From Pseudomonas hormoni (GTDB taxonomy: Bacteria > Pseudomonadota > Gammaproteobacteria > Pseudomonadales > Pseudomonadaceae): 64,000 bases of DNA. Positions 1 through 64,000 of the stretch are shown piece by piece. A model generated the notes under the pieces. That model saw nothing but the letters and a program-made list of their open reading frames with translations, made no database searches and was not told the DNA's origin. Where the stretch lies: positions 4,078,001 to 4,142,000 of the forward strand of contig NZ_CP075566.1 in the NCBI RefSeq assembly GCF_018502625.1, read 5' to 3'. The translations under genes were made by a program, and so were the position numbers. Every line of letters begins with the position of its first letter. Position 1 is the stretch's first letter.

Positions 1-445
1 CCGCCAGTGCCTGATCGGCCATCGACAGCAGATCGTTGCATTCCTTGATCGCGGCGTGAATGGCCGGCCAGTCCTGCTTGTCTTCCGGTGTGCGCAAGAC
101 ACCCCAGAACACAGTGCGGAATGGGCCGGCAAAACTTGAAGTCGTCCAGTCCATCCATTTGTCAGCAGCGGCGCGCAACTTCAGATCCGCCGAATACCAA
201 TGGGTATCGCTGGCGTGAAGGGCCATCAGGTAACGCACGATGGCGTTGGATTCCCACAGCACGAAGCCGTCGTCTTCAATGACCGGTACGCGGCCGTTGG
301 GGTTCATCGCGCGGTACTCCGGCGTGTCGACGACACCAAAGGCGCCGCCCGCATCGATGGCTTCATAGGCCAGGCCCAGTTCCTCGGCGGCCCACAAAGG
401 TTTTCTGACATTCGACGAATTTTTCCGACCCCAGATCTTCAGCAT
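1..445 (-). CDS. Glutathione S-transferase, N-terminal part (gene runs off the left edge)
   Basis: Reading the minus strand from an ATG at 445 gives 148 codons with no stop before the window edge. The protein starts MLKIWGRKNSSNVRKPLW, a thioredoxin-fold GST N-terminus with the substrate-binding turn S-S-N at about residues 9-11. It continues through NPNGRVPVIEDDG and the E-S-N-A-I glutathione-binding segment near residue 65, then into the helical C-terminal domain. The family conjugates or reduces electrophiles with glutathione in the cytoplasm. The gene lies just downstream of the transglutaminase-like gene on the same strand, with a 43-bp gap, so the two may be co-transcribed. The substrate cannot be told from sequence. 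Confidence 0.85.
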   Translation of the reverse strand, partial: MLKIWGRKNSSNVRKPLWAAEELGLAYEAIDAGGAFGVVDTPEYRAMNPNGRVPVIEDDGFVLWESNAIVRYLMALHASDTHWYSADLKLRAAADKWMDWTTSSFAGPFRTVFWGVLRTPEDKQDWPAIHAAIKECNDLLSMADQALA

Positions 446-488
446 GACCGCCTCTTTATGGATGAATGCGCAGGCAGCATACGCCGGA

Positions 489-1148
489 TCAGGCGCGACT
501 CAAATCGCTCTGCATGTCACCCAGCAGCGGCGGCAGCTGTTCGCTGAACAGATGCGGGTAGCACTTTTCCAGGTGCTCGAAAAAGAACGTTTCCGGCACG
601 TCGGTGAACTGGCCATGATCGATCAGGTATTCCATCAATTGCTCGCCGTCGCGATTGAACGGATGGAAAACACTGTCGTTGATCCCGTCGAACTCCAGCG
701 GCGCAACGTTGAACAGTTCGCAGAGTTTCTGGTTGAACGCTGGCGTGGCTTTGACCCAGCGATCGTTCAGGTACAGCTCTGTATAACCATGCATGGCGAA
801 CACGTCACTCTTGAGCAATTCCAGCAGACGCGGGGTCGACAAATGATTGCGTACATCCGCCAGACCGATCCGCGCGGGAATCCCGCAATGCCGGGCCGCG
901 CCGGCCAGCAGCGTGGCTTTGGGCACGCAATAACTTTCTCCGGCCGCCAGCGCATAACTGCCACGCAAGGTGTCTGGATCGCGGCTGAACGTATAAGGGT
1001 TGTAACGCACGGCCTCGCGCACCGCGTAATAGAGATTGATGGCCTGCTCGAGCGGGTCGCGACGGCTGCCACGATGTTTTTCGGCGAACTCCACCACCGA
1101 CGGGTGGTCACTATCGATGAAGCGGCCGGGACGCAGATACTCGTGCAT
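489..1148 (-). CDS. Transglutaminase-like domain protein
   Basis: This is a 219-residue cytoplasmic protein. The ATG at 1148 is chosen because AGGAG lies 8 bases upstream; a longer frame to 1223 has no such site. The fold signature is a Cys in S-Y-C-V-P-K followed by A-A-R-H-C-G-I-P-A-R, typical of the transglutaminase nucleophile helix, then H-G-Y-T-E-L-Y and W-V-K-A-T-P. In classical members the last motif carries the catalytic Asp (V-D-P). Here Thr stands at that place, so the triad is incomplete or shifted. The family includes amide-forming and amide-cleaving enzymes and inactive relatives. It diverges from fadE. The physiological substrate is unknown. Confidence 0.8.
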   Translation of the reverse strand: MHEYLRPGRFIDSDHPSVVEFAEKHRGSRRDPLEQAINLYYAVREAVRYNPYTFSRDPDTLRGSYALAAGESYCVPKATLLAGAARHCGIPARIGLADVRNHLSTPRLLELLKSDVFAMHGYTELYLNDRWVKATPAFNQKLCELFNVAPLEFDGINDSVFHPFNRDGEQLMEYLIDHGQFTDVPETFFFEHLEKCYPHLFSEQLPPLLGDMQSDLSRA

Positions 1149-1392
1149 GAGAACAATCTCCTGAGGAAGCCACGAGTCTAACGACAGGTTCAGCACAGAG
1201 ATAACGACGTTTCGGCCAAACATGGACGCTTAGCCGCCCGCCCAACGAACGATCTGGCCCGGTACCAACCGGTCCTGCAAAGCTCATCGAAGTTTCCCAC
1301 GATTTCAATCACATCGCTCTGACCACCCTGTTTTGCGGATGCCGTCTAAGCTCTGAAGGTTGTTTTTGCCCTTGTTTCACGGAGGATTAAAT

Positions 1393-3840
1393 ATGCTGCT
1401 GTTGTGGATACTGGTTCTGGTTGTCGGGATTGCGTATTTAGCCCACCGCCGTATCGCCCCGCTGCCCGCCCTGTGCATCGTTGCCGTTTACGTGGTGGCA
1501 ATGGGCGCCTTCAGCCGCGCGCCAGGCTGGTTGCTGCTGGTGCTGTGGGTGTTGATCGCGGCGGTTGCGGCGCCTTTGTTGCTGCCCGACCTGCGCCGTA
1601 AATACTTCAGCGCGCCGCTGTTCAACTGGTTCCAGAAAACCCTGCCGCCGATGTCGGAAACCGAGCGCGATGCCATCGACGCCGGCACGGTGTGGTGGGA
1701 CGGTGAACTGTTCAGCGGCCGGCCGGACTGGGACAAACTGCTGTCCTACCCAAAAGCTCAATTGACCGAAGAGGAACAGGCCTTCATTGATGGCCCGACC
1801 GATGAGCTGTGCGCGATGGTCACTGACTGGCAGATCGGGCAAGACATGGACCTGCCTGCCGAAGCCTGGGCCCACATCAAGGAAAACGGCTTCTTTGCCC
1901 TGATCATTCCCAAGGAATATGGCGGCAAGGGTTTTTCTGCCTACGCCCACTCCCAAGTGGCCATGAAACTGGCGACCCGCAGCGGTGACCTCGCGTCCAC
2001 CGTGATGGTCCCCAACTCCCTCGGCCCGGCCGAGCTGTTGCTGCATTACGGCACCGACGAACAACGCAACCATTACCTGCCACGTCTGGCACGCGGCGAT
2101 GACATTCCGTGCTTCGCATTGACCGGGCCACTGGCCGGCTCCGATGCCGGTTCGATGCCCGACACCGGGGTGATCTGCAAAGGCGAATGGGAAGGCAAGG
2201 AAACCCTCGGTCTGCGCCTGAACTGGGAAAAGCGTTACATCACGCTCGGGCCGGTGGCCACCCTCCTCGGCCTGGCGTTCAAGGCGTATGACCCGGATCA
2301 CCTGTTGGGCGATGAAGAAGACCTGGGCATCAGCCTGGCGCTGATCCCGACCGACACCGCCGGTGTTGAAATCGGCCGTCGTCACCTGCCATTGGGCGCT
2401 GCCTTCATGAACGGCCCGAACTCCGGCAAGGACGTGTTCATTCCACTGGACTTCCTCATCGGCGGCCAGGACATGCTCGGCAAAGGCTGGATGATGCTGA
2501 TGAACTGCCTGTCGGTCGGGCGCTCGATTTCATTGCCTGCGGTCGGTACCGGCGCGGCCAAGTTCACCAGCCTGGTGACCGGTCAGTACGCGCAGATTCG
2601 TGAGCAGTTCAACGTGCGGCTGTCGGCGTTTGAAGGTATTCAGGAAGCCATGGCGCGCATCGGCGGCAACGCCTGGATGATGGACGCGGCGCGGATGCTC
2701 ACCGCCAACGCGGTGGACCTTGGCGAGAAACCGTCGGTGCTGTCGGCGATTCTCAAGTATCACCTCACCGAGCGCGGCCGCGAGTGCATCAGCCACGCCA
2801 TGGATGTTCATGGCGGCAAGGCAATCATCATGGGGCCGAACAATTACCTCGGTCGCAGCTGGAATGGCGCGCCGATCTTCATCACCGTGGAAGGTGCGAA
2901 CATCCTCTCGCGCAACCTGATGATCTTCGGCCAGGGCGCGATTCGCTGCCATCCCTTCGTCCTGAAGGAAATGGCCCTCGCCGGTCGTGAAGACAAGGAT
3001 CAGGCCCTCACCGAGTTCGATGGCCTGCTGCTCAAACACATCGGTTTTGCCGTGGGCAATGCTGCCAGCACGTTGGTGCTGAACCTTGGTTTCGGTCACT
3101 TCGAACATGCTCCGGGAGACAAGCTCAGCCAAGGCTACTTCCGTGCGCTCAACCGGCAGGCTGCTGCGTTCGCCATGCTCGCTGACTTGAGCATGATGCT
3201 GCTCGGCGGTGAGCTCAAACGTCGCGAACGCCTGTCGGCGCGTCTGGGGGATGTGCTCAGCAACTTGTACCTCGCTTCCGCCGCGCTCAAGCGTTACCAC
3301 GACCTTGATTCACCCGGGCACATGGCGCCGCTGTTTACCTGGGCCATGGAAGAAAGCCTGGGTCAGTCGGAACGTGCGCTGGATGAGTTGCTGACCAACT
3401 TCCCGAACAAGGTGCTGGGTTGCCTGCTGCGGGTGATCGTGTTCCCGTTCGGTCGTCGGCACAAAGGGCCATCGGACAAGCTCGGTGCCGAAGTGGCCGC
3501 AGTGATTGGCCGGGCCAAAGGCGATCCGACCCTCGAGGAATTGCTCGGTGGGTGCTTCCGTCCGCAATCGGCGGATGACGCCGTCGGTGCCCTGCAACAC
3601 GCCTGCGACTTGCTGGACGCGGCACAGGCCGTGCAGAAAAAACTGCATGTGGCGCTCAAAAGCGGTCAGGTCAAACCGGTTGCCGGGGAAAATGCCATCG
3701 ATGCCGCGCTGGAGGCTGGCGTATTGCAGCCGGTAGAAGCGCAAAAACTGCGGGAGGCGGAAGTGGCGCGGCGCAAGGTGATCGATGTCGATGATTTCGA
3801 CAAAGAGGAGCTGACGCTGGCGGCAGGAAAAGTCCGCTGA
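1393..3840 (+). CDS. fadE: Acyl-CoA dehydrogenase FadE
   Basis: FAD-dependent acyl-CoA dehydrogenase of fatty-acid beta-oxidation (acyl-CoA to trans-2-enoyl-CoA), 815 residues, matching the long FadE type rather than the ~380-residue mitochondrial type. The ATG at 1393 has GGAGGA 6 bases upstream and begins MLLLWILVLVVGI. Residues 1-60 hold two hydrophobic segments, which suggests membrane attachment. The dehydrogenase domains follow (CFALTGPLAGSDAGS near 250, then VEGANILSRNLMIFGQGA near 505). The C-terminal ~270 residues form the DUF1974-type domain of FadE. A hairpin terminator follows the stop. The divergent transglutaminase-like gene is unrelated in function. Expression is probably fatty-acid responsive, but no PsrA-type operator was seen. 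Confidence 0.95.
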   Translation: MLLLWILVLVVGIAYLAHRRIAPLPALCIVAVYVVAMGAFSRAPGWLLLVLWVLIAAVAAPLLLPDLRRKYFSAPLFNWFQKTLPPMSETERDAIDAGTVWWDGELFSGRPDWDKLLSYPKAQLTEEEQAFIDGPTDELCAMVTDWQIGQDMDLPAEAWAHIKENGFFALIIPKEYGGKGFSAYAHSQVAMKLATRSGDLASTVMVPNSLGPAELLLHYGTDEQRNHYLPRLARGDDIPCFALTGPLAGSDAGSMPDTGVICKGEWEGKETLGLRLNWEKRYITLGPVATLLGLAFKAYDPDHLLGDEEDLGISLALIPTDTAGVEIGRRHLPLGAAFMNGPNSGKDVFIPLDFLIGGQDMLGKGWMMLMNCLSVGRSISLPAVGTGAAKFTSLVTGQYAQIREQFNVRLSAFEGIQEAMARIGGNAWMMDAARMLTANAVDLGEKPSVLSAILKYHLTERGRECISHAMDVHGGKAIIMGPNNYLGRSWNGAPIFITVEGANILSRNLMIFGQGAIRCHPFVLKEMALAGREDKDQALTEFDGLLLKHIGFAVGNAASTLVLNLGFGHFEHAPGDKLSQGYFRALNRQAAAFAMLADLSMMLLGGELKRRERLSARLGDVLSNLYLASAALKRYHDLDSPGHMAPLFTWAMEESLGQSERALDELLTNFPNKVLGCLLRVIVFPFGRRHKGPSDKLGAEVAAVIGRAKGDPTLEELLGGCFRPQSADDAVGALQHACDLLDAAQAVQKKLHVALKSGQVKPVAGENAIDAALEAGVLQPVEAQKLREAEVARRKVIDVDDFDKEELTLAAGKVR

Positions 3841-3863
3841 TCCAGCCAGTCATGTAAAAAGGA

Positions 3864-3895
3864 GCGCGGGAGCTTTATACTCCCGCGCCCGTTTT
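3864..3895 (+). terminator. Rho-independent terminator after fadE
   Basis: A perfect 9-bp stem (3864-3872 with 3880-3888) with a 7-base loop is followed by a short T-rich stretch. It lies between the fadE stop and the next start. The T-run is short, so it may only attenuate. Confidence 0.7.
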
Positions 3896-3914
3896 GCTCT
3901 TGAGGACTTATCTC

Positions 3915-4322
3915 GTGTCCAACGTCGTTGCCGATCATCTCGTCTTGCTTGACCACTTGCGCAGCATCCTGGTCGCCGTGGGTGAGGCCGAACAGGTTCC
4001 CGAAGAAAGCCATGCCTTGTTCCTGGAGCGCTTCGATGAGCTGCGTGCTTTGCTGCCGGTCGACCCGATCGAAAGCCAATACCTGGGCCAGGACATTCTG
4101 TGCCAGGTGATCACCCGTTACCCGCAAATCGCCCACCTGGTCCCGCGCGACCTGCTGTGGTACTTCGCCGGTGATTGCCTGCATTACATGCCCGATGATG
4201 AAATCGACTTGTACCAGGCGCTGGAAGAACGTCGTTTCGAAGCGGAACAGAACGATGAGCCGTTCGACTGGAATCAGGAAAAACAGCTGCTGGCGATGTC
4301 GAACGATGACAGCAAGCACTGA
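3915..4322 (+). CDS. Conserved small acidic protein (PA2817-like family)
   Basis: This is a 135-residue soluble protein rich in Asp, Glu and Leu, with no signal peptide or membrane segment. A GTG at 3915 is taken as start because GAGGA sits 8 bases before it (3902-3906); an upstream TTG at 3894 lies inside the fadE terminator region. Motifs include LVPRDLLWYFAGDCLHYM and a C-terminal D-E-I-D-L-Y-Q-A-L-E-E-R. It looks like a conserved Pseudomonas protein that sits beside fadE, as PA2817 does near PA2815 (from memory of the P. aeruginosa map). No catalytic motif is visible and its function is unknown. A strong terminator follows. Confidence 0.8.
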   Translation: MSNVVADHLVLLDHLRSILVAVGEAEQVPEESHALFLERFDELRALLPVDPIESQYLGQDILCQVITRYPQIAHLVPRDLLWYFAGDCLHYMPDDEIDLYQALEERRFEAEQNDEPFDWNQEKQLLAMSNDDSKH

Positions 4323-4342
4323 TAGCTGATCAGAAATGCAAA

Positions 4343-4377
4343 AAGGCCCGCATGGTTATTCATGCGGGCCTTTTTTA
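4343..4377 (+). terminator. Rho-independent terminator
   Basis: A 13-bp stem (4343-4355 with 4362-4374) with a 6-base loop runs into a T-tract to 4377. It ends the fadE/PA2817-like transcription unit. Confidence 0.9.
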
Positions 4378-4411
4378 TGGCATTGCCAAGTGATGTGGTG
4401 TCTGGTCAGGC

Positions 4412-4470
4412 GCCATCGCGGGCAAGCCTCGCTCCTACAAGTGTAAGAGCGAGGCTTGCCCGCGAAGGCG
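4412..4470. repeat. REP doublet (inverted pair, short linker)
   Basis: Two inverted REP units with the core GGCAAGCCTCGCTCCTAC and its complement are separated by only a few bases. They sit between convergent genes. Confidence 0.85.
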
Positions 4471-4474
4471 TCCG

Positions 4475-5473
4475 TCAGAGCAACCCATCACTTTCAGGTA
4501 GCTCATACTCCGCCGCAACCTTACCCAACGCACCAGGCTTGCCCGGTTTGCTCAACGTCGGCTCCTTCTCCAGACACTCCACCAGATAATCGATCAACAC
4601 CCGCAGCTTCGGCGGCATGTAACGGGTCGGCGAGTGCAGCAGCCACGCACCGCCGTGGTACGACGCCAGAAACGTCCAGTCCGGCAGCACCTGCACAATC
4701 AAACCCTGCTCCAGCGCATAACGCGCCGTGAAGTACGGCAAACTGCCAATCCCGATGTGCTGCAACACCGCGCCCAATCGCACGCCGGTGTGATTGGCGG
4801 CATAACGCCCGCGCACTCCGACGGTGACAGCCTTGGTGCCTTTCTTGAATTTCCATCGCGCATCACTCGGCGTTTCACCCAGGTAAATGCAGCTGTGGTT
4901 GAGCAAGTCGTGGGGATGAGTCGGTGTGCCGTGCTCGGCCAGGTACTGCGGTGTTGCGCAGAGCAAATGGTCGATGGTCAGCAATTGCCGTCCCACCAGC
5001 CCAGCCGGTGGACGGTCGGTAATACGAATCGCCAGATCAACGTTGTCATCGATCAAATCCACCTGGCGGTCTTCGAGCAACAGTTCCACATCCACTTTGG
5101 GATAGCGCCGCAGAAATTCCGGCATATGCGGATGAATCACGAATCGCCCTACGGCTTTGGGCACACTGACTCGCACCAGCCCTTCCGCTTCATGGGTGAA
5201 CTGGCCACTGATTTCCATCACTGATTTGGCCGCGCTCACCATCTCCTGGCAGCGCTTGAATACTTCCTCGCCACCGTCGCTCAGCCGCAGCTTGCGCGTT
5301 GTGCGTTGCAGCAGGCGCGTGGCGAGCGCCTTCTCCAGACGCGAAATGCTGCGACTGATCGCCGACGGTGAAGAGCCCAACTGACGCGCCGCTTCGGAGA
5401 AGCTTCCGGTCTCGACAACCTTGACGAAAATCGCCATTTCACCCAGCAACGGCAGTGGAAGATTTGTGCTCAC
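4475..5473 (-). CDS. LysR-family transcriptional regulator
   Basis: LysR-type regulator of 332 residues, usual length being about 300. It starts with GTG at 5473. The N-terminal winged helix-turn-helix covers about residues 10-70, with GSFSEAARQLGSSPSAISRS as the recognition part. The effector-binding domain follows, with VDLAIRITDRPPAGLVGRQL typical of the CrgA/DhcR-type branch. It is divergent from the alaX-oxygenase-exporter unit with only 91 bp between starts. LysR proteins usually control the divergent gene, so it is the obvious candidate regulator of that unit; this is inference from arrangement. Its last 40 residues are less conserved in character. Confidence 0.9.
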   Translation of the reverse strand: MSTNLPLPLLGEMAIFVKVVETGSFSEAARQLGSSPSAISRSISRLEKALATRLLQRTTRKLRLSDGGEEVFKRCQEMVSAAKSVMEISGQFTHEAEGLVRVSVPKAVGRFVIHPHMPEFLRRYPKVDVELLLEDRQVDLIDDNVDLAIRITDRPPAGLVGRQLLTIDHLLCATPQYLAEHGTPTHPHDLLNHSCIYLGETPSDARWKFKKGTKAVTVGVRGRYAANHTGVRLGAVLQHIGIGSLPYFTARYALEQGLIVQVLPDWTFLASYHGGAWLLHSPTRYMPPKLRVLIDYLVECLEKEPTLSKPGKPGALGKVAAEYELPESDGLL

Positions 5474-5564
5474 GGTGCAACAGTCCTTTGATGTTTGAAC
5501 GGATTATCACGCAATTCCACGCTTCATATAATAAAAAACAGAAACTTTAATGAGGGCATGGAAT

Positions 5565-6191
5565 ATGACGCTACGCCTCTTTTTCCATAGTGATGACCTC
5601 AAGGCCAACGTGGAAGTACTGGAATGCACGCCTCACGAGAACGAGTTCGCCGTGGAGTTGCGCGCAACACTGTTTCACCCTCAGGGCGGTGGACAGCCGT
5701 TTGACACCGGCTGGATAGGCGAAAGCGAGGTCTTGCGCGTGGTCCAGGATCCGGACCGGATCATCCATTTCGTCGACCGCCCGGTAAACCCCGGCATGAC
5801 CCAGATTCGCGTCGATGAACCACGTCGTCAGTTCAATACACGGATGCATTCCGCCGGCCATTTGATCGGCCATTTCGTACAGGCCATGGGCTGGATGCCG
5901 ATCAAGGCTCATCACTGGCCGGGCGAAGGACGTGTGCAGTTCAAACCGACGGATTCAGCACAGGAAGTTGATGCCCGGACCGTCGAGTTCGGCATTGAAC
6001 AATGGATCGCCCATGACCTGCCGCGTCTGACCTCGCTGCGCGAAGGCGCCCGGGAAATCGGTTTCGGTGAACTGCCCGCCTACGGCTGTGGCGGCACCCA
6101 TGTACGTAGCCTGAAGGATTTGGGTACGGTCACGATCGCTTCTGTTTCGCAGAAGAAAGGAACGCTGTCAGTCCACTACAGCGTGGATTGA
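5565..6191 (+). CDS. AlaX-type alanyl-tRNA editing hydrolase (free-standing)
   Basis: A 208-residue stand-alone homologue of the editing domain of alanyl-tRNA synthetase. It hydrolyses wrongly charged aminoacyl-tRNA. The ATG at 5565 is preferred to the ATG at 5550, because the GAGGG ribosome site (5552-5556) overlaps the earlier codon. All four zinc ligands expected of the family are present: H95 and H99 (H-S-A-G-H) and C175 and H179 (C-G-G-T-H). The nucleotide-recognition loop GGGQPFDTG is at 41-49. It heads a unit with a 2OG oxygenase and a LysE exporter. In that context it may clear tRNA charged with a non-standard amino acid rather than Ser or Gly; that role is inferred. Confidence 0.88.
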   Translation: MTLRLFFHSDDLKANVEVLECTPHENEFAVELRATLFHPQGGGQPFDTGWIGESEVLRVVQDPDRIIHFVDRPVNPGMTQIRVDEPRRQFNTRMHSAGHLIGHFVQAMGWMPIKAHHWPGEGRVQFKPTDSAQEVDARTVEFGIEQWIAHDLPRLTSLREGAREIGFGELPAYGCGGTHVRSLKDLGTVTIASVSQKKGTLSVHYSVD

Positions 6192-6231
6192 GCAAGTGGG
6201 CGATGCCGATTCCGGCCTCGCCTGGCGCCGG

Positions 6232-6253
6232 GGAACCTGCATTCGCGGGTTCC
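6232..6253 (+). other. Intergenic hairpin between alaX-like gene and oxygenase
   Basis: GGAACCTGC (6232-6240) pairs with GCGGGTTCC (6245-6253), 9 bp with one G-T wobble, closing an ATTC loop. No T-run follows. It could be an RNA processing or stabilising element or a partial attenuator inside the 91-bp gap. Confidence 0.5.
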
Positions 6254-6282
6254 GTTGACTATCCGATAGATGGACCTGAACC

Positions 6283-7053
6283 ATGATGCTTGACGTCGAG
6301 CGTCTCGATGAGACGTGCATAAAAAAACTGGCCAACGAAGAAGTCCTCGCCATCCGGGTCAAAGGCTTCCTGCCCCCGCCGCTGGCGATTCAGATCGGCG
6401 ACAAAATTCTCGCGCCCGGCTTTGAAGGCTATATCAACGCGCCGAGCATCGGTCGAATCGGCATGGCATTTTATGAAGCGGAAAACCAGCCACTGCTGAT
6501 CGAGGATTATTTCGAGCGCGCCACGCGCAACATCGCGGAATTACGCAATCGTTGCGCGCCCTATTCGTCCCCGGTCGACACCTTGCGTTGCATGCTCGAT
6601 GAGTCCTGGCCCGCGGGTGCCCATCTGGAAAACCTCTACGGTCGCAAGATGTATGTCGGACTGTCCCGTGTGGTGAAACCGGGCGTGTGTTTTCTGGCCC
6701 ACCACGACATTTTCGCCAAGGACGCCCCGGACAGTTTTCAGGCCAAAAGCCTCGACGCGCAGTTCGCCTGCAATGTTTACCTGAACATGCCCACCGAGGG
6801 CGGCGCACTGCAGATGTGGGACCACGACATTTCCCCGGACCAGTTCGACGAAATGCGCGGCGACAGTTACGGCATCGATCCAGCGCTGCTCGGTACCCCG
6901 TCCCTGGAGGTCTGTCCCGAGCCGGGTGATTTCATCATGTTCAATTCGCGCTGCATGCACTCGGTGACACCGGGTGTGGCCGATCCGCGCTTGAGCCTTT
7001 CATTCTTTGTCGGCTATCGCGGCAATGCTTCACCCCTTACGTTCTGGAGTTGA
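6283..7053 (+). CDS. 2-oxoglutarate/Fe(II)-dependent oxygenase, probably acting on an amino acid
   Basis: A 256-residue cytoplasmic protein with the non-heme iron facial triad laid out as H140-x-D142 (F-L-A-H-H-D-I-F) and H226 (R-C-M-H-S-V-T-P-G), with R236 ten residues later as the likely 2-oxoglutarate anchor. D142 is intact, which favours hydroxylation over halogenation; radical halogenases such as BesD have Gly there. The size, late Trp (W255) and layout resemble the free-amino-acid oxygenase/halogenase group, but this rests on motif memory only. Start is ATG 6283 or 6286; the ribosome site is weak. The stop is one base before the LysE exporter gene, and an AlaX editing enzyme lies upstream. 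Confidence 0.75.
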   Translation: MMLDVERLDETCIKKLANEEVLAIRVKGFLPPPLAIQIGDKILAPGFEGYINAPSIGRIGMAFYEAENQPLLIEDYFERATRNIAELRNRCAPYSSPVDTLRCMLDESWPAGAHLENLYGRKMYVGLSRVVKPGVCFLAHHDIFAKDAPDSFQAKSLDAQFACNVYLNMPTEGGALQMWDHDISPDQFDEMRGDSYGIDPALLGTPSLEVCPEPGDFIMFNSRCMHSVTPGVADPRLSLSFFVGYRGNASPLTFWS

Positions 7054-7054
7054 G

Positions 7055-7696
7055 ATGCAGTATTCGAATTACCTGGGCGAGTTCCTGGCGCTGGCGACGA
7101 TTCACTTTCTGGCCGTGGTCGCACCGGGGCCGGACTTCGCAGTCACCATCCGCCAGAGCGTGCGTTTCGGTCGAGGGGTGGGGATCTGTACGGCGCTCGG
7201 CATCGGCGCGGGCATTTCCGTGCATGTGCTTTACACCTTGCTCGGCGTTGGCGCATTGATGCACACCACGCCCTGGCTGTTGACGGTGGCCAAGGTCGTG
7301 GGCGGCGCCTACATCCTGTACCTCGGCGTCAGCCTGTTGCGCAGCCAACCCAAATCGGTGCTGGAGGGCGAAAAGGACGCAGACGAACCGATGGTCGAGC
7401 AAACGCTGCTGAAGGCGTTCACCACCGGGTTCCTGACGAATGCTACCAATCCCAAGGCCACGCTGTTTTTCCTGGCGATCTTCACCACCCTCATCAGCGC
7501 TACGACACCGCTCAACATTCAGGCGCTCTATGGCGTCTGGATGTGTTTCGTGAACGCGTTGTGGTTTGTGATCGTCGCGCTGTTCTTCTCCAGCAGTCGT
7601 GTGCGCGTGCTGTTCATGCGCATGGGGCACTGGTTTGAACGCACCATGGGGGTGATTTTAATTCTGTTCGCGGGCAGGTTAATTCTGTCGATGTGA
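7055..7696 (+). CDS. LysE/RhtB-family amino-acid exporter
   Basis: A 213-residue inner-membrane protein of the LysE superfamily, which exports amino acids or their derivatives. The ATG at 7055 follows the oxygenase stop (7051-7053) by one base and has TGGAG 5-9 bases upstream; a longer in-frame start inside the oxygenase gene is unlikely. The family signature V-A-P-G-P-D-F at about residues 21-27 and the six hydrophobic segments are clear. N-P-K-A-T-L-F-F appears near residue 129, also characteristic. The tight coupling to the oxygenase suggests that it exports the oxygenase product. A terminator follows at 7714. Confidence 0.92.
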   Translation: MQYSNYLGEFLALATIHFLAVVAPGPDFAVTIRQSVRFGRGVGICTALGIGAGISVHVLYTLLGVGALMHTTPWLLTVAKVVGGAYILYLGVSLLRSQPKSVLEGEKDADEPMVEQTLLKAFTTGFLTNATNPKATLFFLAIFTTLISATTPLNIQALYGVWMCFVNALWFVIVALFFSSSRVRVLFMRMGHWFERTMGVILILFAGRLILSM

Positions 7697-7713
7697 ATTC
7701 GCCTTAAATGCAA

Positions 7714-7746
7714 AAAAGGTCCGCGCTGTTTAATTGCGGACCTTTT
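7714..7746 (+). terminator. Rho-independent terminator after the LysE-type exporter
   Basis: GGTCCGC (7718-7724) pairs with GCGGACC (7736-7742), flanked by an A4/T4 extension of the stem. It ends the alaX-oxygenase-exporter unit. Confidence 0.85.
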
Positions 7747-7783
7747 AATGGCGTAAAACTGATGACGTGCTGTAGAGTCTCTG

Positions 7784-8644
7784 CTACTTCAGTTCTGGGT
7801 TTTTGTAACTCGCATTAAACTCAACATCCCGTTGCAGGCGATCAAACAGCTCAGCACGATTGCTCTGGGTGTTATTTCTCCCTAGCTCAATAGCTCCGAC
7901 TATTTCCTCAGGTGAAAAATCGGTAGAAGACTGATAAAACGCCTCACCATTTCTTCCGCTAACGATAATCTCATCTAAATTAGGCATCAGCCTTTCAAAC
8001 TTCCTCGCATCGACCAAACTCTTATATGCATCGTCATGATAGGCGGCGGGGGTTCTTCTTGCCCCACCTAGAGTTTCCGCTCCAACATTAATACTTTTCA
8101 ATGCGGACTCGTATCTTGAGAGTATACCCAGCGTACTGGTAGCCTTATCAACAGCGAGAACTGTCAGAGAAACACGGAAATTATTTTCTTTACAAGCTTC
8201 GGCCAATTTATACATTTCCTCATCCCTGCCATTTATAGACTCCTGTATTACCATATTCAGTCGATTTTCAAACCCATGATTTCTTAGCCCATCGACCAGA
8301 TAACGCGCTGTTTCCTTACATCCAGGGACGGTTCCCGGGTAGCCTTTGGAAGCCTCTTCAGTGTATCCCGGGATAAATTGTTTGAGTTCATCATAGTCAA
8401 TAACCAGACAGTCGCCGTCGAGCTTGGCCGAAATATTGTTCGTTACCGTTGATTTTCCCGCCCCCATTTGACCTGTAATTATATGTACCACCGGTTCTTG
8501 CTGAGGTTTTGCATTCCCTGCAAGCTCCTTTATTACCGAAACCAATAAATTTTTATTTTCTGCATCAGTGAGCGGCTCTAGCTTCCTTGGATCCGAAGTA
8601 ACTGGTATTTGCCTAAGAGCGTGAAAGCTATTACTCCTGTTCAT
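7784..8644 (-). CDS. Zeta-toxin-like kinase (PezT family domain)
   Basis: A 286-residue protein from ATG 8644; the same frame is open to 8755. Walker A is GQMGAGKST at 58-66. The zeta-type acidic site follows as V-I-D-Y-D-E-L (D83, D85), then V-I-Q-E-S near 132-136, L-G-I-L-S-R-Y at 172-178 and A-Y-H-D-D-A-Y near 201-207; together these match the PezT/zeta fold. Known zeta toxins phosphorylate UDP-N-acetylglucosamine and poison wall synthesis. No epsilon or PezA-like antitoxin is adjacent. The gene and its upstream DNA are clearly more AT-rich than the neighbours and use different codons, which indicates recent transfer. It could be an orphan toxin, an effector, or half of an unrecognised pair. 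Confidence 0.82.
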   Translation of the reverse strand: MNRSNSFHALRQIPVTSDPRKLEPLTDAENKNLLVSVIKELAGNAKPQQEPVVHIITGQMGAGKSTVTNNISAKLDGDCLVIDYDELKQFIPGYTEEASKGYPGTVPGCKETARYLVDGLRNHGFENRLNMVIQESINGRDEEMYKLAEACKENNFRVSLTVLAVDKATSTLGILSRYESALKSINVGAETLGGARRTPAAYHDDAYKSLVDARKFERLMPNLDEIIVSGRNGEAFYQSSTDFSPEEIVGAIELGRNNTQSNRAELFDRLQRDVEFNASYKNPELK

Positions 8645-8834
8645 TACACACGCAACCCTGCTTGGCAAGCCGTTCTCTGGCCCAGATTCTGTAGTAATCG
8701 ACTTTGCGGCAGCGGCCGTGCTTAACAACCCAATCGAAACACCCATCACTCTCATCTCTTGTGTAGCAGTTAATTTCAGCTATGTTTAACAGCGACAACA
8801 AAATCATGTCAAGCCAACTACAGGATGCAAACAA
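8631..8834 (-). CDS. Possible small protein upstream of and overlapping the zeta-like gene
   Basis: An open frame of up to 67 codons (an internal ATG at 8807 gives 58) ends 14 bases inside the zeta-like gene. The C-terminal half, with the fragment KVDYYRIWARERLAKQG, looks protein-like in composition and is Cys- and Trp-containing. No good ribosome site precedes either Met, and I do not recognise the family. Its position, upstream and overlapping by 14 bases, is where an antitoxin would be expected, but it does not resemble epsilon or PezA. It could also be a chance frame in AT-rich DNA. Confidence 0.3.
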   Translation of the reverse strand: MFASCSWLDMILLSLLNIAEINCYTRDESDGCFDWVVKHGRCRKVDYYRIWARERLAKQGCVCNEQE

Positions 8835-9040
8835 TTCCTTAAATGTCGGAAATTTTCCGCATCAAATTCCATTTCGGATTTTGGGTTTTCGATCAAATAT
8901 TGATTGAAGATCATCAAGTACATTCATCAAATTTCTGTTTCTGAACTTTCCCGCACACTGCCTAAGTACGAACTTGATAACGAGCGGACCTGGTTTGGGT
9001 AAGCCTCACCGCAGGACGTCGTAACGAGGCATTAACAAAA
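8835..9040. other. AT-rich non-coding stretch
   Basis: No gene, tRNA or repeat was found here. Composition is as AT-rich as the zeta-like gene, so it probably belongs to the same transferred piece and may hold its promoter. No copy of a tRNA 3' end that would mark an attachment site was seen at the other edge (7750-7790). Confidence 0.5.
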
Positions 9041-9043
9041 CGC

Positions 9044-9077
9044 AAAAAAAGGCCTGCTCAGTCCTGGCGGGCCTTTT
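9044..9077 (-). terminator. Rho-independent terminator of the tRNA operon
   Basis: A GC-rich stem centred on AGGCC/GGCCT is flanked by A7 and T7 tracts. It lies about 70 bp beyond the 3' end of the last tRNA gene on the minus strand. Confidence 0.75.
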
Positions 9078-9145
9078 TTTGCTGGCTCGGATACAAATCT
9101 CGCGCAAACAAAAACGCCGCTCAATGAGCGGCGTTTTTGTGAATT

Positions 9146-9221
<76 letters not shown>

Positions 9222-9224
9222 AAA

Positions 9225-9300
9225 TGGCGTCCCCTAGGGGACTCGAACCCCTGTTACCGCCGTGAAAGGGCGGTGTCCTAGGCCACTAGACGAAGGGGAC
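9225..9300 (-). tRNA. tRNA-Glu (anticodon TTC), second copy
   Basis: A 76-nt cloverleaf with encoded CCA. The acceptor begins GTCCCCT and the anticodon loop CTTTCAC gives TTC. It is three bases from the adjacent tRNA-Gly and identical to the copy at 9485-9560. Confidence 0.98.
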
Positions 9301-9404
9301 ACGCTGCCCGGAACACATGGTGTGTGTTTCGGTGCCCAGAGCCGCATCCGAAGACTTGGTTCTGGTTTCACTCAGCCCTGCCCGAAAGCAACGCTGTTTA
9401 AAAT

Positions 9405-9480
<76 letters not shown>

Positions 9481-9484
9481 ATAT

Positions 9485-9560
9485 TGGCGTCCCCTAGGGG
9501 ACTCGAACCCCTGTTACCGCCGTGAAAGGGCGGTGTCCTAGGCCACTAGACGAAGGGGAC
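9485..9560 (-). tRNA. tRNA-Glu (anticodon TTC), first gene of operon
   Basis: Same 76-nt sequence as the 9225-9300 gene, with encoded CCA. It is the first tRNA downstream of the strong promoter at 9623-9651. Confidence 0.98.
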
Positions 9561-9622
9561 ACACGTACAACATTCACTCCCTACCGCGTTTCGCTGTGTG
9601 CTTTACGCTGTAAGTGGCGCGC

Positions 9623-9680
9623 ATTCTATGGATGGATTGAGGGGTCGTCAACCCCCAGATATAAATTTATTTAAATCAAT
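9623..9680 (-). promoter_or_regulatory. Sigma-70 promoter with UP-like element for the tRNA operon
   Basis: On the minus strand a -35 TTGACG (9651-9646) and a -10 TAGAAT (9628-9623) are separated by exactly 17 bp. A GC-rich discriminator (GCGCGCC) follows, typical of stringently controlled stable-RNA promoters. Immediately upstream, 9658-9680 is almost pure A/T and looks like an UP element. Confidence 0.85.
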
Positions 9681-9942
9681 GACTTCGCCCTGCTTTGGGC
9701 GGTGAATACGGCTTTTTGGTCGTCCGGGGTTTGACGCCTATATTCTGACACCCGCCAAGACGTTATAGTCCACCCCACGCAGCAGATGATGGCAATGTGC
9801 ACCTCACACGCTATTACTTATATAAGCAGCGTTGCGGTCGATACAGACTGAAGGATGTTCGATCCAACCCGTCGAGCGGCCCTATGCGCTCCCATGCCAA
9901 GCCACTACACTCGCACGCGAATCCCATAAAGAGGTCTTACCG
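9681..9942. other. Intergenic region upstream of the conserved membrane-anchored protein
   Basis: This 260-bp stretch separates the tRNA promoter from the gene starting at 9943. The reading frame of that gene stays open back to 9832, but no ribosome site supports an earlier start. No other feature was found. Confidence 0.5.
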
Positions 9943-10713
9943 GTGACACCACTCATGATCACCCTGCTAGTCGTAGCCGGGATCGCACTATTGATCGCCA
10001 TTGGGTACATGAACCATGTGGTGGAAAACAATAAACTGGAAAGGGCCCGCACCAAGGTTGAACTCAACGACCGCCTGCGCCGCTGCGGCGAAATCACCGA
10101 GACCTTTCCCGGCCAGCTGATGACACCGGCTCTCAAGCTGTTGCTGACCCGCCTGGAACTGAACGTCTGCCAGCGCCTGTTGAACCTCGAAAAGTCCAGT
10201 GCCAACCTCAAGGTGCGAATCAGTGAACTGAACACCCTGGTTGCCCAGGGCGAGTCGATCCCGATCAACAACCCGCCAGCACCGATCCAGACCGAAGCCA
10301 AAGCCAAGGACGTACGCTTCCTGCTCGAAGCCCTGCACGGCCAGATCACCCGCGCCGCACAGGATGGCTTCCTGCCGACCAACGAAGCCAAACGCTGGAT
10401 CCGCGAAGTTCGCCACATTCTGGTCCTGCTGCACATCGAGTTCTTCAACAACCTCGGCCAGCACTCCCTGCAACAGAACCAGCCTGGCCAGGCTCGCCTG
10501 GCATTCGAACGCGGCGTGCAATACCTGCGTAAACAGCAGGAACCTCAGGTCTACGCCGAACAGCTCGAATACCTGGAAAAACTCCTGGCCCGTGCCAACG
10601 CACAAGTCATGGACAACATTGCGCCGGTTGAAGGCGAAGTGAACCAGTTGACCGAAGGCCTCAAAGACGTCGAGGCGGATGCGGACTGGAAGAAGAAAGT
10701 GATTTACGACTGA
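9943..10713 (+). CDS. Conserved membrane-anchored protein of unknown function
   Basis: A 256-residue protein starting with GTG at 9943, with AAAGAGG 8 bases upstream. One hydrophobic segment at about residues 4-23 (M-I-T-L-L-V-V-A-G) acts as an N-terminal anchor, and the rest is a largely helical cytoplasmic or periplasmic domain. Residues ~170-215 (HSLQQNQPGQARLAFERGVQ and following) look like a TPR-type helix pair; the final 50 residues are acidic and helical. I do not recognise a named family or a catalytic motif. It is a single gene between the tRNA operon and the tandem repeat array, ending in a strong terminator. Confidence 0.8.
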   Translation: MTPLMITLLVVAGIALLIAIGYMNHVVENNKLERARTKVELNDRLRRCGEITETFPGQLMTPALKLLLTRLELNVCQRLLNLEKSSANLKVRISELNTLVAQGESIPINNPPAPIQTEAKAKDVRFLLEALHGQITRAAQDGFLPTNEAKRWIREVRHILVLLHIEFFNNLGQHSLQQNQPGQARLAFERGVQYLRKQQEPQVYAEQLEYLEKLLARANAQVMDNIAPVEGEVNQLTEGLKDVEADADWKKKVIYD

Positions 10714-10730
10714 TCAGCACCGTTGAGAAG

Positions 10731-10758
10731 AAACCACCTGAAGAGGTGGTTTTTTTTT
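10731..10758 (+). terminator. Rho-independent terminator
   Basis: A 9-bp stem (10731-10739 with 10744-10752) with a GAAG loop runs into nine T residues. It ends the gene at 9943-10713. Confidence 0.95.
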
Positions 10759-10778
10759 GCGCTGAGATTTATCTGCTA

Positions 10779-11470
10779 GTACATCCTGGGAAGATTGGTC
10801 TGCTGCCAGGTCGTCATCGCAGGCAAGCCAGCTCCCACAGGGGTTCCGGGTACATCCAAAAGAACAGGTCGGCTGTCGGGCCGCCATCGCTGGCAGGCCA
10901 GCTCCCACAGGGGTTCCGGATACATCCACGAGAACAGGTCGGCTGTCAGGCCGCCATCGCTGGCAGGCCAGCTCCCACAGGGGTTCCGGGTACATCCAAA
11001 AGAACGGGTCGGCTGTTGGGCCGCCATCGCTGGCAGGCCAGCTCCCACAGGGATTCCGGGTACATCCAAAAGAACAGGTCGGCTGTCGGGCCGCCATCGC
11101 TGGCAGGCCAGCTCCCACAGGGGTTCCGGGGACATCCTAAAGAACAGGTCGGCTGTCGGGCCGCCATCGCTGGCAAGCCAGCTCCCACAGGGGTTCCGGG
11201 GACATCCAAAAGAACAGGTCGGCTGTCGGGCCGCCATCGCTGGCAGGCCAGCTCCCACAGGGATTCCGGGTACATCCAAAAGAACAGGTCGGCTGTCGGG
11301 CCGCCATCGCTGGCAGGCCAGCTCCCACAGGGGTTCCGGGTACATCCAAAAGAACGGGTCGGCTGTTGGGCCGCCATCGCTGGCAGGCCAGCTCCCACAG
11401 GGATTTCGGTACATCCACGAGAACAGGTCGGCTGTCAGGCCGCCTTCGCGAGCAAGCTCGGCTCCTACAA
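10779..11470. repeat. 70-bp tandem repeat array with about nine REP-containing units
   Basis: Head-to-tail units begin at 10811, 10881, 10951, 11021, 11091, 11161, 11231, 11301 and 11371, each exactly 70 bp except the last (69 bp). A degenerate half-unit lies on the left and a REP-like partial unit on the right (11440-11470). Each unit contains a REP core (GCTGGCAGGCCAGCTCCCAC) plus a linker and the module CAGGTCGGCTGTCGGGCCGC. Units differ by a few substitutions only. Because 70 is not a multiple of three, all frames stay open on both strands, but the resulting peptides are artefacts. The same orientation throughout is unlike normal inverted REP doublets. Confidence 0.97.
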
Positions 11471-11489
11471 AAGCAGATCGGCGTACACC

Positions 11490-11836
11490 AACCAAACCAC
11501 GAGGCCGAGCGTTAGCTCGCCTTGCGCTTTTGATTTTGGTCTGCCCGCCCCTTCGGGAGGCTGAGTGGAGGTTCTGCGCAGTGGGCAACCCGGCATGGAT
11601 GCCGGGTTAGCCGCCCCCGGCCATGGATGGCCGATGGCGGCGGGCCCACGGAGCAGGACCGGAGCGAGGGAACTCCGAGCCCAGGCGAGGAGCCGGACGC
11701 TGGGGCGAAGCCTTTTGCTTACTTTTCGGCGTTTGGAAAAGTGAGTCGCCGTAAGGGCGAAACCGCCAGCAGCCGTTACCGCAGAAATGGATATATACAC
11801 CGACAACAAGAACCTGGTCGGCTACCAGGCCGCCAA
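11490..11836 (+). repeat. Structured dispersed repeat, copy A
   Basis: A roughly 300-bp element, best conserved from GGTTCTGCGCAGTGGGC (11571) to 11797. It contains an inverted repeat around 11587-11608, a second around 11618-11633, a hairpin near 11719-11744 and a short CGCC/GGCG hairpin near 11747-11759. Copies B and C occur at 15509-15803 (minus) and 15951-16200 (plus). An open frame runs through it, but structure conservation explains the similarity better. Confidence 0.9.
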
Positions 11837-11847
11837 GTTCTCAAACG

Positions 11848-13812
11848 TCAGAGCCTGAAATGCCCGACCATCCCCTTCAACTCAACCCCCAACTGCGCCA
11901 GCTCAATACTCGAAGCCGCATTCCCCTGCATCGCCAACGAAGACTGATCCGCACTGGCCCGAATACTCGTCACACTGCGGTTGATCTCCTCAGCCACCGA
12001 ACTTTGCTCCTCCGCAGCCGCCGCGATCTGCTGGTTCATCTGCTGAATCAACGACACCGCCGCCGCAATACTGCCCAAGGCACTCTCGGTCTGTAGCGCA
12101 TCACTGACCGCCAACTTCACCAACTCACCACTGCTCTGAATCTGATGCACCGACGCCTGCGCTGCCGAACGCAAGGCACTGACCAGTCGTTCGATTTCCT
12201 CGGTCGATTGCTGTGTCCGTTTCGCCAGGGCCCGCACTTCATCGGCAACCACCGCAAACCCCCTGCCCTGCTCGCCAGCGCGCGCCGCCTCGATAGCCGC
12301 GTTCAGCGCCAACAGATTGGTCTGTTCGGCCACGCTCTTGATGACGCTGAGCACCGTGCCGATATTCTGGATTTCCGCACTCAGACTTTCGATGCTCGAA
12401 CTGGCCGATGACGCCGAGTCCGCCAGTTGCTCGATCCGCGCCATGCTCTGGCGCACCACCGCCTGGCCGCTTTCGACCTTGCCGTCCGCCGTCTGTGCGG
12501 CTTGGGCAGCCTCTTCCGCGTTACGCGCAACGTCGTGCACAGTAGCGGTCATCTGATTCATGGCCGTAGCGACCTGCTCGGTTTCTTCCTTCTGACTGCT
12601 GACTTCAAGGTTGGTCTGCTCAGTCACTGCCGACAGCGACTGAGCCGAACTGGCCAACTGTTCGATGCCCGCCTGCAAACCGCTGACAATACTGCTGAGC
12701 CCCGCGCCCATCTGCTGCATGGCCTGCATCAATTGGCCGATCTCATCACGACGGGTCACTTCAACCTTCGCACTCAAATCGCCCGCGGCAATCTGCTGGG
12801 CAACGCGAATCACACTGCGCAGCGGTCCGACGATCAATCGGGTAATCACCCACGCGGCGATCAGCCCGACCAGCAAGGCCAGGGCCGACGAACCGATAAT
12901 CAGCAACGAGTTCTTTTTCAGCTCGGTCTGCATCGACTGGTCTTCGGCGACGTAGGCCTGGTCCACCCGCTCCACCACCTGCGCGGCGCGCTGATGCAAC
13001 TGCTCGTAGACGGTTTTTTCCTGAGCCAGCAGGCCAGTGTATTCCGTCAGTTTCTCGCTGAAACCGCCGATATGCCCGACCACTTCATTGAGGACAGTCA
13101 GGTAGCCCTCATCCTTCACCGTGGTTTTCAGTTGCTCGGCCTGAGTCAGCGCCTGGTCTGCCTGCTCGATCTTGCCTTGCCCGGCGCTGTCATCCCCCTT
13201 GCGACTCTGGTCGAGGCGCACACGTGCTTCGTTCATGGCTTGCAGCATCAGCCGCGATACCTGGCTGACCTGATTGGCCTGTTCGATGAACTGGGAACCG
13301 TCCTTGCCTTCGGATTCCTTCAAGGTATAGGCGCCATCATCGGCGAGCCCGGCCTGCAGCACGTCGAGATTATTGGCCACGCTGGAGACCGACCAACTGG
13401 CCATTTCCAGCGCCAGATCCTTGGCCTGACTCAGCGAGACGAATTCGTCAAACGCTTTGCGGTAAGCCCCCAACGACTGTTCGACGTCGCTCATCACGGG
13501 AACGTTGGCCGGCGATTGCGCCTTCAGTTGATTCGCCAGGACGACCAGGCCATCGACCCCCTCGTGCAAGGCCGTGACAATTTTCGGGTTGCCGTGCAAG
13601 GCGTACTCCTGCTCGAGCAGGCGCACCTTGAGCAAGCCACTGTTGAGCGACGACATCTGTTTGAGCCCGTCGAAGCGATGGCTGATGGTTTGCAGGGACC
13701 ACACGCCGATGGCCGCCACCAGGGCTGTCAACAACAGCACCAGCACAAACCCGACACCCAGTTTTTTTGCCATACCGAGGTTGGCAAAACGTCCTTGCAC
13801 GGCCGAAATCAT
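11848..13812 (-). CDS. Methyl-accepting chemotaxis protein with large helical periplasmic sensor
   Basis: A 654-residue chemoreceptor. ATG at 13812 is chosen (CAGGGGAC about 10 bases upstream); the frame is open to 13899 but without support. TM1 is at about residues 18-37. A helical periplasmic domain of about 260 residues follows, a size that fits the helical bimodular (HBM) class such as McpS/TlpQ. TM2 is at about 302-324, then a HAMP domain and the cytoplasmic signalling hairpin with the conserved tip [20 protein letters not shown]. It feeds CheA/CheW signalling to flagella. HBM receptors known from Pseudomonas sense organic acids or polyamines; the ligand here cannot be predicted. Confidence 0.93.
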
Positions 13813-13920
13813 TGCACTTAGTCCCCTGACATAGTCTGTTGACGCAGATTCGCAACGGGCCTGTGTCAACACAAGTCTCTGGCGTCGGAATAATGGCAAA
13901 AAGCTACGCCAACGTCGTTT

Positions 13921-15303
13921 TCAGAACGCTTGAGGTCGATCCGGAGCGGTGGCCTGAAAAAACGCCCGGGCTCGCGGATCACAGGCGCAGGCCACATTGA
14001 TACGCTGCCAGTCACTGGCCTCACCGGCGGGACTGAAAGCCGTCGCGGAAGACAGCAAGACGCCAAAGCGCCGTGCCTGAGTCCGCACGTGAGCGTAGTC
14101 GGACTTGCGCGATCGCGCCCAGATGAACAAACCGCCGACGGGTTTACCGAACACCTCCCACTCGGCATCTTCCAGTACCTGCAGTGCGGCCTCTCGGTCA
14201 TGTCTCAGACGCTGGCGCAGCCGCAGCACCAACTTGCGATAAGCGCCGCTGGCCAGCAGGCAGGCCAGCACCGACTCGCAAAACCCTGAAGCGCTCAAAC
14301 TGCTGATCCGTTTGACCTCGGCCAGTCGCGAAATAACGTCGGCACCGGCCACTACAAAGCCGACCCGCAATGAACTGCTGAGGGTTTTGGAGAAGCTGCC
14401 GACGTAGATGACGTTGTCATCGGCATCCAGCGCGGCGAGGCGCGTACCGGGACCACTGTGAAAATCCGCGTAGACGTCATCCTCAATCACCAGCACGCCA
14501 TGGTTTTTGGCCAGATGCAGAATCCGCTGCGCCACCACCGGCGTCAGGTTGCTGCCCGTCGGGTTGTGATAGAAGCTGTTGATGAACAGCGCTCGGGGCT
14601 TTTTCTCAAGCAGCAGTGCCTCGAGCACCTCGATGTCGGGCCCGCGCGGGGTGCGCGGCACTTCAATCATCGAAACACCGTGCAGCCTGAGCAGCTCGAA
14701 CAGCAAGGAATAACCGGGGCTTTCGACCACCACGCAATCACCCGGTTTGAGCAAGGTACGCACGATCAGGTCGAGCCCCTGACTGGCCCCTGCTGTCGTC
14801 ATGATCCGGTTTTCTTCTGCATCGATATCAAGCAGGCTCAAGCGCTTGATGATGTGTTGACGCAACGCAAGCAGACCCAGCGGCGTGCTGTAGTTGAACA
14901 GGCCAGCCATGTCGGTACGGCTGACCTCCCGGATCGCGTAAGTCAGGTCATCCGTCTCGCGCCAGCTTTCGGGGAGCCCGCCACACCCCAGTTTCAGCTC
15001 GCCCGCGGCGTTGACTGGCCGTAACTCCGCGCCCTCGAACCAAGGTGAATCCGCAGCGGTCAACGTTGGGGCTGCGACTATGAATCCGGCGCCGTGACGC
15101 GACGCCAGCACCCCTTGCGCTACCAGCCGATCGCAGGCTTCAACGACGCTGGACTGGCTGAGTAAATTGGTCCGCGCGATTTGCCGTGCAGAAGGCAAAC
15201 GCGTCCCCGGTACTATGTCGCTCTGATGCAGCCAGCTCGCTAGCGCGTCGACGACTTGCTGTACGACCGGCACCAAGGCCTGTCGATCGATTCTCAATTC
15301 CAT
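13921..15303 (-). CDS. MocR/PdxR-type GntR regulator with aminotransferase domain
   Basis: A 460-residue fusion. The N-terminal GntR winged helix (about residues 5-75; LPSARQIARTNLLSQSSVVE) is joined to a fold-type I PLP aminotransferase domain, with N-P-T-G-S-N, D-D-V-Y and the Schiff-base lysine in G-S-F-S-K-T-L. MocR proteins use PLP and an amino-acid-like ligand as effector. ATG 15303 is used; a TTG two codons earlier is better spaced from AGGAG and could be the real start. It is transcribed towards the chemoreceptor with a ~108-bp gap. No divergent transporter or enzyme partner is present, only repeats. The target is unknown. Confidence 0.9.
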   Translation of the reverse strand: MELRIDRQALVPVVQQVVDALASWLHQSDIVPGTRLPSARQIARTNLLSQSSVVEACDRLVAQGVLASRHGAGFIVAAPTLTAADSPWFEGAELRPVNAAGELKLGCGGLPESWRETDDLTYAIREVSRTDMAGLFNYSTPLGLLALRQHIIKRLSLLDIDAEENRIMTTAGASQGLDLIVRTLLKPGDCVVVESPGYSLLFELLRLHGVSMIEVPRTPRGPDIEVLEALLLEKKPRALFINSFYHNPTGSNLTPVVAQRILHLAKNHGVLVIEDDVYADFHSGPGTRLAALDADDNVIYVGSFSKTLSSSLRVGFVVAGADVISRLAEVKRISSLSASGFCESVLACLLASGAYRKLVLRLRQRLRHDREAALQVLEDAEWEVFGKPVGGLFIWARSRKSDYAHVRTQARRFGVLLSSATAFSPAGEASDWQRINVACACDPRARAFFQATAPDRPQAF

Positions 15304-15508
15304 GAGCAAGCAAACTCCTGTTCGTTTGACGGAATCAGTTAATCACAGGCGCGCTCGATGGGCTGTGCGACAACGCCGCCAAAACTTGCGGTTCTAACCA
15401 TTTGAAACACATTGCTGAGTCTTCACGAAGCAAAAAAACCTGGCGGCCTGGGGGTCGACCGTAGCTTTTCAGACTCGGTTCTGCGGTAACGGCGATTGGG
15501 GCTGGGGG
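15304..15508. other. Upstream region of the MocR-type gene and outer end of dispersed repeat copy B
   Basis: This holds the likely promoter region of the MocR-type gene (15304-15420). From about 15430 it has sequence resembling the distal end of the dispersed repeat, with a GGCGGCCTGG module seen also at 11825-11835. No gene was found. Confidence 0.5.
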
Positions 15509-15803
15509 TACATATCCGTTGCTGCGGTAACGGCCGCTAATGGTTCCGCCCTTACGGCGGGTTACTTGGAAGAGCGCCAAGTAACCAAGCGCCTGCGCCC
15601 CTGACGTACGGTGCCTCGCTATGGCTCGGCATTCCCTCGCTCCGGTCCTGCTCCGTGGGCCCGCCGCCATCGGCCATCCATGGCCGGGGGCGGCTAACCC
15701 GGCATCCTTGCCGGGTTGCCCACTGCGCAGAACCTGCGCTCGGCCTTCCGACGGGGCAGATCAAGATCAACAGCCAAAGCGAGGCGGCCCGAGAGCCGAC
15801 CTG
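15509..15803 (-). repeat. Structured dispersed repeat, copy B (inverted)
   Basis: Same element as copies A and C, read on the minus strand. The conserved inverted repeat with a 4-base ATCC or GGAT type loop lies at about 15695-15716. At its far end (15783-15803) it carries a 21-bp module matching the tandem-array module at 20 of 21 positions. It faces copy C across about 150 bp. Confidence 0.9.
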
Positions 15804-15858
15804 TTGTCCGCCAAGGCCATCGGTGTTGAACACCCATGTCATGCCCGCCAAAAATCCC

Positions 15859-15887
15859 CTGTGGGAGCTAGCCTGCTAGCGATGGAC
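15859..15887. repeat. Single REP unit
   Basis: One REP core (GTGGGAGCTAGCCTGCTAGC) lies between inverted dispersed-repeat copies B and C, without an inverted partner. Confidence 0.75.
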
Positions 15888-15950
15888 GTCCGGGCACCGA
15901 AGGATGGAAGAGGAAAGGAACGGACAACCTATATCGAGAGGCTTAGTTCC

Positions 15951-16200
15951 GGTTCTGCGCAGTGGGCACCGCGGCAAGGATGCCGCGGTAGCCGCCCCCG
16001 GCCATGGATGGCCGATGGCGGCGGGCCCACGGAGCAGGACCGGAGCGAGGGCATGGCGAGCCTAGGCGAGCCACCGAACGAAAGGGGCAAAAGCGCTTTG
16101 GTTACTTTGGTCTGGGCCGGCATTCCGGATTTTCGAAAGTGACTCGCTGTAAAAGCGAAACCGTCAGCAGCCGTTACCGCAGCAACGGATATGCACACAA
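15951..16200 (+). repeat. Structured dispersed repeat, copy C
   Basis: This begins GGTTCTGCGCAGTGGGCA and ends next to the SDR stop codon. Its main stem carries two compensatory base-pair changes compared with copies A and B (ACCGCGGCA paired with TGCCGCGGT). Confidence 0.92.
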
Positions 16201-16214
16201 ACAACTGCGGCGAA

Positions 16215-16976
16215 TCAAAACGCCGTAACCCCCCCATCCACCGCCAGCGAATGACCCGTAGTAAACGCAGCACCATCGCTGCACAGATACAAAACGGCAC
16301 TGGCAATTTCTTCAACCTTGCCGATACGACCCACCGGGTGCATGGCGTTGGCGAACTCGCCCTTCTTCGGGTCCGCTTCATAGGCGCGTCGGAACATGTC
16401 GGTGTCGATGACAGCCGGGCACACCGCATTCACGCGGATTTTTTTCTTGGCGTATTCGATCGCCGCCGATTTTGTCAGGCCGATCACCGCGTGTTTCGAC
16501 GCCGCATAAATGCTCATCTTCGGCGCAGCACCGAGGCCGGCGACCGAAGCGGTGTTGACGATCGCGCCACCGCCCTGGGCCAGCAACAGCGGCAGCTGGT
16601 ACTTCATGCACAGCCACACGCCTTTGACGTTAACGCCCATGATCGCGTCGAACTCGTCGACCGTGCCCTCGGCCAGTTTGCCTTTTTCAATCTCGATGCC
16701 CGCGTTGTTGAAGGCGTAATCAAGACGGCCGTAGGACTTCACCACCTCGTCCATCAGATTTTTTACATCGCTTTCCACGGTGACGTTGCAGCGCACGAAG
16801 GTCGCTTCGCCGCCTGCCGTGCGAATCAGCGCCACGGTGCCCTCGCCACCAGCCGTATCCATGTCGGCCACCACCACTTTCAACCCTTCGGCGGCGAACG
16901 CCTGGGCGGTCGCGCGACCGATACCGTTGGCGGCGCCCGTTACGACGGCGACCTGGCCGGAAAACGTCATGCTCAT
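16215..16976 (-). CDS. Short-chain dehydrogenase/reductase (SDR)
   Basis: Classical SDR of 253 residues, starting at ATG 16976 with GAGGAC 6-7 bases upstream. The NAD(P)-binding T-G-A-A-N-G-I-G is at 14-21, an Asp after the second strand (V-A-D-M-D, about residue 38) suggests NAD preference, N-N-A-G lies near 90, the catalytic Ser is in N-T-A-S-V, and the Y-A-A-S-K dyad is near 157-161. It ends A-V-D-G-G-V-T-A. It resembles general dehydrogenases annotated as glucose 1-dehydrogenase-like, so the substrate is uncertain. It diverges from the MDR reductase at 17213, and its 3' end abuts dispersed repeat copy C. Confidence 0.92.
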   Translation of the reverse strand: MSMTFSGQVAVVTGAANGIGRATAQAFAAEGLKVVVADMDTAGGEGTVALIRTAGGEATFVRCNVTVESDVKNLMDEVVKSYGRLDYAFNNAGIEIEKGKLAEGTVDEFDAIMGVNVKGVWLCMKYQLPLLLAQGGGAIVNTASVAGLGAAPKMSIYAASKHAVIGLTKSAAIEYAKKKIRVNAVCPAVIDTDMFRRAYEADPKKGEFANAMHPVGRIGKVEEIASAVLYLCSDGAAFTTGHSLAVDGGVTAF

Positions 16977-17212
16977 TGTTTTGTCCTCGAAGAGAAGAAT
17001 GCGGGGGTTCGCTTGCGCCCAGTCTAGCCACAGGCGCTACCGCCACGGCAGCACTATCAAAAGCCCGGTTGAGCGCCCATGAGTTGCGGTGATAGAACGG
17101 CCGGGCCGACTATCACTGCACTGGATCAGGCTGCATTCGCCGCATCAGCCAAACTTGCGGCGGCGCCAATGAAGGTCTATCAACAAGGCTTCATTCATCT
17201 TGAGTGCCTGTC

Positions 17213-18217
17213 ATGACTACCCAGACCAATCGCCAGTTCCTGCTCGCCAAACGTCCGGTGGGCGCGGCTACCCGCGAGACGTTCACCTATCAGGAAGTAC
17301 CGGTCGGGGAACCGGCCGCGGGTCAGATCCTGGTCAAAAACGAATATTTGTCCCTCGACCCGGCCATGCGTGGCTGGATGAACGAAGGCAAGTCCTACAT
17401 CCCGCCCGTTGGTATCGGCGAGGTGATGCGCGCATTGGGCGTAGGCAAAGTCGTGGCGTCGAACAATCCAGGCTTTGTGGTCGGTGACTACGTCAACGGC
17501 GCCTTGGGCGTGCAGGATTACTTCCTTGGCGAGCCGCGCGGTTTCTACAAGGTCGATCCGAAACTGGCTCCGTTGCCACGTTATCTGTCCGCGCTGGGCA
17601 TGACCGGGATGACCGCCTACTTCGCCCTGCTCGATGTCGGTGCACCGAAAGAAGGTGACACTGTGGTGCTGTCCGGTGCGGCCGGGGCGGTGGGCAGCAT
17701 TGCCGGGCAGATTGCCAGGATCAAAGGCTGCCGTGTGGTCGGCATCGCGGGCGGCGCGGACAAGTGCAAGTTCCTGATCGACGAACTGGGTTTTGACGGC
17801 GCCATCGATTACAAGAGCGAAGATGTCGTCGCCGGCCTCAAGCGTGAATGCCCGAAAGGCGTCGACGTTTACTTCGATAACGTCGGCGGCGACATCCTCG
17901 ATGCGGTGCTGAGCCGCCTGAACATGAAGGCACGGGTGGTGATTTGCGGCGCCATCAGCCAGTACAACAACAAGGAAGCGGTCAAAGGGCCAGCCAACTA
18001 CCTGTCGCTGTTGGTGAACCGCGCGCGGATGGAAGGCTTCGTGGTGATGGACTACGCCGCGCAGTTCGCCGCTGCCGGGCAGGAAATGGCCGGCTGGATG
18101 GCCAAGGGGCAGCTCAAGAGCAAGGAAGACATTGTTGAAGGACTGGAGACATTCCCGGAGACGCTGATGAAGTTGTTCAGCGGGGAGAATTTCGGGAAGT
18201 TGGTTCTGAAGGTTTAA
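17213..18217 (+). CDS. NADP-dependent oxidoreductase of the MDR family (leukotriene-B4/curcumin reductase type)
   Basis: A 334-residue zinc-independent medium-chain reductase. The dinucleotide-binding motif G-A-A-G-A-V-G-S lies near residue 155, and Y-F-D-N-V-G-G-D near 220 is characteristic of the NADPH-dependent enone reductase branch (PTGR1/CurA-like). These enzymes reduce alpha,beta-unsaturated ketones and aldehydes. ATG 17213 is used; a GTG three codons earlier is possible, and the ribosome site is weak either way. It is divergent from the SDR gene and may share a detoxification or redox role, but no shared substrate can be shown. A REP doublet follows. Confidence 0.92.
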   Translation: MTTQTNRQFLLAKRPVGAATRETFTYQEVPVGEPAAGQILVKNEYLSLDPAMRGWMNEGKSYIPPVGIGEVMRALGVGKVVASNNPGFVVGDYVNGALGVQDYFLGEPRGFYKVDPKLAPLPRYLSALGMTGMTAYFALLDVGAPKEGDTVVLSGAAGAVGSIAGQIARIKGCRVVGIAGGADKCKFLIDELGFDGAIDYKSEDVVAGLKRECPKGVDVYFDNVGGDILDAVLSRLNMKARVVICGAISQYNNKEAVKGPANYLSLLVNRARMEGFVVMDYAAQFAAAGQEMAGWMAKGQLKSKEDIVEGLETFPETLMKLFSGENFGKLVLKV

Positions 18218-18248
18218 CGCACTATTTGAAATGCCCACAAAAACCAAT

Positions 18249-18337
18249 GTGGGAGCGAGCCTGCTCGCGATTGCGGTATATCAGGCGACGTAGTTGCCGC
18301 CTGACATTCCCTCATCGCGAGCAGGCTCGCTCCCACA
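18249..18337. repeat. REP doublet
   Basis: An inverted pair with cores GTGGGAGCGAGCCTGCTCGC and its complement lies between convergent genes (MDR reductase and pyrF). Confidence 0.9.
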
Positions 18338-18357
18338 ATGGGTTCTTCGGTGTGTGA

Positions 18358-19056
18358 TCAGGCCAGCTCAGCCACTACCGAAGCCAACGCCTTGGCCGGA
18401 TCCGCCGCCTGGCTGATCGGACGGCCAATCACCAGATAATCGGAACCGGCATCCAGCGCCTGACGCGGGGTCAGGATGCGACGCTGATCGTCCTGGGCGC
18501 TGCCCGCCGGGCGAATCCCCGGGGTCACCAGTTGCAGCGACGGGTGAGCCGATTTCAAGGCCTGGGCTTCCAGTGCCGAGCACACCAGACCGTCCATCCC
18601 GGCTTTTTCCGCGAGTGCCGCCAGGCGCAGCACCTGCTCCTGCGGTTCGATGTCCAGACCGATGCCGGCCAGGTCTTCACGCTCCATGCTGGTCAGCACG
18701 GTCACGCCGATCAGCAGCGGTTTCGGGCCGGTGCGCTGGTCGAGCACTTCACGGCAAGCCGCCATCATGCGCAGACCGCCGGAGCAGTGCACGTTAACCA
18801 TCCACACGCCCATTTCCGCTGCAGCCTTTACCGCCATGGCGGTGGTGTTCGGGATGTCGTGGAACTTGAGGTCCAGGAACACTTCGAAACCCTTGTCGCG
18901 CAAGGTGCCGACGATTTCCGCGGCGCAGCTGGTGAACAGTTCCTTGCCGACTTTGACCCGGCACAGTTTCGGGTCCAACTGGTCGGCCAGCTTCAGTGCG
19001 GCGTCACGGGTGGGGAAATCCAGGGCGACGATGATAGGAGTCTGGCAGACGGACAT
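18358..19056 (-). CDS. pyrF: Orotidine 5'-phosphate decarboxylase
   Basis: A 232-residue enzyme of pyrimidine synthesis that converts OMP to UMP. The catalytic array [10 protein letters not shown] (D62, K64, D67) is intact. The phosphate-binding end V-T-P-G-I-R-P near residue 182 and V-I-G-R-P-I near 213 are also present. Start is ATG 19056 (GAGAG about 7 bases upstream), giving [14 protein letters not shown], the usual N-terminus; the frame extends to 19092 without support. It is a single gene, divergent from the two-component genes at 19338. Confidence 0.97.
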
Positions 19057-19337
19057 GTGCGGGCTCTCAGGCAGGACGAAATCGGCGCGCATTGTAGCGG
19101 AACCTGCGCGGCTGCGGGACCCGATGATCGGTAATTCGTCGTCGGCGCTCAGCCAAGACTAGCCCTTTCGCCGATTGTGTCGAGACCGATACACACACGA
19201 CACGCCTGCAACACCCTTGCCCGCTACTCTCGGCAGCCGCAACACGTCCTTACAGCACTTCCCGCCTCCGGGCCGGACGCCTATGCTGAAGCCACAACCT
19301 CGCAGCCTATCTTTGTGGTTGGCAGCCTACCTGGCAG

Positions 19338-20108
19338 ATGAACGCACGCATGCACAGCACCCAAGCCCCCTTGAACGACGATCAAAAAGTGCCCGGCGAC
19401 GACAAGCGCTGGAGCATTCGCGCGCTCATCGTCGACGATGATGTCCCGATCCGCGAGCTGATGATCGATTACCTGGCCCGGTTCAACATCCACGCCAGCG
19501 GCGTCACCGATGGCGCCGCCATGCGTCTGGCGCTGCAAGCCGAGCATTTCGACGTGGTGGTGCTTGACCTGATGCTACCCGGTGAAGACGGTCTGTCGCT
19601 ATGCCGCTGGCTGCGCGCCGAATCGGACATTCCGATCCTGATGCTCACCGCGCGCTGCGAACCCACCGACCGGATCATCGGCCTGGAACTGGGCGCCGAC
19701 GACTACATGGCCAAGCCGTTCGAACCGCGAGAACTGGTCGCGCGGATTCAGACCATTCTGCGGCGGGTGCGCGACGACCGCACCGAACAGCGTGCGAACA
19801 TTCGCTTCGACAGCTGGCGTCTGAACAGCGTGCTGCGCCAATTGATCGCGTCAGATGGCTTGGTGGTTCCGCTGTCCAACGCCGAATTCCGCTTGCTGTG
19901 GGTGTTCATCGAACGTCCGCGCCGAGTGCTCAGCCGCGAACAATTGCTGGATGCGGCGCGCGGTCGCTCGATCGAAGCCTTTGATCGCAGCATCGATTTG
20001 CTGGTCTCGCGTCTGCGCCAGAAACTCGGTGACGACCCGAAAGCCCCGCAGTTGATCAAGACGGTTCGCGGTGAGGGTTACCTGTTCGACGCCCGAGACA
20101 TCGGCTGA
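19338..20108 (+). CDS. OmpR-family response regulator
   Basis: A 256-residue response regulator. The receiver domain spans about residues 28-142, with the acidic pair D-D-D near 33-35, the phosphoacceptor Asp in V-V-L-D-L-M-L-P and the conserved Lys in Y-M-A-K-P-F. The winged-helix DNA-binding domain (about 160-252) ends T-V-R-G-E-G-Y-L-F. The N-terminal ~27 residues are an unusual hydrophilic extension; ATG 19350 is an alternative start. Its stop overlaps the kinase start (TGATG), so they are coupled. It looks like the RstA/OmpR branch; the regulon is unknown. Confidence 0.93.
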   Translation: MNARMHSTQAPLNDDQKVPGDDKRWSIRALIVDDDVPIRELMIDYLARFNIHASGVTDGAAMRLALQAEHFDVVVLDLMLPGEDGLSLCRWLRAESDIPILMLTARCEPTDRIIGLELGADDYMAKPFEPRELVARIQTILRRVRDDRTEQRANIRFDSWRLNSVLRQLIASDGLVVPLSNAEFRLLWVFIERPRRVLSREQLLDAARGRSIEAFDRSIDLLVSRLRQKLGDDPKAPQLIKTVRGEGYLFDARDIG

Positions 20109-21157
20109 TGCGTGCGCGCTTCGATACGCTGTTCGGCCGCCTGTTTGGCGTGCTGCTGGTGGCGATCATCCTGGCGCATCTGCTCGCGTTTGCCTGGTTT
20201 CATCATTACGGTCCACCTCCCCCGCCTCCGCCGCCCGAGTTCTTCCAGGGTCTGGAAGGGCAACGTCCGCCGATGGACCCGCGGTTCGAAAACCGGCCAC
20301 CACGGCCCTGGTTCGGTGGGCCGTTGGTGCCGCTGACGTTCCAGTTGATCTCACTGATCATCGCAGCCTGGTACGGCGCAAAACTGCTGAGCCGGCCGAT
20401 CCAGCGCTTGAGTGACGCCGCCGAGCGCCTGAGCGAAAACCTCGACAGCCCACCGCTGGACGAGTCCGGCCCACGGGAAGCCCGGCAAGCGGCCTACACC
20501 TTCAACTTGATGCAAAAGCGCATCATCGAACAAATGCAGCAGCGTTCGCGGATGCTCGGCGCGGTCTCCCACGACCTGCGCACGCCGTTGTCCCGGCTCA
20601 AGCTGCGGCTGGAGCAGATCGACGACAACAAGCTGCAAGGTCAGATGCGCCAGGATCTGGACGACATGATCAGCATGCTCGACGCCACCCTCACCTACCT
20701 GCACGAGCAGCGCACCAGCGAGGCCCCGCAATGGATGGACGTGCAAGCGCTGGTCGAATCCTTGAGTGAAAATGCCCAGGACCAGGGTTCTGATGTCCAG
20801 GCCACCGGCCACTGCGCACCGTTGCAGGTTCAGCCGATGGCGCTGCGTTCATGCATCAACAACTTGCTGGATAACGCCCTGCGCTATGCCGGACAGGCGC
20901 AGATCGCGCTTGAAGACAATCGCGAACACCTGGTGATTCGGGTGATCGACCACGGACCGGGGATTGCGGCGGATAAACGCGAAGTCGTGTTTGAACCTTT
21001 CTTTCGTCTGGAAGGTTCGCGCAATCGCAACTCCGGCGGTGTCGGGTTGGGTATGACCATTGCCCGTGAAGCGGCTGAACGGTTGGGGGGACAATTGAAT
21101 CTGGAAGAGACGCCCGGTGGTGGTTTGACCGCCGTCATCTGGTTGCCCCGCACCTGA
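20108..21157 (+). CDS. Sensor histidine kinase with proline-rich periplasmic segment
   Basis: A 349-residue membrane kinase paired with the preceding regulator. TM1 is at about 10-30. A short periplasmic loop (about 33-75) contains H-H-Y-G and eight consecutive prolines, then more Pro and aromatic residues. TM2 is at about 76-96. HAMP follows, then the H-box A-V-S-H-D-L-R-T-P near residue 157 and the HATPase domain with N, G1 (D-H-G-P-G-I) and G2 (G-V-G-L-G-M) boxes. The loop is too small for a folded sensor domain, so it may sense metal, pH or envelope stress directly. The polyproline run implies dependence on EF-P for translation. Confidence 0.93.
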   Translation: MRARFDTLFGRLFGVLLVAIILAHLLAFAWFHHYGPPPPPPPPEFFQGLEGQRPPMDPRFENRPPRPWFGGPLVPLTFQLISLIIAAWYGAKLLSRPIQRLSDAAERLSENLDSPPLDESGPREARQAAYTFNLMQKRIIEQMQQRSRMLGAVSHDLRTPLSRLKLRLEQIDDNKLQGQMRQDLDDMISMLDATLTYLHEQRTSEAPQWMDVQALVESLSENAQDQGSDVQATGHCAPLQVQPMALRSCINNLLDNALRYAGQAQIALEDNREHLVIRVIDHGPGIAADKREVVFEPFFRLEGSRNRNSGGVGLGMTIAREAAERLGGQLNLEETPGGGLTAVIWLPRT

Positions 21158-21173
21158 GCCCCACACAAGTCCC

Positions 21174-21281
21174 CTGTAGGAGCAAAGCTTGCTCGCGAAA
21201 GCGGTAAGTCAGCCAGAGTTGATATTGAATGTGACGACCTCTTCGCGGGCAAGTCGGACCGGCGCGCCGCCCGCTCCTACA
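21174..21281. repeat. REP doublet
   Basis: Inverted REP units (GTAGGAGCAAAGCTTGCTCG and a GCGGGCAAGTCGGACC-type unit) lie about 50 bp apart, between the kinase and the EF-hand gene. The two halves belong to different REP sequence variants. Confidence 0.8.
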
Positions 21282-21393
21282 TTAGCGGCATGTGTACCAC
21301 TCGGTACAAACCCCACATACCCACGACAACTTGCTCCTTGAGGCTGCATAAGCCGGTGCACCCGCCGGCTTTCCATTCCAGGGAGTGAGCCCA

Positions 21394-22242
21394 ATGATCG
21401 GTAGCGTCAGCAACTACACGAGCTATAACAGCACCGCCAGCACCACCACCAGCAATGCCCGTAGCCAGCAATTCCAGAAAGAACTGCTCTCCAGACTCGA
21501 CACCAACAGCGATGGTTCGGTGGATCAGGACGAGCTCAAAAGCGCCCTGTCGCAGAAATCCGATGACGGTTTGCTGGTCAGTCTGAGCAAAGATTTCGCC
21601 GACCTGGACAGTGACGACAGCGGCAGCCTGAGCAGCGAAGAAATGGCAGCGATGACGCCTCCTCCACCTCCGCGTGATCAGGCATCGGACACCAAACTGG
21701 CCGACGCGCTGATCAGCGCTCTGGACGCCGATGGCGACGGTGCCATCAGCGGCGACGAACTGAGTAACGGTCTGACCAGCGCCGGCAGCAGCGCTGACAG
21801 CACGGAAATCTTCTCGGCCCTGGACAAGAACGAAGATGGCGTCGTCAGCAAGGACGAACTCGCCGCCAGTCTCGCCCCGCCACCGCCGCCACCTCAACAG
21901 GTGTCCAGCGAAGAGCTGTTCAGCCAGCTCGATGCGGACAGCGATGGCAGTGTCAGTGCCACCGAACTGAGCAGCGCGTTGCAGGCGAGCGACAGCACCT
22001 CATCGACCGGCACCGACACCAGTGCCGCGCTGCTAAAGGTATTGGATAGCGACAGCAGTGGCGGAGTCAGCAGCGACGAATTGAAAGCCGCGCTGCAGGC
22101 CGGTCGCGAGAAAAACAGCGACAGTTCCACCGATCAGGCGAACGTGGCAGAAGCGCTGGACAAAATGATCGCCATCCTGAGCAAGCAATACTCGCTCGAC
22201 AAGGTGGCGACGGTGGGTAAATACCTTAACGTAGCGACTTAA
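21394..22242 (+). CDS. EF-hand calcium-binding protein (XopAW-like)
   Basis: A 282-residue, strongly acidic, Ser/Asp-rich protein with six EF-hand loops of the D-x-[DN]-x-D-G type. The first, D-T-N-S-D-G-S-V-D-Q-D-E, is at about 36-47; later ones include D-A-D-G-D-G-A-I-S-G-D-E and D-K-N-E-D-G-V-V-S-K-D-E. Two proline runs (five and six residues) act as linkers between EF-hand pairs. The N-terminus (M-I-G-S-V-S-N-Y) has no Sec signal and resembles proteins annotated as XopAW-type calcium-binding effectors. ATG 21394 has GGGAG 7 bases upstream. No secretion genes lie nearby, so secretion is unproven. Confidence 0.87.
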   Translation: MIGSVSNYTSYNSTASTTTSNARSQQFQKELLSRLDTNSDGSVDQDELKSALSQKSDDGLLVSLSKDFADLDSDDSGSLSSEEMAAMTPPPPPRDQASDTKLADALISALDADGDGAISGDELSNGLTSAGSSADSTEIFSALDKNEDGVVSKDELAASLAPPPPPPQQVSSEELFSQLDADSDGSVSATELSSALQASDSTSSTGTDTSAALLKVLDSDSSGGVSSDELKAALQAGREKNSDSSTDQANVAEALDKMIAILSKQYSLDKVATVGKYLNVAT

Positions 22243-22249
22243 GTCAAAA

Positions 22250-22376
22250 GCTTCGCGGGCAAGTCGGACCGCCGCACCGCTCGCTCCTACAGGTCATGCG
22301 TTTTGCCCCAATTATGGGTTCGACACTTGACCTGTAGGAGCGAGCGGTACGGCGGTCCGACTTGCCCGCGAAGGGG
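22250..22376. repeat. REP doublet
   Basis: Inverted units of the CGCGGGCAAGTCGGACC type are separated by a ~40-bp linker, between convergent genes. Confidence 0.88.
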
Positions 22377-22397
22377 CCATTCGCCTCAACACAAACC

Positions 22398-23453
22398 TCA
22401 CGGCCGGCGATCTTCCACCCGCGCCTGACTCTTGCTCCAGTCAGTCAAAAGACTGTACGCGACAGCCAACAACGTCGGCCCGATAAAAAGGCCGATGAAG
22501 CCGAACGCAATCAACCCGCCAAACACCCCCAACAACACGATCACCAACGGCAAATTCCCACCGCGACTGATCAGGTAAGGCTTGAGCACGTTGTCGACCC
22601 CGCTGATGATGAACGTGCCCCAGATCCCGAGAAACACTGCCATCCCGTACTCGCCCTTCCAGGCCAGCCACGCGGTCGCCGGTATCCACACCAGCGGCGG
22701 CCCCATGGGAATCAGGCTGAGCAGGAAGGTGACGATGCCAAGCACCAACGCTCCAGGCACTCCGGCAATCAGGAACCCGATCAACGCCAGCACCGCCTGG
22801 GCTGCCGCCGTCCCGATCACGCCGTTCACCACCCGTTGAACCGTACCCGCCACCAATTCGATGTAGTAACCGGCGCGATCCCCGATCAACCGTTGCAGCA
22901 GGCCGTGGACAAACGCCGCCAGGCGCGGCCCGTCCCGGTAGAAAAAGAACACGAACACGATGCTCAGCGTCAGCTCGAGAATGCCGCCGCCAATCTGTGC
23001 ACTGCGCGCCAGCAACCAGTTACCGACCTGCCCCAGATAAGGTTTGAGCGACACCATCATTGCCGCGCCTTGCTGATCGATGCTGTTCCAGATCACCACC
23101 AGCCGTTCGCCCACAAGAGGAATACTGCCCAGCCAGGTCGGTGCCTCGGGCAAGCCATCCATCTGCACATCCTTGATGAACGCCGTGGCGTCGCGCACAT
23201 GGTCCGCCAGGTTGAAACCCAGCCACACCAGCGGCAACGCCACCAGCAACATCCAGCCCAGGGTCAGCAATGCAGCCGCCAGGGATTCGCGACCGTTGAG
23301 CCAACGGGTCAACAAACGCATCAGGGGCCAACTGGCAAACGCCAGCACCGCGCCCCAGAACAACGCGGACCAGAACGGCGCCATCACCCAGAAGCTCGCG
23401 CCAAACAGCACCAGGAGCAGGATTTGCACCAACAGCCGATCGTTATTGATCAT
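22398..23453 (-). CDS. AI-2E family (PerM/YdiK-like) membrane protein
   Basis: A 351-residue polytopic inner-membrane protein of the AI-2 exporter (AI-2E, formerly UPF0118) superfamily. About eight hydrophobic segments are visible, with a long amphipathic region between the third and fourth (about residues 80-150). Signature motifs are F-F-F-Y-R-D-G-P near 170 and L-I-P-M-G-P-P-L-V-W-I-P near 247, then V-D-N-V-L-K-P-Y near 290. It is closest in character to YdiK. Members export small molecules or Na+/H+; the substrate is unknown. It is the last gene of the minus-strand run that begins at the acyl-CoA synthetase. Confidence 0.9.
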   Translation of the reverse strand: MINNDRLLVQILLLVLFGASFWVMAPFWSALFWGAVLAFASWPLMRLLTRWLNGRESLAAALLTLGWMLLVALPLVWLGFNLADHVRDATAFIKDVQMDGLPEAPTWLGSIPLVGERLVVIWNSIDQQGAAMMVSLKPYLGQVGNWLLARSAQIGGGILELTLSIVFVFFFYRDGPRLAAFVHGLLQRLIGDRAGYYIELVAGTVQRVVNGVIGTAAAQAVLALIGFLIAGVPGALVLGIVTFLLSLIPMGPPLVWIPATAWLAWKGEYGMAVFLGIWGTFIISGVDNVLKPYLISRGGNLPLVIVLLGVFGGLIAFGFIGLFIGPTLLAVAYSLLTDWSKSQARVEDRRP

Positions 23454-23522
23454 CCGAATCTCGAAAAAAGTCAGTTCGCAAAAGAGTAGGCGAACGCGGC
23501 CAGCGCGTCCGCCTGATTCAGC

Positions 23523-24341
23523 TTATCGCAACAGTTCGATGTGCAGGCCAGAGCCTTCGACGCTGCCCGTCTCCATCCGCGCCGACCGCACGCCCTGGCT
23601 CATCAATGCCTGACGCCAGGCTTCGGCGTTCGGCCCGGAAACGCTCACCCGCAGGGTCGTGTCCAGGTTCAGGCCGCGCGAGAGCAAGCGCAGCCAGGTC
23701 TCGTCGGGCGCACTGGTCAGTTTGGGGAAGTCGAGCTCACCGGTACTTTTGAGCTCTCGCAACAAGGTTGCGGATGTTGGCAGCAGATCACCCAGCGGTG
23801 CGGCAGAATCGAACTGTTCAACGTGCAAATAGGCTTTGCGATTGCCGCGAGTGATGCTGTATAGCGCCACCAGCGTGTTGTCCTTTGGCGCAGCCAACCG
23901 CAACAGCAGATAGGCCTGCTGATCGTCAGCGCCATAGAGCTTGGCATTGCCGAAGACTTCATTGGCCCACAGGCTGCTTTCACCGCAATCACGGGCCTGG
24001 CACCAGAACAGCAATTCGGCGTCCTGCTTCTGCAAGGCTTCGCGAGCGACGGTAAACGCTTCGGTAGACGAATGCTCCGGTGGCAGCTCGTAGGTCACCG
24101 AAGTGGTTTGCCCACGGGCGCTGACCTGACCGTCGAAACGCAACTGGCCGCTGATCTTGCGTATTGAACCCAGCGGGTAGATCCGCTCCAGTTCAACCGC
24201 CGGGCGATAGTCAACGATCTGCGAATCGGCCACGCGGGGCACGATCGGCAGGTCCTGACTGCCCGGCACATCGGCGGCAAACCCCAGAGGACTGAAACAA
24301 CACAGCGCCAGCAGACTGATTGAACGCATGGATGAGCTCAT
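23523..24341 (-). CDS. DUF4892-type periplasmic protein
   Basis: A 272-residue exported protein with a cleavable signal ([20 protein letters not shown], cleavage near F-A-A-D). ATG 24341 overlaps the GST stop as ATGA. The mature part begins with S-Q-D-L-P-I-V-P-R, contains an internal pair C-Q-A-R-D-C-G that could form a disulfide, and ends in an OmpA-like-looking stretch around [11 protein letters not shown]. It matches what I know as DUF4892. It probably resides in the periplasm or at the outer membrane; its function is unknown. Coupling to a GST is probably incidental. Confidence 0.82.
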
Positions 24342-24997
24342 CGGATCAGCATGGCCTGGGCACCCTTGATGACGTTGGCGTCGTCGATGCGTTCGGGAAC
24401 GAGCAAACCACGCTGCACCGCCGGACGCGCTTCCATACTCGCCATCCAGCGTTGCAAGGCCGTCAAGCCGTCCACGTCGACACCTGACCACTCGTGCCCA
24501 CGCACCCACGGAAAAGTGGCGATATCGGCAATGCTGTAATCGCCGGCCAGAAATTCCACGTCTTGCAGACGCGTGTCGAGCACTTCATACAGGCGACGGG
24601 TTTCATGCTGATAGCGATCGATGGCGCCCTGGAGTTTCTCCGGAAAGTAACGGAAAAACACGTTGGCCTGGCCCTGCATCGGGCCGATTCCACCCATCTG
24701 GAACATCAGCCACTGCAACACCACCGAACGCCCCTTGGGGTCCTGAGGCAGCAGTTTGCCGGTCATTTCAGCGAGGTAAATCAGGATGGCGCCGGATTCA
24801 AACACAGCAAAATCGCCGTTGGCGCGGTCAACAATCGCCGGGATCCGGCCATTGGGGTTGATCTTGAGGAAGTCCGCGGACTTCTGTTCCTTCTTGTCGA
24901 AACTCAAGGCGTGCACCGTGTAGGGCAGGCCGAGTTCCTCGAGCACGATAGAGACCTTGTGGCCATTCGGGGTCGCAGCGGTGTAGAGATCTATCAT
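24338..24997 (-). CDS. Glutathione S-transferase (YfcG/Ure2-like)
   Basis: A 219-residue cytoplasmic GST. ATG 24997 has GGGAG 5-8 bases upstream and gives [17 protein letters not shown], the N-terminus of the YfcG/Ure2p branch, which often shows disulfide reductase rather than conjugating activity. The glutathione site motifs N-P-N-G-R-I-P-A-I and E-S-G-A-I-L-I-Y-L are present. The C-terminal helical domain has [10 protein letters not shown]. Its stop overlaps the DUF4892 start by four bases, and a 50-bp gap separates it from the alpha/beta hydrolase upstream. Confidence 0.93.
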
Positions 24998-25047
24998 GGT
25001 TGTCTCCCATTTCAACCCGCCCAGCCTCGACAGTTGCCCGGCGCAAG

Positions 25048-25902
25048 TCAAGGAACGGCGAAGAACCGATTGAAACAGTCTGCGACAAGGTCGGCACCGG
25101 ATTCGTCATTCAGGTGCAAATGATGACCGCCAGGCAGCTGTTCACGGCTAAAGGGTAGACGCTCCAGCAACTCGGGATGTTTGGCGAGCATGCCGTCGGC
25201 CGCGACGACCAGCAGCGCAGGACAGCTGACCCGCTGGACGAAGGCCATGGCCTGTTCGGTGGTCAGACGCAGCGGCGACGGCAGCGTCAGGCGGTTGTCG
25301 GTACGCCAGGTGTAGCCGCCCGGCACCGGCATCAAGCCACGCTGGGCCAGCAGTTCGGCGGCTTCGCGGCTGACGGCCACCAGACCTTTCATGCGCGCTT
25401 CGATGGCGCGGTCGAGGGTGTTGTAGACCGGTTTGCTTTTCTCCCGCAGATCCAGCTGCGCTTGCAGGGCCATGCCCATGCGCTCGGCGGCATTTTCGCC
25501 TTTGTCTGTAGGAGGAATGATGCCGTCGATCAAGGCCAGATGGGTGACACGCTCCGGCAGCGAACCGGCAATGATCAACGAAGCGATCGCACCCATGGAG
25601 TGCCCCATCAGCGCAAAACGCTTCAAGCCAAGCTGTTCGGCGACTTGCAGCACGTCATGGGCGTAGTCCCACATCGCGTAACCGGCACCCGCAGGACGAT
25701 GCCCGGAATGACCGTGACCGGCCATGTCCAGCGCAATGATGCGCAGCCCTTTGAGTTTCGGCGCCAACCGGGCAAAGCTGTTGGCGTTGTCCAGCCAGCC
25801 GTGCAAGGCGATCACCGGCAAACCGTCTTCGGGACCGAACAGGTGCGCTGCCAGCTCAATGTGCGGCAGGCTCAGGCGGACTTCTTCGACGACATGGCTC
25901 AT
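25048..25902 (-). CDS. Alpha/beta hydrolase
   Basis: A 284-residue soluble alpha/beta-fold hydrolase. The oxyanion motif is H-G-W-L-D-N near residue 34, the nucleophile elbow G-H-S-M-G near 103, and the catalytic His in G-G-H-H-L-H near 263. ATG 25902 overlaps the previous gene's stop (ATGA), which makes the long upstream frame to 26238 an artefact. The closest type is the esterase/epoxide-hydrolase-like group. It follows another hydrolase, a thioesterase and an acyl-CoA synthetase, so lipid or ester metabolism is likely; the substrate is undetermined. Confidence 0.92.
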
Positions 25903-26705
25903 GCACAATCCTGCTGATGGCGACCGTCCCAGCGGCTGAACAGGTTTTTCAGCAGCAAGGCCGTGTCCTGGGGACGTTCGAGGGGAAACATGTGCCCGCC
26001 CGGCATGGTCAGGGATTCGCCCAACGCCATGCGACCGACAGAACTGGCGTGATGACGCATCACCACGCGGCTCTTGTGCCCGCGCACCACTGCCAGCGGC
26101 ACCTTCAACTGCCGAGCGCGGCCGGGGCTGGTGTGGGGCACGCCACGGTAGATGCTGATTTCCGTGGCCGGGTCGAAACGCAGGCGCAGTTTGTCGCCGA
26201 CCTTGTACAAACCGTGTTGCAGGTAGGCGTCGAAACATTCCGGATCAAAGCTGCGAAACAGGGTTTTGCCGGCGAAATAGCGGCGGGCACTTTCGAGGTC
26301 GGCGAACTCTTCCCGACGCCCCAGCGTACGACCGGCCGGAGTCAGGCGGTCGATAAAACCGAAGCGTTTGGCGGCACGGATCACCCATTGATCGGCGCGG
26401 GTCAGCACCGGCGAATCGAGCATCACCACGCCGCGGTACAGCTCGGGGCAGCGCAACGCGGCGTGCAGGTGCAGCACGCCGCCGAAGGAATGGCCGACAC
26501 CCCACACCGGCTCCGCCTGCTGTTCGAGGTGATGAATCAGCTCGTCCACCAGGTTGTGCCAGTTGTCGTCCGCCGGGAAACGCGGGTCGTGGGCGTGCTG
26601 CTCCAGATGCGTCACCTGATACTCGGGCGCCAGCGCCGCGAACAGCTTGCCGTAGGTCCCCGAAGGAAAACCGTTGGCGTGGGCGAAAAATATCTGCTGC
26701 GACAT
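25899..26705 (-). CDS. Alpha/beta hydrolase (second, paralogous type)
   Basis: A 268-residue hydrolase. It begins M-S-Q-Q-I-F-F-A-H-A-N-G-F-P-S-G-T-Y, with an A-H-A-N-G oxyanion region. The nucleophile elbow G-H-S-F-G-G is near residue 77, D-S-P-V near 102 and the His in G-G-H-M-F-P-L-E near 240. ATG 26705 is the natural start; the frame to 26963 runs through a BIME and is not coding. It is coupled to the next hydrolase by a 4-base overlap. Function is not determinable beyond esterase-like hydrolysis. Confidence 0.9.
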   Translation of the reverse strand: MSQQIFFAHANGFPSGTYGKLFAALAPEYQVTHLEQHAHDPRFPADDNWHNLVDELIHHLEQQAEPVWGVGHSFGGVLHLHAALRCPELYRGVVMLDSPVLTRADQWVIRAAKRFGFIDRLTPAGRTLGRREEFADLESARRYFAGKTLFRSFDPECFDAYLQHGLYKVGDKLRLRFDPATEISIYRGVPHTSPGRARQLKVPLAVVRGHKSRVVMRHHASSVGRMALGESLTMPGGHMFPLERPQDTALLLKNLFSRWDGRHQQDCA

Positions 26706-26833
26706 ACCAGTCGTTCCATCAACCAAAAACAGAACCCGATTGTCCGCAAGCCCACCGCAATCCGCAATGACCGTAACTGCCAGGGAGGATGACAGTCCGG
26801 TCAGGGGCATGGGCCATTCAGAAATCGGAACCT

Positions 26834-26966
26834 TGTGGCGAACGAGCTTGCTCGCGCTCGGCGGCGCAGCAACCGCAAAACCGGTGAACGCCGTGTAACG
26901 GGAGAACGGGGTGTCCGGCAGGGGGCTGCTTCGCAACCCAACGCGAGCAAGCTCCCTCGCCACAGG
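26834..26966. repeat. BIME of the TGTGGCGA...GAGCAAGCTC type
   Basis: Outer inverted REP-like arms (TGTGGCGAACGAGCTTGCTC and complement) enclose inner arms around GGCGCAGCAACCGC and GCTGCTTCGC. The same composite occurs at 52657-52790 and 56595-56730. Confidence 0.85.
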
Positions 26967-27002
26967 AAATCATTGGCCCAAAAAATGTCGGTCATTCGAC
27001 GA

Positions 27003-27446
27003 TTAACGCGTCGGTGGATTTTCTCCCAACGGCACCACCGCCATGGTCAACCGCGACACACAACTGGCCTTGCCCTCATCGCTGGTCAGCCGTATATCCC
27101 AGACATGGGTCGTACGCCCGATGTGAATCGGCTTGGCCACGGCTGTCACGCGACCGCTACGCAGTCCACGCAAATGGTTGGCGTTGATTTCCAGGCCCAC
27201 GCAGTAGAACTTGCTGGCATCGATGCACAAATAGCTGGCCATGGAGCCGACGCTTTCCGCCAGCACCACGGACGCGCCGCCATGCAGCAGACCATAAGGC
27301 TGGTGCGTACGGTGGTCGATAACCATGCTCGCAGTCAGCGAGTCTTCGTCAAAGGCCTCGAAGCGGATATCCAGCACTTCACCAATGGTGTTTTTCTGAA
27401 TTGCGTTCAACTGCTCGATGTTGGGAATGGTGCGCCACAAACTCAT
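27003..27446 (-). CDS. Hotdog-fold acyl-CoA thioesterase
   Basis: A 147-residue PaaI/YbgC-like hotdog thioesterase. The motif H-G-G-A-S-V-V-L-A-E is at 55-64, with the catalytic acid E64 after the helix start. ATG 27446 has AAGGA 8 bases upstream, better than ATG 27455. It lies 32 bp after the acyl-CoA synthetase stop, on the same strand, so the pair activates and hydrolyses acyl-CoAs. Relatives include EntH-like proofreading thioesterases; the exact acyl substrate is unknown. Confidence 0.93.
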   Translation of the reverse strand: MSLWRTIPNIEQLNAIQKNTIGEVLDIRFEAFDEDSLTASMVIDHRTHQPYGLLHGGASVVLAESVGSMASYLCIDASKFYCVGLEINANHLRGLRSGRVTAVAKPIHIGRTTHVWDIRLTSDEGKASCVSRLTMAVVPLGENPPTR

Positions 27447-27478
27447 TGCAGACATCCTTTGTTGGTTTTGTTCGTGAC

Positions 27479-29146
27479 TCAATCCTGCCACAGCACTGCT
27501 TCGCTGCGCTCGCTCCATTCTTCGAACCGGGCACCGTAAGCCGCTTCGATCACGTTGCGCTTGATCTTCAGGGTCGGTGTCAGAAAACCGTTTTCAACCG
27601 CCCAGCTGTCTTTGACTACCACGAGCCGGCGCAGGCGCTCATGCTTGTCGAGGGCGTCGTTGACCTCCTCCAGCAGTTTTTCCAGGCTTGAATGCAGACC
27701 GGCGCGCGCGGTTCCGCCCGCGTCCTGCTGCCCGACCGCCGAAAGCACGCACAGCCCCAGCGGCGCGCTCAAACCGTCGCCGACCACGCACACCTGTTCG
27801 ATTCGCGAATGGACTGCCAGACGATTTTCAATCGGTGCCGGGGCCACGTATTTGCCTTTGCTGGTCTTGAAGATTTCCTTCAGCCGTCCGGTCAGCCGCA
27901 GGTTGCCTTCGGCGTCTTGCTCACCCTTGTCACCGGTGCGCAGGAAGCCGTCCTCGGTCATCGTGTCGGCAGTTTTTTCCGGTTCCTTGAAATACCCCAG
28001 CATGGTCGCGCCGCTGCGCACCATGACCTCGCCCGATTCGGCTATCCGCACTTCAACCTCAGGGCAAGGCTTGCCGATCCAGCCGGGCGTGTTCTCGCCG
28101 GGCCGACCGATGTGGGAATAACCGCAGCTTTCGGTCATGCCGTACACCTCCAGCACGTCCAGCCCGAGCTTTTGATACCACAGCAACAAAGTCTGCGGCA
28201 CCGGTGCCGCGCCGGAAAGCGCGACGCGCAAGGCGTCCAGCCCAAGCCCGGCGAGCACTTTGTGCCCTACCCGCTTGCCAATGAAGGGCAACCCCAGCAG
28301 GAAGTCGAGGCGTTTCGCCGGGATCTTGCTGTACACGCCCATCTGGAACTTGGTCCAGATGCGTGGCACGCCGAACAGCGCGGTCGGTCGCGCACGCTGC
28401 AAGTCGGTCAGAAAAGTATCGAGGCTCTCGGCAAAGAACACGGTTTGCCCGGTGTAGATCGACGCCAGTTCAACGAACATTCGTTCGGCGACATGGCACA
28501 GCGGCAGATAGGACAGCAGCCGATCCGACTCATTGAGGCCGAACAATTGCGTGCCGTGGGTGGTGGCGAAGCCCAGAGTGCCGAAGCTGTGCATCACGCC
28601 TTTGGGCATGCCGGTGGTGCCGGAAGTGTAAATGATAGTCGCCAGTTGGTCGGCGGCAGGTTTGGGATCGTCCTGGATCGGTGAACACGCTTGCAGGTCG
28701 GCCCAGCTGAAATCGAAGCTGCCCGGCGGGTGCAGTGGCAGGCTGATGGTTGGCAGGTCGGGGCGGACCCCGCGGGACATGCCGGGCCAGTCATCGAGCT
28801 TGCCGATGAACGCCAGCGCCGCTTCGGAGTGTTCGAGGACTTGCGCGACGGATTCGGCGGTGAGGTTCGGGTACAACGGCACCGAAACGTGCCCGGCCAT
28901 CCAGATTGCCAGGTCGGCGATGATCCAGTGCGCACAGTTTTTCGAGATCAGGGCGATGTGGCTGCCTTGCGGCAATTCCCGCGCCCGCAACCAGTGCGCG
29001 GCGCAACGGGCCTGATGACCGACGTCTTCCCAGGTCAGGGTTTCGACCTGACCGCCGCCCACCGGTTGAACCAGGAAGCGCTGACGGGGATGACGGGCCT
29101 CACGCTCGTAAAAGACGTCCAGCGGCAAACGAAAAGCAGCAGACAT
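27479..29146 (-). CDS. AMP-dependent acyl-CoA synthetase/ligase (long-chain FAA1 type)
   Basis: A 555-residue adenylate-forming enzyme. It activates a carboxylic acid with ATP and CoA. The P-loop-like motif Y-T-S-G-T-T-G-M-P-K-G lies near residue 180 and Y-G-M-T-E-S near 325. R-T-G-D and the hinge G-R-L-K-E-I-F-K are near 405-425, and T-P-T-L-K-I-K-R-N near the C-terminus carries the second catalytic Lys. The domain order and the missing PTS/lipid features match long-chain fatty acyl-CoA synthetases. ATG 29146 has AAGGAG 8 bases upstream. It heads a minus-strand run with a thioesterase and two hydrolases. Confidence 0.93.
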   Translation of the reverse strand: MSAAFRLPLDVFYEREARHPRQRFLVQPVGGGQVETLTWEDVGHQARCAAHWLRARELPQGSHIALISKNCAHWIIADLAIWMAGHVSVPLYPNLTAESVAQVLEHSEAALAFIGKLDDWPGMSRGVRPDLPTISLPLHPPGSFDFSWADLQACSPIQDDPKPAADQLATIIYTSGTTGMPKGVMHSFGTLGFATTHGTQLFGLNESDRLLSYLPLCHVAERMFVELASIYTGQTVFFAESLDTFLTDLQRARPTALFGVPRIWTKFQMGVYSKIPAKRLDFLLGLPFIGKRVGHKVLAGLGLDALRVALSGAAPVPQTLLLWYQKLGLDVLEVYGMTESCGYSHIGRPGENTPGWIGKPCPEVEVRIAESGEVMVRSGATMLGYFKEPEKTADTMTEDGFLRTGDKGEQDAEGNLRLTGRLKEIFKTSKGKYVAPAPIENRLAVHSRIEQVCVVGDGLSAPLGLCVLSAVGQQDAGGTARAGLHSSLEKLLEEVNDALDKHERLRRLVVVKDSWAVENGFLTPTLKIKRNVIEAAYGARFEEWSERSEAVLWQD

Positions 29147-29245
29147 GCGACTCGCTCCTTTGTTTTTGGTCTGGAGCAAGCGTAGTCAACCAAGCGGTTG
29201 CTTGGTTGACTATTTCATTACAAAAATCATGAGCGACACCGAACC

Positions 29246-29318
29246 CGTAGGAGCGAGGCTTGCCCGCGAAGGGGCCCTTAAACCCGGCAAAGCTTCGCGG
29301 GCAAGCCTCGCTCCTACA
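29246..29318. repeat. REP doublet
   Basis: Inverted units GTAGGAGCGAGGCTTGCCCG and complement, about 30 bp apart, are followed by a short (AAATCC) microrepeat at 29319-29337. Confidence 0.9.
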
Positions 29319-29363
29319 AAATCCAAATCCAAATCCAAAGCGAAGCAAAAACAGCAAAAGCAG

Positions 29364-29816
29364 TTACGGGTGCTTGATGCCTTTGAGCTTCATTGCGCCC
29401 GCCAGCGGCAAATCACCCTCCAGTTCCGCCAGGCCCGCGGTTTGCACCGCTTCCGGTTCCTGCACATGACCGTGCTGAAGGTAACCGAGCAGGTTTCCCA
29501 CCAGCGGGTTGTGACTGATCAGCAGAGCGTGATCCACAGATACCAACTGTTCAGCCACTGCTTGCGGGCGGTTGTCGGGGGTCAGCCATTCGACAGTGCG
29601 AATCTCCGGCGCGAAATTCAGCGCCGTACGCACAATTTCTGCCGTCTCCTGCGCTCGCAGGTAAGGACTGGCATAAATGGCTGTAATCGGTATGCCGATC
29701 AACTTGGCAGCGGTGCGCAACACCTCCTCACGACCGTGTGCCGTCAATGCCCGCTCGGAATCAGGACGTTTGCCGTGTGGCTCGGCTTCACCATGTCGCA
29801 ATACCCAGAGTTTCAT
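29364..29816 (-). CDS. sixA: Phosphohistidine phosphatase SixA
   Basis: A 150-residue histidine phosphatase. The L-R-H-G-E-A-E motif (R7, H8, G9) carries the phosphoacceptor His, Y-L-R-A-Q-E-T-A follows near residue 55, and the second His is in L-I-S-H-N-P-L-V-G near 103. SixA dephosphorylates histidine-phosphotransfer proteins such as ArcB-HPt or the nitrogen PTS. The ATG overlaps the stop of the DUF4389 gene (ATGA). It is the third gene of the gpsA-DUF4389-sixA unit, an order conserved in pseudomonads as far as I recall. Confidence 0.93.
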   Translation of the reverse strand: MKLWVLRHGEAEPHGKRPDSERALTAHGREEVLRTAAKLIGIPITAIYASPYLRAQETAEIVRTALNFAPEIRTVEWLTPDNRPQAVAEQLVSVDHALLISHNPLVGNLLGYLQHGHVQEPEAVQTAGLAELEGDLPLAGAMKLKGIKHP

Positions 29817-30160
29817 AGCTTGGGTTCCTCATCTCGGGCCGGATGCGGCGCAGGCGCCACGACGTGTGGCGCTTCACCTTCCGGCGTACGCGGCGTCGGC
29901 CAGTCGGCGAACGGCCAGGGTTTCTGGTCGCTGTGGAACGTGCCGAAACGCCCGATTTGCGCCAGGAACTGGCTCAGGCTGTCGCCGAAATTCATCAGGC
30001 TGGCGCTCGGGGCGCCATAGATCAAACGATAGACCAGTTGCACCAGCACCACGGCGCCGAGGATGAATTGCGCCACCTGCCAGACCAGCAGGAAGACGAT
30101 CATCCACAACACCCGAAGCAGGATGGATTCGTACCTGGCTTCTACTTTCGGATCGTTCAT
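29813..30160 (-). CDS. DUF4389 membrane protein
   Basis: A 115-residue protein starting M-N-D-P-K-V-E-A-R-Y. One strong hydrophobic stretch of about 28 residues (from about 18 to 45) makes a single or hairpin membrane segment, followed by G-D-S-L-S-Q-F-L-A-Q-I and a Pro-rich tail. This matches the DUF4389 family. An earlier frame to 30205 overlaps gpsA and lacks support; AGGGA sits 7-8 bases before the chosen ATG. It lies between gpsA (31-bp gap) and sixA (4-base overlap). Function is unknown. Confidence 0.85.
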   Translation of the reverse strand: MNDPKVEARYESILLRVLWMIVFLLVWQVAQFILGAVVLVQLVYRLIYGAPSASLMNFGDSLSQFLAQIGRFGTFHSDQKPWPFADWPTPRTPEGEAPHVVAPAPHPARDEEPKL

Positions 30161-30191
30161 ATGCAATTCCCTGCCTGTTTTAAAAGCGTGA

Positions 30192-31217
30192 TCAGTTGAA
30201 ACCACTGGTGGAAATAAAGTCGACGTCGGTTTTCGGTTCGCCGCGCATCAACAATTCAATCACCTGATTCAGCGTGCGCCCTTCGAACAGAATCGCGTGC
30301 AGCCCGGCGACCAGCGGCATGTACACGCCCACTTCCTGGGCCTTGGCCTTGAGCACTTTCAGGGTATTCACGCCTTCCGCGACTTCGCCCAGCCGTGTCA
30401 CTGCGTCTTCCAGGCTCAAGCCTTGGCCGAGGGCGAAGCCGACCTGATAATTGCGGCTTTTCGGCGACGAACAGGTCACGATCAAATCACCTACGCCCGC
30501 GAGCCCCAGGAACGTCATCGGGTTGGCGCCCTGATTCACCGCAAAGCGGGTCATCTCCGCCAGCGCCCGGGTGATCAACATGCTCTTGGTGTTTTCGCCC
30601 ATGCCCAGCGCCACCGCCATGCCGGCGATGATCGCGTAGACGTTTTTCAGCGCCCCGCCCAACTCCACGCCGAAGCGGTCAGCGCTGGCGTACACGCGAA
30701 AGGTGCGGCCGTGCAGCGCTTCCTGAACCCGTTGGCAGAGCTCTTCGTCTTCGCTGGCGACCACGGTGGCGGTCAATGCGTGTTCGGCGATTTCACGGGC
30801 CAGGTTCGGCCCGGACAGCACGCCAATGCGCGCTTGCGGGGCGATCTCTTCGAGGATCTCGCTCATCAGTTTAAAGGTGTGGGCTTCGATGCCTTTGGTC
30901 AGGCTGACCAGCAGTTTGCCGCTCAATCGTTCGGCGTGCGGGACCAGCACCGAGCGCAGTGCGCTGGACGGCAGCGCAACGAAGCACAGGTCGCAAGCCT
31001 CCAGTGTGGCTTGCAGGTCAGTGACCGCTTCCACGCCCGGGAGAATCTTGATGCCTTTGAGGTAACGCGGGTTCTCGCGATTGACCCGAATGGCTTCTGC
31101 CTGTTCAGGGTCACGCATCCACTGCCGGACCTGAAGCCCGTTCTCGGCCAGCAGGTTAGCCACGGCGGTACCAAAACTTCCGCCTCCCAGGACCGCAATC
31201 GGGCGCTGTTCAGTCAT
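30192..31217 (-). CDS. gpsA: Glycerol-3-phosphate dehydrogenase [NAD(P)+]
   Basis: A 341-residue cytosolic enzyme that makes sn-glycerol 3-phosphate for phospholipid synthesis. The dinucleotide-binding [10 protein letters not shown] is at about residues 10-19. S-L-T-K-G-I-E and S-G-P-N-L-A-R-E-I near 117-150 are characteristic, as is the catalytic Lys in [20 protein letters not shown] lies near 250. ATG 31217 is the start; the frame to 31256 is unsupported. It leads the gpsA-DUF4389-sixA unit and is divergent from the TonB receptor. Confidence 0.97.
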
Positions 31218-31414
31218 ATGCAATCCGTTAATCCATACCAGTGGCGATGCCGGCATTATACGGAGCGGCCCAGTGGCGGCCAGCCCCCGCGTGAATTACC
31301 GGCACTTGTCTGAAGAAGACCAATAAATCCGAGGAAAATGCCGTCATCGTGACTGGAAAAGTCGACCGGCTCGGTTAACATGCGCGCCAGTAAAATCGCT
31401 ATCAAGGATGTGTT

Positions 31415-33538
31415 GTGTCGTTTGGCTCTGCTTCACCCCACTCGCCGCTGGTTCTGGCGCTGATCTTCAGCCCGCCGTTGCTGGCCGACGACCTGTTTCT
31501 CGACAGTGAGCCACTGCCGCACGTACTGACGGCTACGCGCCTGAAACAGTCGCCGGCCGCGGTGCCGGGGAGCATGACGGTGATCGACAGCGAACTGATC
31601 AACGCCAGCGGTGCCCGGGACATCAGCGAGTTGCTGCGCCTGGTGCCGGGAATGATGGTCGGCAACATCACCGGCAATCAGGCCGCCGTGAATTACCACG
31701 GCACCAACGCCAGCGAAGCGCGGCGCATGCAGGTGCTGATCGACGGCCGTTCGGTGTATCGCGCCGGCCTGGCCACCGTGGACTGGAGTGACATTCCGGT
31801 GGCCATGGAAGACATCGAGCGCATCGAAGTCTTCCGCGGCCCGAACACGGTCAGCTATGGCGCCAATGCGCTGATGGCGGTGGTCAACATCATCACCCGC
31901 AATACGGCCGACAGCCACGGCACGCGAATGAAGGTCACTCGCGGCCAGCGCGGCATCGACGATTTCTACGCCAGTCAGGGCGTGGGCTGGGACGGTGGCG
32001 ACTTGCGCCTGTCGCTGTCCGGTCAGCAGGACGACGGCTTCGACTCGGACCGCAAGGGCGCCGACTATCGCGACAGCCGCCGCCTGAACCGCCTCAACCT
32101 CGCCGTCAGCCAGACGCTAAACGAACAACAAAGCATCGATTGGCAGTTAAATGCCAAGGACGGGAGCAATCAGCGGCCTTACACCTACCGCCCAGTGTTC
32201 TCGGGAATTACTGCCGCCGGGAACAATTCTGACGTCGTCGCCAAAGACTACGCCGGTTCCTTGCGCTGGAACCTCGACCTCAATCCCGATCACAGCCTTT
32301 ATATCCAAGGCTCGGCCCAGCACTGGGATCGGCAGCAAACCTGGCGCGCCTGCGACGCCGAAGTCTCGTTCAGCCCCGAACTGACCCAGCTCTGGCAGCT
32401 CAACCCGAATTACACCGAACGCCTGGCGCGCAACATCGAGCGCTACCTCGGTCCCGGCGCGCCGGCCGGTACGGCGGCGGAGCAAGCCCTGGCCAATCAA
32501 GTGCTGGACCAGTGGCGAAACGGCGCCCGGCGAACCCTGTGCGGTGACATTGACCAGAGCACCCGGGAATCGCGCTACGACCTCGAATTGCAGGACACCC
32601 TTAGCCTGTCCGACAGCCTGCGACTGGTCAGCGGCTTGAACTATCGTTACGACCGGGCCGATTCCGAGACCTATTTCAACGGCACGCTCGATGACACGAC
32701 GTGGCGCGCATTCGGCCAACTCGAGTGGCGAGCGACCGAACACTGGTTGTTACAGGGCGGTGCGATGTTCGAAGACACGCAATTGACCGGCAGTTCGCTG
32801 ACCCCGCGGGTGGCAGTCAACTATCTGATCACTCCGCGCCACGGTTTGCGCGCAGTCTATTCGGAAGCCATCCGTTCGCCGGACATGTTCGAGAACAACG
32901 TCAACTGGAGTTACCGGGTGACCAACCTGCAACCCACTGCCTATGGCCAGAGTAGCGCCCGTTACTTCGTCAAGACCCGCGGTCCCGGTAACCTTGAGCA
33001 GGAACACATGCGCTCGAGAGAACTGGGCTACAACGGCTTCTTCGCCGAGTGGGGGCTGGCGGTGGACGTGAAGGTGTTCCACGACGAGATCACTGGCATG
33101 ATCAGCGAGCCGTTGCGCAACAATCAGTACATCGCCAGTAACGCCAACAGCTCGCGCTTCACCGGAGCGGAAACCCAGCTCGACTGGCACCTCGGCAGTG
33201 CCGACCGGCTGCGCCTGACCTACGCCTACGTCGATGCCCAGGCGAGCAATCCGCTGGATGCGCAACAGACTGCACGCAACAGTGGCTCCGCCGGCTGGCT
33301 GCGCAACTGGGGCCAAGGCTGGAACAGCGCACTCTTCTATTATGGTGACGACGCGCTCAACGGCTATCGCTTCGAACGGGTCGACACACGCATCGCCAAA
33401 CGCATCAGCCTGGGCAAGGCCAGCCTGGAGCTGGCCGGCGTGCTCCAGCAACGTCTCGATAATCAACCCACCACATTCGTTGATAACAATTACGACGAGC
33501 GACGCGTGATGTACTTCAGCGCGGAGCTGGCGTTCTAG
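31415..33538 (+). CDS. TonB-dependent outer-membrane receptor
   Basis: A 707-residue receptor. GTG 31415 has AAGGA 6 bases upstream. A short hydrophobic signal (about residues 9-24, L-V-L-A-L-I-F-S-P-P-L-L-A) precedes D-D-L-F-L. A TonB-box-like T-A-T-R-L lies near 39-43. The plug domain follows (I-D-G-R-S-V-Y-R near 110 and V-F-R-G-P-N-T-V-S-Y-G-A-N near 138) and then a ~22-strand beta barrel ending in aromatic A-E-L-A-F. No STN signalling domain is present. The next gene starts immediately after the stop. The substrate is not recognisable; iron chelates or cobalamin-like molecules are typical. Confidence 0.92.
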   Translation: MSFGSASPHSPLVLALIFSPPLLADDLFLDSEPLPHVLTATRLKQSPAAVPGSMTVIDSELINASGARDISELLRLVPGMMVGNITGNQAAVNYHGTNASEARRMQVLIDGRSVYRAGLATVDWSDIPVAMEDIERIEVFRGPNTVSYGANALMAVVNIITRNTADSHGTRMKVTRGQRGIDDFYASQGVGWDGGDLRLSLSGQQDDGFDSDRKGADYRDSRRLNRLNLAVSQTLNEQQSIDWQLNAKDGSNQRPYTYRPVFSGITAAGNNSDVVAKDYAGSLRWNLDLNPDHSLYIQGSAQHWDRQQTWRACDAEVSFSPELTQLWQLNPNYTERLARNIERYLGPGAPAGTAAEQALANQVLDQWRNGARRTLCGDIDQSTRESRYDLELQDTLSLSDSLRLVSGLNYRYDRADSETYFNGTLDDTTWRAFGQLEWRATEHWLLQGGAMFEDTQLTGSSLTPRVAVNYLITPRHGLRAVYSEAIRSPDMFENNVNWSYRVTNLQPTAYGQSSARYFVKTRGPGNLEQEHMRSRELGYNGFFAEWGLAVDVKVFHDEITGMISEPLRNNQYIASNANSSRFTGAETQLDWHLGSADRLRLTYAYVDAQASNPLDAQQTARNSGSAGWLRNWGQGWNSALFYYGDDALNGYRFERVDTRIAKRISLGKASLELAGVLQQRLDNQPTTFVDNNYDERRVMYFSAELAF

Positions 33539-34471
33539 ATGCTGCGGTGTCCGTCGCGCAAGACGCCAATCCCTGGCCGCCTGCTGGCCGGGTTGTGCCT
33601 GGTGTTTGCCGTTTGGCTGGTGAGCCTGTCGGTCAGCGCCGAGGACATTCTGCTGACCGGTGCCGACGACAGCCCCGGCATGCAGGCTTTCGCGACGGCC
33701 CTTGGCGAATTGCGCCCTGGCGACACGGTGCGTTTCCAGCCATTGACCCGTCTACCGGCACCGAGCAAATTGCCGACCGGCATTCGTTTGATCCTGCTGG
33801 ACCTGCCCAGCCTCGATTGGCGCCTGCAAGAAACCCAGGGCCCGGCGACGCTGGTACTGCGCATCAGTCGCCTGCAAGCCCGTCAACGCCTGGGCACCGC
33901 CCTACCCGCCCATTTGAGCCTGCTCTGGAGTGATCCGCCGCCCGATCGGCAATTGCGCCTGGCCCAAATCCTGCTGCCCCAGGCCAAACGGATCGGCGTG
34001 CTGTACGACAACCATAGCGAATTCCTCTTGAATGAACTGCGTCAGGCCGCCCGGCCGTTGGGCCTCGAAATCGTCACCGAACGCTGGGACAACACCAATG
34101 ACAGCCGCCCCTTGCAAACCCTGCTGAAAAACAGCGACGTGCTGCTGGGCCTCGATGATCCCGACCTGTATAACCCCAAAACCGCAAAAAACCTGCTGCT
34201 CAGCAGCTACGCACGACAAACCGCGCTGATCGGCCCGAACGCCGGCTTCGTCAAGGCCGGAAGCCTGACCAGCAGCTACAGCGACCAGAGCGACTGGCTG
34301 GCGATTCTCGACGAACTGCTCGACCAGCCACCGGCCACCTGGCCACGCACGCATTACGCCAATCGCTTCAAAGTCTTGAGTAACCCACAAGTGGCTCGTT
34401 CATTAGGCATTGAACAGATCAATGAAGCTTTGGTTGCAACACAGTTGGCCGAAGGAGAAAGCCGCCCATGA
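33539..34471 (+). CDS. Periplasmic substrate-binding protein (ABC-type SBP without ABC genes)
   Basis: A 310-residue exported protein. Signal peptide: basic start, hydrophobic core [16 protein letters not shown], cleavage likely after S-V-S-A. The mature part has the bilobed architecture of the PF04392-like ABC_sub_bind group (R-I-G-V-L-Y-D-N near 158; D-V-L-L-G-L-D-D-P near 203). The start codon directly follows the receptor stop, and its own stop overlaps the sensor kinase start by four bases. No permease or ATPase accompanies it, so it more likely presents a ligand to the kinase. The ligand is unknown. Confidence 0.82.
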
Positions 34472-36369
34472 CTTTCCGTCGTCGTTGGGACATCAATACC
34501 CGCACCCAGATCATCAGCCTCGGCCCTGCTCTGCTGCTGACCTTGCTGCTGATCAGCTTCTTCACCTTCGTGCGGATCCAGGACCTGCGTCAGGAGCTCA
34601 ATCACACCGGTCAACTGATTGCGAACCAACTGGCGCCGGCCGCCGAATACGGGGTGATTTCGGGCAACAACGAAGTGCTCGAAAGTCTGCTCAAGGCCAC
34701 CCTGGCCACGCCCAATGTGCGCTTTCTGGAAGTGCAGGACAGCGCCAACCGGATTCTGGTGTACGTCGAGCACCCGTCGGAAACCCACACCCGCTCGCAA
34801 CAGGTCGAAGTGTTCCAGGCGCCGGTGCGCTTGCAACGGATCGCGCTGCACAATGATTTCTTCCAGGGCGCCAACGCCGCCACCACCGCCCCCGCCGAGG
34901 ATTATCTGGGGCGTGTGATCGTCGGTCTGTCGAATGACGCCTTCAGCAAGCGGCAACAGGAAATCCTGTTCAAGGCCGGTGTCCTCGCGCTGTTCGCCCT
35001 GTTATTTACCTTCCTGATCGCCCGGCGCCTGGCCGGCAGCCTGTCGCAGCCGATCCGCGACATCGGCAACGCGGTCAAGGCGATCCAGAGCGGCGACTAC
35101 AAGACGCCGCTGCCGATTGTCGACGACACCGAACTCGGCGCGCTGTCGCAGCACATCAATAACCTCGCCAGCGGTCTCGAACAGGCCAGCCGTGAACAGC
35201 ATCAGGCCATGGCGCAGTTGATCCAGACCCGCGAAGAAGCGGAAAAGGCCAACAACGCCAAATCCGATTTCCTAGCGATGATGAGCCACGAACTGCGCAC
35301 ACCGATGAATGGCGTGCTCGGCATGTTGCAACTGCTGGAAACCACCGAGATGACCGAGGAGCAGGTCGAGTACGCGGCGCTGGCCTCGGAGTCCACCGAA
35401 CACCTGCTCAAAGTCATCAACGACATTCTCGACTTCTCGCGCATCGAGCGTTCGGAACTGGAACTGGAACACATTCCGTTCAATCTGGCGGACCTGATCA
35501 GCAGTTGCGCCCAGTCGTTCCAGCACAGCGCTTTGCAACGCGGGCTCGATCTGGCGCTGCTGATCCCCGAAGACATGCGTGCGTTGCAGGTTCAGGGCGA
35601 CCCGACACGGATCCGGCAGATCCTGGTGAACCTGGTGGGCAATGCGCTGAAGTTCACCGAGCAGGGCCGCGTCACCATCGAACCGCAATGGCAGTCGCTG
35701 GATCACGAATTGTTGTGGTTCACCTGCACCGTGCGCGACAGCGGGATTGGTATCCCGGCCGAAAGCCTGGAGTTAATGTTCAATGCGTTCCAGCAGGCCG
35801 ACAGTTCAATTTCAAGGCGTTACGGCGGCACCGGGCTGGGACTGCCGATTGCCCGCACCCTGGCGGAACGCATGGGCGGCACCTTGCGCGCCCAGAGTGA
35901 GGAAGGTCGCGGCTCGGTGTTCACCCTGGAAATCCCGCTGGCGCTCTATAAACAGACGCTGCCGGTGCGCACGCCACGCGCGCAGACCGGCAGTGGTGAT
36001 GGCGAAGGCCGCAATGTGCTGCTGGTCGAGGACAACCCGGTCAACCAGACCGTCGTCGAAGCCATGTTGCGCAGCCTGGGCTTTACTGTCAGCGTCGCCA
36101 CCGACGGCGCTCAGGCGGTACGCAGTGCCGAAAGTCTGATCTTCGAAGCCATTCTGATGGACTGCCGACTGCCGATCATCGATGGCTATGAGGCCACCCG
36201 ACAGATTCGCCAACTGCCCGGTTGCACCGACCTGCCGATCATTGCGCTGACCGCCAACGCCTTGCAGGGCGACCGTGAAGCCTGTTTATCGGCGGGAATG
36301 AACGATTACCTGGCCAAGCCGTTCAAACGCACTGATTTGCAGCAAATTCTGCAGCGATGGGTGCAGTAG
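34468..36369 (+). CDS. Hybrid sensor histidine kinase with C-terminal receiver
   Basis: A 633-residue inner-membrane kinase of the BarA type. TM1 is at about 17-37, a periplasmic domain at about 38-168, TM2 at about 170-190, then HAMP. The H-box [12 protein letters not shown] places the phosphoacceptor at H274. HATPase motifs include [16 protein letters not shown] and G-T-G-L-G-L-P. The receiver ends the protein, with Asp565 in I-L-M-D-C-R-L-P. There is no HPt domain, so an outside phosphotransfer protein or regulator is needed. It is coupled to the SBP and TonB receptor upstream. Confidence 0.95.
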
Positions 36370-36467
36370 TGCAGGCCTTTCGACCATCTGCGACTGGCGT
36401 GAAAGCCGAAAGTGCGGCAGTCTTAGGCACCCGAACAGGCCCGAAAAGGGGCTTGAATAAAAATTTC

Positions 36468-36485
36468 AGTGCACAAGTGTACATT
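36468..36485. promoter_or_regulatory. Imperfect palindrome upstream of fabA (possible operator)
   Basis: AGTGCACAAGTGTACATT is an 18-bp near-palindrome (6 of 9 positions symmetric) about 130 bp before fabA, in an AT-rich patch. A TetR-type fatty-acid regulator such as DesT or FabR is plausible, but the motif does not exactly match any operator I know. Confidence 0.35.
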
Positions 36486-36616
36486 CATGTCCTTGGTGCT
36501 GTGACTTTCACCACAACGCAATAGTCTATGAGTAGGCTGCTGACTCGAGGCATGAACGCTTCGATCGGCCGGGAAGATTTGCCCCACCTGCCGCATGGGA
36601 CTATTGAGGAGCTCGC

Positions 36617-37132
36617 ATGACCAAACAAAACGCCTTTACTCGGGAAGACCTGCTGCGCTGCAGTCGCGGTGAGCTGTTCGGTCCAGGTAACGCGCAACTG
36701 CCCGCCCCGAACATGCTGATGGTGGACCGCATCACCCTGATCAGCGAAGAAGGCGGCAAGTACGGCAAGGGTGAATTGGTCGCCGAGCTGGATATCACTC
36801 CGGATCTGTGGTTTTTCGCCTGTCACTTCGAAGGTGACCCGGTGATGCCAGGCTGCCTGGGCCTCGATGCCATGTGGCAACTGGTCGGTTTCTTCCTCGG
36901 CTGGCAAGGCCTGCCGGGCCGCGGCCGCGCCTTGGGTTCGGGCGAAGTGAAGTTCTTTGGTCAGGTTCTGCCGACCGCGAAGAAAGTGACCTATAACATT
37001 CATATCAAGCGCGTCCTCAAAGGCAAGCTGAACCTGGCCATCGCCGATGGTTCGGTGACTGTCGACGGTCGCGAAATCTACACCGCCGAAGGCCTTCGGG
37101 TCGGCGTTTTCACCTCCACTGACAACTTCTAA
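36617..37132 (+). CDS. fabA: 3-hydroxydecanoyl-ACP dehydratase/isomerase
   Basis: A 171-residue enzyme that introduces the cis double bond in anaerobic unsaturated fatty-acid synthesis: it dehydrates 3-hydroxydecanoyl-ACP and isomerises trans-2 to cis-3-decenoyl-ACP. Hotdog fold; the catalytic pair is H70 (F-F-A-C-H-F-E-G-D) and D84 (G-C-L-G-L-D). The length equals known FabA. GAGGAGC lies 5-10 bases before the ATG. fabB follows 11 bp after its stop, forming the standard fabAB operon of gamma-proteobacteria such as Pseudomonas. Confidence 0.98.
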
Positions 37133-37143
37133 GGGTTATCCGC

Positions 37144-38364
37144 ATGCGCCGCGTCGTTATCACTGGTCTGGGCATCGTTTCGTGCCTGGGCAATGACAAA
37201 GAGACCGTCTCCGCTAACCTGCGTGCAAGCCGCCCTGGCATCCGGTTCAACCCGGAATATGCCGAAATGGGTCTGCGTAGCCAGGTTTCCGGCTCCATTG
37301 ACCTTCCGCTTAAAGAGCTGATTGATCGCAAGACCTTTCGCTTCGTCGGTGACGCAGCGGCTTACGCTTATGTAGCGATGAAAAACGCCATCGAAGACTC
37401 GGGCCTGACCGAAGAGCAGGTATCCAACCCGCGTACTGGCCTGATCGCCGGTTCCGGCGGCGCTTCCACGCTGAACCAGATGGAAGCGCTGGACACCCTG
37501 CGCGAAAAAGGCATCAAGAAGGTTCTGCCGTACTACGTCACGCGGACCATGAGCAGCACCGTTTCCGCTTGCCTGGCCACCCCGTTCAAGATCAAGGGTC
37601 TGAACTACTCCATCGCTTCTGCCTGCGCCACCAGTGCTCACTGCATCGGTACGGCCATGGAACAGATCCAGATGGGCAAGCAGGACATCGTGTTCGCCGG
37701 CGGCGGTGAAGAAGAGCATTGGAGCCAGTCGTTCCTGTTCGACGCCATGGGCGCACTGTCCAGCCAGTACAACGAAACCCCGGAAAAAGCTTCCCGTGCC
37801 TACGACGCCAAGCGTGACGGTTTCGTCATCGCCGGCGGTGGCGGCATGGTCGTGGTCGAAGAGCTGGAACACGCTCTGGCCCGCGGCGCGAAGATCTACG
37901 CGGAAATCGTTGGCTACGGCGCGACCTCCGACGGCTACGACATGGTCGCTCCAAGCGGCGAAGGCGCCATCCGCTGCATGCAGATGGCCATGTCCACCGT
38001 TGACGCACCGATCGACTACCTGAACACCCACGGCACTTCGACTCCGGTCGGCGACGTCGCGGAAATGAAAGGTGTGCGTGAAGTGTTCGGCGACAAGGCC
38101 CCGGCCATCAGCTCCACCAAGAGCCTGTCCGGTCACTCCCTGGGCGCCGCCGGCGTTCACGAAGCGATCTACTGCATGCTGATGATGGAAGGCAACTTCA
38201 TGGCGGGTTCCGCCAACATCGACGAACTGGACCCGGAAGTGGCAGACATGCCGATCCTGACCAAGACTCGTGAAGACGTCGCTTTCAACACCGTGATGAG
38301 CAACAGCTTCGGTTTCGGTGGCACCAACGCGACCTTGGTACTGCAGCGCTGGCAGGGTAAGTAA
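37144..38364 (+). CDS. fabB: Beta-ketoacyl-ACP synthase I
   Basis: A 406-residue condensing enzyme that elongates cis-3-decenoyl-ACP in unsaturated fatty-acid synthesis. The Cys-His-His triad is complete: C161 in S-A-C-A-T-S, H296 in N-T-H-G-T-S-T-P and H331 in S-G-H-S-L-G-A-A-G. The length matches the ~404-residue family. It lies 11 bp after fabA and ends in a strong terminator at 38386-38416, so fabA and fabB form one operon. Confidence 0.98.
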
Positions 38365-38385
38365 CACCCCGCCTACGCAGCACAT

Positions 38386-38419
38386 AAAAACGCCCCGACT
38401 GGTTCGGGGCGTTTTTTTT
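38386..38419 (+). terminator. Rho-independent terminator of fabAB
   Basis: A GC stem CGCCCCGA (38391-38398) with TCGGGGCG (38404-38411), extended by A5/T5 pairing, runs into nine T residues. Confidence 0.97.
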
Positions 38420-38450
38420 TGTGCCTGGAAAATGTGCACTGCAATGCTTT

Positions 38451-38520
38451 TTGTAGGAGCCAGGCTTGCCGGCGAAGGCGTACTCAAGGACGCCTTCGCC
38501 GGCAAGCCGTGCGCCTACAG
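38451..38520. repeat. REP doublet
   Basis: Inverted units GTAGGAGCCAGGCTTGCCGG and CCGGCAAGCCGTGCGCCTAC are about 25 bp apart, downstream of fabB. Confidence 0.88.
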
Positions 38521-38663
38521 GTGCCGTGTTCTACCAGCGAAATATTCACGGCGAACATGAAGCTTTTGTCATGAAACTCAGCGCCCTGCGACCGAATGCC
38601 GCGTATTTCGCGGGCTGCAGGACTTTCTCCATTTTTGCAAAAAACCGTTACCAAACTCTGTCG

Positions 38664-38691
38664 TTTACTTAGCAAGCTAACAAAATATATA
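38664..38691 (+). promoter_or_regulatory. Candidate sigma-70 promoter for the small gene at 38745
   Basis: TTTACT (38664-38669) and TATATA (38686-38691) are separated by 16 bp in an AT-rich stretch about 55 bp before the start codon. Confidence 0.45.
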
Positions 38692-38744
38692 ACAGAGTCC
38701 TGCACACGCCTTGCTGCAGATATCACAGAGATTGGAGCTAGCAG

Positions 38745-38933
38745 ATGACTGTAAAAGTAACTGAACGCGACGATTCACATAAGTCCCACGAAGGCGTAGC
38801 CGCCGGTATCCGGATCTGGGACGTGCACCAACAAGACATGCTGGTGGGGATGTTCCACTCCGAAACCGACGCCCACAGCTACAAGGCCGAACTGGAAAAA
38901 CTGGAGCAGCAACGAGCGCTGCAATCCGCATAA
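38745..38933 (+). CDS. Small conserved hydrophilic protein
   Basis: A 62-residue soluble protein, charged, with no membrane segment. GGAG at 38733-38736 sits 8 bases before the ATG. The centre (I-R-I-W-D-V-H-Q-Q-D-M-L-V-G-M-F-H) could be a small beta sheet, and the C-terminal 25 residues are a helix with heptad-like Leu and Glu. A candidate promoter upstream and a perfect 14-bp stem-loop downstream make it a free-standing transcription unit. I recognise no family. It is likely real, given signals at both ends. Confidence 0.75.
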   Translation: MTVKVTERDDSHKSHEGVAAGIRIWDVHQQDMLVGMFHSETDAHSYKAELEKLEQQRALQSA

Positions 38934-38951
38934 GCAATGACAGCATTGAAA

Positions 38952-38984
38952 ACGACAAACCCCGCCATGAGCGGGGTTTGTCGT
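38952..38984 (+). terminator. Terminator-like stem-loop (14-bp perfect stem)
   Basis: Arms 38952-38965 and 38971-38984 are perfectly paired with a CATGA loop. There is no T-run beyond the stem, so it may act bidirectionally or protect RNA 3' ends. Confidence 0.8.
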
Positions 38985-39033
38985 GCGTAGCACTCAAAAA
39001 AATCGGCAATTGCTGCCAGATTTTCAGGGCCGC

Positions 39034-39068
39034 TACGCAGCCCAGCGCGAGCAAGCTCGCTCGCCACA
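39034..39068. repeat. Half of a BIME-type REP
   Basis: CGCTACGCAGCCCAGCGCGAGCAAGCTCG-like arm only, resembling the right arm of the 26834, 52657 and 56595 composites, without a left arm. Confidence 0.7.
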
Positions 39069-39073
39069 AAGAC

Positions 39074-39616
39074 TTACCACATCAGATCATCAGGGATCTG
39101 ATAGGCCGCGTACGGATCATCCTCGGCCGCCGCTTCTTCAGTCTGCACGTTCAGCTGCACGATGCGCTGTGGATCGCGCTCCTGGATCTTCAGGGCCGCT
39201 TCACGGGGGATCACTTCGTAACCACCGGCATGGTGCACGATCGCCAGCGAACCGTTACTGAGCTTGTTGCGCATCAACGTGTTGACGGAAAGGCGCTTGA
39301 CCTTCTTGTCGTCGACGAAGTTGTAGTAGTCCTCGGTGGTCAGCTTCGGCAGCCGCGAGACTTCGATCAATTGCTTGACCTGCGCGGCGCGGGCCTTGGC
39401 CTCGGCCTTCTCCTGCTGCTGGCGGTTCAGCTCCTGGTCGCGCTTGACCTTTTCGGCCATGGCTTCCTGGGCCGCACGCTGCTGGGAATCATCGAGTTCG
39501 ATCTGGCCTTTATGGGCCAGGCGCTGCTGTTTCTGCTTCTCTTTGCCGACCTGTTTGGCCTGCTTTTGGTTGACCAGCCCTGCCTTTAGCAACTGGTCGC
39601 GAAGGGAAATGCTCAT
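39074..39616 (-). CDS. DUF2058 (YaiL-like) protein
   Basis: A 180-residue, Gln/Lys/Glu-rich protein. Residues ~15-85 form a long charged helix (probable coiled coil or nucleic-acid-binding region). The C-terminal half has Y-Y-N-F-V-D-D-K-K-V-K-R near 97-107 and H-H-A-G-G-Y-E-V-I-P near 129-138, the signature of the YaiL/DUF2058 family, sometimes described as nucleoprotein/polynucleotide-associated. It is transcribed in line with mazG 28 bp upstream. Its molecular function is not established. Confidence 0.9.
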   Translation of the reverse strand: MSISLRDQLLKAGLVNQKQAKQVGKEKQKQQRLAHKGQIELDDSQQRAAQEAMAEKVKRDQELNRQQQEKAEAKARAAQVKQLIEVSRLPKLTTEDYYNFVDDKKVKRLSVNTLMRNKLSNGSLAIVHHAGGYEVIPREAALKIQERDPQRIVQLNVQTEEAAAEDDPYAAYQIPDDLMW

Positions 39617-39644
39617 GGTGCTTATTTCTCACTTAGGCCACTGC

Positions 39645-40478
39645 TCAACCGCAGCTGGGCAAATTCTTTTCCTGACGTTTGGCTTCGCCCCACAAGGCGT
39701 CCAACTCTTCGAGGGTGCAATCTTCTATGGGACGGTGGGTGTCGCGCAATGCCTGTTCGATAAAACGGAAGCGTCTTTCGAATTTGCTGTTGGCGCCGCG
39801 CAAGGCGGTTTCCGGATCGACCTTGAGATGACGCGCCAGGTTGACCACGGAAAACAGCAAGTCGCCGACCTCATCGGCAATCGCTACCGAGTCATTGTCG
39901 GCCATGGCTTCGAGCACTTCATCGAGTTCTTCGCGGACCTTGTCCAGCACCGGCAAGGCGTCCGGCCAGTCGAAGCCGACCTGCCCTGCGCGCTTCTGCA
40001 ACTTGGCTGAACGGGATAACGCCGGCAGCGCAGCGGGCACATCATCAAGCAAGGACAGTTGTTCCGGCGCCGCAGACTTCTCGGCGCGTTCTTCAGCCTT
40101 GATCTCTTCCCAACGTTGCTTGACCTGCTCTTCACTCAGACGCGGAACATCCAGCGGCGCGTACAGATCGCCGGTGGGGAACACGTGCGGATGACGACGG
40201 ATCAGCTTGCGGGTGATGCCATCGATAACGCCGGCGAATTCGAACCGCCCTTCTTCCCGGGCCAGTTGGCTGTAATAAACCACCTGGAACAGCAAATCGC
40301 CCAGTTCACCCTGCAAGTGATCGAAGTCACCACGCTCGATGGCGTCAGCGACTTCGTAGGCTTCCTCGAGGGTATGCGGGACGATGGTGGCGTAGGTTTG
40401 CTTGATGTCCCATGGGCAACCGAACTGCGGGTCGCGCAGACGGCTCATCAGGTGTAGCAAGTCTTCAAGGCTGTACAT
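39645..40478 (-). CDS. mazG: Nucleoside triphosphate pyrophosphohydrolase MazG
   Basis: A 277-residue all-alpha NTP-PPase with two MazG domains. The N-terminal domain carries E-E-A-Y-E-V-A-D-A-I near 38-48 and E-L-G-D-L-L-F-Q near 58-65. The C-terminal domain has E-E-L-D-E-V-L-E-A near 186-194 and the E-V-G-D-L-L-F-S motif near 206-213 that binds Mg2+. It hydrolyses NTPs and dNTPs and can lower ppGpp. ATG 40478 is used; a TTG one codon earlier is possible. Its position beside relA is conserved in P. aeruginosa (PA0935-PA0934) and fits stringent-response control. Confidence 0.96.
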   Translation of the reverse strand: MYSLEDLLHLMSRLRDPQFGCPWDIKQTYATIVPHTLEEAYEVADAIERGDFDHLQGELGDLLFQVVYYSQLAREEGRFEFAGVIDGITRKLIRRHPHVFPTGDLYAPLDVPRLSEEQVKQRWEEIKAEERAEKSAAPEQLSLLDDVPAALPALSRSAKLQKRAGQVGFDWPDALPVLDKVREELDEVLEAMADNDSVAIADEVGDLLFSVVNLARHLKVDPETALRGANSKFERRFRFIEQALRDTHRPIEDCTLEELDALWGEAKRQEKNLPSCG

Positions 40479-40527
40479 CAATCACTCTCTGCATCGGCAA
40501 CTCGATAGCTCGGGCAAACCGCAAACC

Positions 40528-40602
40528 TGTAGGAGCCGAGCTTGCTCGCGATAGCGGTGTGTCAGGTAAATCGCCATCGCGAGCAAGCTCGGCTCCTACA
40601 GG
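40528..40602. repeat. REP doublet
   Basis: Inverted units GTAGGAGCCGAGCTTGCTCG and complement, ~30 bp apart, lie between relA and mazG (same strand). Confidence 0.9.
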
Positions 40603-40619
40603 TATCGGTTCCATCGGCA

Positions 40620-42863
40620 TCACGGCGTACGGTTACGGCGCGTTTCGATGATGTTCGGCAACTGGGATATCCGCCCCAGCAACCGCCCAAGCGCATCCAG
40701 CCCCGGAATCTCGATGGTCAGGGACATCAACGCGGTGTTGTCCTCCTTGTTCGAGCGGGTGTTGACCGCCAGCACGTTGATCCGTTCGTTGAGCAGCACC
40801 TGCGAGACGTCACGCAACAAACCGGACCGGTCGTAGGCGCGAATGATGATGTCCACCGGGTAGGTGAGCACCGGCACCGGGCCCCAGCTGACCTGGATGA
40901 TCCGCTCCGGCTCGCGCCCGGCCAGTTGCAGCACCGAGGCGCAGTCCTGACGGTGAATGCTCACGCCACGGCCCTGGGTGATGTAACCGACGATCGCGTC
41001 GCCCGGCAACGGCTGGCAGCAGCCGGCCATCTGGGTCATGAGGTTGCCGACACCCTGGATCTGAATATCGCCGCGCTTGCCCGGTTTGTAGCCGGTGGCC
41101 TTGCGTGGAATCAGTTCCAGCTGCTCGTTGCCGCGCTCCGGCTCGACCAGTTGCTGCGCCAGGTTCACCAGTTGCGCCAGGCGCAAATCGCCTGCGCCCA
41201 ACGCGGCGTACATGTCCTCGGCGGTTTTCATGTTGGCCTTGTCGGCCAACTTGTCGAAATCCACCGCGGGCAAGCCAAGGCGACTGAGTTCGCGTTCGAG
41301 CAAGGTCTTGCCGGCCGCGACGTTCTGGTCGCGGGCCTGCAATTTGAACCAGTGAACGATCTTCGCCCGCGCCCGGGACGTGGTGATGTAACCCAGGTTC
41401 GGGTTCAGCCAGTCGCGGCTCGGGGTGCCGTGCTTGCTGGTGATGATCTCGACCTGTTCACCGGTTTGCAGGCTGTAGTTGAGCGGTACGATGCGCCCGT
41501 TGATCTTCGCGCCACGGCAGTTGTGACCGATTTCGGTGTGCACGCGGTAGGCGAAGTCCAGCGGGGTCGCGCCCTTCGGCAAGTCGATGGCGTGGCCGTC
41601 CGGCGTGAAGATGTAGACCCGGTCCGGTTCGATATCGACCCGCAGCTGTTCCGCCAGGCCACCAATGTCGCCCAGCTCTTCGTGCCACTCGAGCACCTGA
41701 CGCAGCCAGGAGATTTTCTCTTCGTAGTGGTTGGAACCGGATTTGACGTCGGTGCCCTTGTACTTCCAGTGCGCGCAAACGCCCAGTTCGGCTTCTTCGT
41801 GCATGGCGTGGGTGCGGATCTGCACTTCCAGCACCTTGCCCTCAGGCCCGATCACTGCGGTGTGCAGCGAGCGGTAGCCGTTCTCTTTCGGGTTGGCGAT
41901 GTAGTCGTCGAATTCTTTCGGGATGTGTCGCCACAAGGTGTGGACGATGCCGAGCGCGGTGTAGCAGTCGCGCATTTCCGGCACCAGCACGCGCACGGCG
42001 CGCACGTCGTAGATCTGGCTGAACTCCAGACCCTTGCGCTGCATTTTGCGCCAGATCGAATAGATGTGTTTGGCCCGGCCGCTGATGTCGGCCTCGACAC
42101 CGGTGGCCTGCAATTCGACTTTCAGCTGGTTCATCACATCGGCGATGAAGCGTTCGCGATCAAGGCGCCGCTCGTGCAGCAACTTGGCGATCTGTTTGTA
42201 CTGATCGGGCTCGAGGTAGCGGAAGGACAAGTCCTCCAGTTCCCACTTGATGTGACCGATGCCGAGACGGTGGGCGAGCGGCGCGTAGATGTCGAAGACT
42301 TCACGCGCGACGCGGTTGCGCTTCTCGTCGTCTGCCGTTTTGACCGCACGGATCGCGCAGGTGCGCTCGGCCAGTTTGATCAGCGCGACGCGCACGTCGT
42401 CGACCATGGCCACGAGCATTTTGCGCAGGTTTTCGACCTGGCCCTGGGTGCCCAGCACCAGGGATTGACGGGGGCTCAGGCTGGCGCTGATCGCCGCCAT
42501 GCGCAATACGCCGTCGATGAGTTTGGCGACCACCGGACCGAAACGCTGGCTGACCGCCGGCAGTTCAATCTGGCCTTCGCGCACGCCACGGTACAAGACC
42601 GCGGCGACCAACGAATCCTGATCGAGTTTGAGGTCGGCGAGAATCTCGGCGATCTCAAGGCCCGTGCGGAAACTCGAGGTCCCTTCGGACCATAGATTCT
42701 TCGCCGCATTGGCCTGTTGTTCGGAGGTGCGAGCGAACTCGCACGCGTCCTTCAAGGCTTCGCGATCCAGTGCCAGATCGACACTGACCGCATGATCGAG
42801 CCAAGCCTCGAGGTTGATGCTGCCGTCCGTGTTGATCGGCTGGTGTGCTCTCACCTGTACCAT
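40620..42863 (-). CDS. relA: (p)ppGpp synthetase RelA
   Basis: A 747-residue GTP pyrophosphokinase of the stringent response. The N-terminal HD-type hydrolase domain is degenerate: L-Y-R-G-V-R-E-G stands where bifunctional enzymes have H-D-x-x-E-D. The synthetase domain carries E-F-D-D-Y-I-A-N-P-K, the E-x-D-D signature of monofunctional RelA rather than R-x-K-D of SpoT. TGS (about 400-470) and a C-terminal ACT domain follow, with the ribosome-binding helical and zinc-finger-like region between. It acts on stalled ribosomes with uncharged tRNA. It is adjacent to mazG and rlmD, the known order. Confidence 0.98.
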   Translation of the reverse strand: MVQVRAHQPINTDGSINLEAWLDHAVSVDLALDREALKDACEFARTSEQQANAAKNLWSEGTSSFRTGLEIAEILADLKLDQDSLVAAVLYRGVREGQIELPAVSQRFGPVVAKLIDGVLRMAAISASLSPRQSLVLGTQGQVENLRKMLVAMVDDVRVALIKLAERTCAIRAVKTADDEKRNRVAREVFDIYAPLAHRLGIGHIKWELEDLSFRYLEPDQYKQIAKLLHERRLDRERFIADVMNQLKVELQATGVEADISGRAKHIYSIWRKMQRKGLEFSQIYDVRAVRVLVPEMRDCYTALGIVHTLWRHIPKEFDDYIANPKENGYRSLHTAVIGPEGKVLEVQIRTHAMHEEAELGVCAHWKYKGTDVKSGSNHYEEKISWLRQVLEWHEELGDIGGLAEQLRVDIEPDRVYIFTPDGHAIDLPKGATPLDFAYRVHTEIGHNCRGAKINGRIVPLNYSLQTGEQVEIITSKHGTPSRDWLNPNLGYITTSRARAKIVHWFKLQARDQNVAAGKTLLERELSRLGLPAVDFDKLADKANMKTAEDMYAALGAGDLRLAQLVNLAQQLVEPERGNEQLELIPRKATGYKPGKRGDIQIQGVGNLMTQMAGCCQPLPGDAIVGYITQGRGVSIHRQDCASVLQLAGREPERIIQVSWGPVPVLTYPVDIIIRAYDRSGLLRDVSQVLLNERINVLAVNTRSNKEDNTALMSLTIEIPGLDALGRLLGRISQLPNIIETRRNRTP

Positions 42864-42988
42864 CTTGCTTTACCTTCCCTACGACGCAGATTCAATGCGT
42901 CCAATCGCTGACCTTCGTTGCCGGGGATGCACTCGCGGGGCCAGGACGAGTGCTGCACGGGCGGGTCAGTCGGACCAGACGAGCCTTC

Positions 42989-44341
42989 CTAGCTCGCTTC
43001 AAATAACGCCATGGCCTCGACATGTGCCGTCTGAGGAAACATATCGAGAATCCCGGCACGTTTTAACCGGTAGCCTTGCTTGATCAATTCGACCGTGTCG
43101 CGCGCCAGAGTTGCAGGGTTGCACGACACATACACCAACCGTTCGGCGCCCAGAGCCTTGAGCTTGCGCACCACCTCGAAAGCACCGTCACGCGGTGGGT
43201 CCAAGAGTACCGCACAAAAGCCTTCGCGCGCCCATTCGGCATCGGTCAAAGGCTGGGACAAATCGGCCTGAAAAAACGTCGCATTATTCAGATTGTTGCT
43301 AGCGGCGTTCGCGGCTGCCCGCTCGACCATCGCCTGCACACCTTCGACCGCCACCACTTCGCGAACGGCTTTGGCCAGCGGCAAGGCAAAGTTACCCAAA
43401 CCACAGAATAGATCGAGAACGCGTTCATCCGCTGTCGGTTTCAGCCAGTCCAGCGCCTGGGCGACCATCGCTTCGTTGACCGCCGCGTTGACCTGAATGA
43501 AATCTCCCGGCCGGTATGCCAGGTTCAAATCCCACTGTTCAAGGCGATAGCCCAACGACTGATCAGCTTCGACCGGTTGCGGTTCGCCCTCGCCATGCAG
43601 CCACAATTGAGCTTCATGGAACGCGCAAAAATCCTTGAGGATCGTCATATCGGCATCGGACAACGGCGCCATGTGGCGCAGCAACACCGCCAACGACGAA
43701 CCACTGAACAACTCCACATGCCCCAGCGCCTGAGGTTTGCTCAAGCGCCGCAACATCTCCGGCAAGCGGGTCATGATCGGTTGCAAGGGCTGTACCAGCA
43801 CCGGGCATTCGTTGATTGCAACGATGTCCTGACTGCCCGCCGCGCGGAAACCGACTTCGAGCTTTTTAGCTTTCATGTCCCAGCGCACCGCTACACGGGC
43901 GCGACGGCGGTAAGCGAACTCCGGACCGCTCAACGGCGCTGCCCACTCTTCGGGTTCGACACCGGCGACCTTGGACAATTGCTCGGCGAGCATGCGCTGT
44001 TTCAGGGCGAGTTGTTCGGAATGAGGCAGGTGCTGAACACTGCAGCCACCACAGCGACCGGCATGCGGACACGGCGCCGGGCGACGCAATTCGCTGGCCA
44101 GGAAAACGCGCTCGGTGCGTGCCTCGACGATTTTGCCGTGGGCACCGAGCACGCGCGCCTCGACTTCTTCACCGGCCAATGCGCCGAGGACGAACCAGGT
44201 GCGACCTTCGAAAAACGCGATGCCGCGACCGTCATTGGCCAGGCGCTCGATGGTCAGGCGCTGTTTTTTGCCGGTCGGAATTTGCGGGGCCTTGCTGCCG
44301 CCGGTGGGCTGGAAGCGCAGGCCTCTCTCGTGCTTGGCCAT
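42989..44341 (-). CDS. rlmD: 23S rRNA (uracil(1939)-C5)-methyltransferase RlmD
   Basis: A 450-residue SAM-dependent enzyme (formerly RumA/YgcA) that makes m5U1939. An N-terminal TRAM domain spans about 20-80. Cysteines for the Fe-S cluster lie in [10 protein letters not shown] near 92-101, with a fourth Cys later (N-E-C-P-V-L near 180). The SAM motif [13 protein letters not shown] is near 308. The catalytic nucleophile Cys is in [10 protein letters not shown] near 405. Its start overlaps the cysM stop by one base (TGATG). The order relA-rlmD-cysM equals P. aeruginosa PA0934-PA0933-PA0932. Confidence 0.97.
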
Positions 44342-45243
44342 CAGTTGGGCGCGTCGAAAATGCCGGTCGACAAGTAACGGTCGCCACGGTCGCAGATGAT
44401 CGCGACGATCACCGCGTTTTCAACTTCTTTGGACAAACGCAGCATCGCTGCCACGGCACCGCCCGAGGACACGCCGCAGAAGATGCCTTCTTCGCGGGCC
44501 AGACGACGGGTCACGTCCTCGGCTTCGCTTTGCGCCATGTCGACGATGCGGTCCACGCGATCGGCCTGGTAAATCTTCGGCAGGTATTCCTGCGGCCAGC
44601 GACGGATGCCCGGAATCGCCGAGCCTTCCATCGGTTGCAGGCCGATGATCTGCACGTTCTCGCTCTGCTCTTTCAAGTAGCGCGACACGCCCATGATGGT
44701 GCCGGTGGTACCCATCGAACTGACGAAATGAGTGATGGTGCCCTCGGTCTGGCGCCAGATTTCCGGGCCGGTGGTGGTGTAGTGCGCTTCCGGGTTGTCA
44801 CCGTTGGCGAACTGGTCCAGCACCTTGCCACGGCCTTCGGCTTCCATTCGTTGGGCGAGGTCGCGGGCGCCTTCCATGCCTTCTTCCTGGGTCACCAGAA
44901 TCAGCTCGGCGCCATAGGCCGTCATCGCGGCCTTGCGCTCGGCGCTGGAGTTGTCCGGCATGATCAGGATCATCTTGTAACCCTTGATCGCGGCAGCCAT
45001 GGCCAGAGCGATCCCGGTGTTGCCCGAGGTCGCTTCGATCAGCGTATCGCCGGCGTGGATCTGCCCGCGCAATTCAGCGCGGGTAATCATCGACAGCGCC
45101 GGGCGGTCCTTGACCGAACCCGCCGGGTTATTCCCTTCGAGCTTGAGCAAAAGGGTATTGCTGGTGGCGCCGGGCAGGCGCTGCAAACGGACCAGCGGAG
45201 TGTTGCCGACGCAATCGGCGATGGTTGGGTACTGCAAGGTCAT
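44341..45243 (-). CDS. cysM: Cysteine synthase B (O-acetylserine sulfhydrylase)
   Basis: A 300-residue PLP enzyme of cysteine synthesis from O-acetylserine; CysM can also use thiosulfate. The Schiff-base Lys is K45 (G-S-V-K-D-R-P). S-G-N-T-G at about 72-76 binds the substrate carboxylate, and the glycine-rich phosphate cup M-G-T-T-G-T lies near 178-183. Arg in I-P-G-I-R-R-W-P is a CysM-type feature. ATG 45243 is the start. The gene is coupled to rlmD. In P. aeruginosa pirA lies on its other side; here pirS-like follows directly. Confidence 0.97.
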
Positions 45244-45371
45244 GGCGTAATTCGCAATCCAGACTGCGGGGGCGCCTATCATACCGGCAAACGTTCGCAG
45301 GCCATATCACGCAAAGTGCGGTGCTTATGGCTTATGGGAATAAGGGTGGATTTTGGTGTTTTGTCACGACC

Positions 45372-45469
45372 TCATCGCGGGCAAGACCGCTCCCACAGGG
45401 TGCTGGGATTGTTCAAACAATTTGTGGCCGACACACATCCACTGTGGGAGCGAGCCTGCTCGCGATGGC
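45372..45469. repeat. REP doublet, one half inside the PirS-like coding sequence
   Basis: Inverted units GCGGGCAAGACCGCTCCCAC and GTGGGAGCGAGCCTGCTCGC lie about 45 bp apart. The right half (about 45441-45470) lies within the 3' end of the sensor gene, whose stop is at 45413. Confidence 0.88.
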
Positions 45470-46837
45470 GTCATCACTGGCGACACCATCATCCGCCACC
45501 AACCGCATATTCAGCCGCAAGCCTGCCCCGCTGTTCTCAGCCCAAAGCCGTCCGCCCTGCCGCTGCACCGCATTCCTCGCAATGCTCAACCCCAACCCGA
45601 ACCCACCATTTCCGGGCCGCGAACCATCAAGTCGAGTAAAGGGCGAGAAGATCCGCTCCAGATCTTCTTCAGCCACCCCGCCACCCTCGTCCTCGAGCCA
45701 CAAGTGCCAGTAATCACCATCGCGTCGCCCATCCAGGCGCACAACGCCGCCCTTCGGCGAATGACGAATGGCATTGCGCAGAATGTTTTCCAGGGCCTGC
45801 GCCAGGGTATTGAGATTGCCGCGCACCCAGCAGGATGAATCCACCGCACACTGCAACTGGCCCACCGGGCAGCAGCTTTCATAGCAGGCGTTCTCAGTGA
45901 GCATTTCCCACAGCGCCTGAATCTGGATCGCTTCGTCGGGCAAGGGTGAGCGCTCGGTGTCGAGCCAGGCCAGTTGCAGCGTGTCCTCGACCAGGCGCTG
46001 CATGCCATCGACTTCGCGGCCAATGCGTTCGCGCAGTTGCGTCAGGCTTTGCTCGCCCTCGCTGGCCACTCGCAAACGGCTCAACGGCGTGCGCAACTCA
46101 TGGGACAGGTCACGCAGCAACTGTTGTTGCAGGGCCACCGTGCTTTGCAGGCGTTCGGACATGTGGTCGAACGCACGGCCCAGCTCACCCAGTTCATCTG
46201 AACGATTGGTGGTGCGATGTGACAGCCGTACGCCCAACTGATCGGCACGCCAGGCATTGGCCTGCTCGCGCAGTTGATTGAGAGGAACCACCAGCAGTCG
46301 ATACAACCCGACGCACAGCAGCAACGTGAACAGCCCTGGAATCACACCGTTGGTGATCACGCGCCAGAACACTCGGTAACGCCCGGGCATGAAACGCTGG
46401 GGCAGTTCGATCACCAGACTGCCGACAGACGAGTCGCCGGGAAACGGTACGCGCAACCATGGCAAACGTTTTTTGTGAATGGGCCAATCGAGGCCGCGCA
46501 GGAATGTCAGGTGCTGGATTTCCGGCTCCGTCAGCGGCTGGCTGCTCAATGACTGTAAATCACCACCGATGACGCCCGTCCAACCCGCTTCACGCTCGCG
46601 CATTTCCTGTAGCCAGGCATCGACACCGGCACTCTGCCCCTGCTGCCACGCCTGCTCGGCTTCGGCGGCGTAACCTGCCAGAGTGCCACGGGCCTCATCC
46701 GACAGAAACTGGTTGCGCTCTTCCATGTAGCGGCCCCAGGACCAGCTCAGCCAGATCATCAGCAGACAGAACGCCACCAGCAGACAGGCGAGTTTCCAGA
46801 ACAGCGAATGCCGGCCCGGCAGGTCAGACCATTTCAT
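45413..46837 (-). CDS. Sensor histidine kinase, PirS-like
   Basis: A 474-residue membrane kinase. TM1 is at about 14-34, a periplasmic domain of ~125 residues, TM2 at about 163-185, HAMP, then the H-box D-L-S-H-E-L-R-T-P-L-S-R and HATPase domain (N-I-L-R-N-A-I-R-H, E-D-E-G-G-G-V, G-F-G-L-G-L). Position between the PirR-like regulator and cysM matches P. aeruginosa PA0930 (pirS, ferric-enterobactin sensing). The receptor gene pirA is missing here. The last ~20 residues are encoded by a REP unit and its linker, so the original C-terminus has been replaced. ATG 46837 overlaps the regulator gene by 14 bases. Confidence 0.88.
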   Translation of the reverse strand: MKWSDLPGRHSLFWKLACLLVAFCLLMIWLSWSWGRYMEERNQFLSDEARGTLAGYAAEAEQAWQQGQSAGVDAWLQEMREREAGWTGVIGGDLQSLSSQPLTEPEIQHLTFLRGLDWPIHKKRLPWLRVPFPGDSSVGSLVIELPQRFMPGRYRVFWRVITNGVIPGLFTLLLCVGLYRLLVVPLNQLREQANAWRADQLGVRLSHRTTNRSDELGELGRAFDHMSERLQSTVALQQQLLRDLSHELRTPLSRLRVASEGEQSLTQLRERIGREVDGMQRLVEDTLQLAWLDTERSPLPDEAIQIQALWEMLTENACYESCCPVGQLQCAVDSSCWVRGNLNTLAQALENILRNAIRHSPKGGVVRLDGRRDGDYWHLWLEDEGGGVAEEDLERIFSPFTRLDGSRPGNGGFGLGLSIARNAVQRQGGRLWAENSGAGLRLNMRLVADDGVASDDAIASRLAPTVDVCRPQIV

Positions 46838-47546
46838 CGGCAGCACTCAAGACATAGCCCTTGCCCCAGACTGTGCGCACTTCCCGCTCGGTGTAGCCGA
46901 TGGCCTTGAGCTTTCGGCGGATCTGGCTGATGTGCATGTCGAGGCTGCGGTCGTGGGCCGCGTAACCCCGTTGCAATACGTGTTGATAAAGGAAGGCCTT
47001 GCTCAATACTTCATCGCCATTGCGGTTGAGCGTGTCCAGCAAGCGGTACTCGCTGCGGGTCAGGCCGGCGGCGTGCTCGCCAAAGAACACCTCGAAACGT
47101 TCATCGTCGAAATGCAGACTGTCCACCGCCAGGGCAACGGGTTCGACGGCGGGCCGACGATCCAGCGCAACGCGCCGCAGGATCGCTTCGATGCGCACGC
47201 GCAGTTCGGCCATGCTGAAGGGCTTGGGCAAATAGTCATCGGCGCCGAGGCGGAAACCGCTGATGCGATCTGCCTCGGCCCCCAGCGCCGACATCAGCAC
47301 CACCGGGGTGGAATGGCTCTGGCGCAATTGGGTCAGCACGTTCAGACCGTTCATGCCCGGGAGCAGAATGTCCATCAGCACGACATCGAAGGCTTGTTCG
47401 CGGGCCATTGCCAGGCCTTCCTGACCGTTCTGGCACCAGGTCACCTGGAAACCGCTGCGGCCCAGTTGCTCGTGAACATAGGCACCGAGCACGAGGTCGT
47501 CTTCGATGGAAAGAATGCGGGGATGGCTGACAGAGATGGGAGTCAT
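46824..47546 (-). CDS. OmpR-family response regulator, PirR-like
   Basis: A 240-residue regulator. The receiver domain has the acidic pair E-D-D near 17, phosphoacceptor Asp in V-V-L-M-D-I-L-L-P near 56 and Lys in Y-L-P-K-P-F. A winged-helix DNA-binding domain (about 140-235) ends V-R-T-V-W-G-K-G-Y-V-L. ATG 47546 is used; a TTG at 47558 with GAGAA nearby is an alternative. The genes are arranged gacS (divergent), regulator, kinase, cysM as in P. aeruginosa PA0928-PA0932, which suggests pirR orthology. Without pirA next to it the target is unknown. Confidence 0.88.
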   Translation of the reverse strand: MTPISVSHPRILSIEDDLVLGAYVHEQLGRSGFQVTWCQNGQEGLAMAREQAFDVVLMDILLPGMNGLNVLTQLRQSHSTPVVLMSALGAEADRISGFRLGADDYLPKPFSMAELRVRIEAILRRVALDRRPAVEPVALAVDSLHFDDERFEVFFGEHAAGLTRSEYRLLDTLNRNGDEVLSKAFLYQHVLQRGYAAHDRSLDMHISQIRRKLKAIGYTEREVRTVWGKGYVLSAADEMV

Positions 47547-47761
47547 GAGTATCTGCAAATAATTCTCAGTTGCCGATTATTCAAGATTGCCTCGCCGGGG
47601 GCAACCCAAGGGTGTGTCCACGACCCGAAAGCCTTCAATGACCCGACGAATGACGACATCAATTTTACGAAGATTGCCCGCAAGCAAATCGCTACACTGC
47701 GCAAGTGGCGCGTGCCGGATGTACGCGCAGGTTCCTAAATGGCTGGATGCAGGAGAGAGGC

Positions 47762-50515
47762 GTGCTCAAGAAACTGGGAATTAAAGGCCGCGTGCTGTTG
47801 CTGACCTTGCTTCCGACCAGCCTGATGGCTCTGGTGCTGGGCGGCTATTTTACCTGGATGCAGCAATCCGACCTGCAGACCCAACTCATGCAGCGCGGTG
47901 AAATGATCGCCGAACAGCTCGCGCCCCTCGTGGCCCCGGCCATGGGTCACAAGGACATCGAACTGCTGGAACGCATCGCCACCCAGTCCCTGGAAACCGC
48001 CGACGTGCGCGCAGTGACGCTCCTCGCCCCGGACCGCACGCTGCTCGCCCACGCCGGCCCGACCATGCTCAATCAGGCGCCATTGGGCAATGGCTCGCAG
48101 ATGCTGCGCCGCAGTGGCAACGATGCGACGCGTTACCTGCTGCCGGTGTTCGGCAAACACCGCAATCTGGCCGGCGACCTGATTCCCGATGAAGCCGACC
48201 GCCTGCTGGGCTGGGTCGAACTCGAACTGTCCCACAACGGCATGTTGCTGCGCGGTTATCGCAGCCTGTTCGCCAGCCTTTTGTTGATCGGCGCGGGCCT
48301 CGCCGGTGCAGCACTGCTGGCGTTGCGCATGGGCCGGACCATCAACCGGCCGCTGAGCCAGATCAAGCAAGCGGTGGCGCAACTCAAGGACGGCCATCTG
48401 GAAACCCGCCTGCCGCCCCTCGGCAGTCAGGAGCTGGATGAGCTGGCGTCCGGCATCAATCGCATGGCCGGCACCCTGCAAAATGCCCAGGAAGAATTGC
48501 AGCACAGCATCGACCAGGCCACCGAAGACGTGCGCCAGAACCTGGAAACCATCGAAATCCAGAACATCGAGCTGGACCTGGCGCGCAAGGAAGCCCTGGA
48601 AGCGAGCCGGATCAAATCCGAGTTCCTGGCCAACATGAGCCATGAAATCCGCACGCCGCTCAACGGCATTCTCGGTTTCACCCACCTGCTGCAAAAAAGC
48701 GAGCTGACCCCGCGCCAGCTCGATTACCTGGGCACCATCGAGAAATCCGCCGACAGCCTGCTGGGGATCATCAACGAGATTCTCGACTTCTCGAAAATCG
48801 AGGCCGGCAAGCTGGTACTCGACCATATTCCGTTCAACCTGCGCGATTTGCTCCAGGACACTCTGACCATCCTCGCCCCGGCCGCCCATGCCAAACAGCT
48901 GGAACTGGTGAGCCTGGTGTATCGCGACACGCCGCTGTCGCTGGTCGGCGATCCGCTGCGACTCAAGCAGATCCTTACCAACCTGGTGAGCAACGCGATC
49001 AAGTTCACCCGCGAAGGCACGATCGTCGCCCGCGCCATGCTCGAAGAAGAACACGAAGACAGCGTACAGCTGCGCATCAGCATTCAGGACACCGGCATCG
49101 GCCTGTCGAACGAGGACGTGCGGGCGCTGTTCCAGGCCTTCAGCCAGGCCGACAACTCGTTGTCCCGGCAACCCGGCGGCACCGGTTTGGGATTGGTGAT
49201 TTCCAAGCGTTTGATCGAACAGATGGGCGGCGAGATCGGCGTCGACAGCACGCCGGGCGAAGGCTCGGAATTCTGGGTCAGCCTGAGCCTGCCCAAAACC
49301 CGCGACGACGCCGAAGACCTGCCCGGTCCGCCGCTGCTCGGGCGTCGCGTCGCCGTGCTGGAAAACCACGAACTGGCCCGGCAGGCGTTGCAGCATCAAC
49401 TGGAAGACTGTGGCCTGGAAGTGACACCGTTCAATACCCTGGAAAGCCTGACCAACGGCGTGACCGGCGCGCACCAGACCGATCAGGCGATCGACCTCGC
49501 AGTGCTCGGCATCACCAGCAATGACATGCCGCCGGAGCGCCTGAACCAGCACATCTGGGACCTCGAACACCTCGGCTGCAAAGTGCTGGTGCTGTGCCCG
49601 ACCACCGAGCAGACGCTGTTCCACCTCTCGGTGCCCAACCCGCACAGTCAGCTTCAAGCCAAACCGGCCTGCACCCGCAAGCTGCGCCGGGCCTTGTCTG
49701 ATCTGGTCAATCCGCGCCAGCAACGCAGCGACCCCGGCGAACCGGTGTCCAGCCGTGCGCCGAAGGTGCTGTGTGTCGACGACAACCCGGCCAATCTGCT
49801 GCTGGTGCAAACCCTGCTTGAAGACCTGGGCGCCAAGGTGCTCGCGGTGGAAAGCGGTTACGCTGCGGTCAAGGCGGTACAAACCGAGACTTTCGACCTG
49901 GTGTTGATGGACGTGCAGATGCCTGGCATGGACGGTCGCCAGAGCACCGAAACCATTCGCCAGTGGGAAAGCGAACGGCATTGCACGCCATTGCCGATCG
50001 TGGCCCTCACCGCCCATGCCATGGCCAACGAAAAGCGCGCGCTGCTGCAAAGCGGCATGGACGATTACCTGACCAAGCCGATCAGCGAACGGCAACTGGC
50101 GCAGGTGGTATTGAAGTGGACCGGCCTGGCGCTGCGCAATCAGGGGCCGGAGCGTTCCAGTGACAGCCATGGCGGCAGCCACGAGTTGCAGGTGCTGGAT
50201 CACGAGGAAGGGTTGCGCCTGGCTGCCGGCAAGGCGGATCTGGCAGCGGACATGCTGGCGATGTTGCTGGCATCCCTGGAAGCCGACCGCGAAGCCATCC
50301 GCGTGGCCCGGGAGACCAACGACCACAATGCCTTGATCGAACGGGTGCATCGCCTGCATGGCGCGACCCGATATTGCGGCGTGCCGCAACTGCGCGCGGC
50401 CTGCCAGCGCAGCGAAACCCTGCTCAAGCAACAAGACCCGAAAGCGCCCGGCGCACTGGAAGACCTCGACCGCGCCATCAATCGCCTGGCGGCTCATGCC
50501 CGTATAAATGCTTGA
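47762..50515 (+). CDS. gacS: Hybrid sensor kinase GacS
   Basis: Global sensor of the Gac/Rsm pathway, which through GacA and small RNAs rsmX/Y/Z controls secondary metabolism and exoproducts. The 917 residues equal the known P. fluorescens length. GTG 47762 has AGGAG 6 bases upstream. TM1 is at about 9-30, a periplasmic domain to about 162, TM2 at about 163-185, HAMP, then H294 in the M-S-H-E-I-R-T-P box, HATPase, receiver with D717 (L-M-D-V-Q-M-P) and HPt with H863 (V-H-R-L-H-G). All phosphorelay sites are intact. The motif [10 protein letters not shown] starts the protein. No frameshift is seen. Confidence 0.98.
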
Positions 50516-50565
50516 TACAGCGCAATGGCGTTGATCACCTTCAGCGCTAGGCTCACTGCAACCCC

Positions 50566-50653
50566 TTGTAGGAGCCTGGCTTGCCAGCGAAGGGGCCCTC
50601 AAACTTTGCGTCGTTCTCAAGGACGCCTTCGCTGGCAAGCCAGACTCCTACAG
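50566..50653. repeat. REP doublet
   Basis: Inverted units GTAGGAGCCTGGCTTGCCAG and CTGGCAAGCCAGACTCCTAC, ~45 bp apart, lie between gacS and ldhA on the same strand. Confidence 0.9.
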
Positions 50654-50717
50654 AGATCCGGGCGGGCCTGAGTTTTCGGCAACAGGCACACAGCGTGAAT
50701 TTATCCAGGAGGACGCC

Positions 50718-51710
50718 ATGCGCACGATTCTTTTCAGCAGCCAGACCTACGACCGCGACAGTTTTCTCGGCGCCGACCTCCCCGCCGGCATCGAGCTGCA
50801 CTTTCAATCGGCGCGACTGAGCCTGGACACGGCGGCGCTGGCGGAACATCACGAAGTCGTCTGCGCCTTCATCAATGATGACCTTAGCGCCCCGGTGCTC
50901 GAACGCCTGGCCGCCGGGGGCACACGCCTGATCGCCCTGCGATCGGCCGGTTACAACCATGTCGATCTCGCGGTGGCGAAGCGTCTGGGGTTGTCGGTGG
51001 TGCGGGTTCCGGCCTACTCGCCCCATGCCGTGGCCGAGCATGCGGTGGCGTTGATCCTGGCGCTCAACCGGCGCCTGCATCGCGCCTACAACCGCACCCG
51101 CGAAGGGGATTTCAGCCTGCATGGGCTGACCGGGTTTGACCTGGTGGGCAAGACGGTCGGCGTAGTCGGCACCGGGCAGATCGGCGCGACCTTCGCGAAA
51201 ATCATGAACGGTTTCGGCTGTCAGCTACTGGCTTACGACCCTTACCCCAATCCGCAGGTCGAAGCCCTCAGCGCGCGTTATTTGAGTTTGCCGCAGCTTC
51301 TGGCCGAATCGCAGATCATCAGCCTGCATTGCCCGCTCAACGAACAGAGCAAACACCTGATCAACCGCGAGTCACTGGCGCATATGCAACCCGGCGCCAT
51401 GTTGATCAACACCGGGCGTGGCGGGCTGGTGGACACGCCAGCACTGATCGACGCATTGAAGGATGGCCAACTGGGTTATCTGGGGCTGGACGTGTATGAG
51501 GAGGAAGCGCAGCTGTTCTTCGAGGACCGGTCCGATCTGCCGCTGCAGGACGATGTGCTGGCACGCCTGCTGACCTTCCCGAACGTGATCGTCACCGCGC
51601 ACCAGGCCTTCCTGACCCATGAAGCCCTGGGCGCCATTGCCGCGACAACGTTGCAGAACATTGCAGCCTGGGCGGCGGGTAATCTGCAAAATCAGGTCGA
51701 TGCCGGCTGA
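50718..51710 (+). CDS. ldhA: D-lactate (2-hydroxyacid) dehydrogenase
   Basis: A 330-residue NAD-dependent D-2-hydroxyacid dehydrogenase. CAGGAGGAC lies 6-8 bases before the ATG. The Rossmann motif G-V-V-G-T-G-Q-I-G is near residue 152-160. The substrate-binding Arg lies in N-T-G-R-G-G-L-V, the catalytic Glu in L-D-V-Y-E-E-E, and the His in V-T-A-H-Q-A-F-L-T. This reduces pyruvate to D-lactate. In P. aeruginosa ldhA (PA0927) also flanks gacS (PA0928), which supports the name. Its stop is followed by a separate small gene pair. Confidence 0.96.
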   Translation: MRTILFSSQTYDRDSFLGADLPAGIELHFQSARLSLDTAALAEHHEVVCAFINDDLSAPVLERLAAGGTRLIALRSAGYNHVDLAVAKRLGLSVVRVPAYSPHAVAEHAVALILALNRRLHRAYNRTREGDFSLHGLTGFDLVGKTVGVVGTGQIGATFAKIMNGFGCQLLAYDPYPNPQVEALSARYLSLPQLLAESQIISLHCPLNEQSKHLINRESLAHMQPGAMLINTGRGGLVDTPALIDALKDGQLGYLGLDVYEEEAQLFFEDRSDLPLQDDVLARLLTFPNVIVTAHQAFLTHEALGAIAATTLQNIAAWAAGNLQNQVDAG

Positions 51711-51787
51711 ACCGGATCGAAGGTCACTTCCCTGCGCGGTGCGGCGTCGATGTCCGTGCTAGCATGCCGCGCATATTTGGAGGACCC

Positions 51788-52222
51788 ATGGTCGAACACG
51801 ATTTCCGCTATAGCCTGATGAACCCGCAACACACCCTCACCGAATGCCGCGCCCTGGTGCCGGGGCGTTATCAAGTCACCGGCAATGGCGGCTCGATTCG
51901 TAACAATGACGTGCTGGTCGTGACCCTCAAAGGTGCCAAGGACTTGTCCATGCGCCTGACCGTCGAAACGGTTCGCCACCTGATCAACCCGCCCGGCCAA
52001 TGGGTCGCGGTGGCCAGCGGCCCGGTGTTCGGCGAACTGGCGATCCACACCTGGCAAGTCAATTGCGACAGCTGCGCCAAAGAGCTCAGCTTCGAGTTCG
52101 CGGTCGATGCCAAGTTGGGCAACAAGGCCGAAAAGCCTGCCGCTACTGCGCGGATTGCCGAGTTGGGCTGGAAGTCCGTCGGCGAGAAACACCTGTGCCC
52201 GAAATGCCAGGAGCCTGCGTGA
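51788..52222 (+). CDS. Conserved protein with two CXXC motifs (possible zinc ribbon)
   Basis: A 144-residue cytoplasmic protein. ATG 51788 has GGAGGA about 4-9 bases upstream, better than the frame start at 51764. Two C-x-x-C pairs, C93-D-S-C96 and C137-P-K-C140, frame the C-terminal third and would bind one zinc. The N-terminal ~85 residues contain beta-like segments (L-V-V-T-L-K-G-A-K-D). It overlaps the META lipoprotein gene by one base (TGATG), so the two are coupled. I do not recognise a characterised family. Confidence 0.82.
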   Translation: MVEHDFRYSLMNPQHTLTECRALVPGRYQVTGNGGSIRNNDVLVVTLKGAKDLSMRLTVETVRHLINPPGQWVAVASGPVFGELAIHTWQVNCDSCAKELSFEFAVDAKLGNKAEKPAATARIAELGWKSVGEKHLCPKCQEPA

Positions 52223-52626
52223 TGAAACGCCTTGCTCTGACCGCGATGGTCGGCGCCAGCCTGCTGGGCTGCGCCGCCGAGCCGGTGCAATTGCAACAGA
52301 ACCGCAGCTACATTCTGGAATGGATCGGCGAACGCCCGCTGATGGATTACAGCCACCTGACCGTCACCCTCGGTGAAGACGGTCGCGCCTATGGTAATGG
52401 CGGCTGCAACCACTGGTTCGCGCCGTACACGCTCGACGGCGACAAGCTGAGCTTCGGCAAGGTCGGCAGCACGCGCAAGCTGTGCGCGCCGGCGCTCATG
52501 GAACAGGAAAAGCGCTTCCTCCAGGCCCTGGAAAACGTGCAGCGCTGGGATGTTTCGCCGATCGACCAGATGCGCTTCTGGCCGGCGGAAGGCAAGCCGC
52601 TGCGTTGGTGGCTTGAAGAGGGATAA
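52222..52626 (+). CDS. META-domain (HslJ-like) lipoprotein
   Basis: A 134-residue lipoprotein. Signal MKRLALTAMVGASLL with lipobox L-L-G-C (lipidated Cys17). The following part has the META/HslJ fold: E-W-I-G-E-R, then Y-G-N-G-G-C-N-H-W-F-A-P-Y and M-E-Q-E-K-R-F-L-Q-A-L. Such proteins are linked to heat, novobiocin or motility phenotypes in other bacteria. The residue after the acyl Cys is Ala, so outer-membrane sorting is expected. It is coupled to the CXXC protein upstream. Confidence 0.9.
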   Translation: MKRLALTAMVGASLLGCAAEPVQLQQNRSYILEWIGERPLMDYSHLTVTLGEDGRAYGNGGCNHWFAPYTLDGDKLSFGKVGSTRKLCAPALMEQEKRFLQALENVQRWDVSPIDQMRFWPAEGKPLRWWLEEG

Positions 52627-52656
52627 ATCCCCCTCAAGAGTGGTCGAGTGGATAAC

Positions 52657-52790
52657 TGTGGCGAGGGAGCTTGCTCCCGCTCGGCTGCGCAGCAGCCGCA
52701 AAACCGGAACGCGCGTTGGACCTGACGAAACGCGGCGACCGGGATTAGGGCTGCTTCGCAGCCCAGCGGGAGCAAGCTCCCTCGCCACAA
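52657..52790. repeat. BIME composite
   Basis: Outer arms GTGGCGAGGGAGCTTGCTCC and complement, inner arms GGCTGCGCAGCAGCCGC and GGGCTGCTTCGCAGCCC. Same family as 26834-26966 and 56595-56730; it sits between convergent genes. Confidence 0.9.
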
Positions 52791-52821
52791 AAGCACCTCA
52801 CCACAAAAGACCTCTGCGTAA

Positions 52822-53289
52822 TCAGTTAGTCGCCTGCAACGCCTCAAGCTTCGCCATCACCCCCGCCGCCGTCTGTTCGCCCATCAGCTGTTCGCGCACC
52901 TTGCCCTTGTTATCGATGATGTACGTCACCGGCAACGCCTCGCTGCGCGGCAATTCAAACAGCTCCGCCGGATCCGACGCCAATACGGTGAACCTGATCC
53001 CCAGTTTCTCACTGGCATTTTTCAGCTCTTCACCCTGCACATTGTCGAAGTTGACCCCGAACACACCAATCTTCCTGTCCTTCAACTGATCGGCCAGCCC
53101 GTTCAATTCCGGGATTTCGGTCCGGCACGGGCCACACCATTCGGCCCAGTAATTGAGCACCAGCCATTGTTTGTCCAGTCGTTCGGCGGCGACTTTATGG
53201 CCGTTCTGATCGATGCCATAGTCGTTGCCGCAGCCCCCCAGCATCAGCGTCCCGAAGATCGCCAGTGCCGCTGCCAGTCGCCTTGTCAT
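52822..53289 (-). CDS. TlpA-like thioredoxin lipoprotein
   Basis: A 155-residue membrane-anchored thiol-disulfide protein. Signal with lipobox L-G-G-C (Cys20). The thioredoxin fold has W-A-E-W-C-G-P-C (C52, C55), and the cis-Pro segment A-L-P-V-T-Y-I-I lies near 118-125. ATG 53289 has AAGGA 7 bases upstream. TlpA/ResA/CcmG relatives reduce periplasmic disulfides, for example in cytochrome c or copper-site assembly; the low-complexity N-terminal anchor fits a periplasmic location. The partner protein is unknown. It diverges from the arsC-like gene. Confidence 0.93.
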   Translation of the reverse strand: MTRRLAAALAIFGTLMLGGCGNDYGIDQNGHKVAAERLDKQWLVLNYWAEWCGPCRTEIPELNGLADQLKDRKIGVFGVNFDNVQGEELKNASEKLGIRFTVLASDPAELFELPRSEALPVTYIIDNKGKVREQLMGEQTAAGVMAKLEALQATN

Positions 53290-53403
53290 GTCGTGATCCT
53301 TGTTCAAAATTAAATGCGCCTGCGACCCATCGCCTCCCAAGGTTCTGGATTACGCGCTGCACAGTTAGAATAGCCGTCACCTTACGCAAGATGCGACCCG
53401 CAC

Positions 53404-54350
<947 letters not shown>

Positions 54351-54351
54351 C

Positions 54352-54777
54352 ATGGCCAAAAAGCCGAAGGTGCTGCCTTCCATTGAATGGCTCGAACCGC
54401 GGGTTCGAGCGATGCGCGTCATCAGTCTGCTGTGCTACTTCAGTCTGGTGGGATTGCTCTGCGTCTATTACCTGGTGGTCGCTGACCTGCATGGTGCGCG
54501 GCCGTGGGTGATTTTGCTGATCGAGCTGGTGCCGCTGCTGTTGCTGGCGCCGGGGATGATCATCGGCAGCGCGCGCGGGCATTCGTGGATGTGCTTTGTG
54601 GTGAACCTGTATTTCATCAAGGGCGCACTGGCGGCGTATGACCCGAACCGGCAGCTGTTTGGTTTACTGGAGATGGGCGCGAGCCTGGCAGTGTTCTGCT
54701 CGGCGCTGCTGTATGTGCGGTGGCGGTTTCAGTTGAATCGCAAACTGGCGGGTGAAGGCGAGATCTCCGTCGCCTGA
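54352..54777 (+). CDS. DUF2069 membrane protein
   Basis: A 141-residue inner-membrane protein with four hydrophobic segments (about 25-43, 50-68, 80-93, 105-125). It contains W-M-C-F-V-V-N-L-Y-F-I-K-G near 79-91, the signature I know for DUF2069. The ATG follows the wrbA stop by one base. Function is unknown. Confidence 0.9.
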   Translation: MAKKPKVLPSIEWLEPRVRAMRVISLLCYFSLVGLLCVYYLVVADLHGARPWVILLIELVPLLLLAPGMIIGSARGHSWMCFVVNLYFIKGALAAYDPNRQLFGLLEMGASLAVFCSALLYVRWRFQLNRKLAGEGEISVA

Positions 54778-54783
54778 CAGATT

Positions 54784-54864
54784 GCAATCGCTAGCAGGCT
54801 AGCTCCCACAGGGGACTTGTGTACGCCACAGATCCAATGTGGGAGCCAGCCTGCTGGCGATGGG
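54784..54864. repeat. REP doublet
   Basis: Inverted units CGCTAGCAGGCTAGCTCCCAC and GTGGGAGCCAGCCTGCTGGC are about 30 bp apart, between convergent genes. Confidence 0.88.
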
Positions 54865-54876
54865 CGCAACTCGGTG

Positions 54877-55551
54877 TCAATGATTGGCGGTGTACGCCAG
54901 CATCATCGAAAGCTGGCTCATCGCCCGCCCACCGCTCTGCTCATGCCACTGATTGAACACATCCTGCACCAATGCCAGGTCCCGCAAACTGGTCGGCACC
55001 TTGTCGACGATCTTCTGCGCGTTCAACGCCGCCACCACGTCGTAGCTCGGCACAAACGTGTCCTTGCCGACCATCCGCAAAAACCGCGGCGCCGACAACC
55101 CGCCCAGTTGATGCCCGCGCTTTTTCAGGTACGTCCACAACCCAACGATATCGGTCACCGGCCAATCGGCGATCAACGCGCCAAAGCTGCCCTTTTCATG
55201 GGCCACGTCCAGCACGAACTGCGCATTGCGTGGCACGCTCTTGAGCTTGCCCAGGTGGCGGATGATCCGCGCGTCCTGCATCAGGCGTTCAAGGTGTTCG
55301 GCGCTCATCAGCACGACTTTTTCCGGGTCGAACTTGAAGAACACTTCTTCGAAGGCGGGCCACTTGGCGTCCACCAGGCTGTGCTTGAGCCCGGCACGGA
55401 ACACGCGCAGCGCCATGGTCGAGAGGTAGCGGTCGTCGCTGATCTTGCGCAATTGCGCCGCGGTCTTGGGAACGGGCAGATGGGCTTCCAGTTCAGCTGC
55501 TGAACCGAAGCGGTTCAGACAGTATTCGTGCAGCCACTTGTAATCGCGCAT
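54877..55551 (-). CDS. DNA-3-methyladenine glycosylase I-like protein (Tag family, zinc residues absent)
   Basis: A 224-residue helical protein. Tag-like motifs are F-R-A-G-L-K-H near residue 50, F-D-P-E-K-V near 73 and L-M-Q-D-A-R-I-I-R-H-L-G-K near 89-101, aligning with the DNA-glycosylase fold of E. coli Tag. Tag's zinc-binding Cys and His at the N- and C-termini are missing: the N-terminus is M-R-D-Y-K-W-L-H-E-Y-C and the C-terminus lacks the H-x3-C pair. So it is a divergent, zinc-free relative that may excise another lesion or bind DNA only. It lies 130 bp downstream of ttcA on the same strand, with a REP doublet between. Confidence 0.83.
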   Translation of the reverse strand: MRDYKWLHEYCLNRFGSAAELEAHLPVPKTAAQLRKISDDRYLSTMALRVFRAGLKHSLVDAKWPAFEEVFFKFDPEKVVLMSAEHLERLMQDARIIRHLGKLKSVPRNAQFVLDVAHEKGSFGALIADWPVTDIVGLWTYLKKRGHQLGGLSAPRFLRMVGKDTFVPSYDVVAALNAQKIVDKVPTSLRDLALVQDVFNQWHEQSGGRAMSQLSMMLAYTANH

Positions 55552-55582
55552 GCCCTCTCCTGAGGAGTAAGTGAATAGACCA

Positions 55583-55674
55583 ATGTGGGAGCCAGCCTGC
55601 TGGCGATGGCGGCGGGTCAGTCAACAATGAAGTGTCTGACCCACCGCTATCGCCAGCAGGCGGGCTCCCACAGT
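55583..55674. repeat. REP doublet
   Basis: Inverted units GTGGGAGCCAGCCTGCTGGC and CGCCAGCAGGCGGGCTCCCAC are ~45 bp apart, between ttcA and the Tag-like gene. Confidence 0.9.
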
Positions 55675-55682
55675 GATTGTGT

Positions 55683-56507
55683 TTAGAGGTTTACAACGTT
55701 GACGAAGCGCGAAGCTGCGGTTTCGTCGATCTTCAAACTGGTGAAGTCGAACAGGTTGCGGTCCGCCAGTTGCGACGGGATCACGTTCTGCAAGCTGCGG
55801 AAAATGCTTTCGGTACGGCCCGGCGTCTTGCGCTCCCAGTCCTGAAGCATCTCCTTGACCACCTGACGCTGCAGGTTTTCCTGAGAACCGCAGAGGTTGC
55901 ACGGGATGATCGGGAACTGCTTGAAGTCCGAGTAGGCCTGAATGTCTTTTTCGTTGCAGTAGGCCAGCGGGCGGATTACCACGTTGCGACCGTCGTCGGC
56001 ACGCAGCTTCGGCGGCATGGCCTTGAGCGAGCCGTTGAAGAACATATTGAGGAAGAACGTCTCGACGATGTCGTCGCGGTGATGACCGAGAGCCATTTTG
56101 GTCGCGCCGATTTCATCAGCGAAAGTGTAGAGCGTGCCACGACGCAGGCGCGAGCACAGCGAGCAGGTGGTCTTGCCTTCCGGGATCAGCTCCTTGACCA
56201 CCGAGTAAGTGTCTTTCTCGACGATGTGGTATTCGATACCCAGGGTCTTGAGGTAAGCCGGCAGTACCTCTTCGGGGAAACCCGGCTGCTTCTGGTCCAT
56301 GTTCACAGCGACGATCTCGAACCTGATCGGCGCGACCTTCTGCAAATGCATCAGCACATCGAGCAGGGTGTAGCTGTCCTTGCCACCGGACAGGCAGACC
56401 ATGACCTTGTCGCCGTCTTCAATCATGTTGAAATCGGCAACCGCCTCACCGGCCTGACGGCGAAGGCGCTTTTGCAGTTTGTTCTGGTTGACCGTGAGAG
56501 TGCCCAT
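55683..56507 (-). CDS. ttcA: tRNA 2-thiocytidine biosynthesis protein TtcA
   Basis: A 274-residue ATP-pyrophosphatase that thiolates C32 of certain tRNAs. The PP-loop S-G-G-K-D-S is at 40-45. Two C-x-x-C pairs, C115-S-L-C118 and C203-N-L-C206, provide the three cysteines of the Fe-S cluster plus one more. [10 protein letters not shown] near 141-150 is the TtcA signature. ATG 56507 is chosen; the frame extends to 56588 without conservation. It is a single gene, upstream of the Tag-like gene on the same strand. Confidence 0.97.
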
Positions 56508-56594
56508 GACGCGAAATCCGTGAGGTGTGACGAAAGGCCGGCATTTTACGCAAAAACCCGCTTTCGGCGAATAGCCTGAGCCAAGCATACCCCT

Positions 56595-56730
56595 CTGTGG
56601 CGAGGGAGCTTGCTCCCGCTCGGCTGCGCAGCAGTCGCAAAACCTGCCGACTCAATTTGCCTGACAAAACGGGGTGGATGGTTTTGGGGCCGCTGCGCGA
56701 CCCAGCGGGAGCAAGCTCCCTCGCCACAGG
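56595..56730. repeat. BIME composite
   Basis: Outer arms TGTGGCGAGGGAGCTTGCTC and complement with inner GGCTGCGCAGCAG and CGCTGCGCG arms. It lies in the 420-bp gap between divergent ttcA and the Yip1-like gene; the remaining gap (56731-56928) shows no other feature. Confidence 0.9.
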
Positions 56731-56928
56731 GGTTTGCCAAGACTCAGAGGCGATTAACAGATGGGTTTACAGCGCGATTTGCTCTAACGCCCTGCAACCT
56801 GCGCCGGTAAGACCTTTCTATACTGCGACATAAGGTCGCACACATATCCAGACCTTTACTTACTTGGCCACTTTGGCCTGTAGGCGCTCCACTGGGGGGC
56901 GACGGTAAAAACAAGAGGAGTGACTGGC

Positions 56929-57531
56929 ATGATCCATCACGTAGTGGGGCTCTTCACCCACCCCGACCAGGAATGGAAAGAAATCCGTGGCGACCAAGAG
57001 GAAAGCATCAGCCACATGTACCTGACCCACACGTTGATTCTGGCGGCGATCCCCGCCGTGTCGGCGTTTATCGGCACCACACAGGTCGGCTGGGTCATCG
57101 GCAATCGAGCGCCGGTGATGTTGACGACAGAGAGTGCGCTATGGATGACGATCATGTCGTACCTGGCGATGCTCGGCGGCGTTGCAGTGATGGGCGCGTT
57201 CATCCACTGGATGGCTCGCACCTATGACGCCAATCCGAGCCTGGCCCGTTGCGTTGCGTTTGCGACCTATACCGCGACCCCGCTGTTCATTGGCGGCCTC
57301 GCGGCGCTGTACCCACACATGTGGCTGGGGATGATCGTCGGGACGGCGGCCATCTGCTACACGGTGTATCTACTGTATGTGGGGTTACCCACTTTCATGA
57401 ACATTCCATCAGACGAGGGATTTCTGTTTTCAAGTTCGGTGCTCGCCGTAGGGCTGGTAGTGCTGGTGGCCATTATGGCGTTCACGGTTATTGTCTGGGG
57501 ACTCGGCGTGGGGCCGGTCTATACGAACTAG
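56929..57531 (+). CDS. Yip1-family inner-membrane protein
   Basis: A 200-residue membrane protein with five hydrophobic segments (about 35-52, 70-95, 108-125, 130-150, 170-195). ATG 56929 has GAGGAG 8 bases upstream, better than GTG 56920. The Yip1/YIF1-like signature is the N-terminal H-P-D-Q-E-W-K-E-I near residues 11-19 and F-A-T-Y-T-A-T-P-L-F near 114-123. Bacterial members are of unknown function. It is a single gene ending in a GCAA-loop terminator. Confidence 0.88.
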   Translation: MIHHVVGLFTHPDQEWKEIRGDQEESISHMYLTHTLILAAIPAVSAFIGTTQVGWVIGNRAPVMLTTESALWMTIMSYLAMLGGVAVMGAFIHWMARTYDANPSLARCVAFATYTATPLFIGGLAALYPHMWLGMIVGTAAICYTVYLLYVGLPTFMNIPSDEGFLFSSSVLAVGLVVLVAIMAFTVIVWGLGVGPVYTN

Positions 57532-57565
57532 CAACACACCACCCAAAAACAAGATCTGCCAACAC

Positions 57566-57590
57566 AGGCCGCCGCAAGGCGGCCTTCTAA
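57566..57590 (+). terminator. Terminator-like hairpin after the Yip1-family gene
   Basis: AGGCCGCC (57566-57573) and GGCGGCCT (57578-57585) pair perfectly around a GCAA loop. The T-run is short. Confidence 0.7.
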
Positions 57591-57678
57591 TGTAGGGGGT
57601 AACGACCACTCGGCACCTGAGCGATTCGCAAGCCACGAAGGTTGCGGCATACTCGACGTCTCTGGAGATCCATCAAGC

Positions 57679-58173
57679 ATGCCCGAGCAACTCAATACCC
57701 GCGTCGAAGACTGTTACCAACAAGCCGAATCCTTTTTCAAACGAACCTTCAAACGCCCCGTGGTGAGCCTCAAGCTGCGCGGGCAAAAAGCCGGTGTCGC
57801 GCATCTTCACGAGAACCTGTTGCGCTTCAATCCGCAGTTGTACCGGGAAAACACCGAAGACTTCCTCAAACAGACCGTGGCCCATGAAGTGGCGCACCTG
57901 ATTGCTCATCAGCTGTTTGGCGATCGTATTCAGCCCCACGGTGAAGAGTGGCAATTGATCATGCGCGGCGTGTATGAATTGCCGCCCAATCGTTGCCATA
58001 CCTATGACGTCAAGCGTCGCAGCGTGACCCGCTATATCTACAGGTGCCCGTGCGCCGGCAGCGATTTCCCGTTTTCGGCGCAGCGACACAGCCTGGTGCG
58101 GCAGGGGCGGCGGTATTTGTGTCGCAGATGCCGGAGCACGTTGGTGTTCAGTGGGGAGATGCGGGTCGAATAG
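57679..58173 (+). CDS. sprT: SprT-family zinc metalloprotease-like protein
   Basis: A 164-residue protein with the metal site H69-E70-x-x-H73 (V-A-H-E-V-A-H-L-I-A-H), as in SprT/Spartan. A C-terminal ribbon with Y-R-C-P-C near 116-120 and Y-L-C-R-R-C near 143-148 probably binds a second zinc. Eukaryotic Spartan cleaves DNA-protein crosslinks; bacterial SprT function is unproven. The length matches the E. coli protein (about 165). It is a single gene flanked downstream by a REP doublet. Confidence 0.94.
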   Translation: MPEQLNTRVEDCYQQAESFFKRTFKRPVVSLKLRGQKAGVAHLHENLLRFNPQLYRENTEDFLKQTVAHEVAHLIAHQLFGDRIQPHGEEWQLIMRGVYELPPNRCHTYDVKRRSVTRYIYRCPCAGSDFPFSAQRHSLVRQGRRYLCRRCRSTLVFSGEMRVE

Positions 58174-58200
58174 TGAGATTTGTGGTGTCTGGGTCGACCT

Positions 58201-58280
58201 CTTCGCCAGCAGGCTGGCTCCCACAGGGGATCATCGATACGCCATAGATCCATTGTGGGAGCCAGCCTGCTGGCGATGGC
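58201..58280. repeat. REP doublet
   Basis: Inverted units CGCCAGCAGGCTGGCTCCCAC and GTGGGAGCCAGCCTGCTGGC are ~25 bp apart, between convergent genes. Confidence 0.88.
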
Positions 58281-58293
58281 GGCCTGACAGGCG

Positions 58294-59475
58294 CTAGAGA
58301 ATCACCTTGGCACGCCGCAACCCGGCAATCCGCTCAGCATCAAACCCCAACTCCCTCAACACTTGATCCGTATGCTGCCCCAGCTCCGCACCAATATGCC
58401 GAGGCTCGGGCAACCCGTCCGAAAACTTCAACGGACACGCCATCTGTGCCTGACTCGTCCCGTCCCCCCGCGGCACATCGGTCACCACTTCCCGAGCCTT
58501 CAACTGCGGATGCCGAATCGCCTCCCCCAAACTCAACACCGGCTCAACACACGCATCCAATTCGGCAAACAGCGCACACAACTCGGCAAAGTCATGCTTC
58601 TCGAATTCGGTCTTCAGCGCGTCCTTGAGCTTCTTTTGCTGGGCAGGTTGAGGCGACAAGCCCAGCGCCGCCAGCTCCTCCAGCCCCAGCGCCGTGCACA
58701 GTTGCTTCATGAAGGCCGGCTCCAGACTGCCCACCGATAACCAGCGGCCATCCCGCGAACGATAATAATCGTAAAAGCTGCCGCCATTGAGCATCTGGTC
58801 TTCCCTGCCCGGTTCCTCGCCGCAGGCCAGATAACCCGCACCGGCCATGGCGTTCAGGCTGAACGCGCAGTCGGTCATGCTCACATCCAGATGCTGCCCC
58901 AACCCGGTTTGCTGCCGGGCGATCACCGCTGCCAGCAGCCCTATCACTCCGTGCAACGAGCCACCGGCGACATCCGCCACTTGCATGCCCAAGGGCAACG
59001 GCCCACTCTCGGCGCGGCCGGTGTAGCTCGCCAGTCCCGCCAACGCCAGGTAATTGATGTCGTGGCCGGCGCGGTCCTTGTAGGGGCCGGTCTGGCCGTA
59101 ACCGGTGATCGACACATAGATCAGCTTCGGGTTGATCGCCTTCAACGCTTCATACCCCAGGCCAAGGCGTTCCATTACACCGGGGCGGAACTGTTCAAGG
59201 ACAATGTCGTAGTCCTGCAGCAACTGCTTGATGACTTCCAGCGCCTCGGGCTGCTTGAGGTCCAGCGCGAGGCTGCGTTTGTTGCGATTGAGGTAGGCGT
59301 GGCTGGCCGACACACCCTGGTCATGGGGCGGTAGCACGCGCAACAGGTCCATGCGGGTCGGCGACTCGATGCGCAACACCTCGGCGCCCATGTCGGCCAG
59401 TAACAGCGAGGCGAACGGCCCCGGCAGCAGTGTCGAGAAATCCAGAACCTTGAGTGATGCCAATGGGCCGAGCAT
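58294..59475 (-). CDS. CaiB/BaiF-family CoA transferase (AMACR-like)
   Basis: A 393-residue class III CoA-transferase/racemase. ATG 59475 has GGAG 7-8 bases upstream and gives M-L-G-P-L-A-S-L-K-V-L-D-F-S-T-L-L-P-G-P. The motif N-R-N-K-R-S-L-A-L-D-L is near residue 68, Y-G-Q-T-G-P-Y-K-D-R-A-G-H-D near 135-148, and V-D-V/L-D-V-S-M-T-D-C-A near 196. The D-R-A-G-H-D-I-N-Y pattern is closest to alpha-methylacyl-CoA racemase rather than formyl-CoA transferase. Probably a branched-chain or bile-acid-type acyl-CoA enzyme; the exact substrate is unknown. Confidence 0.92.
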   Translation of the reverse strand: MLGPLASLKVLDFSTLLPGPFASLLLADMGAEVLRIESPTRMDLLRVLPPHDQGVSASHAYLNRNKRSLALDLKQPEALEVIKQLLQDYDIVLEQFRPGVMERLGLGYEALKAINPKLIYVSITGYGQTGPYKDRAGHDINYLALAGLASYTGRAESGPLPLGMQVADVAGGSLHGVIGLLAAVIARQQTGLGQHLDVSMTDCAFSLNAMAGAGYLACGEEPGREDQMLNGGSFYDYYRSRDGRWLSVGSLEPAFMKQLCTALGLEELAALGLSPQPAQQKKLKDALKTEFEKHDFAELCALFAELDACVEPVLSLGEAIRHPQLKAREVVTDVPRGDGTSQAQMACPLKFSDGLPEPRHIGAELGQHTDQVLRELGFDAERIAGLRRAKVIL

Positions 59476-59581
59476 GAGCAATCTCCATAAACGATGCTTC
59501 CAGCCTAGGCAGGCAACGCGATTGCAGCAATCACCTGATGTGTCAGCAACTGTGACCGTTACGCTCAAATCGCGGGAATGA

Positions 59582-59611
59582 AAAAACCCGCCGAAGCGGG
59601 TTTTTCCTTTT
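59582..59611 (-). terminator. Rho-independent terminator of dctA
   Basis: On the minus strand a 10-bp stem (59605-59596 with 59591-59582) closes a TTCG tetraloop and runs into Ts. It lies 11 bp past the dctA stop. Confidence 0.95.
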
Positions 59612-59621
59612 GCTGCGCGTG

Positions 59622-60956
59622 TTACTTGACGCTGTTCGGGGTTGGGCCTTCGGCCACGCCCAGGTCGTCTTCAACACGTTCGTCGGAGATACCGCGACCG
59701 CCGGAAGCCAGCTCTGATTGCAGTACGTCGGTGTCCAGCTCCTTGACCCACTTGGCCACAACGATGGTAGCAACGGCGTTGCCGATCAGGTTGGTCAGTG
59801 CACGGGCTTCGGACATGAAGCGGTCGATACCGAGGATCAGCGCCAGGCCGGCAACCGGCAGGTGGCCCACAGCGGACAGAGTGGCGGCCAGTACGATGAA
59901 GCCCGAACCCGTCACACCTGCGGCGCCTTTGGAGGACAGCAGCAACACCACCAGCAGGGTGATCTGGTGAGTGATGTCCATGTGGGTGTCAGTCGCTTGA
60001 GCGATGAACACGGCCGCCATGGTCAGGTAGATTGCGGTGCCGTCGAGGTTGAACGAATAACCGGTCGGGATCACCAGACCCACCACGGATTTCTTCGCGC
60101 CCAGACGCTCCATTTTGATCAGCATGCGTGGCAGTACCGATTCCGAAGAAGAAGTACCCAGCACGATCAGCAGCTCTTCACGAATGTAGCGAATCACTTT
60201 CAGCACGCTGAAGCCGTGAGCGCGAGCGATACCGCCCAGCACGATCAGGATGAACAGCAGGCAAGTGATGTAGAAGCACGCCATCAACTGACCCAGTTGC
60301 ACCAGCGAACCGACACCGTAGGCACCGATGGTGAACGCCATGGCGCCGAAGGCACCGATTGGCGCGAGCTTCATGATCATGTTGATGATGTTGAACATCA
60401 CGTGGGCGAAGCGATCGATGAAGTCCAGGATCGGCCGGCCGTAGGCACCCAGGCGATGCAGGGCGAAACCGAAGATCACCGAGAACATCAGCACTTGCAG
60501 GATATCGCCGGTGGCGAACGCACCGAAGATGGTGTTCGGGATCACGTTCAGCAGGAAGCCAACGACGCTTTGATCAGCACCGGCCGCTACGTACTGAGCC
60601 ACTTTGGAGGCATCCAGCGTGGTCACGTCGATGTGCATGCCGTTGCCCGGCTGGACGATGTTGACCACCAACAGGCCGACCAGCAAGGCGATGGTCGAAA
60701 CGATTTCGAAGTAGAGCAGCGCGTAACCGCCGGTCTTGCCGACCGACTTCATGTTCTGCATGCCCGCAATACCGCTGACGACGGTGCAGAAAATGATGGG
60801 CGCGATAATCATTTTAATCAGTTTGATGAACCCGTCACCCAGCGGCTTGAGGGCCACACCGGTCTGCGGGTAGAAGTGACCGATCAGAACGCCAATGATG
60901 ATGGCGACGATCACCTGGAAATACAGGGATTTGTACAGTGGCTGACGAGTCGTCAT
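59622..60956 (-). CDS. dctA: C4-dicarboxylate transporter DctA
   Basis: A 444-residue Na+/H+-dependent symporter of the DAACS family for succinate, fumarate and malate. Eight hydrophobic segments plus two re-entrant loops are expected; the signature [13 protein letters not shown] lies near 350 and [10 protein letters not shown] near 303. ATG 60956 has GAGGA 8 bases upstream; the longer frame to 61310 is not used. A sigma-54 promoter lies about 130 bp upstream, as expected for DctB/DctD control. The neighbour AraC regulator and phoQP repeat the P. aeruginosa order around PA1183. Confidence 0.98.
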
Positions 60957-61087
60957 TGCAAAGTTCCTCAAGAGTGCGCGGTGACAACATCCACCTGTTG
61001 TCCACGACACCTGAATTGCGAACCCTCCTGCACTGGAGGGATTTGTTTTTTCGAGCTGCGCGACGGCAGGCATCTGCTCGTTGTATC

Positions 61088-61102
61088 GCAAGTGGCGTGC
61101 CA
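61088..61102 (-). promoter_or_regulatory. Sigma-54 (-24/-12) promoter of dctA
   Basis: On the minus strand TGGCACG-CCAC-TTGC matches the sigma-54 consensus (TGGCACG-N4-TTGC) at every defined base. Transcription would begin near 61076, leaving a ~120-base leader before dctA. DctD-type enhancer sites would lie further upstream (61110-61250), but I could not identify them with confidence. Confidence 0.9.
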
Positions 61103-61254
61103 CCTTTGCCAAAAAACCTGCAAGCCTTTTGACATCAAGGATTACAGGTTCAACGTGCCACTGATGCGTTATATAACAGTGGCGGTTTTCCGCCCATCCA
61201 CCAAACCTCGTCCTGCAATTTGGCGGATATCCGCCTTGTTCATCCTCAGGCAGC

Positions 61255-62292
61255 ATGACTACCATCCGTCGTTCAATGACGGATCTGCCTTCTATGCGCG
61301 AACGCACCATTGCCAGTCATTTCGCCCGTGCCGCCCTTGGTGGCGCGCGCCGCCTCGGTCATGACTGTTCAAAGCTGTTGCAACAACTCGGCATCAGCCC
61401 TGAGCTGCTGGATGAGCCGCGTGCGCGAATCGCACCTGAACAGTTCACCCGATTGATCCAGGGCTTGTGGCTGGCACTCGACGACGAGTACCTCGGCTTC
61501 GGGCCGGTCCCGAGCAAAACCGGCAGCTTCGCGATGATGTGCCACGCCGTGATTCACTGTCGCAATCTCGATAAGGCGCTGCATCGCGGCTTATTGTTTT
61601 ATAGCCTATTCCCCGAGGGTCCGCGGCTGACCCTGACCCGCGAAGACGAAATGATCCGCCTGAGCCTCGATGATTCGCAGTTCCGCGACCCGGACCATTT
61701 CCTCACAGAGAGCCAGCTGATGGTCTGGCACCGACTCGGCAGTTGGCTGATCGGCCAGCGCATCCGGCTGGAGCAGGCGACGTTCAGTTATCCACGGCCC
61801 GCGCACGGCGCCGAATACGACTTGCTGTTCCCCTGCCCGATGGAGTTTTCGGCGGCGCAGAGCAGCCTGCTGTTTCACAGTCGCTACCTGAACATGCCGT
61901 TGTTGCAGGACGAACGCACCCTCAAGCATTTCCTCGAACGCTCACCCGCCGACCTGTTGTCGCGCCCGGACGACGGCGACAGCCTGAGCAGTCAGTTGCG
62001 CCGCTTGCTCAGCCGCGACAGCGCTCGCTGGCCGGACCTGGAAACGGTGGCCGCGCACCTGCACATCAGCCCACAGACGCTGCGTCGGCATTTGCGTGAA
62101 GAGGGTTCCAGTTTTCAGGAGTTGAAGGATCAGTTGCGCCGGGACATCGCGATTTATCACTTGGGGCGTGCGGACCTGTCGTTGCAACAGATTGCCGAGC
62201 AACTGGGGTTTTCCGAGCCTTCGGCGTTTCATCGGGCGTTCAAGAAGTGGACCGGGTTGACGCCTGGGGCCTATCGCGCCCAAGAGAATTGA
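61255..62292 (+). CDS. AraC-family transcriptional regulator (Arabinose_bd/HTH_18 type)
   Basis: A 345-residue regulator. The N-terminal ~210 residues are the PF12625 effector domain ([12 protein letters not shown] near 40-52). The C-terminal ~100 residues hold two helix-turn-helix motifs: [14 protein letters not shown] near 264-277 and [18 protein letters not shown] near 313-330. ATG 61255 is used; ATG 61291 is also possible. It is divergent from dctA with a 298-bp gap containing the sigma-54 site. It probably controls a nearby target or itself; regulation of dctA is possible but unproven. Confidence 0.93.
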
Positions 62293-62324
62293 GTTTCAAG
62301 CAGGCTTTTTGGTGGATTCACTGG

Positions 62325-62425
62325 CCTCTTCGCGGGCAAGCCTCGCTCCTACAGGGTTTGTGCCGATCACAAAATAGCGGCACGACACAAACCCTTTAGG
62401 AGCGAGGCTTGCCCGCGAAGAGGCC
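62325..62425. repeat. REP doublet
   Basis: Inverted units GCGGGCAAGCCTCGCTCCTAC and TAGGAGCGAGGCTTGCCCGC are ~50 bp apart. They lie between convergent araC-type regulator and phoQ. Confidence 0.9.
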
Positions 62426-62449
62426 GGAAAGAACGCTATAAACCCAAGG

Positions 62450-63796
62450 TCAAACCACCGGGAAATGAATCCGGAACGCCGCGCCGCCCATGGGTGAATC
62501 CCCCAGGGTCAACTTGGCGTTGTAGCTCTCGATGATGTCCTTGACCACCGCCAACCCGATCCCCTGCCCCGGATGCTGACGGTCCAGCCGTTCGCCACGC
62601 TGCAGAATCCGCGCACGCTGATCCGGCGGCACACCCGGTCCGTCGTCCTCGACGCACAACTCGATCCCGCTCAAGGTTTCGCGCACGCTGATGCGCACTT
62701 CGCCGAGGCACAGTCGGTAGGCGTTTTCCAGCAAGTTGCCCAGCATTTCCAGCAAGGCGCCCTGCTCGATCGGCACATAACAGTGTTCCGGCAGATCGAA
62801 AGCCACCCGCACGCGCTTGTCGCGGTAGACCTTGTCCAGGGTATCGCAGAGGCTTTGCAGCACCGGCCGCAGCCGCACCTGATGACGCACCAGACCGCTT
62901 TTTCGCAGGCTGGCGCGCTGCAACTGATAACTGATCTGCTGGCTCATGCGCTCGATCTGGGTTTGCAGCACCCAGGCCTGATCACGATCCTCCGGGCGCT
63001 GCGCCATGTCCTCGCTGACCCCTTGCAACACGGTCAACGGGGTTTTCAGGCTGTGGGCCAGGTCATCGAGGGAATCGCGATAGCGACTGCGTTGTTCGCG
63101 CTCGCTGTGCAGCAAGCGGTTGAGGGAGCCGGTCAGGCGCAGCAGTTCGCGCGGGTGCTGTTCGCTGAGGCTTTCGCGGGTGCCGCTTTCGATTTCGTCG
63201 AGTTCCTGACTGAGCCGACGCAACGCCTGCAAACCCCAGGTCAGGCCGATCCACAGCAAAGCGAGCAGCACCAGCAGCGCGGCGCCGAAGCCGAGGTAAA
63301 GGTTTTCCCGCAGACCTTCGAGGGTCACTTCGTATTCGCGCACCGGTTGCAGTGCGACAATGCTGAACGCTGCGCTTTTACCGCCGAGCAGTTTGACTTC
63401 AACGTCGTAGACGAAGAATTCCTGGCCGTTGGCTTCGCTGATCCTCGCGAACTCATTACCGCGCCCGTCGTAACGCGGTTTGTAATTGATGTTCTCTTCG
63501 CGGGTGCCTTTCGAGCGCCACACCAGATGGCCTTCGCGGTCATAGATGTAGCCGAGCAAACGGCTGTCGGTGAGGTTGAAGCGCTCATCGGGCAACTGCG
63601 CCGGCATCTGCAGGTGGTTGCCCTCGACCCGGGCGGCGGAAATCAGCGTGGTGACGTCCGACGCCAGGCGTTGCTCGATGGAATCCTGCAACGCGAGGCT
63701 GAACGCGCCCTGCATCGCCGGCAACAACGCCAGCATGAACAACACCGCCAACAGGGTGGCGGCGAGCATCAATCGGACACGAAGAGAACGAATCAA
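62450..63796 (-). CDS. phoQ: Sensor histidine kinase PhoQ
   Basis: A 448-residue kinase, the same length as P. aeruginosa PhoQ (PA1180). TM1 is at about 9-30, a periplasmic PAS-like domain at about 31-165, TM2 at about 166-187, then HAMP. The H-box is D-L-A-H-S-L-K-T-P-L-T-V, with the unusual S-L-K-T-P typical of PhoQ. HATPase motifs N-L-L-E-N-A-Y-R and E-D-D-G-P-G-V are present. It senses low Mg2+ and cationic peptides in relatives. The start overlaps the phoP stop by four bases (ATGA). The periplasmic part is less acidic than in enterics. Confidence 0.94.
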   Translation of the reverse strand: MIRSLRVRLMLAATLLAVLFMLALLPAMQGAFSLALQDSIEQRLASDVTTLISAARVEGNHLQMPAQLPDERFNLTDSRLLGYIYDREGHLVWRSKGTREENINYKPRYDGRGNEFARISEANGQEFFVYDVEVKLLGGKSAAFSIVALQPVREYEVTLEGLRENLYLGFGAALLVLLALLWIGLTWGLQALRRLSQELDEIESGTRESLSEQHPRELLRLTGSLNRLLHSEREQRSRYRDSLDDLAHSLKTPLTVLQGVSEDMAQRPEDRDQAWVLQTQIERMSQQISYQLQRASLRKSGLVRHQVRLRPVLQSLCDTLDKVYRDKRVRVAFDLPEHCYVPIEQGALLEMLGNLLENAYRLCLGEVRISVRETLSGIELCVEDDGPGVPPDQRARILQRGERLDRQHPGQGIGLAVVKDIIESYNAKLTLGDSPMGGAAFRIHFPVV

Positions 63797-64000
63797 GTGC
63801 AGCGCTCATTGAACAGATAGCCGAGGCCACGCACGGTGTCGATCGGCTTGAACCCGGCAGGCCCTTCGAGTTTGCGGCGCAAACGGCCGACCAGCACTTC
63901 GATCACGTTCGGATCGCGCTCGTCGTCATCCGGGTAGAGCTGTTCCATCAAGCGGTCCTTGGCCACCACTTGCTGGTGATGGCGCATCAGGTACTCGAGA
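63793..64000 (-). CDS. phoP: Response regulator PhoP, C-terminal part (runs off the right edge)
   Basis: Only the last 68 codons lie in the window. They form the C-terminal winged helix of an OmpR-family regulator: E-Y-L-M-R-H-H-Q-Q-V-V, then V-I-E-V-L-V-G-R-L-R-R-K-L and D-T-V-R-G-L-G-Y-L-F. Four-base overlap with phoQ and the neighbourhood (phoQ, AraC regulator, dctA) match P. aeruginosa PA1179-PA1184. The receiver domain lies outside the window. Confidence 0.92.
   Translation of the reverse strand, partial: LEYLMRHHQQVVAKDRLMEQLYPDDDERDPNVIEVLVGRLRRKLEGPAGFKPIDTVRGLGYLFNERCT

Follow-up and report, generated by a model that had tools for sequence, protein, structure and literature searches.

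The closest described precedent for a locus that combines tRNA editing with export of an amino acid is the pair FthB/FthC of Streptomyces cattleya and MA37, both of which produce fluorothreonine. According to the accessible text of the paper, the deacylase hydrolyses tRNA mischarged with the analogue, and the exporter secretes the analogue (PMC7408626). For Bacillus thuringiensis, the available part of another paper describes the IDO operon, in which a 2OG-dependent hydroxylase of a free amino acid adjoins an amino-acid exporter; the same source presents the Hil operons, which contain a LysR regulator and HilA (PF13640) and for which an antimicrobial product was proposed (PMC3684760). AlaX proteins are known as deacylases of Ser/Gly-tRNA(Ala), as stated in the accessible portion of a further source (PMC11295145).

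Here we describe a locus in a 64,000-nt stretch of the Pseudomonas hormoni genome (the window), in which an AlaX-type gene, a gene for a 2OG-Fe(II) oxygenase and a LysE-type exporter gene follow each other (Table 1). The initial annotation had listed three co-directional genes, the last two one base apart, and a divergent LysR gene 91 bp away, and the open reading frames and their spacing confirm this: LysE begins one base past the oxygenase stop codon, and gaps of 91 bases separate AlaX from LysR as well as from the oxygenase gene. The start at 5474 given previously had to be corrected, since this is the first intergenic base and no gene starts there. For AlaX an additional in-frame ATG exists at position 5550, yet the alignment of its relatives begins at 5565. 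A terminator had also been claimed, and the hairpin 3' of LysE is likely an intrinsic one. It is absent from the output of a simple terminator scan, which allows loops of 8 bases and thus misses its loop of 9 bases; the scan was uninformative (2 sites found vs 3.9 expected from shuffles). In the genome to which the window belongs, searches located AlaX at a single place, and likewise the oxygenase.

Table 1. Features of the AlaX-oxygenase-LysE locus and their positions in the window.
Feature	Position	Strand	Description
LysR-type regulator	4475-5473	-	PF00126/PF03466; divergent from AlaX
Conserved regulatory stretch	5488..5532	+	TTG-N13-TTATC at 5488-5508; TATAAT at 5527-5532
AlaX-type trans-editing protein	5565-6191	+	208 aa; zinc ligands H95/H99/C175/H179, GGGQ motif
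2OG-Fe(II) oxygenase	6283-7053	+	256 aa; PF13640, WelO5/SadA-like fold; H140-x-D142 + H226
LysE/RhtC-type exporter	7055-7696	+	213 aa; PF01810, TIGR00949
Likely intrinsic terminator hairpin	7714..7746	+	fold z -3.5

The AlaX-type protein matches PF07973 weakly (21.6 bits, under the 24-bit cut-off) and reaches 62.5 bits against the curated AlaXM model, the equivalog threshold of which is 300. By sequence comparison it belongs to a divergent subfamily and is not a canonical AlaXM. Its closest sequences in the PDB are those of 9iuw and of 2e1b, an AlaX-M structure, and a profile of 31 AlaX relatives matches both over positions 1-197 with an E-value of about 1e-36. These AlaX-M proteins have the zinc ligands and the GGGQ motif in common with the window protein, whereas a GHHWPGE-like motif present in many AlaX relatives is missing from 9iuw and 2e1b in the compared alignments. 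The metal-binding residues named in the initial annotation for the editing protein and the oxygenase were confirmed: among the 31 AlaX relatives H95, H99 and H179 do not vary and at least 90% have C175, giving the HxxxH/CxxxH pattern, and the triad H140, D142 and H226 is invariant in 33 oxygenases. In the site survey described below, 74 of 80 loci with AlaX (including G034 and the second copy of G139) have reading frames that retain HxxxH, CGG[ST]H and GGGQ; the six frames without this set are fragments, frameshifted or divergent.

The oxygenase is a member of PF13640 (E 4e-9, 37.6 bits, cut-off 27). Against PF22814 it scored 19.3 bits (cut-off 27), and many of its homologues nevertheless bear a precomputed PF22814 label. 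HilA was the only NCBIfam family matched at E 0.001 (E 4e-4), with 19.8 of 500 bits and thus far under the cut-off of the curated model for this isoleucine 4'-dioxygenase. The fold neighbours, at 16-19% identity, are SadA, a dioxygenase of N-substituted amino acids, and WelO5, an indole-alkaloid halogenase with a non-amino-acid substrate. WelO5 lacks the metal-binding carboxylate, and the title of a G166D variant is consistent with this; unlike the WelO5 halogenases, the window oxygenase keeps D142 and does not have the halogenase type of metal site. In the BesD-type lysine halogenases, as described in the accessible text, Gly replaces the metal carboxylate and the substrate residues H137/D143 lie beside the metal histidine (PMC13244439). 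A BesD-like lysine halogenase/hydroxylase could be ruled out, since the equivalent offsets in our protein carry D142, F137 and I143; BesD was also not among the PDB sequence matches of the oxygenase, while its absence from the listed fold matches carries no weight in either direction. A relative on a Streptomyces cattleya plasmid (L132) was likewise rejected as a BesD, since no BesD was found for it among PDB sequences at E 1; there is no AlaX in the stretch examined around it, the AlaX match of that record being about 74 kb off. With WelO5 and SadA as fold neighbours and HilA as just a weak sequence match, a free amino acid is still a substrate that we infer. The exporter contains a LysE domain (PF01810, E 2e-35, 122.4 bits, cut-off 25.6) and matches the homoserine/threonine efflux family TIGR00949 with E 4.5e-44 and 150 bits, under the cut-off of 184.

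Co-conservation of the trio across Pseudomonas had been set beforehand as a test, and it holds. At E 1e-10, the oxygenase was matched in 80 of 298 Pseudomonas genomes; 62 harbour an orthologue (at least 90% identity), while the remaining matches show 26-36% identity. AlaX lies within 2 kb of the orthologue in all 62 genomes, and LysR and LysE are also present in each of the 30 genomes with examined flanks. These 62 genomes are not independent, because the locus resides at one site and its inheritance is for the most part vertical. In one of them (G034), the oxygenase is intact and AlaX is divided between two frames. In a second collection, all 80 named loci had LysR, AlaX, oxygenase and LysE in the same order; they were the top 80 among 142 matches, all from Pseudomonas, and thus a non-random sample. 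The 26-36% relatives in Pseudomonas are different: neither AlaX nor LysE was found at the 15 places examined of the 24 listed. The genes seen beside such relatives vary: there is a cyclodipeptide-synthase-like ORF accompanied by MFS, a gene of the aromatic amino-acid decarboxylase type, or an NRPS together with SDR and EamA. The cyclodipeptide-synthase label is based on a Pfam match for L117 alone and on ORF resemblance for L121, L123, L130, L153 (a Pfam search of which gave no match) and L154; for L119, L120, L122 and L124 the label used in the tree is an assumption based on their subfamily.

Outside Pseudomonas the oxygenase is scarce: matches came from 4 of 369 genomes at class level, 4 of 398 at phylum level and 3 of 194 at order level, the genome of the window being counted each time. 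The trio together with LysR exists in another genus of the same family (L139) and in L114 and L156, the genus of which is presumably Acidihalobacter. The trio was also found in L138 and L152, which belong to the genus of G936, probably Xenorhabdus as judged from its member L151, presumably Xenorhabdus bovienii. L151 itself has the oxygenase and LysE, no AlaX, and transposase-like ORFs upstream, and none of the 4 examined (of 6) places with oxygenase relatives in this genus contains AlaX. In Photobacterium the trios are damaged, AlaX and LysE being in pieces in L135 and the oxygenase in two pieces in L133. Furthermore, pairs in the reverse order, oxygenase then AlaX, that lack a LysE match within the examined stretch occur in Caballeronia (L162), Embleya (L176, where an MFS transporter follows), Undibacterium (L175), L115 (where the stretch ends near the oxygenase and the 5' side is beyond view) and L159/L158. 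The Undibacterium oxygenase was missed by tblastn, rests on the record annotation and forms a long branch in the tree. A single clade of the AlaX-linked oxygenases (L151 included) is rejected (p-AU 1.9e-6), and at least 4 label changes are forced, in a tree of 32 hand-chosen rows that has several long branches and thus uncertain exact placements.

The locus is also carried by plasmids. A mobilizable plasmid of Acinetobacter johnsonii with 6,362 bases has four listed genes, a mobilization gene and the trio, and lacks LysR; an integrase-domain ORF and small ORFs were also seen, and the gene table of the plasmid collection is incomplete. An Achromobacter record of the same length has the same LysE, AlaX and mobilization genes as well as a relaxase, with an oxygenase match spanning the start of the record. 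We counted the two records once, because the strain names share one sequencing project series and cross-contamination is possible. Fifteen plasmid records have an oxygenase match. AlaX is adjacent in six of them (H1-H5 and H9, where H4 is the same plasmid as H2), and no AlaX was found near the match in seven examined plasmids (H6, H7, H8, H10, H11, H12 and H14). H13, a second record of the H12 organism, has an AlaX match about 74 kb away, and no AlaX match was obtained for H15, in which 39% of the oxygenase query is matched. Conversely, 35 plasmid records have an AlaX match, and the surroundings were examined in 14. A 15-kb plasmid of Acinetobacter johnsonii harbours LysR-AlaX-LysE with no oxygenase adjoining, LysR-AlaX is present on a Klebsiella and a Chimaeribacter plasmid, and neither a related LysR nor LysE adjoins the plasmid-borne AlaX of Cupriavidus, of one of five Pantoea and of A. 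venetianus. An IMG/VR scan and phage records gave no sign of phage or virus carriage.

AlaX is more widespread than the oxygenase. It was detected in 141 of the 298 Pseudomonas genomes (E 1e-10), and 79 of these have no oxygenase orthologue. We examined 78 of them from the genome sequence; the 79th (G051) has a broken AlaX copy, read as the named plasmid L174 with identical coordinates. With LysE and LysR scored at more than 45% identity and at most 2.5 kb from AlaX, the same chromosomal site, which adjoins an acyl-CoA dehydrogenase gene and a PA2817-family gene, contains LysR and AlaX in 62 genomes and LysR, AlaX and LysE in 12, while AlaX is located elsewhere in four. (L211 and L213 were scored as AlaX only by this rule, despite a 34% LysE-like gene adjoining AlaX.) The 74 genomes with AlaX and no oxygenase at the site, of which three (G030, G106 and G223) have a broken or partial copy, slightly outnumber the 62 with the full set. 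Because this site can carry AlaX accompanied by just LysR, or by both LysR and LysE, AlaX appears to be a separable protective gene.

In the Pseudomonas loci examined, the oxygenase occurs solely with LysE and AlaX, and LysE solely with AlaX; since the loci were sampled via AlaX or oxygenase matches, the nesting of LysE holds within this sample alone. We read this nesting as the pattern that would be expected from a producer in need of immunity. A LysR tree (160 of 161 rows, LysR proteins shorter than 280 residues being excluded; quick method, simple model) places the oxygenase presence on at least 9 changes, 4 or more of which are forced by starred branches. One group of 93 rows (support 80) comprises 81 full loci, with 7 LysR-AlaX and 5 LysR-AlaX-LysE loci scattered within. 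This tree, for which L114 and L156 were chosen as outgroup, does not tell gain from loss by itself; loss of the oxygenase with AlaX retained is the simpler reading, because full loci lie outside (the outgroup L114 and L156, plus L139).

The frequency of LysR-AlaX alone, the commonest state among the genomes that lack the oxygenase (62 of 79), raises the possibility that AlaX is an ordinary editor under LysR control, acting on Ser-tRNA(Ala) and the like in accordance with the AlaX activity mentioned in the introductory sources (PMC11295145), and that the insertion of the oxygenase and LysE downstream brought in a pair with no relation to it. We consider this improbable. The reverse-order AlaX-oxygenase pairs of Caballeronia, Embleya, Undibacterium, L115 and L159 have no related LysR or LysE, the plasmid-borne trio occurs without LysR, and an AlaX present in 141 of 298 Pseudomonas genomes is not universal housekeeping. 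Still, the LysR-AlaX-only genomes equal the full ones in number (62 each), and AlaX may therefore have a task of its own.

The LysR-AlaX loci, with or without the oxygenase, have an upstream motif in common. About 60 bases upstream of AlaX, the motif TTG-N12-16-TTATC is present in 157 of 157 LysR-AlaX loci scored, compared with 18 of 3140 mononucleotide shuffles. This count is descriptive, because the motif was picked after inspection of an alignment of 11 loci, in which it is present across genera, and it overstates independence, because the rows are mainly from Pseudomonas; it covers 157 of 161 loci, those with an AlaX match starting past residue 5 being excluded. The motif precedes AlaX in loci with the oxygenase (83) and without it (13 and 61). 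A promoter scan pointed to TTATCA as a -35-like hexamer, separated by a spacer of 17 from the TATAAT listed in Table 1 (score 10/12), and found 2 sites in total vs 1.0 expected. The motif may thus be a promoter, a LysR site or both.

Loci with AlaX only or with AlaX and LysE are frequent and have this motif as well, which would also suit graded resistance. The whole locus could serve detoxification and make no weapon: LysR would sense an exogenous toxic amino acid, e.g. from a plant, AlaX would clear the mischarged tRNA, LysE would export the compound and the oxygenase would inactivate it. Synthetases do activate analogues of external origin, azetidine-2-carboxylate being one example, according to the accessible part of the source (PMC5741666). 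However, an inactivating oxygenase should be of help without AlaX, yet in 62 of 62 orthologue genomes AlaX adjoins it (frameshifted in one), and export plus oxidation of one and the same compound would be redundant. This explanation is therefore unlikely in our opinion.

The locus is real, conserved and unusual, and we infer for it, with moderate confidence, the function of a producer-immunity-export cassette whose product is an amino-acid analogue, and which has immune non-producer genomes beside it. From a common metabolite, in all likelihood a free amino acid, the oxygenase would make an analogue with which aminoacyl-tRNA synthetases can mischarge tRNA. AlaX would hydrolyse the mischarged tRNA and thus be the self-immunity gene, and LysE would secrete the analogue, placing a burden on neighbours without AlaX. 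LysR would govern AlaX and the genes behind it, perhaps with the analogue as its ligand, and genomes with LysR-AlaX or LysR-AlaX-LysE and no oxygenase would be immune non-producers. The substrate should be a widespread metabolite, because the 6.4-kb plasmid lists just the trio and the mobilization genes. The exporter type (Thr/homoserine efflux family), together with an editing-domain family common to AlaRS and ThrRS, permits a weak guess, namely that the product might be small, hydroxylated and Ser/Thr-like. The make-proofread-export module proposed in the initial annotation is thus borne out as far as the trio is co-conserved also outside Pseudomonas and the link between AlaX and oxygenase recurs, while AlaX is separable and the substrate assignment keeps the strength stated above. 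As points counting against the cassette we list L151 without AlaX, G034 with a split AlaX, the 26-36% oxygenase relatives without AlaX and the halogenase as a fold neighbour.

Alternatively, the product might serve as a signal or building block, with AlaX just limiting misincorporation and inter-bacterial toxicity not being the function; in the accessible text, the authors of the Hil operon study propose signal roles, beside the antibiotic one, for hydroxyisoleucines (PMC3684760). But retention of AlaX and LysE without the oxygenase is then hard to explain, and no receptor or assembly gene was seen on the trio-bearing plasmid, so that we regard this as very unlikely.

Extending the producer-immunity-export reading, it is tempting to speculate, and we do so tentatively, that the locus might do with a small molecule what a bacteriocin plasmid does, in minimal and mobile form, with the oxygenase making an amino-acid toxin out of a standard metabolite, the editing protein for immunity and an exporter for release, with producers, immune non-producers and sensitives at one chromosomal site, and with the pairing assembled repeatedly in distant bacteria. 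If true, translation proofreading would be an immunity gene in bacterial competition, and the on/off pattern across natural Pseudomonas populations would be directly testable. Last but not least, an AlaX gene beside an oxygenase would be a genome-mining module for new amino-acid antimetabolites and 2OG hydroxylases.

FthB/FthC, as far as the accessible text describes it, is the nearest precedent, a dedicated deacylase and an exporter following a logic like the one proposed for the window cassette. Fluorothreonine is made by a fluorination pathway, whereas the window locus has one oxygenase. FthB is related to ProXp-ST1 and belongs to the INS superfamily, according to the available portion of the source (PMC11295145), unlike the AlaX described here, and the accessible text on FthB/FthC mentions neither plasmid carriage nor immunity-only alleles. 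Since the gene layout fits and FthB is in another editing superfamily, the window locus may work like FthB/FthC without homology. The IDO and Hil operons have a reductase, and Hil also a second hydroxylase; the accessible text names no tRNA-editing gene and describes no window-like composition, plasmid carriage or immunity-only alleles for them. In the open PMC literature, where subscription papers are mostly outside, we found no paper with both words AlaX and LysE. The earlier statement that no system of this exact composition is described agrees with these differences from FthB/FthC and the IDO operon, as far as the accessible texts go, but has to be narrowed: the composition appears to be new, while the principle is already known from both systems.

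The 3' side of the locus may be variable. Between LysE and the tRNA cluster lies a Zeta/PezT-like gene, for which a counterpart at the same place was found only in L103 (67% identical) among 80 named Pseudomonas loci, the best 80 of 142 oxygenase matches. Since L103 was the sole match, this gene may have been inserted only recently, at a position that is variable. Of nine Pseudomonas loci examined, six are followed by comparable tRNA genes, as against none of 15 other loci. The tRNA-Gly/tRNA-Glu region may be a hot spot of gene turnover. Long, overlapping ORFs are present on both strands within the tandem array. Inside the locus, the stems in the AlaX-oxygenase gap could possibly serve as an attenuator or an RNA processing site.

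Features between and downstream of the locus genes (window coordinates)
Feature	Position	Strand	Remarks
AlaX-oxygenase intergenic gap	6192-6282	+	foldable into stems, z -2.0
Zeta/PezT-like toxin gene	7784-8755	-	PF06414
Two tRNA-Gly(gcc)/tRNA-Glu(ttc) pairs	9146-9560	-	downstream of locus
Tandem array, 70-base unit	10797-11449		9.3 copies, 93% matches
TwoAYGGAY	11583-11647		Rfam match, after the array

Relatives of the oxygenase were also seen in other surroundings. A separate subfamily, about 29-36% identical and occurring in Pseudomonas and in the genus of G936 (L117, L121, L123, L130, L153 and L154), adjoins a cyclodipeptide-synthase-like ORF, a label given by a Pfam match in L117 alone among these loci. 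In L117 (3742-6774) an MFS gene is present as well. In two further Pseudomonas loci, L127 and L128, the neighbouring gene is of the aromatic amino-acid decarboxylase type; the PF00282 assignment comes from L127. On plasmid pSCAT of Streptantibioticus cattleyicolor (L132), a 28% identical relative lies amid genes that, by ORF inspection, appear to encode an SDR, a PLP enzyme and a further oxygenase. Finally, the oxygenase-AlaX pair of locus L159 (4272-10523) adjoins genes for an AAA ATPase, a trypsin-like protease and a large protein with an FGE-sulfatase domain, a set that resembles a conflict-system island.
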